From Heliocidaris erythrogramma (taxonomy: Eukaryota > Echinodermata > Echinoidea > Camarodonta > Echinometridae), in assembly GCA_025617745.1 (NCBI GenBank), contig CM046866.1, positions 13,213,725 through 13,277,724 on the forward strand: a DNA stretch of 64,000 nt, in the 5' to 3' direction. Below are positions 1 to 64,000 of this stretch, piece after piece; the stretch's first letter is position 1, and every line of letters starts with the position of its first letter. Position numbers and translations under genes: made by a program. The notes under the pieces are model-generated. The model saw nothing but the letters and a program-made list of their open reading frames with translations. It ran no database searches and had not been told where the DNA came from.

Positions 1-816
1 CCATTTACAACACATGGGAGAAGAGTGGCAAATTAAGATTGAGATCTTTATAAAAGACATTTAGTGGCATGCCGGGGCTCGAACACAACACCTTCTCATC
101 TACCTTCAACCGGACGACTACGACACCAGCTCTCGAGACAAACCTCTCCGACAAAATGTCCCTTTCTCTTAGCTATCTATGGGCATGATGGGGAAGGGGA
201 GGGAGGGAGGGGGAAGGGAGGGAGGGGAAGGGAGTCGTGTCAGGTGCTGATGCTCCAAACTTATTGACGGGAAATACAGGATCTATTGGGATTCAGTGCT
301 GATTAATGAACGTCGTCCTTACAGCCTTTCATCAAAGGCAGGTTAACCGCACATATGACTACGTTACATGGTAAACATATACAAATCAGTGTATAGAGGC
401 AGGAACAGGCTTGCCCTTAACATTGGACAATTGATTTGGGATTTATCCTGACCACGTGCAGCCTCAATAATGTGGCCCCTTTTTAATTAAAAATTACCAC
501 GCCCTTTCATCTCTTCATTAATGTATTCTAGTCTTGATTTCCGAACTTTGTTTATTTGTTAACTTCTGGTTTAAAATAGAATTATTAGAGTTACATGGCT
601 AGGTGGCGTAGTGTGGCTGCTGTCATGGGGGGGGGGGGGGGAACTTTGTATATTTGTTCTAGATGCACTAAATGCATGGATGTATGATGGGAGAGAGTAT
701 TGGAAGGATCATGTCCTCTTCAGTTCTTTTTCTTTCTTTTGCTCTGTTTTTTTTTTCTGTCTAGCCCCTCTCTCACCCCTCTCCCCTCCCTACCTCTTCC
801 CTCTTTCTTTATATTA
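1..816. other. Intergenic, no gene seen
   Basis: Contains a G-rich tract at 189-235 and a poly(G) run near 627-641. Open frames are short and compositionally biased. Confidence 0.6.
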
Positions 817-948
817 TCATCAACATTATTGTTATTATTATTATTATTATTATTATCCATTATCAAATATTGATATTATTATTGTTATTATTAGTATTGT
901 TATTGTTATTATCCATCATCAAATGTTACTATCATTATTATTATTACT

Positions 949-979
<31 letters not shown>

Positions 980-1095
980 CCATTATCATTATTATCATCA
1001 TCATCATCATCATCATTATCATCATTATCATCATCATCATTATCATTATCATCAATATCATTATCATTATTATTATTACCATTATCATTATTAAA
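817..1095. repeat. ATT/ATC trinucleotide microsatellite
   Basis: Long run of TTA, TCA and CAT triplets with few interruptions. Frames through it give Tyr/His, Leu/Ser or Asn/Asp strings and are not genes. Confidence 0.95.
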
Positions 1096-1466
1096 TCTCA
1101 AGATGGTCCAGTCATGAAGGCAGACTACGTGATATCTATTTATTATCGGGACGGTACGGACAAAATACCTACTACTAGGTGTGTTTGACATTGAGACCTT
1201 GGCAGGTGGCTTAGTCCTGGAGCACGAGACTCGAGGGAGTTGCCCTTTCACCAATCATGATCCCTTTGTACGCCCCCTCCCAACACCCCCCTCCTCCCCG
1301 AAAATACAATATTCCACGAAATGGGGCACGCCAATGACTTTGTGCCACAAATGAACACAAAGCAGAAAGGAAGTCATCCATTGTCACCCATATCATAAGA
1401 CTGTGACGTCGAGCTTGGATCTGTCCGCACTGCTAGAAACTGTTATACATTCGTGCTATCTTGGAT

Positions 1467-1673
1467 CAGGGGCGGATCCAGGATTTTTAAAAAAGGGGGA
1501 ACCATGCCGGAAAATATGTGGCAAGTTGAAAGGAAAAAAAATGGTCTTATTTTTCAGATGCCTATTGGTTAAAAAAAAAGGAAGGGACACATCCTTTTGA
1601 GGGTTTTGAACATAAGGGGTTTGAAAGGGGGGGGGGGGGCACGGGCCGGTTCTGCCACCTAAATCCGCCCGTG
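1467..1673. mobile_element. hAT-like MITE with internal poly(G)
   Basis: Begins CAGGGGCGGATCCAGGATTT and ends AAATCCGCCCGTG, an imperfect inverted repeat, with a 13-G run in between. Flanking 8-mers do not match, so the copy is old or its borders have decayed. Same terminal style as the copies at 21638, 22060 and 39699. Confidence 0.55.
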
Positions 1674-4375
1674 CCTTTGACAGTTGATTTTTCTGCATTT
1701 ATATATATAATATGGAGCCCACTTTTTCTATCAATTCGTGTGCCCCACCACACCCCTCCCTATTTTTTTTAAATTTGGTTAAAGGAAAATGTTCCTCTTA
1801 GAAAAATAAGATTGTTGCGACAGGTCTCCCTGACATCTCTTCCGGTCAAACTGCCCCCAATGCGAGTCCCAAAACGAAACGGAGCAATTCGCATTGCTGT
1901 TTATTTTGTCACCTTCCACATCGGGTTGATCGGAATGGCATGCAGTTTACAAATCTCATATTGTATTCATTGCTTCATTTCTTGATTCTAAAATGTCGAC
2001 GCAATTATTCTAAAGTGGTTTTAATATCTCTGTGATAAAAGAACTTACTGAGCCTTTTTTTTTACAGCAAAACGAATAAAGATTTGATTTGATATTTATA
2101 GTGTCGACTCCATTATTTTCAGCAAAGACCTCTCCCTACCAGCAAATCGTCAATGAATCGTCAATCAATCAATCAATCACTGGAACCAGGATATTGTAAA
2201 TGGGGGGGGGGGGGGGGGGGTGAAGACACAATTCGAAAACATACCTGACAAGCGGAGGGGGGGGGGGGTGAAGGTAGTAATTTTTTCGGTGCTAATTTAC
2301 TAAAAAGAATATCATAAAAGCAAACAATTGTTCAATGTCATATATTTCCAGTTTCCAGGCACCTTTTGGGTCTAACAATTAAAAGGAGGGAATTTTTGGG
2401 CTGTGTAATTAGAAGTATGCCAACTGTGCTTTAAAAGGGGCGGTTGTGTGCCCCCCCCCCCCAAAAAAAAAGCCCGTCGTCCTATGTAGGTCGCGGACAC
2501 TCACCAGTTGAATATCATCTTGCCAATCACTGTTTTTATTGTTTTTGGACATTACACAGATGTCCGCTGACCGAAGTTTTTTAATTAGCGTGCAAAAATT
2601 TAATTGTCGGAATGGTCATGGTCATTTACGTATGGTCCAAGTGAAATCAAAGCCGACATCCAAATGATAATAATGACCGGAAATGACGAGTTATACCTGT
2701 CGGCTATTGGCATCAAACATGTCTTCGTTTATACTCGTGATCTGTATACACTTTACTTCAATGTCGTTTATCCGAAAATGCTGTGTAAAATGTCAAATAC
2801 GTATACAATAGAAAATAAAGATCTAATCAAAATATATCTCTTTTGCCATTCTTCGCCTACAATCACCTTTTGCAATATGTAAATTCGGCAGCTGTCATAT
2901 ATTTTGATGTTTACCATGCGGATTGTATTAGTAAGCCTTCATTTATAATCAATGAATTATCCCTATTTAACATTTGACCTGTTTCGAGGTGTACTCTGTA
3001 TACGGCCTGTCCATTGATATCCATCTTGGACAGTTCGCGTTTGATTCTAATTAATTGAATTATCAATTTTAATCAGCACTTGAATGTGCAGACTGTCCTT
3101 GTTTTTGATGATTGTTAGATTCAATACATATTTAGTAGTGAAACACATTTATGGTTATAGATGGATATTGGAAAGATAAGAATATAATTACAGGGAATAA
3201 GAAGGGGTGTACCTCCAGTTCTTTGGGTAGATTATTTCAAAATAAGTTATTTTTAAATACAGCTGGCGGAATCGAGCCGCTCATTACAAACAAACAAAAC
3301 AGTACAAAAAGAAATAAACAAAATCTATTAATGGTATGTCATATCTCTCTTTGGTTTTTTTTTAAAAGCTTAATATTCGTGGAATATCGACTTATAAGAC
3401 CTATGATATATGACTTTAGATTCGTATAGTCATATAACTATGTTTTTTATGACCACATTACCATCGTCAGAGGAAATTTAAACAAAATATTCATGGAGCG
3501 GATGTCACAGGTCAAATCAATGTTTAGAAACATACAGAACATGCTGTATGAAAAATACATTCTGGGAAGGAAAACATCCGAGCTTCCGAGAAATTTTGCT
3601 CATAGATATAGGAAATGAATCAACAAAAAAGACACAAAACCTTGAGAAAGAAATCCGACCAAAGATCAGAAAAGATTTTCTTGTGTCCACGGTCCGCTAA
3701 GGTTTTCGGTCACTGCGGTCGACTCCGTATGTTTGTTTTTTCGAGTTGTTTTGTATCTTGTTGTTCTTTTTTGGTGCACTTTCCAAAATGGAATGACCCG
3801 GATATGAAATGACATAATCCTTAACCATCACAAATCATCCCTAGCGATGATTTAGTTTTGACTTATTGATATATGTTTCGGTATCTCAGTCAATGTAATT
3901 GAGATAAATTCGACTCGGTCAATTCCATGTAATGTGTACGTCTATATGTATCAAGCATTGATAAAAGTATTTCTGATGAAACCTTTAGTCTTGGGAGTGT
4001 GATCATAACTGTCATCATAACATCTTCATTACTGCCGAATCATCAGTAATGATCAATTATTTTGTAATCGTTCGTATTTGTCTCAAAATTCTAGTCGCTT
4101 TCACTTTAGGCCCAGCTTTAATAATTGTAAAATTAATGTTTTTGAATTTCAGCATAGCGTTTATCAAGGTGAGAATGTTAAAAGTGACGAATTTTCGGGC
4201 ACCGTTTTAATATAAACGTTATGATAAAAATAAATATTCTAGGCGACAAGCAAAAAACTGATGAAAGTTCGCTTACCTGAACCTAACAATACCAAAGCAA
4301 ATATGCACACTTGTAATGTAGTTTCAGGGTACCTATGAATTTAAGTCCTACCTAAGTGAATATCATGGGGATAAA
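1674..4375. other. Intergenic, no gene seen
   Basis: AT-rich with poly(G) runs at 2202-2221 and 2257-2268 and a (TCAA)n stretch at 2160-2178. Frames up to 92 codons have no recognisable motif. Confidence 0.6.
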
Positions 4376-4560
4376 TAAATTCCTTAACCAAGGGCACCAG
4401 CGCACTCACTTAGCCTCGAATCTCGGTTACAATCAAGCGCTTTTACCAGTTAGCCTGTCCACGAAGCTAACGGCCCTTTACAGGTGAACCGTTAACCCCG
4501 ATGTGACACAGCGGTGTTAAAACTATACACCGTCACGGTCAGGGTTAGTCGCCATGCATA
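4376..4560 (-). mobile_element. tRNA-derived SINE remnant
   Basis: The minus strand shows an A-box-like GGCTAACTGGTAAAAGCG, then CTTGATTGTAACC and GAGATTCGAGGCT as a decayed B box, followed by GTGCCCTTGGTTAAGGAATT, a tail style common in invertebrate SINEs. It is heavily mutated and the borders are approximate. Confidence 0.4.
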
Positions 4561-7500
4561 CTCGAAAACGCCAAAAGGAGTCCTACTTTCTGCGCCGCAA
4601 TCATAACAAATAGAAACCCATGTATACAAGGCCACCGAGTCTAGAGAAAGAGCAGACTTTTGTCAACCGCCCTATTTTCAAATCGTGGACGCCCATTATG
4701 GTAGTAGTCAAGCTCATATCGAAAATACTACTTGATTTTCTTTTGCCTGTTCATGAACAATTATTTAGCAATCAGATTATTTGAAAAGAAGAAGTAAGAT
4801 AGTGCGAGTGTTCTTAGGGTCTTTTGAATCTTTATAGTAATTAAAATACAAAAGGTTCTTAAATTGGGGACGATTTTTGGGCTACATTCTAATGCATTTT
4901 TAATTATTGTAATTGATTACTGCTATATTTCAAAATAAAAATGTCGAAAACTGCTACGATTTCGTATGATTTTATTGAATTGTTGCATTTGCCCTTCCCC
5001 TCCCTCTCTCTGCCTTTCCCCACAAGCTCTCTCTCTCTCTCTCTCTTTCTCTCCTCTCCTCTTCTCCTTCTCTCGCCATTTCAGTCTATCTCTCCTCTAC
5101 TTCCTCTTCTTATTCTTCCCTCCCTAAAAAGCTCACAAGTCCATGCATGTATAATTATGATCGGACGATAGTAACCATGACCGTGAAGAATTATTGGCAC
5201 TTGTTTGGCACAACCTCATCAGATTCAGACCTCACATTTCATTCTGTTTGAGGCCGGATTATGAGGAATAACAGTTGTATTTCTCTTTTTTCCAAAATGG
5301 CACAGGCGATGATAATTGATATTTGAAGAGACAGCCCTACAAATAATTACCATTTCATTCTCCATTTCCCCCTCGGGAGCTGTCATGACTAATATTTTTT
5401 CTTTAATTTGGAGGCGAAACCTAATCCATAATCATTTGTTGCAACAGCGTATCGTATTAGGTGTGACCAGCAAGATCAACTAATATTTAACTTATCCTTG
5501 AACAAAAACACAAGATTTATCTCAATTCAATTTCTGAAGAGTCTCTTTCTCGACCAATCAGTAATTGTCTTTCAATAAGAATACCAAACACTGATGGAAT
5601 CTTCATTCTGATTGGTTGATTGGACACTCGTCGAGCTGTTCTAATGACAATAGACAACTTTTATTTTCTTCAAACAAATAATATCATTTCATATTAGATT
5701 ATATAATTTTACCTTTTTGAGATACTGTAATTTTCTTTCTTTCTATCTTGAAACTTCAAATATTTAAAAGTATTATTACCATGATGACATTGTTTTGATA
5801 TCCCTGAAATTATCTAACTTCGATTGAATTGTGATAATTCTCTCTTGCATTCTTTAAACTGACTAAAACTAAACAAGAATGTCAAAATGCTAATCTTTAT
5901 TCTCCTCTATAATTTTGATAAGTATTGTGTTACAAGACCAAACATTCCATTTACTTGGTGAAATTTTCCGTAGTGCTTACGGTTCCAATAAAATCCCCTT
6001 AAAAAATACACAATATTCCCCGTAACTGCAACAAATCATAATCTATAGGAAAGTGAATTGTTAACTGTATATTCAAATAAATGACAGTCACTACACAATA
6101 TCAAGTGCACTATAGTCACCAAGACAAACCTCTCTCAGAATAAAATAAAGTTTTCCAAATAAATACTTTAATACATAGGAAACTGATATTCAAATGCCTG
6201 CTCAATTGCTCAAGCTCAAAGCACTTATCAATTTATCCATTAACACATTAACACAACTCAAATCAGAATCACTTGAAAGAAACACTTGCAATTAAGTGTC
6301 GCATATGTTTCGCCTCGTCATGCTAATAAAGGACGAGACATTATCCATAACTACACGACATATCTTTTTACAACTGCTCTCTGTTTAATCCTTAAAACGA
6401 CACCCGAACCTCAACAGATGGCGAAAACCATCACAATCTTGTCACAAACATCTCTCCCCCGAAATTCATTGAGAATGGATTTAGATTCATAAAAAAGGAA
6501 AACAAAAATATAACTTGGCAAGCTCTCATTGTATGACTCTCGTTGATGCCACGCAATAACAATAGCTCATCAGCATGTATGAGCAGTGGCCGTGAACGCT
6601 ACACAGGTTGATAATTTTTTCCCGTTTCATATTAAATTTATTTATGTATCTTGCACGCCCATAGCTGTAATCTTCAGCTGTTGCAAATTGCTGCCAACAT
6701 TTCTGCCCCCTGCGCTGTAAACGAAAACCGCGAAGTTCGATTACTTTTTCCACGTTGTTTCGTCATTGTATCGAAACAACTCTCTCTCTCTCTCTCCTTC
6801 TCTTTTTCGCTTGATTATCAATTTCTTACTATTTTTAGTATGAAGATGCAGGTATTTGTTATTTCATCTTCCAAGCTTATATCATTTTGTACTTGATATG
6901 AATATTTTTTTCAGAGAAAACAGTACGTCTTCTATTATTGAGAATGTTAAGTAAATTTAAATCATTTTTCCTAATACAGTATAAAAATTATGTGAAATTT
7001 CATTGAATAATTTCTAGATATAATTTTCGACTAAGTCCTTCCTTCATGTTAAATTTTGACGAAATGGAGAAATAAGAGAAATTTTCGAAGTTTGGAGTTT
7101 GCCTCATTCTTTTTCTAGAAATTGTGATGTTTCGAAAGTTTGCTGCACTTGCCATGGATTTAGAAATGGATACCATCGAACTATTGTACCTGTAATTTAT
7201 TGATAAATCATGAAATACGGTAAAACTGTAATCTGGACCCCCCCCCCCCCCCATTTCCTATTTTGTAGGCAAACATTGTTCTTCGGGTCCTGCAATATGG
7301 ATGACGTCATACATCCGACTTGTAACCACTCTTTTACCAAGAGCAGAAACTTGGCTCGCAGTTTAGTCCGCCTTAATCCATAGTCAAGGGTAGCGAGTAT
7401 TGCACACTTCCACATTATAGACTCTTGGTAATGCTGTAACGGACTCTGATTCATGAAAATGAGCAAATGATTTTGTTTTGTACGATTTGAACAGGAAATT

Positions 7501-8394
7501 TTGTCGTTTTCATTGTTTATGTTCAGGAAACGAGGGATCTTTTTTTGTCTTTACCTCTAAGCTTCTTGATCTCTGTTGTTGGTCAAGTAGCTTTGATGGA
7601 AGAATTATCCATGTTCATGATGTGGATGTGTTGAAAAAGAAGGACTGAGAGCGATAGGAGTTAAAATGGAGTGGGGTGGAAAGGGAGGAATTAAGGAGGG
7701 AGCGAAAGATAAGGGAGGGGAGCCGAAGAGAGAGGGGAGAGCAGGAAGAGGGGAGAGCAGGGAGAGAGGAGAGGAGAGGAGAGACAAGAATGGGGAAGGA
7801 AGACAGGGGGAGGAGAGGGAGAGAAGGAGAGGCCTTGGGAGAAGGAGGAGGAGACCGGAGGGAAGAGGAACAGAGGGGAAAGTGGAGAGGGGAGATGGAG
7901 AGGAGAAAGGGTATTTCTTGCTCCAAGCAGTTACAAAGTTCCTGTAAGTAACTATAAAGTGGTGAAAAAGAAGAAGGAAAAATCCCTGTTTTAACCACTA
8001 TCTTCTCGTAACCCCTCTCTCGCCAAGAGTTCATTTAGAAAGTTTAAAAGAATTAAAAAACATAAAATCTTCTGATACCAACATCTTATGATATTGGTAC
8101 AGGTTACCAATGACACGATACAGATTTTGTGGTCAGCTTTAATTAATTCTTAGATCCAATGCTTGGAACATTAAAGGCGTGTCTCTTCGTCGGGCTATGA
8201 AATTTCAGTCCCTATACCGATTATTTGAGATTCGATATCTAATATGGAACAAATTATCCAATTAACACAATCTCTAATTAATTGTTTGTGCTTTGGACTT
8301 TTCAGTTGGGTTCATGGGGGTACCAATAACCTTAAGAGGCGCTCTTCTAAGTTGTTTGAGATTTAAAGGCCAAAGAACAATTTGGTCAACACAT
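4561..8394. other. Intergenic, no gene seen
   Basis: AT-rich. CT-rich tract at 4996-5130 and a (TC)n run at 6781-6799. A C14 run lies near 7239-7252. Nothing else supported outside the purine tract listed separately. Confidence 0.6.
7660..7910. repeat. Purine-rich (GGGA/GAGA) low-complexity tract
   Basis: About 250 bp of almost pure A/G on the plus strand with few pyrimidines. It yields Arg/Glu/Gly-rich frames on one strand and Ser/Leu/Pro-rich frames on the other. No conserved coding signal. Confidence 0.9.
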
Positions 8395-8670
8395 GCAGGA
8401 AATTCGAATGAATGAAATCTTCTGATAACGAACTTTCGAATGAACGAATCGTCGGAATAAGGAACAGAATGACGAGCATTCTGAATGATGAATCCTCGGT
8501 TAAACGAAAATTCAGGAATAACTTTGGCTACCAGCACCCGCCGGAGTATATAACGAACATTCCAAGCGACGAATTTTCGATATGATGAACCTTCGAAATA
8601 ACGATTCTTCAGAGTAACGAATCTTCTGTTTATGACGGATTTTCGAATAACGAACATTCGGAATTGCGAA
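8395..8670. repeat. Degenerate short-period repeat related to the 26-bp array
   Basis: Many loose copies of a ~13-15-bp word such as TTCGGAATAACGAA occur here, for example CTTTCGAATGAACGAATCG and TTTCGAATAACGAACATTCG. The word resembles the TTCGGAATTATGAAC core of the array 1.4 kb away. It produces long spurious frames on the minus strand. Confidence 0.6.
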
Positions 8671-10017
8671 ATCTTTGAAATAAAGAGCTGTAACCAAAGA
8701 TACAATATTAATCAAAGTTTGATCATACAGTACCTTTGCTGACAGGCATATTTTGTCCCTAAAATTAAAATCGTTATTAGAGTGGAGTTCACAAGCTATT
8801 TTTCAATATGAATATAAAGCTATACCACAATTAAAGAGAATATGTCTTTTACACTTGTTTAAGTCGAACTTGTGCAACAGTAGGCCTGATATTGAAATCG
8901 TGTCACTTAAAATTCCCAAAAGAAATCCGAGCTAAAATCAAGTGATACGTGATCATGGTATTGGTCATCAGGAATTACTAATTAGGAATTGTATACACCG
9001 AATTGAAACGGGATAGCAAATTCTCAGTAATCCAATATGTATTCTAACGCTTAACAAAGAACCAAGTCAACTAATATAATATGAGAGCCTTGAACTTTTT
9101 CGATATTGGTGTGAAATATAGCAATTTCAAGTACCTGATGGGTGATTACGTATATCGGAAGAAATGTCATTTTGACGACGTTCGAGCCTTACACAAATAG
9201 TTGATAAAGTTGATAAAATTTTGCTTTGTGATTATCATATACAGATATCAGAAAAAACATTAGTTAGTAGTCATCTGTCGAGTGATTTTTTTTAAATGTA
9301 AAATATCCATGTTTTATATAAGGGACGGAAAGATATTTCATGCAGTTAAAATGTGAATCGCTCTTATGTGACGATCTGTATGGACCTTTTAGAGCGCTTT
9401 GTGATCCCAAGCAATCCTCAAGTAATCGTTGTATGATTGTTAGGTTTGAAACTAAGTATTTATCTAAGGGTCTGTTATTCCTTGACTCTTTTTAGTTTTA
9501 GCAGGTCCATAGTAATGAGATCCATCTGTCCATTATCAGGTTTGAAACAATAGGAAATTATTTTGATGATGATGATGATGATGTTACTATAAAGAATTCC
9601 ATGGTTTGGTTTTAAAATCATTGTTTACTATATAAGAACATTAGGAAATACAAAACGATCGTGTTCTGCAATCAATTAGCGACGGATTTAGCGAAGTTCC
9701 CTTCCACGATTAACCCTCAGCCAAGAATGCTCTGAGGCCACTGTTAAATTCAAACAAACTTCACCGTGAAAGCAAGATATTTTTAGTCACTCAAAACACA
9801 AAGCAATTTCTATTCTTAACAAAAGACATCTTGCTCGTCATACTCATTGTTATCATCTTTAACAGTCTATTTCTCAAGCCAAATTCTGTAAGTTTTTGAT
9901 TAATTCATTATCATTATTCTTGGCTTTTGTTCAATTGATTGTTAAGGTTACATGTCGTTTTTCTGAAGGTTCGTAATTAAAAAAAAAAAGAAAATGGTGT
10001 ACGGTTCTACATGTACT
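8671..10017. other. Intergenic, no gene seen
   Basis: AT-rich unique-looking sequence with a short (GAT)n at 9563-9582. Confidence 0.6.
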
Positions 10018-10935
10018 GCATTTTCGGAATTATGAACCATATTTCATTTTCGGAATTATGAACCCTATTTCATTTTCGGAATTATGAACCCTTTTTCATT
10101 TTCGGAATTATGAACCTTATTTCCTTTTCGGAATTATGAACCTTATTTCATTTTCGGAATTATGAACCTTATTCATTTTCTATGAACCTTATTTTTTTCG
10201 GAATTATGAACCTTATTTCATTTTCGGAATTATGAACCTTATTTCATTTCGGAATTATGAACCTTATTTCATTTTCGGAATTATGACCTTATTTCATTTT
10301 CGGAATTATGAACCTTATTTCATTTTCGGAATTATGAACCTTATTTCATTTTCGGGATTATGAACCTTATTTCCTTTTCGGAATTATGAACCTTATTTCC
10401 TTTTCGGAATTATGAACCTTATTTCCTTTTCGAATTATGAACCTTATTTCATTTTCGGAATTATGAACCCTATTTCATTTTCGGAATTATGAACCCTATT
10501 TCATTTTCGGAATTATGAACCTATTTCATTTTCGGATTTATGACCCTATTCATTTTCGGAATTATGAACCCTATTTCATTTTCGGAATTATGAACCCTAT
10601 TTCATTTTCGGAATTATGAACCCTATTTCATTTTCGGAATTATGAACCCTATTTTATTTTCGGAATTATGAACCCTATTTCATTTTCGGAATTAGAACTA
10701 TTTCATTTTGGAATTATGAACCCTATTTCATTTTCGGAATTATGAACCTATTTCATTTCGGAATTATGAACCTATTTCATTTTCGGATTATGAACCTATT
10801 TCGGAATTATGAACCTTATTTCCTTTTCGGAATTACGAACCCTTTCATTTTCGGAATTAAGCTATGGAAATTATGCCATTTCATGGAATTATGAACCCTA
10901 TTTCATTTTCCGAATTTAAGAACCTTCGGAAAACT
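10018..10935. repeat. 26-bp tandem repeat array (about 35 copies)
   Basis: The unit is about TTTCATTTTCGGAATTATGA plus ACCCTA. Variant blocks are segregated: copies reading ACCTTA dominate roughly 10100-10450, and ACCCTA dominates 10450-10740 and the start. Single-base and several-base deletions increase toward the right edge, where it decays into unique sequence. Confidence 0.95.
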
Positions 10936-11689
10936 AGTGCCCCCGTTCATGCATGCCGGCATGATTATGAAAATATGAGTATTGTCCTTATAACAGCGTT
11001 CATGAGAATATAATGAGTCTGTTGTTGTTGTTGATGATTCACAATAATTATTTTTCGTTGCTCCATAATAATTTTCGTAAAGAACATTTAAAGGCGAAAT
11101 TTATTGACTTTCACGTGATTAAAACTGATCATAAGTATATTTTTGCTTAACAGTGCTGGAAAGCATTTGAGGTAACTGTCTTCGAATACATAACACCATT
11201 TTGTATTATTCTAAATTTGTGGAATATGAAAGTTGAAGTGGAATTTTGAAGGTATACATTTTCTGAACTGTTGGAAATTTTTAGAGCGCTCAATTTTTAG
11301 CTGATTATGTTATTATTTGTTATTATCATAAAGAAATTTATTTTAGGTAAAGTTTATAGCAAGTTTTAGATAACAAAATGGAAGACCCCACCCCCAGATG
11401 AGTTCTAAAAATATTATTTCGCAGCTTTCTTCCCTCGAAGGAAAGGAATTCAATAAATGACCACAATCTCACACGGCCAAAATAATTTCACCTAACCACA
11501 AAATACAAACTTCAATCCCCAATTGTATAGGAGCTGCTCGATATGAATACTATGCCTAATGTTCCTTTTATGACATATGGATTAAAGAAAACACAATTGT
11601 TGTGCTTGTATAGCCTCATTGGTTTTACTGCTCTCCGCCCCCTTATTCCATTATCAATGATTATCGTCTTAGCTTACACTAAATTTAGT

Positions 11690-11850
11690 CTGACCAGCCG
11701 CGCGCGCGCGCTTTTGCCCCTGTTCTGCACCTGTCGTCTGCTCAGCGAATCTCTCACCCGCCGTCACCCCGCCCCGCCGGGACCTTTTGTTCGCTGGGTC
11801 ATTGTTCAACTGATTTCTGACCACATCGCCCCGCTCGCGCGCCACTGACG
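11690..11850. other. Short GC-rich island
   Basis: CCGCGCGCGCGC through CCGCCCCGCCGGG and CGCTCGCGCGCCAC within AT-rich sequence. No coding assignment. Confidence 0.3.
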
Positions 11851-12477
11851 AACAGATTGAGACCTCAATTTCTTATACCCTCGATGACACTTCGTGTTTT
11901 CTTAAGCGGATCTAAAGTTATTTTCTTTTCGATATTTTTTTTTCTTTCTCCCCTTTCTTCCACATTCTCCCCTCTCTCATTTTCTCTCTCTCTTCAAATA
12001 ATGCTTTATTTGGCTTCATTAATGTACTTTTTCCCCCACAAATGTGTTTTTCATTATTTTTCATCTCCGTATCTTCGATGTGGGTTGTTGTCATGAAAAA
12101 CACTGCCACCAGAAACAAATCCAAGCGATTGCATGATTTAATAGTCATCGTCTTTCAGCTTCACTTCGTTTGAAAGAAAAAAAAAGAAAAATGAAAAAAT
12201 GAAAAAATGTCCACTTTGCATTAATTTTGATTTCATTTGGCTCAAATGGCCCTAATCACTGTCCAATTTGTGTAATTAACTGACCACATTCACTGGACAT
12301 CTGTCACAAAAACGCTGGACATCACGCAGATGGATAGAAATTAATCACTCTAGAGCTTCACGCGCTTTAATATTTTGTTTGAAAACATCAAATTCTATGC
12401 TCAAGAAACCTCAAAATAAGACAATCTGCTGTTGCTTTCGCGTGACAAAACTTAGAAACGTTGTAGCAAGATCTGTC

Positions 12478-12560
12478 TATGAGAGTCTGAAGGGCGTTAA
12501 CTCTATGTAAAAGTATGAATTTTACGTCCTTCTGCCTGCTCTCGGAAGCAGGCCTTTAGG
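12478..12560. repeat. Dispersed ~75-bp repeat, copy 1
   Basis: ATGAGAGTCTGAAGGGCGTT then AACTCTATGTAAAAGTAT and TTTACGTCCTTCTGCC. The same pattern occurs at 20338-20412. The outer words GAAGGGCGTTAA and TTTACGTCCTTC are roughly inverted. Confidence 0.6.
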
Positions 12561-15039
12561 AAGGGAGTATATGGAGGCCGAGGGGCATTTAAATTCCCTT
12601 TTTTCATTATTTCTTTTGCTTTTGTTCTTGATGTTCTTTTTCATTTGTTTTAATTGATTTATTTATAACATGTTTTAGTCAAAGGTCTATTTGAACGCAG
12701 TTTTACCATACTTCTAGCAAGTTATCATGAATCGAAGTTCATACGAGGCTTGTTAATTTTACCAGAATATACAATCATGAACCATTTTATTAAACTTGAA
12801 GAAGCGCGTTCGTTTCATACGGGAGGGTTAATAACAGTATTTCCCCGGAATTAGCTGAATTATTATCGCTAATTTTCATTTCACTCAAAAACCTCGTGAA
12901 GTTATTTTGAAATTAAGATTCTGTTAATTATACTCACTGAGAATTTCACTTGTTATTTCAGAGAATAAAGCTATACAAATCTAGAACGTCGAATCGAATT
13001 TTGCAACTTCGGGCGGGAAAAACCGCGCAAGCTTTATAGGACACTGTCGACGATAATCCGCAACACGCGAACGCGCGTGCGTATTAATAACCCCTTCACA
13101 ATGATTGTCGACCTCAAAAATTACGAACCTTCAGGGGTCACCGCTGACCCTACCCCGCCCCCATCTGTCTCTAACGACCGTCCGCAAATGGCAATATTAT
13201 TTTTTGAATAGTTACGTGTGTGGGGCGTGATTCGAAGGCAAAGCAGGAGTTTGAGGCAGTGGTCAGCGAAATGATGGAGCTTGAGTAATTAATTTAAAAC
13301 ACTCCTCAAGATAAAAAAGCATAAAACAACGAAGAGGTCTGTTCGTTCCCTTCAACTATTCTCCATAGTCCCCAGCCCACAATGTCTGCTCAGTGCCATG
13401 AGGGCGTTAGAATTAATTCTACGCCCTTACAGTTCTCATCGGAGTTAGAATGATCTTCAGAAAAGATTACTGGTGTTGCGATTCTGATTCATCTTTTTCG
13501 TATTTCATTTTGTCATCCTCCTCGCATTCTTCTTCTCATCTCTCTCTTCCATCTTAGATCACCTCAAAGGATTTTTATTCTTTTTTTCGTTTCCACTTCA
13601 CAAAATATATCATCACTTCCTTTTTACCCCTCTTTTTTCCACCTCCATATTGTCCAATGCATTATCCAATATTCTAAAGATTACAAGATCCCCCTATATA
13701 GCTCTGGTAAATGTGTTTGATGTCGATAGACCGCTTCGGTAATATGCAAATTGTATACATACCTTTCAAATAAAGGTTGTTTTTGACAACCTGTAATAAG
13801 CTTGCCGGACATAGCAACAAGTAATGTACGCAAACTGGATTCCAAGCATTGAGGCTCATATATAAAAAGCAGGTTAATAGAATAGCTTGTCACTATTATA
13901 AGTGCTCAGAGAAGAAATTTGCAAAAATTTGAAAAATTGCAGAATGATAAAAATATTTCCCCGTTCTCACAACAACTGATGGATTGTGCCCCGAAATAGA
14001 GGTGACTCTCTTATTATTTGTTTAAATAGAATTTACCTGCCAAATTGCAACTTGCATTAATTAGATGTTGATTATCAATATTAGTAGATATAATCATTGT
14101 AATACCCTGGACAGAGTCTGACAAACTGTTTTCTTTCTTGGAAACTTCCTTGACTTGCTCATTTTGATGCATGCCCCTTCATTTTTTTTTTTTTTTTTAC
14201 TTGCGCAAATTATTTTAACAGTTTGAAAACAGTGATGAAGAATGATGAATCAAGAGGAAACTCTAAGCAGAATGCAACCTGTTAAAAGATTGAAAAGTTG
14301 GCCAAGAATTAAGAATTTACAGAAAAATTGTATCGTAGTTTTTTTGTTGGTTTGTTAGATTATTCTCGATTCGCTTTCAGTCGGATTTCTGTTACTTGTC
14401 GGGTGCATGTTGATACATTCATTATTGAAATAAAATATTGGATTTAATTGTGTGTTATAGTATTATTTAAGACCCATCATATTTTCTCATAAAATTTGAG
14501 TGAAACGAATACTAATTTTATGCGTTGATTTATGCTGAATAATCTGCTACCGATTTCCATTATTTCGTTGATAACCCAACATGGCGAATGATAGAGAGCA
14601 GATTGCTCAAACCATTCCTTTGTTTTCTTGACATTTCTTTACATCAAATGAAAAAATGGAGGGTGAAGGTGCATCTGTTTCCCAAAATTCATTCATTCTA
14701 TTTTTTTTAACTGCAGACGATTTCAATTCTTTTCTTGAAGCCCGCGTTCCCCAATTTTATTTTTTTACCCTTCCATTCTTTTTTTCTTCAAGAAATCCAA
14801 ACGCGTGCACTCGGGTTGAACTTAAGGCGACACTGAACGTACGCGTGCCATGTTCGAAAAAATAACAATTTATTACACCACCCCATTCCGAAGCTCGACC
14901 AGCTCTTTTATTTGTGTTAAGATTTCCAACCGTAAATCACAAAGTATTTTATTATGGAAGAAGCACTTCTTTTCTTCCTTCATTCATCCTCTATTTGCTA
15001 GCCATTATTTCCATGTCTTTGTTCGTTAGCAAGATCCAA

Positions 15040-16080
15040 GAAATGCACGCAACAGGTGACACGCCGCGTACTAAACGAGACTCTGGCTCGCGCGCGCGGT
15101 TTTTGCGGGCTTATTTTCTCCTCTTTTTTTCCCCTCCGATCGGTTGTAGATAACAAAACTTTAGTAAATCTGACAAAAAATGGCTATCCTTCTGCCACGT
15201 GCCGGGGAACAATAGACCCCAAATCGGGGGTCCATTGACAAGAGGTCACTCCATTTGGCTGGCAGGTGTCGTCGTGAACCTTTCTCTTTTTTCTCTCGCG
15301 ATGGAGTGAAAAGAAAGGTTGTGGTGTTTTTGTTGTTTTGTCTGCGAGGAGATGGGGGCATGTGGTGGAGTGGAGCGTTCGCGGTTAGCCGTAGATGCCT
15401 GCAGACACGCTAGTGCATTCCTCTGCAAGACAGCCGCGATCCGATGCAGTCGGAGCGAGCGAGCGAGCGAGCGGCGAGGCGACGGATGGAGTGCAACAGC
15501 TCGAGCGGGCTGCACCTGCTCGCATCGCCCGCTTTCCAAGCAAACCCATCAAGTCGACGGACTTGTTTGTTCTCCTCTATTGTCGCCCGTCTAGTAAAAT
15601 AGACACAATCCACCACGGATAATAGCCCCAGCTTCTCGGCAGCGATTCGACCAACATTGTCATGCATCGGCATGAATGGACGGCACACGAGCATTGGCTA
15701 TTATTCTTTTCCTCATTCCCATACAACCTTTTTAATATTTGTTGACAACATTTTCGGGTGCTGTTCGGGACGGCGTGTGCGCACCGGCCACGGACTCGGC
15801 GCGCCCTTACTACAAATCTCGATTTATATTTTATGAATGAATGATTGTTCTCAGGGCCCCCTGCGGCAGGTGCACGACTCGCTCGCCTTGTTCCACCCTC
15901 CATCGTAATCCCCACACGTGCTTACTACTATAATATGGCTTATTTCGAACAAAACAATTGTTTTCCCCCTCTTCTTTTTTTTCCTCTCTTTCCCCTTTCT
16001 CCATTCTTCCCCTTCCCCGGCCGAGTCGACCGACTTATGCTGCCGTCATGTGGCGAAGCAACATGTTAGGGCGCGATGAT
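15040..16080. promoter_or_regulatory. CpG-rich segment, possible promoter or regulatory region
   Basis: In contrast to its AT-rich surroundings this kilobase has many CpGs and CG-rich words (CTCGCGCGCGCGG, GAGCGAGCGAGCGAGCGGCG, CGGCGCGCCC). No protein recognised in any frame. It could be the 5' end of an unseen gene, an enhancer cluster, or a domesticated GC-rich repeat. Confidence 0.3.
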
Positions 16081-16734
16081 AGTTTTTCATCCTTTCTTCT
16101 CGCTTTCGAAATTTGGCGGGAATATTACAGGTGCTCTGTTTCTTCGTTCTGATCTTGACTGAGTGAATGAATGGCCACTGGGCCTTTCATTCATAAAAAT
16201 CAAACAACAGGCTTTGGGATAAGTGAATAATGAGACAAACATTTCGCGCGCGAAACTGCAGCCTGTTTGTATCTTGAGTAGTACTTTATACCAGTACCTT
16301 ACGAAGTATAATCATAGTATTCATTTGTAAACAAAGTAAAAAGTAACAGTCAGTTTGTAAACTCTTAAATTATAGGATTAGCTTAAACAAGCAAAGGGAA
16401 TCGAATAACAATGATTGACAAGTAGCAAAATTGCGGGATCAATATATAGGATGAAAGCTAATTTCTTCACATAACCATTCACAAAATGAGATGATTTCGA
16501 AATGTTTTACAGAAGGGAACAAGAAAGGTTATCGCTTTTGAATTTGATGATATCATTTTGAAATTGTATATCATTGTGTCCCATAAACATAACATTCGTT
16601 ATAATGTGTGAAAGTGCACAATAAACTGGTATAAATTATTTACAATCTTACAATATTTATTGTAATATTTATCTCAAGAGTTTTTCTTTCTTTCTTTCAG
16701 TTATACTGTTTACTTCTTATGTGTGTAATTGGGT

Positions 16735-16894
16735 TTTTACAGACGTGTATCAATCAGATATGATTATTTACGTCTGGGACCGACCTTTAACGTCACCATC
16801 CGAAAGACGTGACTCAGTCTCGAACCTGGGTCCGCTGAATCAGTTTATAACTTCCACTGGTAGCTGGATTACAGGCGCACGCCACAACGCCCAG
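16735..16894 (-). mobile_element. SINE-like element with 7SL RNA (Alu-domain)-like head
   Basis: Read on the minus strand from 16894: CTGGGCGTTGTGGCGTGCGC, then CTGTAATCCAGCTACCAGTGGA. This aligns with the 5' Alu domain of SRP (7SL) RNA, including the GTGGCG loop, the TGTAATCC U-turn and the following hairpin (TCCA...TGGA here, TCCC...GGGA in human). About 45 bp on, GGTTCGAGACT matches a pol III B box. The tail TTTCGGATGGTGACGTTAAA then GGTCGGTCCCAG resembles a domain shared by SINEs of marine invertebrates. The S domain of SRP RNA is absent, so it is not an SRP RNA gene. Confidence 0.55.
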
Positions 16895-17943
16895 TTCATT
16901 CACTCTATATCTGCGTGATCAGAAAGTACAGACTACCATACATCGTTCAATTTGTGTTTAAGAATACCCGTGTTTCCTCTTTGTCTAACTGTTTTGTTGT
17001 TTTATGTCATCTTTTGAAAAAATATACGGGTCATAACGCGTGTATATCATTTAACAAATACTTAACAGGTTGCAAATGATAAGCCTTATGGTTTTTGAAG
17101 GAAGAAAAGTATATGAAAATAATGATAAAAATATGCTAGTGTACTAGAAAGGTATTACGTACTAGGCCTACAGTTTAAATATTAACTTGTCCACTCTAAC
17201 TTGTCTAACTCTAACGAATATTTTCAATGGATGTAATGTTAGTGATACCACTAATATGAATCATTTTTTTAAATTCATAATTACACTTGTAAATACATCA
17301 TGCTGTGTTTTATATTCAACTAATTTCAAACATCTTTTTTTCATCAATCATCACATAATTTTCCCCTACTTTTTTGACCGTGAGAAAAAAAATTTGTAAG
17401 GTATTATAGACAAAGTTGTATATAATCAGCTGTTAGCGAGCAAGCGTTCACTGTCTGTAACTTAACAATGGTTTCAGTCAGTGCTGTAACAATGAAAATG
17501 TTTTCTCTTTGTTCCGTAACATACTCAATCATTCGAACATGGTCGAGGACACTATTGTAATGTTCGTCAGAATCGAGATGACTGCATGTGTTGCTGGTTG
17601 GTCCAGTCGTCTGGAACGGGATAGGAAAAGGGGGAGGGGTCGTCTGTCTTTCGACATTTTTTTTGTGGAAAATACTCCTACTTTGCATGTTGTTAACATC
17701 ATGTGTGTGTCTGTATACGTACACCTGTACAGGGGCGGCGATTATTATTTTAAGCGGGTGGGATTCGGACTAATTTTGCCGAAAAGTTTACGAAGATACC
17801 AAAGCGTTCATATTTAAAGCTTTGCCGATAACAGTTACGAAAGTCTTCCTTTTTCTGAACAATAAAAAGGGTGATAAATAAGTATTTGGCGATGACAACT
17901 TGAGATATGATTAATTTTGCCTTCTTCATGTTGAAGTTAAAAT

Positions 17944-18199
17944 CAAGGGCGTATCCAGGGTTTCCCAATAGGGGGGGGGGCGCCAGGCATTATTGATCAC
18001 CGTCCTGGGGGGGGGGTCTATGGGGAGGAGGTGCCCCCTCCCCTTTGGAAAATTTTTGCTTCTGAAGAAGGGCTGAGATGCAAAATAATCCTATATGTGA
18101 CCAATTTTGAAGCCTATTTAATGAACAACTTTTTTTTTTTTACAACGACCAATAGGGGGGGGGGCGCGCCTGTTGCGCCACCCCCTGGATACGCCACTG
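17944..18199. mobile_element. hAT-like MITE, GTATCC variant
   Basis: Left end CAAGGGCGTATCCAGGG and right end CCCCTGGATACGCCACTG are inverted copies. The interior has three poly(G) runs. It belongs to the same general family as the other poly(G) MITEs but uses GTATCC in place of GGATCC. Confidence 0.55.
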
Positions 18200-18432
18200 A
18201 AAATGGATAGGGTGTATTGGTCAAATCCCAATATACCCCCCTCTATAGGGCATGCATTGGCGTATGTGGGGAATGGCTGGGCATTTACAACACTAGCCCT
18301 CACCGAAAACCCAATCCAACCCAAGTCTATTATGACGAAACAAAACACAGAGCACACATGTCGCCGAAGCAACTCGCCGGGTCATCATGAAAACATTTAA
18401 CAAAATCATCAAAATCACCCTTTTCTAAAGGC

Positions 18433-18838
18433 CACCGCACACCTTACGATCGGTCTGCGATCCGATTTCAGAAGAAAATGTAATATCATTTGACAAATCA
18501 TTTAAAAACGAAAAATATTTTTGATTGAGGGTGTGAATTGTCATACAGATAGTACAATCGATAATACGGTCTTTGCCGAGTTTTCTAGTCGGTGGAATGG
18601 CCAAATTGGTCGTTGTGACGTCACAAAAATCGTACGACTGCCTAAGATTTGAAACTAATTTTGCCCTTGTTTCCTGTAGAAAGCTGACAGCTCACCCAAA
18701 CCCTATGTTTAGTATTCATGTTACTTTTCAGAACCTGAATAGGTTAAATTTCATTAATTTTGTTAGAATGCCAATAGCTAATGCCATAGCGATTTATTTC
18801 ACAAATCGGATCGCAGACCGATCGTAAGGTGTGCGGTG
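18433..18838. mobile_element. 406-bp MITE with 36-bp terminal inverted repeats
   Basis: The ends are perfect inverted copies beginning CACCGCACACCTTACGATCG and continuing to CCGATTT. The interior has no coding frame of note. A target-site duplication is not clear: flanks read CTAAAGG on the left and CCTTAAG on the right, which may extend the inverted repeat. Confidence 0.85.
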
Positions 18839-20158
18839 ACCTTAAGAGATGAAATCACTCAAGATGACCACTCGATCATTCTTACGTCAATATCTTCGTC
18901 AATAACATAGATTTCATTTGCTACATCCTATAATGAGAATCAAATGAGGTATTATCTTTATTTTCTCGTTATGGGGATTCAGGAAGTTTTTGTTATCTTG
19001 CATCGTCCAATGAAGCCACGTATCTCCTTTTTTTCCTTCAGATAGTTTGTGACGTCAATTACGACGTCGAAGAAGAATATCAAGTTTGTTTTTTTCTAGC
19101 TTAAAGGTACTAGTAATCATGAGTTCTGCCAAAGACGCATAATATTTTTTTATGGAATTAAACGATATTGACACCATAAACTTTAGACTACTAGGCCTAT
19201 ACAAATATTTTTATCGTTTTTTCCCTAAACGATTTTGGTAGAAAATGTAAAATAGCTGAGTAACTTGGATGGATACGTTTTAGACATTCTCTGTTATTCC
19301 CAGTCAAGTAATTTTTGTTTTCTATTACCTCAATTTGTGTTGATTTTTATCGTAACAATGCATTTCACGGTTAGAGCTTTGATAGTTTACTTTCAGAGTC
19401 TGTATTTGCAAAAAAGCTTGGAAACATTCGTATCAAACAATGATAGATGTACATCATGTAATTTATCCTTATATTATGTATGCTTGTGTCTGTTCATAAT
19501 AATAGTGCAGCTCTAGGTGTACCTTTAATGAAAAATGCGTAAGTGTATTGCTTTACACGAGCCCTATTTGTATTTGGTATAGAACGAGGAAGACTCGGCC
19601 ATAATGATAATTATGTCTTTTATTGTTTAATTATACCATTGGAGCTCTTTTGGGGTTTTCCGCAGAGATCTTTTGGAGCAGTTTCCAGAGCTCAACCGCT
19701 CAGCGCCCCCCGTGTATCCACTTTTTCACCGTTATTTGGAGTATCGTGTTGGCTTTGACCTTCGTGGCAGTCGAGTCATTATTATAACGGTTATTTTGAC
19801 CGGATATTGGTAACGGGTAAGTGGGCACAAGACTCATTATATTGTGTGTACATTTGGCTTGTACAAACTCCCCCTACGCCCTTATAACCATCGGAGTAGA
19901 ACAAAATATGATGACTTATGATACTAGAGGGGAAAATAACTTCAAAGGTATTGCAAATTAATAATACTCTTGGCGAAGAAGGTACGTACCGAGGCATGGG
20001 GGTGATTCCCCAATGATATTAAGTAACAAAAAAGGTACCCAACCAACGAGGATGAAAAATGAGAAAGGAATTAAGGAATGGAGGGGGGGGGGGGGGGGGG
20101 TGGTTAGAAGAAGTTGAAACCTCCCTATTTGCTTCGCTTCCCCTGATTTTTTTCCAGA
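18839..20158. other. Intergenic, no gene seen
   Basis: AT-rich; a G20 run near 20082-20100 lies just before the MITE at 20159. No motif-bearing frame. Confidence 0.6.
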
Positions 20159-20315
20159 CATGGGCCCTCTTAATGCATATAAAAGTTGCGATTAAACGAA
20201 ACTCATAAAATTAAACGAAACCTGACCTTCAACCAATCAGGATCGCGTATTTTTGACTTTGGTCTAACTTTTCGAGTTGCGTTTAATCGCAGCGTTTTGC
20301 GCAAGAGGGCCCATG
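20159..20315. mobile_element. ~157-bp MITE, GGGCCCTCTT family
   Basis: Ends CATGGGCCCTCTT and AAGAGGGCCCATG, then AAAGTTGCGATTAAACGAAA on the left facing TTGCGTTTAATCGCA on the right. The centre CTTCAACCAATCAGGATCGC is shared with 54526-54645. Confidence 0.8.
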
Positions 20316-20337
20316 CATGATCCGCACTATAAGCGTC

Positions 20338-20412
20338 TGTTGAGAGCCAGAATGGCGTTAACTCTGTGTTAAAGTATATGTGTTAACGTCCTTCTAGCTC
20401 CAAACAGACCGT
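20338..20412. repeat. Dispersed ~75-bp repeat, copy 2
   Basis: TGAGAGCCAGAATGGCGTTA, ACTCTGTGTTAAAGTAT and TTAACGTCCTTCTAGC match the copy at 12478-12560. Confidence 0.6.
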
Positions 20413-21060
20413 TATAGGGCTAGTGCTACAGAAGCTATAGGAGGAGGGGGGGGGGGGGGGGAGGGGAGGGGATGGACGGATGATGATATACCTGGGTAAA
20501 CTCTCGTACTATATTGCCCAGTTGAATTTATTTTTCTGGGACTTCGAGCAGAAGGGAGGGAACGTATACGCCGCACCGGCTCCACCTTATGCTGAGAATA
20601 CGCCCCTGCAAACTGCCGTAGACTATTAGAATAATGCCCACACTCGCATTCACAATTCTACTTCTTCGGAAAACTTGCCATGTTGTAGAGTAGGCCTACA
20701 CCATAACAAAAACATATTTTGAAGCCATACATTTAATGATTCAAGATCATAATTATAGGCGTACACCTGACGTAATTTAACTCTGGACTGATGTTTATAT
20801 TGCTTCATTCTGCTGGGATTAATGAAATGACGAAGAAATCGAAGGGCTCTCGTCTTCAGAGCATAGACAGTCGATAAGATATTATTTTGAAGCCATTTAA
20901 AACTTTGAGAAAGAGCCTTTCTGCGCAATGTGGGATTACAAAGTCATGTACACCTGACGTTAGCTTCAGTTATGACGCTTTTGAAAGTTGGTGGAAACCT
21001 TTTTGAAGCATGGATGGAATGTACATTTTGAAGCCATTCACTGAAGAAGGGGATTGATCT

Positions 21061-21191
21061 GGGCCATGTTTCATATCAAAATGTATCATCAATAACAACT
21101 TCCATAGATCTATGACAAATTCGCTCTCAGCCAATCAGATGCAAGTATTTCCGTAGCTTATATTGATAACAAGTTTTATGAAACGGGGCCC
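21061..21191. mobile_element. ~130-bp MITE, GTTTCATA family, copy 1
   Basis: Left GGGCCATGTTTCATA, right TATGAAACGGGGCCC, with the shared core CTCTCAGCCAATCAGATGCA and the following GTAGCTTATA. Confidence 0.75.
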
Positions 21192-21637
21192 TGACGTCAT
21201 CAAAGAAGAGGATGATCATTATTGAGGACACAGTCATGGACAAACTCCGAGACGAGGCCCGATTTATTTCTTATTTTTTAATCTTTGAAGAAACGAGGCT
21301 GTTGTTTAGAGAGAAAAGGAGAGGGGAAGGGGAACGTGACAAAATTTGATACGATCCCTACCCCTACCCTTTACCAATATCCTTGTTAATTAGTATTTTT
21401 ATCGATCGAGAAAGACAGGTGTCCCTCCCCCTCCCCCATGATGCCAGAGTCCCCCTCAAAGGACTTGGTTCGCCCGATACGCCGATGCTTGTATCCAAAA
21501 GATGAGCAGGACTGCATATTATAGCTAGCATTTCCTTATCAGGACTCCTGGTAATTATTTAGACGGTATTCTTTACGATGAAATATGTGCTTTTCTTCAT
21601 CATCATCATTAATTTTTCCAAGAAGGTTTTGACATTA

Positions 21638-21797
21638 CAGGTGCGGATCCAGAGAGGGGCGCAAGGGGCGTGCGCCCCCCCCCCTGTTTTGTCTGACAAA
21701 GTATGCCCCAAGACCCCATAGATGGCCGTTTGGCTTCGTCAAACGGAGGGTTCCTCAGTGTGCGCCCCCTTTCTGAAAATCCTGTAATCCGCCCCTG
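21638..21797. mobile_element. hAT-like MITE
   Basis: Left end CAGGTGCGGATCC, right end GGATTACA-like decay to AATCCGCCCCTG. CATTA flanks both sides, but a full 8-bp duplication is not visible. The interior has a C9 run. Confidence 0.5.
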
Positions 21798-22059
21798 CAT
21801 TATATGAATGATTATGATTTGGTTGTGATGTTTACATAGTAATTGTGTCGAAAAGGATCAAAATAAGGTCCACCTTTGTAAAATATGTGGAAGGAAACAA
21901 GGTTGAAAATGCCACACCATAAAGAAGAATAGTTCAAAACATGTGAAATTATGTAACAAGGATGAAGATGGAAACGGTTCGAAAGTAAAACGAAGGCAGT
22001 AACTGTAATGTGATGAAGGAGCTGAAATACACGGTAGTCAAAAGTGCTTTAGTGACCCC

Positions 22060-22402
22060 CAGTGGCGGCACCAGGATTTTTAAAGTGGGAGGGGGGCAAA
22101 TGGGGGGCAAAAGAAAATGTTGGGGGGGGGGGGGGGGAGGGCAAGGGCGGACAAAAAAAATTGCGTGTACATCGCAAAATCAAGCGCGAGTGGGTAGGGT
22201 CCAGGGAATCACCTTGTTTCCGTTTTCTTTCTTTTTCCTTCTTTTCTCCATTCCTTTTTCACTTTTTTCTTTCCTTTTCTTTCTCATTTTCCACCCTTTT
22301 ATTTTTTTTCACTCCGAAAATTATTGGGGGCAACTGGGGGGGGGGGGGGGGGGGGGGGGGGGGCAAAGGCCCCCATGCCCCCCCCCCCCGGTGCCGCCAC
22401 TG
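22060..22402. mobile_element. hAT-type MITE with 8-bp target-site duplication
   Basis: Ends CAGTGGCGGCACCAGG and GGTGCCGCCACTG are inverted. The flanks GTGACCCC (22052-22059) and GTGACCCT (22403-22410) match at 7 of 8 bases, the duplication length of hAT transposons. The interior holds a very long poly(G) run (22338-22363), a pyrimidine tract and a poly(C) run near the right end. Confidence 0.8.
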
Positions 22403-23369
22403 GTGACCCTATGTACAGAAAGAGCACCTGTGTATCTGTCTATAAAGACACCCCCCCCCCCCCCCTTGATCAGTGTATCACACTAAAACAGGTACAACAT
22501 GAACATGTATATAAAGGCCACCTGCCTATATAGAAAGACCACGTTTCTTGTTTCCATTTAGCGGTCTTTTAGAGAGTGCGTGAGTTGAAACCTTGTACGT
22601 TTATTCAACGGGAGGGGGCGCGCGTCCCCTGATTATTTTTGTTCACCCCATTGTATTTGATGTTTGCATTTTGTTGACTAATCAGACCATAGGAAATCCC
22701 CGAAATATCTCTTTGTCAACCTCAAAACATTTGCTTTTTCATCTACGTTTTTTTTTACCTTGTCTATATTATTTGACCGCTATTGTATTACATCAGCCGC
22801 CGACACTGATATTTCCAATTTGGCTCATGAGAAAGTTGTGTTTAATTAATGAGACGCTTATTCTTGTTCTTGATGAGTCATAATACATTAACGAAATATA
22901 AATGAAAATAGTAAACTTAAAAGAGCATTAATCAATTTCGTTTTTTTATATAGTCAGACAGGTTTTAGTCTATTCTATACTACACAACATCTACTCCCTG
23001 AAAGTTACCTCCAAAAGCCCTCAAATATAAGATCACCTGTCTATGCAGTGGCGTTTTCGTTTCCTATAAAGTTTGGCTGTCTCTCCTGATGCTCGTCCGA
23101 CTTAATAATCCTGCATCATTATAAAAACAGTCATTACAATGAAAGCATAATGGAATACCGTATGCAGTCCTATAGAATATTCAATGCCCACAATACAGGT
23201 GAATTAGCATAGTCCTAGCATAGATGTGTAATTCTATAGTTCACCTCTATTATGAAAGTGAAACGCATAATGGTACTGCGATAAAGATATTAATTCTTTC
23301 CAATAGCGACTTCAAAACAACTTAATTAATAGCCTACACAAGTGATCGCTATAAAGAACGCCAATTAAA

Positions 23370-23512
23370 CTGGGGAGCGTTTCATCAAGCGTTTTGTCAG
23401 TGATTTTTACCGACAAATTTGCTCTCAGCCAATCAGATGCAAGGATTTCAGTAGCTTATAACAGTTGTCGGTAAAAAATCACTGACAAAACGCTTGATGA
23501 AACGCTCCCCAG
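23370..23512. mobile_element. ~143-bp MITE, GTTTCATA family, copy 2
   Basis: Ends CTGGGGAGCGTTTCATCAAG and its complement, with near-perfect arms of about 47 bp. It has the shared core CTCTCAGCCAATCAGATGCA followed by AGGATTTCAGTAGCTTATAA. Confidence 0.85.
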
Positions 23513-23997
23513 GTCGCTATTATCATGTCCTTCTCGCAGTCATCGAACCAACAAAAGTTATTTTTACTATAGTCATTATCTCTTTTTTTTTCTTGGTCAT
23601 TAACTTCACCCAACTAAAACGTATTTTCGGCATTGGCCCGGTTATTGTACTCGGGACTTCCATCGCAGAATAATAATTATCTGCTTTAATATTGTTTCCC
23701 TTTTACGACATATCGTGACAATGATGGGTGGTGTGTGGTTTTGAGGTGGAAGGATTGCCTGTAAGGAAGTCATCAATTTGTCAATATTTATTCTGAGCAA
23801 TCATGGAAATCACGTGGGCAGTGCATGCAGAGGGGTGTAGTGTGGTGGGGAAGTTTTAGGTGGGGAGGGGGAGGCACGGCGGGGCGGGGAGAGGAAGGGG
23901 CATGATAGAAGGAGGGGGGGGGGGGCAGAGCGAGAATATATATAGAGATGTATAGAGAGATACAACCGTGAGGGAATATTATAGAGGCAGAGATATA

Positions 23998-24542
23998 CCG
24001 GATGTCCCCCAAAACGCGGAACGGCGGATTTTCAGTAATTCAGTACTTTGCCTTCAAAAAGTATATCATTTTTTACATCATTGGGTAAAGCATCTACTAC
24101 CGAAGAAAATGATACCAAGATCATTGAATATGGTTAAGTAATTTATTCTGTGCCTGTTTCTTAAAACACAGTCATTTTCAAATTTAGCTTGATTTTTTAG
24201 ACCGATGAGTGTAAGATCGTATCGGGAATGGGTTTTTAGTGAACTGTAGCTCGGGAAAAGTGGAAACGACGCTAATTATTGTACATGCCACAAAAATAAA
24301 AGGCCATTCCCGACACATTTCTACTCTAATTGGTCGCAAAAACCATGCGAAATTTGAAAATGACCGAAAAATGACTGTATTTCAAGAAACGAGCATAGAA
24401 TAAAAATTACTTTATAAAAACAACTTCAATGATTCTCTTCGGTATAGAAGATGCTTTACCCAATGATGTAAAAAATATATATACTTTTCGAAGGCAAAGT
24501 TCTGAAAATCCGCCGTTCCGCTTATTTTTGGGACCGTCCGGG
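23998..24542. mobile_element. Foldback element, arms of about 200 bp or more
   Basis: The left end CCGGATGTCCC and right end complement CCGGACGGTCCC start long imperfect arms sharing GCGGAACGGCGGATTTTCAG, ACTTTGCCTTC, TACATCATTGGGTAAAGCAT, CAGTCATTTT and GGGAATGG. Almost the whole 545 bp folds on itself. No coding frame. It lies beside GA-rich microsatellites. Confidence 0.8.
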
Positions 24543-24554
24543 TAGAAGCAGATA

Positions 24555-24572
24555 ATGAATAGTGAGGGAGGT

Positions 24573-24603
<31 letters not shown>

Positions 24604-24760
24604 CATGCATGTATAAAGAGAGGGGTATGGGGGCACAGGGTAGGGGGTATAACAGACAGAGACAGACTGAAGGGGGAGAGAGAGAGAGAGTGAAAGAGGC
24701 ATAGATGAGTAGATAGAGAGAGAGAGAGAGAGGGGGGGGGGGGGGGGAGTAGGTACACAC
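24555..24760. repeat. GA-rich microsatellites and poly(G)
   Basis: Several runs of (GA)n, including 24572-24600 and 24712-24731, followed by a G run. It continues the simple sequence on the other side of the foldback element. Confidence 0.9.
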
Positions 24761-25457
24761 ACAAAAGTATTACTGAAAGCACTTCGGAGGGCATACTGTG
24801 TATGATCGAATCTCTTTGTGAAAGCACTGTAACCCTGCCCCCCCCCCCCCGGATATGCGCTTGCATGCCATGGGTGAAGGAATACCTGTATTGTTGACGT
24901 CGCAACAAATTCACTTCCATTCAACGGCAATAAAGAGTATTAACAGTTCTGATTGGTTAAAAATGATGCATCACTATTATGTTATTAATATTAGGCGTTT
25001 TATGATTGGGCATTATGGGGAATACATTTTCTATCGTTTGCTTATTAATATTCAGTTTAATTTATTCCTTTTATTTTTATTTAGCTAGAAAAGGAAAAAT
25101 AAAAAGCACTAATACAGGACTTCGGAAAAATAAAGGTATATAAAACATTTCTCAAACAAAATTGGAACTATGGTTACTTCAGAAAATACTCATTGGCGAC
25201 TAAAATCATGAATATTCAAAATAAGCAAGATTTAAGGACGTTCCCTAGTTAAAGTCAAATCCATGTCAGTTTCACCAAATTTTGCACACAGTTACTTTGG
25301 TCCATGAGAAGCCCAAATACGCATAGAAAAGTATAGGTCCATGTGCTTACTTTTTTTCTATGGGACACTGAAGTGTGCCATGATTGGGTGTCAGGTAGAA
25401 TGACGTCAACGCAGGTTTTTGGCCATTGATAGACCTCAGAATTCGTAATGTCATATA

Positions 25458-28400
25458 CAAATCCCCATTATTCTGTCAAAATCCATGTCAGATTCGTAAA
25501 TTTTTCCAGATTTGTAGAGAATTGTATACTGCAGAAGGAGAAAGTTTAAAAAAAGGGGGTCCATGTACTCGTTTTTGTGCTAGCAGCAACTTTAGGTGGC
25601 GGGAAAAGTCAAAAACTCGCAAAACTAGTGAAAACTGTGCATGGTTGGCTGGGAACCTGTGTCGGAAGGGGATGGGTTCGTAATAACTCTACTGTACATT
25701 CAAAATCCATGCCAGATTCGTAAATTTTTGCAGATTTGTAGAAAATTATATACTGCAGAAGGAGAAAGTTTAAAAAAGGGGGGTCCATGCACTCGTTTTT
25801 GTGCTAGCAGCGCCCTCAGTTGGCGGAAAAATTCAAAAATTCGCAAAACTAGTGAAAACTGTGCATGGTTGGCTGGGAACCTGTGTCGGAAGGGGATGGG
25901 TTCGTAATAACTCTACTGTACATTCGAAATCCATGCCAGATTCGTAAATTTTTGCAGATTTGTAGAAAATTATATACTGCAGAAGGAGAAAGTTTAAAAA
26001 AGGGGGGTCCATGCACTCGTTTTTGTGCTAGCAGCGCCCTCAGTTGGCGGAAAAATTCAAAAATTCGCAAAACTAGTGAAAACTGTGCATGGTTGGCTGG
26101 GAACCTGTGTCGGAAGGGGATGGGTTCGTAATAACTCTACTGTACATTCAAAATCCATGCCAGATTCGTAAATTTTTGCAGATTTGTAGAAAATTATATA
26201 CTGCAGAAGGAGAAAGTTTTAAAAAAGGGGGTCCATGTACTCGTTTTTGTGCTAGCAGCAACTTTAGGTGGCGGGAAAAGTCAAAAACTCGCAAAACTAG
26301 TGAAAACTGTGCATGGTTGGCTGGGAACCTGTGTCGGAAGGGGATGGGTTCGTAATAACTCTACTGTACATTCAAAATCCATGCCAGATTCGTAAATTTT
26401 TGCAGATTTGTAGAAAATTATATACTGCAGAAGGAGAAAGTTTAAAAAAGGGGGGTCCATGCACTCGTTTTTGTGCTAGCAGCGCCCTCAGTTGGCGGAA
26501 AAATTCAAAAATTCGCAAAACTAGTGAAAACTGTGCATGGTTGGCTGGGAACCTGTGTCGGAAGGGGATGGGTTCGTAATAACTCTACTGTACATTCGAA
26601 ATCCATGCCAGATTCGTAAATTTTTGCAGATTTGTAGAAAATTATATACTGCAGAAGGAGAAAGTTTAAAAAAGGGGGGTCCATGCACTCGTTTTTGTGC
26701 TAGCAGCGCCCTCAGTTGGCGGAAAAAGTCAAAAATTCGCAAAACTAGTGAAAACTGTGCATGGTTGGCTGGGAACCTGTGTCGGAAGGGGATGGGTTCG
26801 TAATAACTCTACTGTACATTCAAAATCCATGCCAGATTCGTAAATTTTTGCAGATTTGTAGAAAATTATATACTGCAGAAGGAGAAAGTTTAAAAAAGGG
26901 GGGTCCATGCACTCGTTTTTGTGCTAGCAGCGCCCTCAGTTGGCGGGAAAAGTCAAAAACTCGCAAAACTAGTGAAAACTGTGCATGGTTGGCTGGGAAC
27001 CAGTGTCGGAAGGGGATGGGTTCGTAATAACTCTACTGTATATTTAAAATCCATGCCAGATTCGTAAATTTTTCCAGATTTGTAGAGAATTGTATACTGC
27101 AGAAGGAGAAAGTTTAAAAAAAGGGGGTCCATGTACTCGTTTTGTGCTAGCAGCAACTTTAGGTGGCGGGAAAAGTCAAAAACTCGCAAAACTAGTGAAA
27201 ACTGTGCATGGTTGGCTGGGAACCTGTGTCGGAAGGGGATGGGTTCGTAATAACTCTACTGTACATTCAAAATCCATGCCAGATTCGTAAATTTTTGCAG
27301 ATTTGTAGAAAATTATATACTGCAGAAGGAGAAAGTTTAAAAAAGGGGGGTCCATGCACTCGTTTTTGTGCTAGCAGCGCCCTCAGTTGGCGGAAAAAAT
27401 TCAAAAATTCGCAAAACTAGTGAAAACTGTGCATGGTTGGCTGGGAACCTGTGTCGGAAGGGGATGGGTTCGTAATAACTCTACTGTACATTCGAAATCC
27501 ATGCCAGATTCGTAAATTTTTGCAGATTTGTAGAAAATTATATACTGCAGAAGGAGAAAGTTTAAAAAAGGGGGGTCCATGCACTCGTTTTTGTGCTAGC
27601 AGCGCCCTCAGTTGGCGGAAAAAGTCAAAAATTCGCAAAACTAGTGAAAACTGTGCATGGTTGGCTGGGAACCTGTGTCGGAAGGGGATGGGTTCGTAAT
27701 AACTCTACTGTACATTCAAAATCCATGCCAGATTCGTAAATTTTTGCAGATTTGTAGAAAATTATATACTGCAGAAGGAGAAAGTTTAAAAAAGGGGGGT
27801 CCATGCACTCGTTTTTGTGCTAGCAGCGCCCTCAGTTGGCGGAAAAAGTCAAAAACTCGCAAAACTAGTGAAAACTGTGCATGGTTGGCTGGGAACCAGT
27901 GTCGGAAGGGGATGGGTTCGTAATAACTCTACTGTATATTTAAAATCCATGCCAGATTCGTAAATTTTTCCAGATTTGTAGAGAATTGTATACTGCAGAA
28001 GGAGAAAGTTTAAAAAAAGGGGGTCCATGCACTCGTTTTTGTGCTAGCAGCAACTTTAGGTGGCGGGAAAAGTCAAAAACTCGCAAAACTAGTGAAAACT
28101 GTGCATGGTTGGCTGGGAACCTGTGTCGGAAGGGGATGGGTTCGTAATAACTCTACTGTACATTCAAAATCCATGCCAGATTCGTAAATTTTTGCAGATT
28201 TGTAGAAAATTATATACTGCAGAAGGAGAAAGTTTTAAAAAAGGGGGTCCATGCACTCGTTTTTGTGCTAGCAGCGCCCTCAGGTGGCGGAAAAGTCAAA
28301 AACTCGCAAAACCAGTGAAAATATTGTGCATGGCTGCCGGCTGGGAACCTGTGTCGGAAGGGGATGGGTTCGAAAAAACTCTGTACATTCAAAATCCATG

Positions 28401-28500
28401 TCATTTTTACCAAAGTTTCCAGATTTGTAGAGAGAAGTATACTAAAGGAAGAGAGAGTTTGCAAAAGGGGGGGGGCGTCCATGTACTGGTTTTTGTGCTA
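25458..28500. repeat. Tandem satellite array, 224-bp monomers, about 13 copies
   Basis: The landmark ATGGTTGGCTGGGAAC recurs at 25641, 25865, 26089, 26313, 26537, 26761, 26985, 27208, 27433, 27657, 27881 and 28105, then diverges near 28330. Two monomer types alternate: type A (AGCAACTTTAGGTGGCGGG) and type B (AGCGCCCTCAGTTGGCGG), in the order A B B A B B B A B B B A B'. Edge monomers are the most diverged. Overlapping ~88-codon frames exist in every monomer, but the period is not a multiple of three, so they are not a repeated protein. Confidence 0.95.
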
Positions 28501-29817
28501 GCGGCGCCCCCGTTTGTCGGAGAGTCTTAAACTTACAAATGCTCGTTGCCTGTTATCAGACATGTCACCATGTAACTGATATTTTTTATATACATTCACG
28601 ACCATAGGCACCGGAAGCGCGGGGGAGGGGGTGGGCAGAGGGGGCATTTTCCCCACCCATCATTCAAAAAGGGGGACCCCCTCTCCCGGATCCCATCGGA
28701 AGTAAAAATTACTTTATTTCGCATTACAACCATGACAAAGATGACTTGTATAATAAGCTGCCTTGTCAGTGATATAATAATAATGCAAACGTTCAGTATT
28801 TAAAATTTTAACAAATCGCACTCTGTCACCACGGTCCCTACTATATTTGATAGACGCAATGTTTCTTAACATTTAGAAACCCTGTCTATTGTATATTTCC
28901 CCCTCTATCCCCACCATAAGACAATAAAACTTGCAGTATTGCGATCACCTTTCTAGTGCTTCAAAGGGGAGGTATCACCATCACATGGTCGCTCCGCTCC
29001 TTTACATGCAGATATATAGGAACAAGGTATATCTCCAGTATTAATACTGTCTACCACCAGTGGCGACAAAAGCAAAGTGGCAGATTTTTCCTACTATTAA
29101 AGGAGGGGCGGATAGGGGTATAACGAATAGTTTTCTAGCGATGCGAAATGCAAGGTTTCAACACGCAATAATCTTAATTTTCCTGTTTGCAATAATCTGT
29201 TCTGTCCCCTCAGAGGGGGCCCCAAGACAAGAAATATTACTTTAAGTTAAACAAGTTGAACAAGATTTACTTTGCCAACGTTTGCTCTAATATAAAATTC
29301 CTCTACATTCTCTTTTTTCGCTCAGTCGCTATACTCCCTCTCACATTAATGGCAACATTGATCATTTGACTTTACAATATCTCTTCTATACTACAAGGCC
29401 CTGAAGCGCATGGGTGTGGCAGGTACTTTTCTGTGCCTAAAAAGAAGGGAAAATGTCGTTATTATTCTCCTCCTCAAAAAGATGTTATATGACATCAATC
29501 ATTTTGCAGTTTACTAATGGAAACATTTTTGTGCTCTAAAATACGTAGTTTCAACATTGAATAATCCAAATCTAAATCGATACTTACGATCTCTCGCATT
29601 TCAATAAATGCAGTGTTTAGGCCTATTAACACGTATTTGTGGGGCAGGGGCTTTCCTCGTTTTGTTCCCACCCTATCGCAAGAATGTTATCTAATTTATA
29701 TAGTTATATATATATATATATATATATAACTATATTTCATGTTATGTAAGTCACAATTCTAAGTAAGCTGTGACCTGCCTGTGTGTAAAGTTTCTATCGA
29801 ATGCAAAATATAAATAC
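28501..29817. other. Non-coding interior of the candidate 6.8-kb element
   Basis: Unique-looking AT-rich sequence with a G-rich patch at 28618-28680. No transposase or other frame recognised. Confidence 0.5.
29700..29730. repeat. (TA)n microsatellite
   Basis: TATAGTTATATATATATATA and onward to ATAACTATA, itself palindromic, lying 90 bp from the tRNA-like SINE. Confidence 0.9.
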
Positions 29818-29919
29818 ATGTCATAAAGAAATGTGAGAAAATTACAATGCCCCGACCGGGATTCGAACCCGGGACCCTGGATTACATGACCAGTGCTCTA
29901 CCAACTGAGCTATCCGGGC
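29818..29919 (-). mobile_element. tRNA-derived SINE: tRNA-like head plus ~31-bp tail
   Basis: On the minus strand the tRNA-like head (29919-29849) runs straight into a tail reading ATTGTAATTTTCTCACATTT followed by CTTTATGACATG. The same head-3'-half plus tail recurs 150 bp away inside the palindrome at 30006-30103, which shows that head and tail move as one unit. Confidence 0.6.
29849..29919 (-). tRNA. tRNA-like sequence, nominal anticodon TGT, probably the head of a SINE
   Basis: A full 71-base cloverleaf can be drawn: acceptor GCCCGGA with TCGGGGC (one G-G mismatch), D arm GCTC/GAGC, anticodon arm CTGGT/TCCAG, T arm CCGGG-TTCGAAT-CCCGG. The anticodon stem ends in a T-T mismatch and the loop is CATGTAA, so position 33 is A instead of the near-invariant T. 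With the conserved tail directly after its 3' end (ATTGTAATTTTCTCACATTT) and a second partial copy at 30006-30103, it is more likely a tRNA-derived SINE than a working gene. Confidence 0.6.
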
Positions 29920-30005
29920 TCCCGTCGAAGCAAAGTAACAATCTCACATATAGCCCCTCTCTTTCCATCGAGCGTAGGGGGTACATCCATACCAATTCCA
30001 TGCGT

Positions 30006-30103
30006 ATATATCATAAAGAAATGTGAGAAAATTACAATGCCCCGACCGGGATTCGAACCCCGGTCGGGGCATTGTAATTTTCTCACATTTCTTTATGATA
30101 TAT
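30006..30103. repeat. 98-bp near-perfect palindrome made from the SINE 3' half
   Basis: The two halves are complementary at 48 of 49 positions, with the single mismatch three positions from the centre, and there is no spacer. Each arm consists of the SINE tail, the tRNA acceptor strand and the T-stem. The centre is the T-loop (TTCGAA). Confidence 0.95.
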
Positions 30104-32018
30104 TCAATTTACTTCAATCCTATCAATTATGATATTTAATTATAAATACATGTATTACGAAAGCAACTTTTTCGCTCGGTCGCTACGCCCCCTCACCAAG
30201 TAGTCATACGAAGAAAAAATAGTCATAATTTGCTTAAATTCTGTTCTATTAAAACTGTTTCGTCTTAAGAAAAGAAAAAATGTTTAATGATTCTCTAATA
30301 TGCTTTAAAACATTCTCTTGGTGGCTGAGTTCCAATATTCTCCTAAGGATTTTTAGCATGAATAGCCCCATAGGTGTACGAGGCGGGGCTGCAGCGCCCC
30401 CGCATTTTTATAATAAAATAATTTTGCAAGGTGCCTGAATATAATCATATTCATGCAGCGAGGTGCCGCTATAGCAAAATGTTTTTAAAATTTGTACACA
30501 AAATGTAGAAACAAAATAACCCCATTTCTGGTGTAAGGAGGGATATTGAAAAACAATGGATGATTACAGTGCTTCAAATATTGTAGGGCTGTAAGCAGGT
30601 ACCAAGCGTGTGAGGTGGGGCCCCTCAAAGTGTTTGCCCCCCCCCCCCCCAAAAAAAAAAAAAAAACCTTCTGGCGCGCCTGTTCACGACTATTTCAAAC
30701 ATAAATGTCACGGTAACGACATAACCTGCAATTGTCTATAATCTACGTACGAAGAGTGAATTAACAGTTCATGTGACAGTCAAACGCACACTTTTGAACC
30801 AGTGTATAAAAAAGAAGGAAATTGTTAGTCGTTTTACGTGACATTTTACTCATCATTTGCTCATGTCTTTGACTGTATGGATAATGATCATTAGACATAA
30901 TGGCATAGACCCCTTGTTCTTAATTAGTGCCGCCCATGGGCCACTTTCGGCCCGCGAGACGATTTCATGCGGCCCGCCAAAATATCTCATTTGAAAAAAA
31001 AATCTTAAGTTTTAAGTAATATCCTAACTATCGGTATGATTACAGGTGTCATTTTTTTTTCTCACTCGCTTCGTTCGCTCGCAATTAGCATATCATAATT
31101 ATCTGTTCCCTGTCCTACCAAGGAGTTATCATAGCATGTCCTACCACGCATAATTTGAAAAATAGTCAAACCAAAGAGTTATCATCAAACAAAGAAAAAT
31201 AAGGATAATAATATTATTATTTATGATACCGGGATGTGTATTCTGAAATTCTTCCTCAGTCCTTAGATAGGCCATGCATTCGGGTGTATGCGGAGGTGTA
31301 TGGGGATGGGATGGGCGTTGCAGCCCCCTCCCGAGAATATCAAAATTACCTGGCATTCTCGTTGTACTTTTTATATCTTTTCTCAATTAGCACATTTTGA
31401 TGACGAAATTACATTTCACGGTTCTAATGTGTCAATTTCTTTGGCTTGCTCGCTTTGCTCGCTAAACAGAATTGAAAAACCAGGAAATGAATACACAATG
31501 TTTTCGGGCAAGATACGCCAGTCCTATACATTTTTTGTATGTATGTGTAATACTCAGTGGCCCGCGACGTAATTTCGAGAATATTTCTGGCCATGCACCT
31601 GATGAAATAATTAAGAACCCAGGTCATAGACAAATGATTCTTCTGCATATAATTATTTGAATTTGTTTCTCCAGCTATCTTTTTGTGTTAATTTAGTGTA
31701 CAAAAAAGTGGGAGGTAGATGACCATGATTATGAATTCCAAAGGACATCTTTACTTTGCCTATAGAAAATTCATAAGGGGCATCGAATGTTATCTTTCAG
31801 CTCAAGCTATTTAATATTTGGTATAGATTTAGCAGGTACAGAATTATTGATTTCATCTATATTTGCCGGGTTCTTCTTAATGCGCACACTTGCGTACCCA
31901 TTATTAAGCATTGTGTTAAATGTGCGTATACATTGTCTTAACTGCGCGCAATACTCTCCAGGTGTTGTGATGACGTAACACAACCAGCCAGGATGCGCAG
32001 CTGAGGTGCGCACAAACA
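30104..32018. other. Non-coding interior of the candidate 6.8-kb element, right part
   Basis: Contains a C15/A16 run near 30638-30666, a fragment reading CGGCCCGCGAGACGATTTCA and GCGGCCCGCC (30950-30980, in the style of hAT ends) and two TCGCTTCGTTCGCTCGC-like strings. No coding frame. Confidence 0.5.
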
Positions 32019-32556
32019 TAACTAGGGAACGTCCTTAAGCTCCATTATTGGTCGGTTATGTTGCTCTGCGATGACGTAATAACATTGACATCGGCAAGTT
32101 TCAATGACAGGCTCATCAGTATGTACTGGCTTCTGCGTATTACGCTTACTACAGGGCGTGGCAGGGCGTGGGTGAAGCGTTTAACATCAACGCGGACCAA
32201 TTATTGAAAGAAAAGTGAGGCACTTCATGAAATCGCTGCGCGTTACATGCTTATTGTGCGCGTATCCATATCTTAGTGGCCGCGCCCTAAAGCCCTGGTA
32301 ACAAAATGTAAACAAACCACATTCTCTTGCAACTTTTGCGATCTAGAATAGAGATCTTACTGCCAAATTCTTGACAGTTTTTGACTATTTTGCTTGCTTT
32401 CGAAAGCTCTCATATCAAATCGCCAGGTCAGTATCGTATTCTTACACATTATTGAATAATTTGAGCAACTTTGAACAAAAACGGATAAATATTCCCCATT
32501 TTATAAACAAATAATATGTTGATTTTTTCCAAACATGCACACAAAATAACCCGTAT

Positions 32557-33068
32557 GGGCTACCTACGGTCCATAGATTCTAACGTTATGCAATACGGTA
32601 TGATGGGGAGCCCCATGTCTGCGCACCTAAGGTTTTCATCTGAAAATGAACAAGAATTTCTTTAATATTCCTCTAAAGCTTTATTTTATATTATTCCTGA
32701 TATTCTAAAGAGTAAGTCTGCAAAAAATCCCATCAAAATTAGAGCAAGAACAATGCCATTTTCACCAGAAACAGTGGTCGTGTCATTTCAACATTGAAAA
32801 AATCAATGGTGCCCATGTCTGCGCACTCATTCATTTTACATGCAGTTTGGGAGTTTTGACGTGAAAGACAACATTTTAAGGCTTGTGAATAAAATGTCTG
32901 AAATAAGACCGTTTTTCATTATTTTGACTCGTTTTTTGCATGAATATCTATCGCTATGATAAAGATGAAAAGTTTGTGTTGGTTGCGCGCGTGCTTTGTT
33001 TTATTAGAATCGCGCAGTTACGCGTGTGCGCAGACATGGGCACTGCGCAGACTTGGGCACTCTAGCCC
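32557..33068. mobile_element. Candidate ~510-bp element with repeated subterminal motif
   Basis: Short inverted ends GGGCTA and TAGCCC enclose four copies of a 15-bp motif: CCCATGTCTGCGCAC at 32612 and 32812 (exactly 200 bp apart), its complement at 33026-33040, and a one-base variant of the complement at 33043-33057. No coding frame. Borders are tentative because the inverted repeat is short. Confidence 0.4.
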
Positions 33069-33598
33069 AACGGATAACGGATAACGCCCTTAACGGATGT
33101 GAAAGATGTTATTAATAACAAAAAATGTTATCAATAATCTGCAAAAACAAATGTTGGTAGTTACTTCTATTCTACAGAAGACGTTATATAGCAGCAATGT
33201 TCCTTTCTTCGTCACTTAGTCTTCAGTGGCGTAACGTAGTTCCAGCTACTCTCAACGGTGGTGGTGAGTGTGTGTGTGGGGGGGGGGGGGGGGGGCACCC
33301 GAAAATAAACATGAAAAACGAGAGAACAAGTGGAGGGGGGTATAATCTCCTCTTTAAGTTTCATTTCTCCTCTTTTTTTTCTTTTATTTCCCCTCTCTCT
33401 TTCCGTTCAGTGTGAGTTGGGGGGGGGGGCACTAATTTTACCCTGCCACCACATACACCATTGCTAGTCTTCTGTAGGCCCCTATTTCTTTTTCATTTCC
33501 TGATATCTTTTCTTCTCTTTTGTCTCCCCGTTCTATCCCCGGCTCCTTATTTAGATCACAGTTTCTATATAATATCACTTGAAATAGAGATTTAGGCG

Positions 33599-36500
33599 AT
33601 GTTTTGCGTCGGTCGTATACGCTCCCCCCACCCTTGGGTCCTGGGGAGACCTATCCCCTGCATCGGATCAGCTTCTCCAGCTGTTGCCATCAAACCAGCA
33701 TTGGCCAACTCCCTGGATGTAAGCAAAAACTAAAACTCAAACAAAACAAAACAAATTACCCTAATAAACAATGATTTAAGAAAAAAAATGGAAGAAAATG
33801 TGAATATGTCACAAATAGTATAAACTACAATGATCTCCACTGAGTTTAATTCATGATTATGTTCGTCCCTAAATTGTGTTATATGAAAGAGAGTATTAAA
33901 GTTTGAAGAATGAAAAGTGATGTCAGTTAACCAGTATTAAAAAAAAGGAAAATAAAAAGATTTTTCTCAACCTTATACAAACAGGAGCTGTGCAGGTCAT
34001 ACCAAGATCCTAGTTTCTCTCTGACTTCATCCGCCTCGCCCCCACCAGCTATGTCAGGCAAGCTCCTTCTGCAGTGCTTGCAGAATAACTTGGAGAAGGA
34101 ACAGTTCCAGGAAAGGCTTGCTGTAAGCCGTCTTCTTATTCTCAATCATGCAATAATCGTTAAAATCAATATTATTGATTGATAGATAAATTAAGAAATA
34201 AATTTTAACTTCAGTTTATTTTGCACTTGAAATTGTTTCAATGATTGAAATTGATTTAGTGATAGGAAAACAACCAATAAAAACTCATAATAATGATGGC
34301 AATGATGATGATAATGATAATGACAATAGTAATAACAATAACAAATATAACAAATATAATTTATCTCCGTAATGATGACTGTGAAAACATATGATAAATA
34401 TAATAATTATTGATTTCTATCTTTGGTTATTTATAACCAGAGATATATATAAGTAGATGGAGAGCCATGATCACCAATGTCTGGAACAGACAAGGCACTT
34501 ACATGTAGCAAGCAAGCAATTTATTTGATTTAGCTTACTTTTTTTTTCTATGTCCATAATATTTCTCTGGTATATTATTCCAAATACATCATTCCTTCAT
34601 TTGCTTATAATTTAAATAAAGACAAAGGATGACCTTTTTTACAACCATATTTGGTACAATTATAAACACAAGTTTGATATTTAACAAAAAATGCTTGCAG
34701 TAAGGTTTTTTAAAACTTTATTTTCAATTTTTTTTCTTTTATATCATAACAGGGCTTGGCTTCCCACCTCGGTCTTGGGGCCGACGGGGACGCTGCAGAA
34801 CTCATCACCAACATCAGTTCTCAGGTGAAGGAGGCGCAGAGAAGAACTCAGGCAGCAGAGAAGAGGGCCAAGGCTCTCCAGGAGAAGTTCCTGGACCAGG
34901 CCAAGAAGATCCAGGACTTGGAGTCTGAGCTGGCCCAGGCCAGACAGCAACGTGATTACGCTGTTCAGAATCTCCAAGTAAACCATTTATTTTGAAATAC
35001 ATTTATATTTGTACTTAGTTTGGAAATGATAATAACGCAATTTTGTCCATTGTTTTATTTTCTTTTGTTCTGAGATTTTAAGAAATATGAATGACACAAC
35101 TTAGGAAAATGTATGAATATAAATAGTAATATCCATATCCATCGTACTATCTATCGAAGAAAGAGTAAATACTCAGGAGTAAATACTATCTATCGCGTCT
35201 TTTCATGTTGTCGAGGTTTTCATTTCACTCATGTTCAAAAGTAAAACATAATTGTTTTTGAGTTTCTTTTAATCTGTCTTTTCAGGACCTGACTTGGCAG
35301 CCAACCGTCCTCTCTCCTCCTGGCGCTGGTGGGCTGACTACTCGTGTCTCTTGGTAAATATCAAACACACACACACACACACAAAAATCATATGCTCTTG
35401 AAAGTAAATTAATGGAAAAAGCTCTTAATATTGAAAGCACAGCGTAGTTATAATTCAAACCCTCATAATATAATTATTTGAACAAAGATCCCAATTTCCC
35501 TTGTAATGTTTTATACATTTAATATCAACACATGCAGATACACACTCACACATTACTAGTATACGTCTTTATGAGAAGTATTATAGTGTTGTTTCTGGCC
35601 GTGTCGAACAGGTGTTCTGGAGATAATCCCGAAACACCCTCTACAGCACCTTTAGACAACCGAGTAGCACCCACCTACCAATCTACACCAGACACAGCAC
35701 CATACCACCCATCTACACCAGACACAGCACCATACCGCCCATCTACACCAGCCACAGCACCATACAACCCATCTACACCAGACACAGTCCCCATCGACAC
35801 CATTCCATTACCCCTCCTGTAAGAATAACCAAACAAATCCCAACAACATCAGTTTTAAGTCTTTGGCCAAATTCAATTTAACTTTAATCTTTGTATAGGG
35901 TTCGTAATTATATCACTGCTTCATACATTCAAAACAAGGAAAGATCTCGTAAAAATAAACAAAGAAAGATCTTGTAAAAAGTCAGTTTCAATCACGAAGC
36001 TTAGCATGATGGTGCAACATGGTGGCAGAAGCCGTCTAAAAAAATCGCTAAGTGAAAATTTCGTAAGGGGATAAAAAGGTTAGAGAGGCGCACATTTTGT
36101 TTGTTCCCCCTTAAACCCGCCAGTGGTATGGCCTGAAATATAAGAAAAAAACTAATGATACATGTAGGAGGGACATTACGAGTTGTTCCTCTTTTCTCTC
36201 ATATAGACCACCGAGCCCCAGCCCACAGGCTAGTGGTCCTGGTACCCTTCCAACTGGTACCCCTCCCACCGTGCCCATTTCTGCTCAAGCCCCTGTGGTT
36301 CCCCATCATACACCACGCAATTCACGGTAAGACAACTTTACCCTTCCCCTTTTTTGTTCTGAATTTGAATAATTGGAAAACCTTCCTTACTCCATAGGTA
36401 GCAGATTCTAAAATCACACTGGCCTAAGTAAACCCTAGTGAGCAAATCCAACAATCGTTCTTGTTTTTAGTTTTAAATTTCTCCTATTGTCGAAAATTTT

Positions 36501-38281
36501 GAAATTTTATTCTTTTACAACTTCAAAACAAATCTTTGGCAAACTTGTTGGCAAATTTGATCCAGCACCACCATATACTACATATTCGAAAATAAAATTA
36601 ATCCCCATTCGCGACATTGTCTGAAATAAGAAGATAACTTCTTGTGCCAACTTATTGTCAGTTAATTCGAAATCACTTAAATTTGCTTCCAAACTTACAC
36701 CTTTATCTCTGTATTTCTAGATCTCCATCAGTGAGTGCGGCTGTTGGTGGAGCCACCTCGCCTTCGAGCAGAGCAGCTGCCGCAGCCCCAGCCCCAGCCT
36801 CCTCCTACGTGTGGGGAATGGGTGATCTGAAGTCATTCCACCAAGGAGGTGGCGATGTCGTCTTGGGCAGCGGGGTCCACGGAACTGTCTATTTGTTCCG
36901 TCATCGCGTCACTGATCAGCCCATTGCTCTGAAAACCTTCGTACTTCCGAATGACATCCAGAAGATGACATCGAAGGTTGGTATTACTTCATTTTGTCGT
37001 AGCATATAAGAGAGATGTTCAGACAGCACAATTGAAATTAGGCACTGATGCAATCATTACTCGTTGATGAGAAATCTGATCAGTGAAGGGCATTAATTCA
37101 TAACAATTTTGCAAATATTAACCGTTCTGTCTGGCTTTTAGCTGACGATAAATATCAAAGATAATACTAGTGGCATTGTAGCGACAGACAATGACGGAGG
37201 AGAGAGAATCATGAACTTGTAACTACCGTCATAGCTTAAATGTTATGTAACTTGTTTAACCTGATAGGTGAACGCCATCGAAGTGGAAGCCTTCATCCTT
37301 GACGTTCTCGGCAGGGAGGACTGCTTCCCCAGCTTCCATGGTTGCATCGAGATCAGCCCAGGTAACATCGGGCTTGCAATGGACTTTATCGGTGACGTAA
37401 GTACTGGGGAGTCCTGGACTTTGAGCCGTGGCATGCGAGAGCTAGCCCTGAGTCAACATGACTGGTGAGTACAGATGACTTCTTTTAAATCCAAGTCTTT
37501 AAAATTAAAAAGTTTCTATGCTCTTATACAATAATATTACTATCTTTATCAATTAATATCCTCTTTCTTTTAATTTCTAACAGGTTTAGTCTGGCTCTCG
37601 ACATTGCCAAGTCCCTCGGCCGCATTCATGAGAAAGGATTTCTCATGAATGATCTGAAGGAGGATAATTGCCTCCTCCGGAAGACCCAGGCTGGTCGATG
37701 GCAGGCTGTCATCGTGGACTTTGGGCTCGCGTGTACTCTAACTTCACCTTACTCCTACTGCTTCTCTCCCGAGGACAAGGAGAAGTACCGTAGAAGGGTA
37801 GGACTATGCTTATATCTATCTCGATCATTGCCAGTTTTTTTTAATGAATGAAGAAGGGGGCAGATAATCCTGTCTTCCCTCTTTCTGGCTTTGCTAATTT
37901 ATTTCAGATTATGAAAATGCAGATTACATTGTTAATAATTTTCAGTGTCTTTTCGTAGTTAACTAATTAATGCTGGTGTATTTTAAACACCTGCAGAGCT
38001 TTTTTATTCTAGGAATTTTCATACGAATATAATTGAAAATATTTTCTTTCTTCTCTTTTCCACAGGAGGTGTATGTCCACATCGCCCCCGAATGTGCCCT
38101 CGATGACCTAGTCACCTCAGTCTCGAGCGACGTATTCCAACTCGGACGACTTCTCACCTTGATTGGAGATGCTACGACCAACGCCGATCTCACCGCCATC
38201 GGCAACATCTGTCGACAGAACTCCCACCTCTGTCGACCTAGCATCGACGAAGTCGTAGACGAGCTGGAGAGGGTGATGTAG
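33599..38281 (+). CDS. Coiled-coil, Pro/Thr-repeat protein with divergent protein kinase domain, 10 exons
   Basis: Exons: 33599-33718, 33985-34122, 34753-34977, 35286-35353, 35612-35818, 36207-36326, 36721-36976, 37268-37464, 37584-37797, 38066-38281. Phases agree throughout and give 586 residues, ending in TAG. Residues ~100-160 form a charged coiled coil (KEAQRRTQAAEKRAKAL...). Residues ~205-245 hold about four copies of an 11-residue Pro/Thr repeat like PSTPDTAPYRP. Residues ~330-586 are a kinase fold: glycine loop GSGVHG (342-347), Lys in IALK (~364), helix-C Glu in EVEAF, catalytic loop NDLKEDN with Asp ~467, Lys ~469 and Asn ~472, DFG ~489, and APE ~522. The usual HRD triad reads MND, so His and Arg are lost but Asp is kept. 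Activity is plausible but unproven. The lobe after APE is short. The first exon and its ATG are the least certain part; the donor after 36976 reads GTTGGT. I do not recognise an orthologue. Confidence 0.82.
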
Positions 38282-38966
38282 ACAAACACTGTATTCGAAA
38301 AGATATCAAGTCGTTGATTTTTTAGAAAACTTGAGACGAAAAGTCGAAATTGATGCAAACCACAATTTTGAATATTTTCTGTGAAGAGAAATAACATCAA
38401 ATCGGTATACTCAATGATAGGATAGTTTGACTAAAAGACATCATAAAAAATAACTTCTTTTATAACGATTCATAAAATTCCAAAGCGTTTTAAATGTCCA
38501 AATTCGCATTAAAACGATAACTAGAGTTGTCAATTATTAACAAAACAATTATATCATGAAAGAATGAGCCAAGCCATGCAATATATGAATAATCAATTTG
38601 TAGTTGCATTTCGGTTATTACATTCTGAAAGGTTTGGTATCTTTTCGAAATTCAGTGTCAGGGTAAGTATTGTAAATATTCGTTTTCATTTTTATATACA
38701 TTTTCGATAAAATTGTCAAATTAGAATGACTTGCACTATCTGGCTGACAAATGTCATTAGAAAAACAAATGACAAACATTTCCAGATAGATTAAAGTATA
38801 CGAAACAAAATCGCAAATCGAGGGAGATTACAAGAACTGTTTGAAAGTCAAAGGGAAATCAAAAGAAATGAAATGTGTCGAAAAAGTATAAACAATATTA
38901 TTAGATCTAAAGACGTGAATAAAACAAACAAGCAAAACAGAAGTCACAAAATGATTTTCGACAAAT

Positions 38967-39170
38967 TTTAACAAATTACTGGAAAACTTGATGGAGATGG
39001 AAGAATCGGTATTAAAACCGAAGGTAGTCCATCACGGTACAGAGCGGGGTGGGGCTCTGTACATAATAGGAGAATTATGATTTGCGTGTTTATGTCTAAC
39101 CTTGCTAAGTTACAATTTGTGACACTGACAAACAACAATGCATAATTATACCAACAGATTATTACCAACT
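38967..39170. repeat. Local duplication, copy 1 (empty MITE site)
   Basis: Shares CAAATTACTGGA.AACTTG, AAGGTAGTCCATCACGGTAC, a hairpin GTACAGAGC...GCTCTGTAC (39037-39062) and TTACAATTTGTGACA with copy 2. It keeps the uninterrupted target of the hAT MITE near 39137-39150. Confidence 0.8.
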
Positions 39171-39519
39171 TGGACGTACATTAGTATGTATTTCGTCAAA
39201 ACATGTCTCCGTGACGAGAAATGGGCTGCACAAATGTAAAACTATAATCGTTTGGATAGACAAAATATAACCTATTTTCTGGCAGAATACTAGCGACTTT
39301 CGTTTTCAGTATCAAATTATTTGAACGAATCGTGACTGGATCATAATAGACTCTACTCTGGATTTTTTTAAAGAGCAATTGATAAAAAAAATTACTTTGC
39401 AAATATTAGTATTTGATTATGAGTGTCAAATCAAATGGAATCAATATTATTAGACCTAAAACATGAAAAAAAATGCAAAATCATCGAAATCATGAAACAT
39501 TTCCGCATTTTTTTTGGTC

Positions 39520-40035
39520 TCAAATTACTGGATAACTTGGTAAAATTCATAAACATTCGGAGATGGATCGGTAAACTGAAGGTAGTCCATCACGGTACAG
39601 AGCGGGGCGGGGCTCTGTACATAATACGAGCATTATATGATTTTAGTGGTTTTTGTCTTGTTACGTTACAATTTGTGACAAACAACGATGCATGATTACA
39701 GGGGCGGATCCAGGATTTAGTGTAAGGGGGGGGGGGCACATAATGCAGGTTTGTCAACTTTTGGAAATACATTTTTTTCGCCAGACCTCCAAAATTTGCT
39801 CGGGTGGTGGGGGGGGGGGGGGTCCGGTTTTCCTCCATAATTCTCTGACAAGCAAAAAAAAAAGGCCTTCATTTTAAAAGGGGGGGGGGGCACAATCGAG
39901 AAAATGGCGGATCGTCTATGGTCAAAATGCATACTTTTCTTCAAAGGGGGGGGGGGGGGCACGGGCGGAAGTGCCCCCCCCCCCCCGGATCCGCCAATGC
40001 ATGATTATACCACCAGGTTATTACCAACAAGTATG
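39520..40035. repeat. Local duplication, copy 2 (interrupted by hAT MITE)
   Basis: Same order of landmarks as copy 1, with the hairpin at 39595-39620, split by the 301-bp insertion at 39699-39999 and resuming with ATTATACCACCAGGTTATTA. Confidence 0.8.
39699..39999. mobile_element. hAT-type MITE, 301 bp, with exact 8-bp target-site duplication
   Basis: Starts CAGGGGCGGATCCAGGATTT and ends GGATCCGCCAATG, flanked by CATGATTA at 39691-39698 and 40000-40007. The paralogous segment at 39131-39165 shows the uninterrupted site (AATGCATAATTATACCAAC), which confirms insertion. The interior has four poly(G)/poly(C) runs of ten or more. Confidence 0.9.
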
Positions 40036-40447
40036 TCTCAGTGACGAGAACTTGGCTGCAAGCAAGAAGTGACTATTCCAACTTGAAAATTGTTTTAGAT
40101 GTATTTCGGACATGTTCTTGGCAAATTATCCTGCTCCTTGGAAGGATTCTTGCCCCACCAATATCAAACTGAAAGAGTCATTTGGGTTACAAATAAAAAT
40201 CAAGATCTACTTTTTCAATCTTCAATGGAAGCGATTATACTTACCGTGTGATCTTTGCAAACGCCCATGTTAGATTACGAATGAGTTAAATCGGTAAAAT
40301 CGAATGGAATCAAATCTGTCGAAGAAAATACTTTTAGATGAAAAAGATAACAAAACACAGATTATGGAAAATAGATTATTCAAAACTTCTTTTCTCCACT
40401 CATTGCTCAGGTGAAAGAGGAATTCAGTTGAGAATACTTTATTGGTT

Positions 40448-40535
40448 AGATATAATATTCGGAGATGGAATAGTTGGCGAACCAAAGGTAGTCCATCACG
40501 GTGCAGAGCGGGGTGGGGCTCTGTACATAACAGGA
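40448..40535. repeat. Local duplication, copy 3 (partial)
   Basis: Carries TATTCGGAGATGGAA, AAAGGTAGTCCATCACGGTG and the hairpin GTGCAGAGC...GCTCTGTAC (40501-40526), then diverges after ACATAACAGG. Confidence 0.75.
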
Positions 40536-41234
40536 TAAGAGTCATGTAGAAAATAAACACACACAAAAATGTGTCTCAATCAAGCTCATGGAACTGCAAT
40601 TTGGATACAACGAAAAACCAAGAGAGGCAATAGTGGGGGAGAGCATAACCATGTCCAGAATTTGATTTAATATTCAGTTGTAAGATACTGAATTTTCGAA
40701 TCGAGCGTTCGGGATAAGTAATGTTTATAAATATCTTCATTCATTCTTCTTTATAAGTGACAATATAATGAATACTCCGTGTACTTTTATTATTCATAGT
40801 GGGCAAATTAGGGGTAAAGCTGGCTGAATAAATTTGAGGGAAAATATAACATACAGTTGCGTTAGAATTACAAGTTGTAAGTTGGGCTGACCCTTAAATT
40901 TAAATAAGCACGGTTAATTTCTTTCGGTAAAAATAGGGCTATAATGAGAGGGGGAAAATAGACCTAGAAAAGGGTGATGTTACAGCTTGCATTCCTGTAT
41001 TTTTGTCAGTTGCTGTAATGTTGCAAATATGAAACAAATACTTATGGGAATTCCAAGAACCCTCATATTTTGGAATGAATATAAAACAAGAAATTGAATT
41101 ATAAATCATTTTTACCGGGCATTTTTAATTACCTTACCGGCTTACGTGAAACGTGAAACTAAAAGCCTCTGCCTTCACACCACAAATCAAGTGATGGCGC
41201 TAGTGCATTAAAAACTGGGGAAGCAAAATTAATT

Positions 41235-41312
41235 TGTGCGGCGGCTGCTCATCCTCATTATAATAGAAATTTTCAGGAGAAACTGCAAAAAGCCGAGTGG
41301 ATATCTAATAAC
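41235..41312 (+). other. Probable 5' UTR exon of POMGNT2 (left boundary uncertain)
   Basis: A strong donor (GTAAGT at 41313-41318) follows a GC-richer stretch, and the matching acceptor TTCACAG ends at 42380. Splicing would remove a ~1.07-kb intron and join this leader to the exon carrying the POMGNT2 coding region. The transcription start cannot be placed by eye. Confidence 0.4.
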
Positions 41313-42388
41313 GTAAGTATGGTTCATTTATAACAATTTGGCTATGATGTAATAATAATATCAAAGTCATTATACATCAATTTTGGGGGTTCATAGTGAT
41401 ATTATAGGCATGTGATGTTAATTCGGTCCCATGTACTGCAATTCATGCTGTTATGTACTGGGGAATGGAGAATAACCATATTACATAACATGTATCACTA
41501 TACAAACCACAGCACCAGTGACGCAGATAAGCTTGTACATGTATAAGTGCCATTGGGGCTACATCGCGGCTGTGCTAGTTAGAATTAATCACCCAAATCT
41601 ATCCAAGTATGATTAAATTTACTCTCCTTTGCTTGATGACTAGACATGATGACTGATTCGCATCGGCTTTTTTATTGGCATTATCGACTTATCGTGAATT
41701 AAGAAATTACCATTCACTCTGCAGAATAAATTAAGTACTTCATTTTGTCAAACGCATGGGTGCTTCTTTCCCCTCCATGTGCTCTGCATGCGAGTATGTG
41801 CGTGCAAACGGATACATCATGTTTTCGCAATATAGCCGTTATTTTACTACTGGTTGTGATATCAAAGGTGAAAATCTGGTAATTAACCTTTTAGTCACTG
41901 AGGATTATGCATATTGTAGTCATTTACTCACTGAACTCAGTCTCGGTAAAGCATCTTGCGGCATAGACTCTGCTGTACGAAAGATCTTTCCATAATAACG
42001 CATCGTTTCAATGCAGATTCTAAATGGCTTATGTGTAAAGAAAGCACACACAAAGTTTCAGCGCCCAATATCCCCTACAATACATTTGCCGTAATGTTAC
42101 ACAGGTCAAAGTCCACGGCCACGGGCGGTTCAGTGAGTAATAAGAACTAGAAGGGACGGTCCGGGCAGTTTAGTGACTAAAGGGTTAAACTGGTCCGTTT
42201 TCTTTCCACATGAATTATGATCCACAACGGCCTGTCTGCTTTTCCATGCTTTACTTGTTGCATGCAATAGACCCAGATTACACCCTTTTTTGTACATGTG
42301 CATAACCTTGCACGTGAATGATTTAAATGGATGAATTTTAAAGTAGACTAATTTTCTTTTTTTTTGTTGTTACTTCACAGTTTTTTGG

Positions 42389-42442
42389 ATGATGTGCCAA
42401 TTGCTGACCTTTTGGATATATTCCCAAATTTCTTTCAATTGA
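42389..42442 (+). CDS. Upstream ORF in the POMGNT2 leader, 17 codons
   Basis: Just inside the coding exon's 5' end, a tandem ATGATG opens a 17-codon frame that stops with TGA at 42440-42442, 58 bases before the main ATG. It would be in the mRNA if the acceptor at 42379-42380 is used. Such a short uORF could lower translation of the main frame. This is positional inference only; no peptide function is implied. Confidence 0.3.
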   Translation: MMCQLLTFWIYSQISFN

Positions 42443-42499
42443 TCAACCTTGCTGATCTGAGCGTACATTTTGTAACAGAGGGCTTCTCCAAGTCAAGAA

Positions 42500-44341
42500 A
42501 TGGAAATTTCAACACTTTTAATTACAGTTTTGATACCTGTGTTAGCCTGGAGCATGTACTATTGCCATCATCTGAAGCAGCAGCTTGCTACCTATACTAG
42601 CAAGGCTGAAGAATTGAGTCAAGATTCTGATGAAGAGAGACAAGCTAGTGATGCGCAGGATTGGGTAGCACATCTTGAAGAGTGGGGCAGCAGCACCTGG
42701 TGTCAAGGGTCAAGTAATGTTGACAGGCGTTGCATTTTCCACAACCTATGCTACCATACGGAACACAACGAGTTTGTCTTCCTGCACGCATCACTGTCCA
42801 TCAGCGAAGGAATCCCTCAAGATCGTCAGCAACCGGCTCTTGCCGATCTGTCTTCCGTACCGGATCACAACACTCAATACTTTGGCTACGTAGATGTGTC
42901 AAGTGCTTTTGTGCGGTCAGTCAAGAATGTGTCGTATCGTGAAGGGAAGTACCTGCTTTTCAACCGCTTCAACGCAGGCAACCTCATGCATGTGTTCCAT
43001 GACGATCTCCTCCCGCTGTTTTACACGCAGCTTCAGCTTGGTGTTCTTAATCTTCAATCAGGCGTAGAGCATGCCACGATACTGATGAGTGATGGTCAAG
43101 AGGCGGGACCCTATTTTCCTCTGTATGAGCACATCTCAAAGGCAACACCTATTCTTGCTCACAAATTATCCAACGCTGATTCTTCAAGGCTACTTTGCTT
43201 TGAGGAAGTTCATGTTGGACTCAGCAAGTTCACCACCTGGTATCAGTATGGCTTTGACATTCCTCAGGGTCCTTTGGACAACATTGCAGTTACAGCGAAA
43301 GAGATCAAATTGTTTACGTCCTTCTACGAGTCCAGACTAAAGATTGCTGACTGCGTTTCCAGTGCAGAAGAGCAAAATAAGAATACATTTGTTATTCTGT
43401 CAAGGAGAACTAATCGGCTTATTCTTAATGAAGTTGAACTGAGTTTAGCCATTGCTCAGCATTTTAATGCCTTTGTCGTTGTAGCAAGTTTAGAGACACA
43501 TTCCCTGTCTGAGCTCGTAGGGTTGATCTCTTGCTCCAAGGGTCTGGTAGCAGTTCATGGATCCCTGCTCTCGCTTTCCATCTTCCTCCCTCCTGCTTCA
43601 GTTCTGGTCGAGATCTTCCCTTATGCCATCGACCCAGAGAACTACACACCTTACAGAACACTAGCTCATTTGCAGGATATGAACATTGCGTACAGAGCAT
43701 GGAGGAATATTGACGAGAGCAACACTGTCACACATCCTGATGCAGAACCAGAATTTGGAGGCATCACCCATCTTGAGGCCGAGCTCCAGGAACAAATCTT
43801 GTCAAGCAGAGAAGTTCCTCCTCACTTGTGCTGTGATGATCCTGCATGGCTGTTCAGGATCTATCAGGACACCATAGTCGACATTGTCAGTTTTGTGAAA
43901 GTGGTCAGAGATGCTCTTGTGGAATCTCAAGTGAAAGCAGCAGAACCCGAGATGGGCAAAGAGGCATATCAACCTGGAGCTGTTCAGCATGTGTCGTGTT
44001 ACACCATACCTCTACAGTCTGGGGTTACAACAAGTGATGGGGATGATGATGAGAAGGTTGGCCTTTTGTTGTCATGGCAACCACCATGGAACATCCCTTA
44101 CATCCATGACAGCATGAAAGGAAATGATGATAACTCCAAGAATGTGGAGTATGAGGTGATGATCCAAGAGCAAGGGGAGGGGGGATTATACACTGGGGCT
44201 TTCATCTTGCCCATGACCTCCCATCTATTCAAGGAGGAGTTTAAAGAAGGTCGTGTGTATTTTGCATGGATTCGATGTAAAGCAGGAGGAAAGACTGGAC
44301 CATATAAGGCAGTCACCTCCTGTCCATACAAGGTGAATTGA
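42500..44341 (+). CDS. POMGNT2: Protein O-linked-mannose beta-1,4-N-acetylglucosaminyltransferase 2, single coding exon
   Basis: ER glycosyltransferase of family GT61 that adds GlcNAc in beta-1,4 linkage to O-mannose, the step that starts the phosphorylated core M3 glycan of alpha-dystroglycan. The 613-residue reading frame is uninterrupted, as in vertebrates where the coding region is also one exon and the protein is about 580 residues. Residues 4-22 form a hydrophobic N-terminal anchor (type II topology). Family hallmarks: HNTQYF near 123-128, HVFHDDLLPLFYT from 164, TTWYQYGF, RLILNE, VHGSLLS and LVEIFPYA in the catalytic part, then REVPPHLCC and WLFRIYQDT, and a C-terminal fibronectin type III domain (WQPPWNIPYI, YEVMIQEQGE). 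Extra length lies in the segment after the anchor and in an acidic insertion before the FN3 domain. The ATG at 42500 is chosen because the anchor follows at once. A splice acceptor at 42379-42380 implies a 5' UTR intron. Confidence 0.95.
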   Translation: MEISTLLITVLIPVLAWSMYYCHHLKQQLATYTSKAEELSQDSDEERQASDAQDWVAHLEEWGSSTWCQGSSNVDRRCIFHNLCYHTEHNEFVFLHASLSISEGIPQDRQQPALADLSSVPDHNTQYFGYVDVSSAFVRSVKNVSYREGKYLLFNRFNAGNLMHVFHDDLLPLFYTQLQLGVLNLQSGVEHATILMSDGQEAGPYFPLYEHISKATPILAHKLSNADSSRLLCFEEVHVGLSKFTTWYQYGFDIPQGPLDNIAVTAKEIKLFTSFYESRLKIADCVSSAEEQNKNTFVILSRRTNRLILNEVELSLAIAQHFNAFVVVASLETHSLSELVGLISCSKGLVAVHGSLLSLSIFLPPASVLVEIFPYAIDPENYTPYRTLAHLQDMNIAYRAWRNIDESNTVTHPDAEPEFGGITHLEAELQEQILSSREVPPHLCCDDPAWLFRIYQDTIVDIVSFVKVVRDALVESQVKAAEPEMGKEAYQPGAVQHVSCYTIPLQSGVTTSDGDDDEKVGLLLSWQPPWNIPYIHDSMKGNDDNSKNVEYEVMIQEQGEGGLYTGAFILPMTSHLFKEEFKEGRVYFAWIRCKAGGKTGPYKAVTSCPYKVN

Positions 44342-44990
44342 AAAATGTATTTCAAGAATATCACTCTAAGAGACCCTTCTGTCATTATTTGGAGTAACAA
44401 CATGATTAGAAGCTCAGTTCTAGATTGAAGTTTGGAGACAATTTCACCTGTGGGATATTCATAAACGAGGGAATTAATTGGAGACCAAGAAATTATCAGT
44501 GGTGGATAAAGATAAATCTTGAAAGGTAAACACTAAACCGTTGATTTATTGAACACACGGGCAGTCCATAAAGAACTTTGTATGGATAGAATTTCTGTCC
44601 CCAAATATGTATCTAATATTATTTAGACTAAAGGAAATCTATTTTTCGACCACTACTATTTTGACCTACACTGCGCATTATCTGCAGGCTGTAAGAAATG
44701 TCCATAGTTCACCCAGAAAAGAAGTTCTTCATATTTTGTTGCAATATATTTCCTCTTATAGATAAACTTGAAACAGGGAAATGTAAGTTACATCTCCCTG
44801 CTTGAAAGTGAATTGTTTTGTATATTGAGAAAAAATGTATCTAAAAACTGAATTTCTCTTGTGATTACAGGGAATTGTTATGAATGATCTGCGATCTTAC
44901 AGTCATCTTCATATCATTGATTACTACAAAACCTAGATATTGATATAAAGGAAGTAATAAAGGTCTAAACAATCTGAAAATCTGAAAAAA
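44342..44990 (+). other. POMGNT2 3' UTR with candidate poly(A) signal
   Basis: Non-coding sequence after the stop, moderately AT-rich and free of recognisable repeats. An AATAAA at 44956-44961 is the first full poly(A) hexamer noticed after the stop. The true cleavage site is unknown. Confidence 0.4.
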
Positions 44991-45430
44991 CTACAGGTTA
45001 GCCAAGAAGTAAAAAAAGAAAAATGAATAAATTAAAACAATTATTTATATGGAAAAATAGTGATTTTGAAAATGTTAGTATCTTGCTAAATTAATGATTT
45101 TATGGCTTACTAGTAATTGTGTTGTGAAATTTCTTGCGTAAAATATGATATTTGTGAATGCAACAAAAATGAGCACAAGCTTTATGGATGATATTATCGT
45201 ACAAAACTACAAAATATTTAATTTTGTCCTTTATTGGATAAAGAAATATTCAATATCGTTTCACCATCTACATCATAGAAAGATTTATTTGGCGGAACAT
45301 ATGACTGAATTATGATTGCAGCATTGTGCTGATATTCATGTAATCTGGAGCTTTCTTACTTGTATGACATGTGCTGTGGCAGCAATTGTGTATTTGATTA
45401 TGTGGACCTCATGCTATACCCATCCCTTAA

Positions 45431-45724
45431 AGGGATACTCAACCCGCAGATTGTGGACGTTTTAATGCCGCGAGAGGGCACCGTGATCGTTACCTGATCA
45501 TGCCGTTGCCCCGCGAGGCGCAAACCTTGGATAAACTGGTCGCCGCACGAACATGCACACTCCGCCTGAGCTCGAGCTCTCGTGCGAGCTTCGGTCGGCT
45601 TCGTGCAGTCGAAATGTAATCCCACTTAGTCCAACGGACGCGTTCGACGCACAAACTTTGTGTACGAGTGAATGGGGCTTACGCAATCCTGACTTTCCAC
45701 ACAGCCGACCGGTGGCGTATCCCT
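45431..45724. mobile_element. 294-bp TTAA-flanked MITE
   Basis: Inverted ends AGGGATAC and GTATCCCT lie between TTAA copies at 45427-45430 and 45725-45728. The interior is CpG-rich and unlike its surroundings. It sits downstream of POMGNT2. No coding capacity is seen. Confidence 0.75.
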
Positions 45725-45932
45725 TTAATCTAAAACTAAACCTAATCTGCAACCCAAGTTTCCATAGATCTCTATTTCTTTAACAAAGTAAAAGGGTCAT
45801 TCTGTGTCAGATCACCCAATGGGTGTTAAACCCTACCCCCTTCAGCCATCAGCCAAATGGTTTTTGCACTATGGCATGCATTCCACAGGTACGTCTGCCT
45901 CAAACACTTTTTAAAATTTTGAAGTGACCACA

Positions 45933-46222
45933 GCCCGTATTCTCGAAAGGCCCCTGCCTAAGTGCGTAGAATTAGGCCACCAAATTATGGAGAGCCAAAT
46001 GTCACCCTCTTTTAAACCTACAAAATCACTATAGTTCTGGGACCAAATGCAAATACAAAAACTGACATGTTGTTAGAATTGATTTCTGATGCTCATTTCA
46101 TGCCAGAAAATAATTTGCTTCTTTATTTTGTTACATAAATATAGTAATTTATAAGAGACTTAGGGGTTGATGAATGGCCTTCCATAAATCAGTGGCCTAA
46201 GTTAACTTTCAAGAATACGGGC
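45933..46222. mobile_element. 290-bp MITE with GCCCGTATTCT ends
   Basis: Left GCCCGTATTCTCGAAAG and right CTTTCAAGAATACGGGC are inverted with one mismatch. It is the uninterrupted relative of the element at 51776-52204. Confidence 0.75.
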
Positions 46223-47517
46223 ACATATCTAGATTCAGATAGATAAATTCAACAAGCTATCTAAATCTGCCATCATTTTCCTTGTCCAAACAACATAGTG
46301 TCTGATAACCTCTTGATCTGTGCTTTAACCTTGAATTTTACCTTCTTCTTCACATGATCTGGGGATAAATTTGGCTCTAGCGATTCCCCTGCCTCTCATG
46401 TTCCTAATCCCACTCTTTCTTTCTTTTTCATTTCTCTTTAGCTTTTCATGCATACGAAAGTTTCTGGTATTAGTTGTTATGCAAATTGAAATAAATCACA
46501 ACAGACATGTACGAATATACTTGAAAATTATCTGTAATACATCTTTATTACACAAGTGTAACGGTACACAATAGACATGGCTTTATTTACGAAATCACTG
46601 TAAATTTGCACTCATGATTTACAATCTGGTAAAGACCCCAGTTAAACAGAGGAAGGGGAAAAAAGTTGATGCACATTTCATGTGAATCCATAAACCACAC
46701 TTAATGGCCCAATTATTGAATTACAGGATGTAGCATGATGAAAAGGGACATTTTAGAAATGATACTGTTTGGTATTTCCCTCAATAGATGTTTGTGGATT
46801 AGTTCTAATGGCGCATGTCCTTCAATTTTGAGTATTTACACCATAATATGATTCTAACCTCCATACTAGACTTTGAAGAATATGGCTTTAGGCGACACAG
46901 ACCATAATGATCTATGGAGCAATTGTAACACCATAATCGACATAAAAATTGAATGATGAAAAGCGGCTTTTGTCAAGTAACGGGGTGCTGAAATTTTTTT
47001 AATGAATCAAATGTTGGCTTACAGAGCAAAAGCAATGCAGTCCCTGATGAAATAAAATCTTAAAAGTGCTACTAATAAGTACATAACTAGTGATAAAACC
47101 ACACAGCACTGGACGAACATATGGTGTGCTAAAATACCCTTTAGTTTTTATCACATAGCTCAACTTCAAGACGGAGGAATGAAAATAAGATCTATACAAA
47201 ATTACCCAAGTGCTATCCTTTCTTTTGCCTTTGTACACTTCCAATTAGAGACTATGCCACATTTACATATAATACATAAAAAAAATTATTGCATGTCTTC
47301 TTGTCACAGTAACAAGAAAAGATATTTCATTTTAATAAATTCATATTCAGTGAGCTGGAAATGGTATTTTCTCCCAATAACAATACTAATCAGATCTTTC
47401 TCCTCCGTTTGCAAAAATTAATCCACAGACATGAAAAGTAAAAACTGGCTATTCATGATAAAAGAGAAAGAATGATTACGGTAGATGTATAATCGTAACA
47501 GTTTCTATAGCCTGTCT
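46223..47517. other. Convergent intergenic region between POMGNT2 and RBL
   Basis: AT-rich, no repeats recognised, no coding frame supported; the right-hand part may be RBL 3' UTR. Confidence 0.4.
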
Positions 47518-47667
47518 GGGCCCCGTTTCATATAAAACTTGTTATCACTAGCAAGTTACAATAATTGTTATAAGCTACGGAAATCCTTGCATCTGATTGG
47601 CTGAGAGCAAATTTGTCAAAGAAATGGGGCAGTTGTTATTGATAATAAATTTTATGAAACGGGGCCC
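47518..47667. mobile_element. ~150-bp MITE, GTTTCATA family, copy 3 (inverted)
   Basis: Ends GGGCCCCGTTTCATA and TATGAAACGGGGCCC. The core appears in the opposite orientation (TTGCATCTGATTGGCTGAGA). Confidence 0.85.
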
Positions 47668-48886
47668 TGGGCAGTTAACCATGAATAGAGGTGGGCAATG
47701 AAATTGCTTCAAGCCTCCAACAAGGATTTAAAAAAAAAAGAAAAGTAAAAGAATTCCATATTTAGAAATGTTGCAACTAGACAAATATGACAATGTCGCC
47801 GATTTCTATCCAGCTAAATTCTATAAAATAAGTCAAATATTTGATACCAATAAACTTTTGAAACTTCACTTACCAACTTATCTGTACATGCCCAAACACA
47901 AGTTTGACTGATAAAATAGTACAAAAAAGTTTAAAATAATGCTTTCTACTTATTTTAAAAGAACAAATAGTATAGCAACTGTCTACAACAAAACTGCACA
48001 TTTCTTAACCTATCTTTGTTGTACATATTTATCACATTTTTCAATACAGTGCAGCAGTTTCTTAAGCAGCACTGTAAATTTCCAAAGTTAAAAACAAAAT
48101 TTACATCTTGATTTTCCTAATGCTGATTTTCATACACCAAACTTGCACAGAATTACATATTGTTGCATGATTGCATTTTTATCAAAGGATGATCCGTGCA
48201 AAACTAAGAAATACCGCAGACTTAAAAAATCATGAATAAAACAGCTTTTTGGTCAAGATATTCAACCAACCATGATATTGCTTAAAATGATAAATTAAAT
48301 GTACTTAAAAGAAAAGAATTAGTTCTATAATCCTGAGCTTTTTTTCCTATTTCAATTAATATTATAATTAAAAAACCAATATGGAACAGAATAAAAAATT
48401 TTAAAAGTTGAAAAAGTGAAAGTGTGAATATCAGAATCAGACTGTAATCCTTAAAAAACTAAACAGAGTTTGAACTCTATAATGCCCTAAGAAAACTATG
48501 AGAATTAATTGTAATACTGACCCAAAATCACATACATTTTTTTTGTTCAAACGCATTTCACCATGATCAGACTTGTAAAAAAATATATACTGTACAATCC
48601 ATGTATGTACGGTTCACACGTTTTTTTTGATATGGTTGTGTTTCTAATTTGTGTGCTCTATCAGCCTAGCGCTTGACATATAAGACAGTTTTAACGGAAT
48701 ACTCATTTGCTTTTACTTTAAACCTAACCCAAGGTCACTAGTAATCAGTGTTGTAATTGAGACCAGGGGTCTGGAGACCAAGACCAAGATGAAAACTTAT
48801 GATTACGTTCATAATTCAAGACTGAGATTCTTTGCTCCTATCACTGGTAGTGATTGTGCTGGTTGTAGATAACTGATAAAAAAGTC

Positions 48887-49612
48887 CAGGGGCGGTATTC
48901 TGAGATTCATTTTATCTCAAATAAAATCTGAGATTTTAAGTCAGTGAAATAAAATACCCTTAAAAATCTTTATAAATCGGTATTGTGAGAACCGTTATAG
49001 CGAGATTTTATCTCATCTAAGACACGCCCATTTATGATGCCTTAGCCAATAAGAAATATCGATAGATTTTGCTTTCATCATGCTTAGCCAATAGAATTGC
49101 TCACCACCAGTCTCTGGGGCAAAAGAGCACGAAGCTCTATTTTTACAATTTTCAATATGCGTGCCTCAAAGCGCAAATGCGCTATTCCTAAGATTTCCTT
49201 GAAAATGACTAAGGTACTTTCAGAGGTTTTAGAAGACCATCACAAGCATACTTGCAGGTGTGATATTAGTTGGCAAAAATCTTGAAATGGAATTCGATAA
49301 TCATATGAGAATGTTGCTTGAGAAATATAGTCGGTACTCAGTGTCTTTTTGTTTATTTTACGACTAGCACCATACTTGGTGCATCCTAAAGATAAAACAG
49401 CCCCTACCCTATTTTAAGTTCTATTTTATCTTTCCCACATATACGATTGGCGTAAGCGTTTTAAGCTGCGCGTATCATGCCTACAACATGTATAGGCACG
49501 CAAGAGGTAGGAGACTGAGATAAAATATGAGATAAATTCGAGATAAAACGTAGTCTCAGAATACAAATTTTTTTAAAGAGATAAAATGGTGCTCAGAATA
49601 TCACCGCCAATG
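48887..49612. mobile_element. hAT-like MITE, 726 bp
   Basis: Left end CAGGGGCGGTATTCTGAG; right end complement CATTGGCGGTGATATTCTGAG. The right terminus CCGCCAATG equals that of the confirmed element at 39699-39999. ATAAAATCT/GAGATAAAAT words recur inside both halves. Flanking 8-mers do not match. Confidence 0.6.
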
Positions 49613-50256
49613 TTATATCATTGAAACCAAATACTTTGATTTCTAGACATTGTTTAATGTAAGGCTGATGCAGAAGAGACTATTTTATTCTTCAGTCTTG
49701 GGTGAATTTGACAAATTTCCAATATCACAACTGAAATTCTTCAGTTTACCTTTAAGGGTAACAAACAGTCAAAATCAAGTTTATTCCAACAGCCAGATAG
49801 CTTGAAAGTGACCCACACCCTATTGAAAGATATGTGATTTTGAAGGTAAAGTTCTGCTGTAATCTTCAGTATTGAAATCGGCGGCACAACCTGCGTATGA
49901 ATGAAAAAACAAATCTGAAAATATCTGAACTAGGAGGGATCAAAACCTGTAACAACAATCTACAGCAAATACTTTCCTCAGAAATCTTTCACATGATGCT
50001 TTTTAAACACAATGTTGTTTTTAGGTAAAAAATACATTTTCATAATTCTTCTCAAGGTTTGACAATCATATATTCTCTATTCTTTCTTCCATTTTTTCAT
50101 GAAAGAGATGTAAAGCTTAGTAGAGTAACATGTGCCCACTACTTGGACACACACACACAGAGTTTCTTTATGCATATCATAATTTTGTATGATTTTGTTC
50201 ATGATGTTGACATAAAAATGTAGAAATCTTCTGTCCTGGCTCGAGACTCTAAATAT

Positions 50257-53200
50257 CTAAGAGCTAGCCGATTCCCTTTCCGACTTGACAGTTGCTAGGC
50301 GTGTCTGGAGGAAGTCGCTGCCGACGCAGAGTCTCTTGGAGGATTCCAGGGATTCGCTGAGGAGCTGGCGTTTGGTGCGCTCTCCTGCTTTCACCATGTT
50401 ATTCATGTTGTGCAGAACCTACGAATCAAAATAGAAACAAGACAACGCATTGTTTGAGACGGGCACTGAATAGAAATATATTTCTGGTACATAACTTGAA
50501 AAATCTATTGCCGATTTTCAACTTGTCCATTAACGTTATGACCAGCCTAGTTACCCCGAATATTTATTGTAAAACCCAATGATTTTTACGAAGTTCTGCA
50601 CCTGTATTCCAACGGAAGACAACCTGACTTCAAGCAATCTTCATAAAATGACCTGTATAATGATGATTTGAACATCAAGTGATTTTGATTTTCATACTGA
50701 GAATTAAGAGATGAATAGGGTCATTGTAATTGAGTCCGTACTGAATAAAAGGGTGACGATGATGATAGTTATGGTGTTGATAAGAATAGTATGACAAGAA
50801 AAAAGTTAATGAGGGTGGATAATGAACGATGATGGTGGTGATGGTGGTGGTGATGATAGTCGAGGTGATGGTGGTGATGGTGGTGGTGATGGTGGTGATG
50901 GTGATGGTGGTGATGATGATGATGGTGGTGGTGGTGGTGGTGATGGTGATGGTGGTGATGGTGGTGATGGTGGTGATGGTGATGGTGGTGGTGATGATGG
51001 TGGTGATGGTGATGGTGGTGGTGGTGGTGGTGATGATGGTGGTGATAATAATAATAATTAAATAATTTTGTACTTATATAGCGCACAAATCTGCCTGAAA
51101 GAGGCACCCTAGGTGCACAAATATGATGGTGATGATGATGGTGGTGGTGATGATGGTGGTGGCGATCATGGTCATCATGGTGATGATGATAAGGATGGTG
51201 ATAGTGATGAAGATGACCTTGTAACGACAGAGATGATTACGATCAACATGAGGACGATGGTGACTACAATAATAATGATAAAGTTCCATTACCTTGGCAG
51301 GACTCTTCTGTATGACATAGGTCATCGCACTCCTAGGACTCGTCATACGCTGTTTGTGAGGTGAAACGTAGAGCTGATGCCTGTTGGAGACCTTCCTGGG
51401 AGACAGCATGTGAGGGCGTGGTACTGGTAGAGGTGAGAGGGGCGGGGCTTCCAGCTTGTCTGTCACCCCATTGGGGGAATTTTCAAACCTCACAGCAAAA
51501 GCCTGCACCCTCTGTAAGAATACCTGTAGATGATGGGAGCGAATTTGATTTCAAAAGGCAACTTTCTGCAACAACTGCCAAGAGCAGTCTCCATGAATCA
51601 AGCAGTAAAGCATTTTAGTTTGACAGGAATACATCCATTTCTCTCCAATTCACCTGAAATCCTATTCCCATCTCACAGGCATCATAAAATTGACATAATA
51701 AAACTGACAATTTGATAGAAAGAATGAATAAAAGGATGCCTCAAGTGGTAAAAAAAAAATTACTGGAATCTATCGCCAGTATTCTAGAAAGTGGTCCAAG
51801 TTCAGGCCATATCTTAACCTTGGCTAAGAGCATTAAGTTGGTCCATTGATTTATGGAGTGCCAAGAGCAACCTCATCATCCTGTACAAATTACCATATTT
51901 TTGTAAAATACAAGAATGACAGCACCATGAAATTAATCTCTCATTATAATTTCACAAGTTATTTTATTGATTTACTGGGATAAATAATTACAGTGATTTG
52001 GCCATCCATACATCAGTGGACCAAGTTAAACCAGGGGGGCATTTCATCAAGTGTCTTGTCTGATTTTTACCAACAAATTTGCTCTCAGCCAATCAGATGC
52101 AAGGATTTCAGTAGCTTATAACAGTCATTGCAACTGTCATTGATGACAAGTTTTATGAAACAGGGGCCCAGATTTAATTTTGGCTGCTTTCAAGAATATG
52201 GGCCTACAAATATAACAAGGCTCCAACATGACATACCGAGTTGTAGAACTTGATGAGGTCACCTCTGTGTTCATCGTCAAACGTTGACGCCGTGCCAGCC
52301 ATCCTGGTAGGGGTGGGCGGGGCACTGCTGGGCTGAGGGACGGGCAAGGTGCTAGCTGATCGCATCAGGGTGGGAGTCTCCGCTGTTGAGGAGAGGAGAA
52401 ACAAAATAAAGTTTGATGGGTTTACCAAGTGCTCGCATTTCAAAGGGTCATTTCCCTTGGAGCATACGAGTGTTGATCATGTAAAATGCATGCAAAGTGT
52501 CAAATGAAAAAAAAAATCAATTATATGAGCCAAGCAATTGAAAGACACACCATTACTTGACAAATTCCATCCACTCACTTACACTGCAAGAACTTTTTTT
52601 TGCTTAGAGGAGCTCTTTCAAATTTTGTTTTTAAAATTACTATTGTCAAAAAAAAAACTCCTTGGGAGCAAGTTTAATACTCATTCAATCTTAAAGGACT
52701 TTTTGAGCTTGCAAAGGAAATTCTCTCCGATATTCTGTGCATACCTGCCACCATTCCACAGTAAATCAATTTTCTCTTGGCAAAAATATGAAATACTATG
52801 TATTTTGTATGCCTTTGTACATAAGTGTAAAATAAAGCAATCTATGGCCCATACCATTAGTTGGAAGCCCCCCCCCCCCATCCAATCTAATCTTGTAATT
52901 TGTAGAGCATTAATATCTAGTTGCCTAATCAAAGAGACTGAAAAACCTTTTGTATTGATGGTTCAGGATTTATAAGGGAAAGACGGGGATATTTGCTGGT
53001 ATATACTTTTGTTAAAAAATAGGTGTGTCTTAAGCTGAGTTTTGAAAGTCGACTTCCGAGGCAAAAAGAATCATCCCTCCAAAATAGGAATGGTTGGAAG
53101 CTACGCCTATATTTTTTTTTTATTGCTTACTTGTCTTTGGTTCTGGTGAGCCCCTACTACTGTTCCCTGAGCTGTTCCCGTTGGAATCCTTCTTCCTGTT

Positions 53201-56200
53201 TGAGTGGATGAGCACGCTGCGGTAGACGTGGCTGGATGCCTGGGGCTGGAAGCGGTAGCTTCGCATGATCTCTTGGAAGGAGCATTGGTTCTGTGTCACC
53301 TGCAACAAAGATAGACTACCACACCTATGATCACGGTCAACATTTCACATGGTTCGGCACGTTAACATCTGATTCACAGTTCTCAAAAAAAAAAAATTTT
53401 TGCATGAAGGAATAGAACAAAATGCTGAAGTTGACCTCATTTTACTGATTGTTTAATGACAGTATGAGGATTTTTAATGCCATGAAAAAATATCAAGGAA
53501 AGAGGTGAAGTCTTAAATATTTAAAATTGGCAAAATTGGCAAAATTTCTTTGCATTCCCCTTAGAGTTAACATAAAAAATTTAAATTTTCACAGAACAAT
53601 AAAACAGTAATAAGAAAGCATGAAAATTCAAGGAACAATAAAAGGGCTAATCAGTAAGGAAAGCATATAAATTTAAATTAGCAAACCCTTGCTTTTCAGG
53701 AAGAGTAGATATAAATAACTTTTCAACTCGGTCTCAAGACTACTTGGATCGCAGACGAATTGGATGTGTGCAAATAAGATTAGACCAAATGGACACTGGA
53801 TAAAACTGGTACATCAAATGACTATTAACTGCCAAACCACTTCTGTTTCATCCCCATAATGACTACTCACCCTGCAGATAATGTACATAGTGCACATGAT
53901 GATCTGATCCAGATGTCTATCCCTCATCATGTCCGTCTTGTGGACGATGGCATGTTCCAGACAGGTCCAGATCTTCCGCCTCAGGTCATCGGAGAGCTTG
54001 AGACGATGGCAGAGGTCGAGCAGTCTCACATTCATCAAATGATACACCTGTACAAGAGAGTGTGAGGGTTGAATATGGATGAAAGGATACACTTGTTTTA
54101 ATGCAGTACTTTTTATACACGGAAATGCAAAAGATAAAATTAGTTGAAAGTATATACTTGTTTTGATGTAAAACTTTATCCATATTGTAATTTGCTTTAC
54201 ATTTTACGGGTATGAACATTATGAGGATAATAAAAGAGTATTCTTATACATTATTCTTATACATTAAGTTTAGAAGGACTTTAAGCCTAACTAACTCAGC
54301 ATCACTGGTTGATAACGTTCCAGGAGTACAAGTGCTAGCTACACACCAGACCTCTTAATGACCCTAAACATCAAGTTTTGTTGGATTTATTGTCTTTAAG
54401 TTTTCAAAAGTACTTATTTAGTGATTACTTTTAACATTCCTATAATAGAGACTTGAAAACTGGTGTTTGAAAATGTTAAGTTAACAAGAGATTAACGCAA
54501 ATATTTGCAATCGAATCAAGCTCTTCAGGGCCCTCTTGCATAAAAAGTTGCAATTGAACGCAACTCTATTTTCAACCAATCACTATCGCATATTTAGGAC
54601 TTCCGTTTTGCATTTAATCGCAACTTTTTATGCAAGAGGGCCCTGGTTAACTCGGCCTCGATTTTTGCAGAGTTCATATTGTCTCTAGAGCCAAGTCATC
54701 CTGGTTCCGAATCAAGATGCCATGCAAACAAGGCTCTTGTACCTCTGGAACATATAACCTTTGACCCGAACATCAAAATGAACATAACCCAGCATACCTT
54801 CCTGAAGAAGATACCGATGGAACCGGTCCTCTTAGGCCTGGGTGCTGGGACAGCAGAGGTCCCGCTTGACCCCGCCTCTCCCTCCGTTGTCCTGGACTTG
54901 GCGGGGGAAGACGTGTAGATCACCTTGACAGGACTGACGATGAGACGGGCGTTACCGGTACTGTCCTTTCCTTGAATACCTCAAAGAGATATTTGAAAAA
55001 TTATTATAATAAAATGTTTCAAGATATGTTTTGAAATTCAGCAAAATTCATTTTAATTAGGAAGAATGACTGATTTCAACAAAAGCAAACAACTTTATTG
55101 TGATTCAATGAATTCTTGAAAGCGTCTAGATGATTCTAAATTTTGGCAAGCATAACAGTACTCACCACTGTATTTTACAGATGCAGATATTCCCACTGAT
55201 TGAGATAAACCAGAGCCTTTCATGGGCACTTGATTTTGGGTTCAACCCTCCCCTATACACATGTTGTAAGTGACAAAAATTTATACTTGTTGGGAGACAT
55301 TTTCGTCATTCCAAGGGATTAAAAAAATTGGTGCATACTAGTACCATCTAATAAATTCACCAAAACTTCACCGCTGTGACTTAGACCTCCAATTCTTAAA
55401 GACCTCAGCCTGACCCAAAACAACCATATATTGACGTAAAGCTTAGTAAACAAAGAATATAATTACCCTGGGTATTCATAAATTTTCGTCTCCATTTATC
55501 CATTATCCATTTTTGGTCTGCCCCCTCCCTATGGCGTAACAACAGAGGAAACTGCAGGGGGTCGCTAGACGTGTGACGACATGTCATGTATACAGCTCCG
55601 AGTGCGTCTACACGATATGTCGTCATCAAATTTTCACCCCCAGCAAAGTAGCGTTCCTCAGAGACGGGGCCCTCGTCAGAAAAACCACTGGGGCTCAACA
55701 TTCGGGACGCTGTTACTCATTCCACAGGAAACGGAATCTCATGAAGTTGGTTTCAATTTGTTCAGAAAATATATAGCTCCCCGTGGATGAATAAAGGGTA
55801 TATTTCAAAATTCGGTCAGGCTGAGGTCTTTAAAAAAAAACCCTGTTCGTCTACTTATAAGTTAGTGATTAGAGCATAGCGATTGTTAACATCTCTGTGA
55901 TCAGAAGGTCGGAGACTACACGTCTCCTTTGGTATGAAGAGCTTTCAACTCACAAAGTTCCAGAGCCCTGGAAAGGGCAATGAACCTTCAGTATTAGCAT
56001 GGCATATCATCACGTCACAGAAAACACTTTGAAAATCCAAAAATTATCTCTATACAATTTATAGATCAAGCTACATATCTAAGAGAAATAGTCAAAGCCA
56101 ACTGCACACTATGACCTATCTAAGAACAATTTTTTGAAAAAACACTTTGGAAGAAGCATTGAAAGAAGCAATTTATTAAATAATGTACAGTCGAACCTGC

Positions 56201-59200
56201 TTTAGCGACCACCTGTATAGAAAGACCACCTATCGATAAAGATCACAATTTTCTTCGTTTCCCTTGAACAATGTTTCTTATTGAAATGTGTATTAAAGGA
56301 ACCTGTCCATAAAGACCACCTGCTCATAAAGACCGCTTTTCTCGTCTCCCTTGAGTGGTCTTTATAGACAGGTTTCACTGTATGACCTATCAGCACCTCG
56401 ACATGGACGATTATAATCTTTCTGTCAGAACTAATTAAAATACAGTGGAAACTTGTCATAAAGAGCTCCCTGATATAACGAGATTCCTGATATAACAAGG
56501 TAATTTTGCTGGTCCCAGGCAGTTTAAGTTCTTTTGTTTTTTCCCTGATATAAGGAGATTCCTGTTATAACAAGGTAATTTTCATGGTTCCAAGGTCCTT
56601 GTTATAGTGAGTGTCCACTGTAATCACTTTCTTCAAAATGATGACGTATTGTAAAACAGAATCATTCATGACTAACGTAAGTTTCATGCTGTGATTTGAC
56701 AGCAGTCAGATTGTATAATTAATATAGAAGCAAAACAAGAGAGAGAGAGTGAGTGGAAAATATAGAAGAAGAACTCTAAACTCAACTTACCATGTACCAC
56801 AACAAACTGTTTCTTTGGCGAGAGGACGACCGTGGTATTGGTCGAGGATGAAGCAGAGCTGGTGGGGGATGTTGACTGGGAACCGGTCGTGGTTGGTACA
56901 TCTGTGAATGTCATCGCTCTCGATGCTGATGACTGGCTGGTTGCTATGGTATTAGATGAGGGTGTAGCTATAAAGATATAAGCAATCACAGGTTATTCAT
57001 GTTATGTTTGCAGACTGTTCTTAATATACATAACAACATTGGTTTAAGAAAATATGGACACATCAGGTTTCACAGACATGCTTTTAACCATGATAGCTGT
57101 ACAATAATACATAAACAATTTATCAACTATAATGACAAATCTTATATTGAATCTGAACTGTAGTTTGATGACTCAAACAGTTGACCACTGCAGGAAATAC
57201 ACATCAAACTCTAATATCTTTACAATATGTGAAATAGATTTTAAGGCAGTATGGCAAATCATCAAATATTAGAAATGTTAAAACTGCGGGGTCCTTTGGC
57301 AAGACGTTAATCTACATTTGCCACTCTCCATCCAGGTGTTAAATGGGTACCCGGTAGGATGCGAAAGTTAATGCCGTTTGTTTAGCAATTTGAGTGTCAC
57401 TGTAATGCCCATTGCTGGAATACTCCACAGGGAGCGGATAATGTGCATACATTGGGTGTGGGCATGCCAGAATCCGATGACCGGGGTAATAATATATCTG
57501 TAAAGCGCTTAGACACATCATCACCGATGTATTAGGCGCTATATAAAAGCGGAATATTATTATTATTAAAAGTAGTTTACAAAACAATACTCGTAGGAAT
57601 GGACACTTAACATAAAAAAAAAAGGGGAAGAAAAAAAGTGTATGAGCAAATATAATAAAACAATTATGAATTTAAATATGCAAATTTGATGTCATTCCAA
57701 GTCATTGCACACTGAAACAGTAACAACAGATGATTCTTGTGATAAACTTTAATTCAGATATACCTTTGCTGGTCGATTCAGTCGAGCTGGAGGATGTACT
57801 TGTTGATGACGATGTCGAAGGAGCATCGGCAGTGAAGAGACGACGTCTGGCACTGCCGGGAGATGGGGAGCTGAATCTATCGTGGGCAGAGGTGGGCGAC
57901 TGTAGGATTGCTTCCGCTACAAAATAGAAAAGATGGGAAGTTGGTATTAGGACTGGATTGGAAATGAACTTGTCCTGTCTGGTCTTAAGAATATAATGAC
58001 AATTACTGCATATTCAAATCATCATGCAAGGACTTGCAGTAATTTTTAAACAAATCCTGTCATTTAGTGAAGTATCGGCGCTACTTTTCATGGTGGAGAA
58101 ACTGAATTATAGGTGTAGGTTGTATGTAGGTTTAAATAGCCTCCACTCGGGTAGTGTTCTCCAGATGACGATCAGAGCATACTGATCGAGAACCACAGAG
58201 CTCATAGCGGAGCTCACCATCTCTTTTCTGGGTTCTTATTCCTTGAAAGATTACATGGTGTAACCCTGAAAAACTAAACCTACAAATCATACATGTCATA
58301 TATTCTAAACATGATAATATATTAAAGGAGAGGGAGGGGGGTTATATCATTCCATGCAAAATCTACTTCCCAGTTCTACCTGCAGTTACGTAATATGATA
58401 TGATATTGCATGAATGTCTTGCAAAGGCATGCACCATCAAAATGCTAACTTGAAATGAATAACGGAAGTGTTTTTTTTTTTCTTCTCACAAGATTGTCAC
58501 CCTTCTACATGTATCAGAAAGCAATTTCAAGCTGGCAAAGATCATTTGTCTTGCTGCAGATGAAATATTCCTCACCATCTCTGCTATCTTCCTACTTTTC
58601 TTCCATATGATAACAAACTTACAGATTTTTGGGAAAAAAAAACACTTTGTGACCACCAGGAATTAATTTTTACTCACTTCTTCCACCCAACTGTACGACC
58701 CTCTTGTGGACAATGGGTGAGAGGAGGGTCTGTCCCTGACTGGTGGAGTTCGACCCAGTGGATGAAGCAGCTTGTCCTGTGGTTGTTCCTTTCCCCGCTC
58801 CTCCTCCTGCCCCTCCTCCTCCTCCATCCGTATGACCCGGTATCGTTGCATCCTCACACGTGGGCACGCCCTGATTGCTCTCTTTGAGGAGGTCCCATAG
58901 TGGCGAGTCGCTACGCCAGGCACAGTCCTGCAGGATAGCCTCTTCAATCTGTGGAAGGAATTCAATTCAACTAAATTCAATAAAGTTTAACTAAAAACAA
59001 GCTTCGCAGTACACAGTATGGATTATACATGTTTAAATAATCCAAATACAACAAAAATACAAATTACAATAATAATTAAAATTGTTCATATGTGAAAAAA
59101 GGTTATAAATTTCAAATTGAATTTCACAATTTACAAAATACAAGATATCTAGGAGAAATCGATTAATACAGGTAAACCTGTTACAAGTCTTCATACAGCA

Positions 59201-62200
59201 CTTCTAGTGACTCTAAAACTGTGTGTTCAGAGTCTATGCCTGAACTGGAAGAAAGGACAAAAACTTACGAAATTCAGATGCTTGACGATATCTCTTGAGA
59301 GCCCCTCTTCAGCTCGGAGGATGAGTTCAATGACCTTGTAGAAATGGAATGCAGGGATCTCAAAGGCTTCCAGTATCCATGGAAACGTCCTGACCAAATG
59401 AAAATAACAGTCGCATTAGGGTTCTAATGTTTTTGTTGTTACTCATGTTTTCAGGTTCCTATTTTTTGCTTTCTAAATAGAAATAATTCTGAGGAAAATA
59501 AGGCAATTGTTATTCTGTTTCTTATTTTGTTTTTTTACCAAATGTTGCTTCATACAAAGAACTTTAGAAAAGAAAAGATTAGAATCTCCAAATTGGCAGG
59601 AGATTTCCACTGAAAAAGGTGTATGCTTTCCCATAAACATTGGGAATTTTCACACAATTACTTTTGATGGTCGTTCATTTAAATTTCAGATATATGACTA
59701 TACGTTAAAATAGTGGTCTTGGAAAGGAAATGATACCGGTGTTGCCGATCTGCGGACAGAGCGTAAATTCATATACATCCTCAAACAAATTGAAAAATTC
59801 AAAATTTAATATACAAATTTCTCACCTCTGGGAGTTATAGGCGAATATCACAACCTCCACGCAGCAAGCAAACAGTGATCGGTGGAAAAGCTCATGCTCC
59901 AAGAGATGCTGTAATAAAAACGAAGAAATTAAAAATCAGTTTGATGTTACAGTCTTGGAGGCAATGCTATTGTTGCATATCATTTTAGGACTGCCTTCAA
60001 AGAATTTTGAACGCATAATGAAGTTCATAATATTTTTAGCTAACATATAATGCAGCAACTGAATTGAGTCAGGTTTCTGACTGAATGATAAATACACATT
60101 TAGAAATGAAAAATATGACTTCATAAAATAATACTTATTTTTCTGCTGTTTAACAAAAATATAAACCATATACTGAACATACATGGCTTAAATCACTCTA
60201 GAGATTCATCTGACTTGGTTTATATTCATACGAATTTAAAACTAAAATCAGAAATTAAGGAGAAAGTTCACTTAAATTCTAGTCTTCAAAAAATCTTTAA
60301 TTTTAAAGTCTTCCACTATTCACAAAAACTTTAGGGTGGGGTGATCAAAACGAAATTCATCTATATTCCTGCAAATTTGGGGAGGGAGGAGATGTTTTGG
60401 GTGAATTTTGACACTTACGGTGAGATTCTTTAATCTCTTCTTCTCTGCTAACATGATGTTCTCTGACTTGGTTTATATTCATACGAATCAAAAACTAAAA
60501 TCAGAAATTAAGGAGAAAGTTCACTTAAATTCTAGTCTTCAAAAAATCTTTAATTTTAAAGTCTTCCACTATTCACAAAAACTTTAGGGTGGGGTGATCA
60601 AAACGAAATTCATCTATATTCCTGCAAATTTGGGGAGGGAGGAGATGTTTTGGGTGAATTTTGACACTTACGGTGAGATTCTTTAATCTCTTCTTCTCTG
60701 CTAACATGATGTTCTCTGACTTGGTTTATATTCATACGAATCAAAAACTAAAATCAGAAATTAAGGAGAAAGTTCACTTAACCCTATTCCTACTGGGGGG
60801 GGGGGTCAATTTGACCCCCCCCTCAACATTTTGCGCGATAATTCTGCAACGCGCAAAGATTTTGCCCCGCTATTTCATGACTTTTTTCTTTGAAGTCTCC
60901 CGCATATTTTGAGACCAAATTTGCGATGTCCGGGTAGACCGTTCCGAAATTACATAATGTTTTGTACATGCACGTCGGCCCCAAAACGGCTCAAATTTGT
61001 GATTTTGTGTGCAAATCCAATGCAAATTCTGTTTTGGGGTTAAATTGATATTAATTAGATTATTTCAAATTTAAATCATTGAAATTAATTTATTCTAATG
61101 TAAATAAGCTTGAAAAACTGTCCCCAACAAATTTCGGCAAAAAAACAATAGAAAACAAAAGATCGAAAAAACAATAAAATACATAAGAAATTAGCAAAAC
61201 AATAAAAAACATAAGAAATGAATTTTGATTGTGGATTTTTTTGCAAGGAAATTGTTCAATGTGTCTTGAGGAATACTGACACAAAAAATTAGCGTTCTTT
61301 CAGCCTTTTTTATGGAGTTACAGGCAAAAACATAAATTCATGCATAAATTTGCATAATTAATTAATTAAAACTAGAAAATCAATAATTTTCTTAAATTTA
61401 ACTTTATAATCTTGTAGCTTACATCCGGCTCTATGTTCAGGCAAAATTTCGCGGCAATCGCGCGATCAGCGGCCGAGATCTGAAGGGGGGGTCAAATTGA
61501 CCCCCCCCCCAGTAAAAACAGGGGGTCAAATAGCCCAGTTAGAATAGGGTTAAATTCTAGTCTTCAAAAAATCTTTAATTTTAAAGTCTTCCACTATTCA
61601 CAAAAACTTTAGGGTGGGGTGATCAAAACGAAATTCATCTATATTCCTGCAAATTTGGGGAGGGAGGAGATGTTTTGGGTGAATTTTGACACTTACGGTG
61701 AGATTCTTTAATCTCTTCTTCTCTGCTAACATGATGTTCTCGAGGACTTTGTAATAGAGACTCTCAGCCATTTTTAATCTTCTCTTGGCAAAGTCTTGAG
61801 GTGATCCTGAGTTCCCTTCATCATGTGCCTAGAGTGAGGTAAAGGAAAGAAAGATGAACAATATTAATTCATGACAAAGATATGATTTGTAGTATTAATG
61901 GTGAGATGACAATAGTGGCAAGGTGATTTGTTTAATTTGAGATGATGAAAAGAAAGATGGTACATCAATTCAAAACAAACATAGCGATGATCATGAGGTC
62001 ATTCATGAAGGTGATCATTCCTTGGTTTGTGTGGTTGCCAACTTCTGTCAAGATGAGTCATACGGAAATGCTGATTGAAAGCCATGCCAAGCTGCCAAGA
62101 TGCTGCTGCTGATGGTGGTGTTGGTGATGATTATAATGATTAAGATGACAGTCTTATGATAATCAAAATGATATCGAACAGCCATGCAAGTATTCAAACC

Positions 62201-63208
62201 TGCCTATATAAGTCAGTCAAGGGTTCCAGTGCAAGTGGCCTCTGAATACTGGTGATCTATGTAAATATACACACACTTTCAAGGCATCCATTATCATATG
62301 CCTGTATAAGACTACATCAATAAAAGATTCCCCATGTCATAGTGACCCTCCTTTAAGAAATTCATTATTATTCAGCATTCTTCTCTAATTTTTCTCAAAT
62401 CTTTGCTAATTTGCTTCCTGATTCATCTACTTTCAGCTCAAGCTAACTCTCCTTGAAGCTTTATTCCCCCCTTAAAATGCCAGTGCAGGCAGAATATGTC
62501 TTAAATCTTACCTGTGTGTACTTCTGACAGAAGATCTCTCCCATCTCCTTGACCCTACTGGCGATACCCTCCGCAGGATTCTCAGAACACTCCTTGAAGA
62601 TGCCGTCCAAAATTTCGCTGGCCTCCAGCTTCCGGCCGGTCAGCAGGGCCTGGAGTTTGCTGACCGCTTGGGTTGCAGTGGACACTGGGGTGATCTTGGG
62701 GTCCTTCTCCTTGAGGTAGCGCCTGTTGGTCAGTGGTGTGGCCGGACAAAGGTCCTTGGTCTGGGGGAGAAAGGAACAAGAATACATTTCTGCCAACAAC
62801 ACTGAATATTACATGATTTAGCAAAACAGCTTCCTCCTAATAATAATAATGATCATTAAACTGATCTTACTATAAATATTTATGATTGTCTAATAATAGT
62901 ATTAAATAATTCTTGTAAAGTGCATTATGAGATAACATCTTGATGCACTTCCAAAGGTTTGGATATTATTACCCTAGCTTTAGCTGTGGCAAATTAAAAA
63001 GAAAGCAGTTTAAGCAAAGGGGGTGATGGCAGTGTCAGGACTTACCTTTTGGCTGGTTGGTTTCCTCATGGCTTCCTCCGTCTCCCTGAGTGCAGCAGAC
63101 TTTGACGGTGTCCCAATCTCCTCATCAGCGTCCTTATCAAGGAAGATCCTCTCGTCAAAGTCACCGATCGTTAGAACATACTCCTCGTACTTCTTGCATA
63201 TGCTTTTG
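50257..63208 (-). CDS. RBL1: Retinoblastoma-like pocket protein (p107/p130), 14 exons, 5' end outside window
   Basis: Nuclear co-repressor that binds E2F/DP and holds cell-cycle genes silent. Exons in transcript order: 63208-63046, 62760-62512, 61828-61697, 59908-59826, 59389-59269, 58948-58678, 57916-57764, 56967-56791, 54979-54798, 54047-53871, 53299-53131, 52382-52237, 51523-51293, 50418-50257 (stop TAG at 50257-50259). All have AG/GT borders, phases agree, and together they give about 804 residues. The first exon reads KKYEEYVLTIGDFDERIF, just before pocket A. Pocket A lies in exons 2-5, a Ser/Thr/Gly-rich spacer in 6-8 with the cyclin-binding motif SARRRLF (near 57833-57852), and pocket B in 9-13 (RPKRTGS, RRKIWTC, FQEIMRSYR, GDLIKFYNS). 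The N-terminal ~350 residues of the family are missing and should lie beyond 64000. The cyclin motif and long spacer exclude RB1 itself; residues match both p107 and p130, as expected of an invertebrate pre-duplication orthologue. Confidence 0.95.
50822..51215. repeat. GATGGT/GGTGAT microsatellite in the last RBL intron
   Basis: Two blocks (50822-51056 and 51122-51215) of GATGGTGGT-type triplets, separated by ATAATAATAATAA and a short repeat end (CTTATATAGCGC). The minus-strand poly-His frame and plus-strand Asp/Gly frame are artefacts of the triplet repeat. Confidence 0.95.
51776..52204. mobile_element. MITE with GTATTCT-type ends, split by a nested MITE, in an RBL intron
   Basis: Left GCCAGTATTCTAGAAAG, right CTTTCAAGAATATGGGC. 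A related solo copy is at 45933-46222. Shared interior words include GGAGTGCC/GGAGAGCC and ATCAGTGGACCAAGTTAA. The nested copy sits at 52035-52169. Confidence 0.65.
52035..52169. mobile_element. ~135-bp MITE, GTTTCATA family, copy 4, nested in another MITE
   Basis: GGGGGGCATTTCATCAAGTG to TTTTATGAAACAGGGGCCC with the same CTCTCAGCCAATCAGATGCA core. It interrupts the element at 51776-52204. Confidence 0.8.
54526..54645. mobile_element. 120-bp MITE, GGGCCCTCTT family, in an RBL intron
   Basis: Ends CAGGGCCCTCTTGCATAAAA and its complement, giving arms of about 27 bp (AAGTTGC included). The centre TTCAACCAATCACTATCGCA matches the copy at 20159-20315. Confidence 0.85.
55400..55829. mobile_element. 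430-bp TTAA-flanked MITE in an RBL intron
   Basis: Ends AGACCTCAGCCTGACC and its exact complement GGTCAGGCTGAGGTCT form a 16-bp perfect inverted repeat, bordered by TTAA at 55396-55399 and 55830-55833. No transposase frame. It lies between the RBL exons at 56791-56967 and 54798-54979. Confidence 0.85.
56197..56625. repeat. Cluster of short 'rescued palindrome' repeat remnants in an RBL intron
   Basis: Recurring words CATAAAGACCACCTG (three variants, 56216-56332) and GATATAACGAGATTCCTGATA / ATATAAGGAGATTCCTGTTA in the second half, with CAGTGGAAACTTG at one side and GTGTCCACTG at the other. It looks like two adjacent degenerate repeats. A related fragment is at 22425-22580 (TAAAGGCCACCTGCC, GAAAGACCACG). 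Confidence 0.5.
57262..57568 (+). mobile_element. SINE-like element with ATT-repeat tail in an RBL intron
   Basis: The order GGTCCTTTGGCAAGACGTTA, AAATGGGTACCCGGTAGGAT, CTGTAAAGCGCTTAGA and GCGCTATATAAAAGCGG, ending in ATTATTATTATTA, is typical of interspersed SINE or SINE-like repeats in marine invertebrates. A related end (CTTATATAGCGC next to ATAATAATAATAA) occurs at 51046-51083. The subfamily is not identified. Confidence 0.55.
60211..60463 (-). repeat. Copy 1 of 253-bp tandem triplication, with pseudo-exon and donor of RBL exon 3
   Basis: First of three head-to-tail units of period 253 bp. It ends with 45 bp (60419-60463) identical to the 3' end of the RBL exon at 61697-61828, followed on the minus strand by the same donor (GTAAGTG). 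It lacks the 5' part of the exon and its acceptor, so it should be intronic. An intact TTAA sits at 60272-60275. It differs from copy 2 at only about two bases (CGAATTTAAAA versus CGAATCAAAAA). Confidence 0.95.
60464..60716 (-). repeat. Copy 2 of 253-bp tandem triplication
   Basis: Second unit, again carrying the 45-bp exon tail (60672-60716) with donor and an intact TTAA at 60525-60528. It is essentially identical to copy 1 and to the outer parts of copy 3, so the duplication is recent or kept homogeneous. Confidence 0.95.
60717..61741 (-). repeat. Copy 3 of the triplication, including the genuine exon end and interrupted by a TTAA element
   Basis: Third unit, running into the real RBL exon 3 (shared exon tail 61697-61741). 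It is 772 bp longer than its sisters because of the insertion at 60782-61549 plus its duplicated TTAA. Beyond 61741 the genuine exon continues to its acceptor at 61829-61830. Confidence 0.95.
60782..61549. mobile_element. 768-bp TTAA-flanked non-autonomous transposon (piggyBac-like ends)
   Basis: Flanked by TTAA at 60778-60781 and 61550-61553, while the two sister units keep a single TTAA, so target-site duplication is directly visible. Ends are inverted: CCCTATTCCTACTGG on the left matches the complement of the right end, CCCTATTCTAACTGG, at all but two bases. Just inside each end lies a poly(G)/poly(C) palindrome reading GGGGGGTCAATTTGACCCCC. No transposase frame is present. TTAA targets with CCC termini fit the piggyBac superfamily; Kolobok is the alternative. 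Confidence 0.9.
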
Positions 63209-64000
63209 CTATAGATACAATAAAAGGAATAAACACAAGTTTATTAAAAATCGTTAGCACATACTTGTCATACCTTTTGCATATGCTTTTACTATAGATA
63301 CAATGAACAGGGCCCATTTAAAAAAACTTGTTATCAATTCTGCATTCCGGCGTGACGTCATTTTCCTGACGACGACCCTAAGAACGCCTCAGTGGGTGAA
63401 AACATGGCCCGCTTGAGCGTCATACTTAGTTGACTTCGGTCCCACACGTAGCATTTACGTGCAGTAAATCCATTGCTTTATGCACTTAGAACGATTCTCG
63501 CACAATGAACATCATCGGAAATTCACTCCTGGCAGGACAACCTCATACTTGTAGGAGTGGTTGATGTCATATTGAGGGAATTCAAAAGAATATAAACAAA
63601 ACTTTCACAAAACTGAGTAGGTGGGACTGTACAAAGTCCCATACCGTAACGATACGATACTATGAACAGCTGCATGAGCGAGTTTTTGTTTTTGGTTCCC
63701 ATGACACATTTTCTGTCTTTGAAATCTCTATAGATCTATTGGTAAATATATATACATATTTATATATAAGACTGAAGCTAAATATCCGCAAGATATGTAC
63801 CTATTATGAAATAATCCGAACGTATTTCGTCGGTTCCCAGCGTTCGTTGTTAATGTTATCTGGATTTTTCCTGCCGATTTCGATCGCGTTTCCCCATCTT
63901 TCGCGGTATTTAATGCGATCAGCAAAAATACAAAATGAAAGAGATTATCCCTGCATCATACTGTGGTTGTGACAACCTATGGCACATCAAATTTATGCAA
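63209..64000. other. RBL intron, upstream exons not seen
   Basis: No acceptor-donor pair encoding RB_N-type residues was found here. A duplicated ACTTGTCATACCTTTTGCAT/ ATATGCTTTT segment (63191-63220 echoed at 63262-63300) and a partial GGGCCCATTT...ACTTGTTATC MITE remnant (63308-63333) are present. Confidence 0.5.

Follow-up and report, generated by a model that had tools for sequence, protein, structure and literature searches.

A probable recent tandem triplication across an RBL exon-intron border, with a piggyBac-like element in one copy, in Heliocidaris erythrogramma

A short tandem duplication that crosses an exon-intron border and carries the parental splice signals has been described in the potato RdRp gene, where the acceptor side was duplicated and the new intron was backed by RNA reads; as support the authors cited 53 genome reads that covered the boundaries, 106 RNA reads and ten positions at which the copies differ (excerpts of PMC4974935). 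The choice between identical donors downstream of one acceptor has been followed in minigenes designed with two donors, and in five of these, with two strong equal donors, exon definition and 365-nt introns, the upstream donor was exclusive in all constructs; weakening of both donors led to exon skipping in the larger constructs, and only the two smaller sizes retained the upstream preference, while genome-wide the choice of the upstream donor is described as a preference and not as exclusive (excerpts of PMC9225289). The same source places the border between intron and exon definition at ~250 nt. For mobile elements, the piggyBac-type MITE hallmark of a 12-19 bp TIR with a CC[C/T]T tip is quoted in an account of the coral CMITEs, elements of ~100 bp that show a TTAA duplication, a short CC[C/T]T TIR, no transposase, and both occupied and empty sites (PMC2872659, in part).

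The locus described here lies in a 64-kb stretch of Heliocidaris erythrogramma DNA (64,000 nucleotides of contig CM046866.1, assembly GCA_025617745.1), referred to below as the window. Like the potato RdRp duplication, the RBL array is short and spans the border of an exon and an intron, with splice signals inherited from the parental copy, but it involves the donor side, comprises three copies and holds two differences between copies as opposed to ten (PMC4974935, in part). Like the equal-donor minigenes, it has a single acceptor followed by identical donors, and flanking introns that both exceed 250 nt, whereas it is natural, has three donors (spaced 1,025 and 253 nt) and offers a weaker exon context, ACC/guaagu, than the CAG/guaagu of the minigenes (PMC9225289, in part). 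The inserted element is likened to the coral CMITEs by the hallmarks listed above and not by sequence, and differs from them in its length of 768 bp and in the G- and C-run palindromes near its ends (PMC2872659, in part). A literature search covering titles and abstract openings returned no description of this locus among the papers listed. The array, one copy of which holds a piggyBac-like MITE, is probably a small and recent rearrangement of an already known kind, and the reading given most weight here, with a probability of about 0.75, combines a recent tandem duplication with one piggyBac-like MITE insertion, both nearly neutral, with the extra donors being spliced out along with the intron.

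Twelve exons of the RBL (retinoblastoma-like, here p107-like) gene, which belongs to a family of tumour suppressors, were marked by eye on the minus strand between positions 63208 and 52237, and the gene-level counts cover that span. Joined, they form one open frame of 674 codons without a stop, in which the pocket domains A (Pfam RB_A, residues 78-270, 250.9 bits) and B (RB_B, residues 504-674, 176.5 bits) are recognized, which argues that the exon at 61697-61828 is intact. Compared with solved structures only, the first 276 residues score 222 bits with human p107 (RBL1) chains versus 146 bits with the best RB1 chain, and the name p130 is absent among the 14 matches listed for these residues; by these scores the gene appears closer to p107/p130 than to RB1. 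Because the first in-window exon aligns from position 244 of the RB1 chain 4elj_A, earlier exons should lie outside the window and the exon at 61697-61828 should carry a higher number in the complete gene. The label 'exon 3', given to 61697-61828 in the initial annotation, was therefore dropped, as this exon is the third marked in the window and the count runs from the window edge. This exon is flanked by an upstream intron of 683 nt and a downstream intron of 1,788 nt, and subtraction of two units and the insert from the latter leaves about 510 nt.

Tandem Repeats Finder reports a period of 253 with 2.3 uninterrupted copies at 60209-60781 (99% matches), and the third copy picks up again past the inserted element and stops at 61739, giving three units arranged head-to-tail, the third of them in two pieces (60715-60781 and 61554-61739; Table 1). 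With the element excluded, units 2 and 3 differ at 0 of 253 positions in a base-by-base comparison, and unit 1 differs from either at 2 of 253, two adjacent bases reading TT where the other units have CA, so that two sequence versions of the unit are present in the assembly. At the unit spacing, exact identity extends for up to 291 nt (60238-60528 matching 60491-60781), and across the insert for 192 nt; in 100 mononucleotide shuffles of 59500-62500, which preserve base composition alone, the longest exact repeat was 17 nt. The 253-bp repeats are not a product of chance. The unit junction and the left flank have 2 bp (TC) in common and nothing more, and for this reason the left unit edge can be placed at either 60209 or 60211. 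Each unit holds the last 45 nt of the RBL exon, its donor and ~200 nt of intron. Apart from the exon number, the sequence features proposed in the initial annotation were recovered wherever they were checked by repeat finding and pairwise comparison, including three 253-bp units of this content that differ at about two bases, an acceptor and full exon confined to the outermost unit (the extra units are without any acceptor of the gene), one real donor followed by two identical ones in a row (from 61696, 60671 and 60418), and a 768-bp TTAA element in unit 3 with unoccupied sites in the other two units (at 60272 and 60525).

Table 1. Features of the RBL array and its surroundings (positions in the window)
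Feature	Position	Strand	Basis or remark
Unit 1, 253 bp, final unit along the transcript	60209..60461	-	Repeat finding and base-by-base comparison; deviates from units 2 and 3 at 60236-60237
Unit 2, 253 bp	60462..60714	-	Equals unit 3 once the element is removed
Unit 3, 253 bp, enlarged by the 768-bp element and a second TTAA; adjoins the full exon	60715..61739	-	Repeat finding and comparison
Non-coding element, 768 bp, putative piggyBac-like MITE; 16-bp inverted ends beginning CCCT (14/16 match)	60782..61549		Sequence comparison
TTAA target duplication, left	60778..60781
TTAA target duplication, right	61550..61553
Matching empty TTAA, unit 1	60272..60275
Matching empty TTAA, unit 2	60525..60528
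Full RBL (p107-like) exon, 132 nt, open in one frame, pocket A domain	61697..61828	-	Real donor GTAAGT starts at 61696
Next RBL exon; its acceptor closes the 1,788-nt intron	59826..59908	-	Exon marking
Copy of the exon's last 45 nt (15 codons), donor from 60671	60672..60716	-	Sequence comparison
Copy of the exon's last 45 nt, donor from 60418	60419..60463	-	Sequence comparison
Possible 203-nt pseudo-exon, acceptor-like 60622 plus last extra donor; would bring a stop	60419..60621	-	Splice-site scoring; candidate

Based on the TTAA duplication, the empty-site counterparts, the 16-bp TIR beginning CCCT and the lack of a transposase gene (the longest stop-free stretch in six frames is 69 codons), the element fits the hallmarks of a piggyBac-type MITE (as quoted in PMC2872659). 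The G- and C-run palindromes, one near each end, repeat each other in inverted orientation over 30 nt (97%), and the element folded as single-stranded DNA is more stable than 20 of 20 shuffles (z -7.4). There is no second full copy within the 64-kb window, and chance probably explains two weak partial matches there (28 and 52 bp, E 0.003).

Splice sites were scored with a matrix built from the 12 exons and 12 introns of this gene, the real donor included, and the scores are rough. When left out of their own model, real donors score 4.8-11.7 (7.9 for the donor at 61696) and real acceptors 0.7-12.3. The full-model score of the donor at 61696 is 9.5, a value reached in the gene region by 2 of 556 unused GT sites, both of them the extra donors, which makes these unusually good competitors; they are identical to the real donor over the 9 scored bases and the whole 45-nt tail, encode the same 15 residues, and both lie downstream of it along the transcript, within the 1,788-nt intron. 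The top acceptor-like site inside the units scores 5.8 and occurs once per unit (61647, 60622 and 60369), and since the gene region has 14 unused AGs (out of 658) that do at least as well, those three counted in, such sites are ordinary. The duplication sets the site at 60622 upstream of the full donor at 60418. Other candidates were set aside on their scores, including an acceptor formed at the unit junction, which would open a stop-free, in-frame exon of 42 nt and is thought unlikely at -0.7, and a T-rich site ending at 60748 that looks like a good acceptor by eye and scores -1.0. Aligned with human p107, the exon end itself (61691-61705) falls two residues short; reading 6 nt beyond the real donor would add V-S, and a donor at that place was rejected with a score of -3.2.

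Six non-normal products were modelled across exon 61697-61828 and the next two exons, and five of these meet a premature stop and, as modelled, most likely would go to decay. The stop falls in the extra sequence for four of them (use of donor 60671, use of donor 60418, full intron retention, and the pseudo-exon at 60419-60621), while the fifth, whose 76-nt exon runs from the T-rich site at 60748 to donor 60671, would not meet a stop until the next exons. The sixth, with the 42-nt exon from the unit junction to donor 60671, keeps the frame, repeats 14 residues, contains no stop and could be translated.

Under the reading preferred here, a 253-bp stretch over the exon-intron border would have been duplicated in tandem and then raised to three copies, and the identity of units 2 and 3 points to a recent date for this amplification or for a gene conversion that followed it. 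The 2-bp identity at the junction would fit a mechanism that needs minimal homology or none, either slippage or end-joining, and an unequal exchange between copies could account for the second amplification step. The array itself is probably real, its number of units being less certain. An assembly artefact, in which misjoined reads, or one allele carrying the element and one lacking it, were placed head to tail and created the triplication or its copy number, is unlikely: the element is all that distinguishes units 2 and 3, as would be expected of an occupied and an empty allele, but unit 1 has its private 2-base change, three units exceed two alleles, the unit edges fall at a 2-bp junction inside exon and intron and away from any gap, and the window contains no N. 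A non-autonomous piggyBac-like element would then have entered the TTAA of the copy adjoining the full exon. The initial annotation had dated this insertion after the duplication by the empty sites, and insertion last does stand as the simplest and most parsimonious order, with one event needed, but an empty TTAA is no proof of it, because piggyBac transposases usually excise precisely and without a footprint (PMC2872659 and PMC4625184, each in part), although imprecise excisions leaving both TTAAs are also known (PMC2872659), and because occupied and empty alleles, as reported in coral for a TTAA MITE (PMC2872659), can recombine. The same picture would thus arise if the element had been present before or during the amplification and units 1 and 2 had lost it by precise excision, or if occupied and empty alleles had recombined, a history that is improbable in that it requires two losses or an exchange where a single insertion is enough, and that concerns the order only, being compatible with the splicing view of the preferred reading. 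That a break left by the excised element directly caused the duplication is likewise thought unlikely, since the TTAA is separated from the unit junction by ~60 bp in one direction (63 with the edge at 60715) and by 186 bp in the other.

With regard to the choice of donor, the introns of 683 and 1,788 nt and the residual ~510 nt all exceed the ~250-nt border for exon definition. In the preferred reading the splicing machinery would reach the intact exon with its own acceptor and donor ahead of the copies, the spliceosome would match this acceptor, across the 132-nt exon, to the closest donor, and removal of the 1,788-nt intron would take both identical downstream donors with it, as the published minigenes suggest; the gene would still work because the intact exon comes first. 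Since the equal-donor rule under exon definition has the upstream, real donor win, the extra donors, the 'decoys' of the earlier description, which is upheld as to their identity and position, are probably silent (PMC9225289, in part). Low-level or regulated splicing at the extra donors, producing an extended exon or the 203-nt pseudo-exon and, through premature-stop mRNAs, less RBL output, seems quite doubtful. It would draw on their match to the real donor over the scored bases and the exon tail, on the position of an acceptor-like site within the range of real ones ahead of a second full donor, and on the stops in five of the six modelled products; set against these are the commonness of acceptor-like sites that good, the units' own included, the upstream advantage of strong equal donors under exon definition (PMC9225289, in part), and the element, which stretches the exons extended to donors 60671 and 60418 to 1,157 and 1,410 nt, respectively (132 + 1,025 or 1,278). 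It is very improbable that the array acts as a working poison switch, in which the extra donors, together with the acceptor-like sites now lying upstream of them, would divert a share of RBL transcripts to stop-bearing forms or, by the 42-nt junction exon, to a 14-residue repeat in pocket A, and in which the element, by moving the donors 772 bp off, would have partly disarmed the switch.

If the units are real, the array provides a natural test of competition between identical donors, in which 45 nt of exon and ~200 nt of intron are the same, bar the element and two bases, and in which mainly position differs among the three donors. It also illustrates that an empty TTAA alone is no clock for piggyBac-type insertions, and it would gain interest if RNA revealed use of the extra donors.

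Elsewhere in the window, tandem repeats are found at 25476-28400 (a 224-bp unit repeated ~13 times with 95% matches) and at 10019-10926 (~36 copies of a 26-bp unit). A direct repeat pair (38890-39148 and 39439-39698) with 71% identity overall and a nearly identical ~50-bp core, at which no Rfam family scored above threshold, is perhaps another mobile or structured element. Further, an uninterrupted 613-codon open frame at 42500-44341 matches Glyco_transf_61, and a tRNA-Thr (TGT) is located at 29848-29919 on the minus strand.
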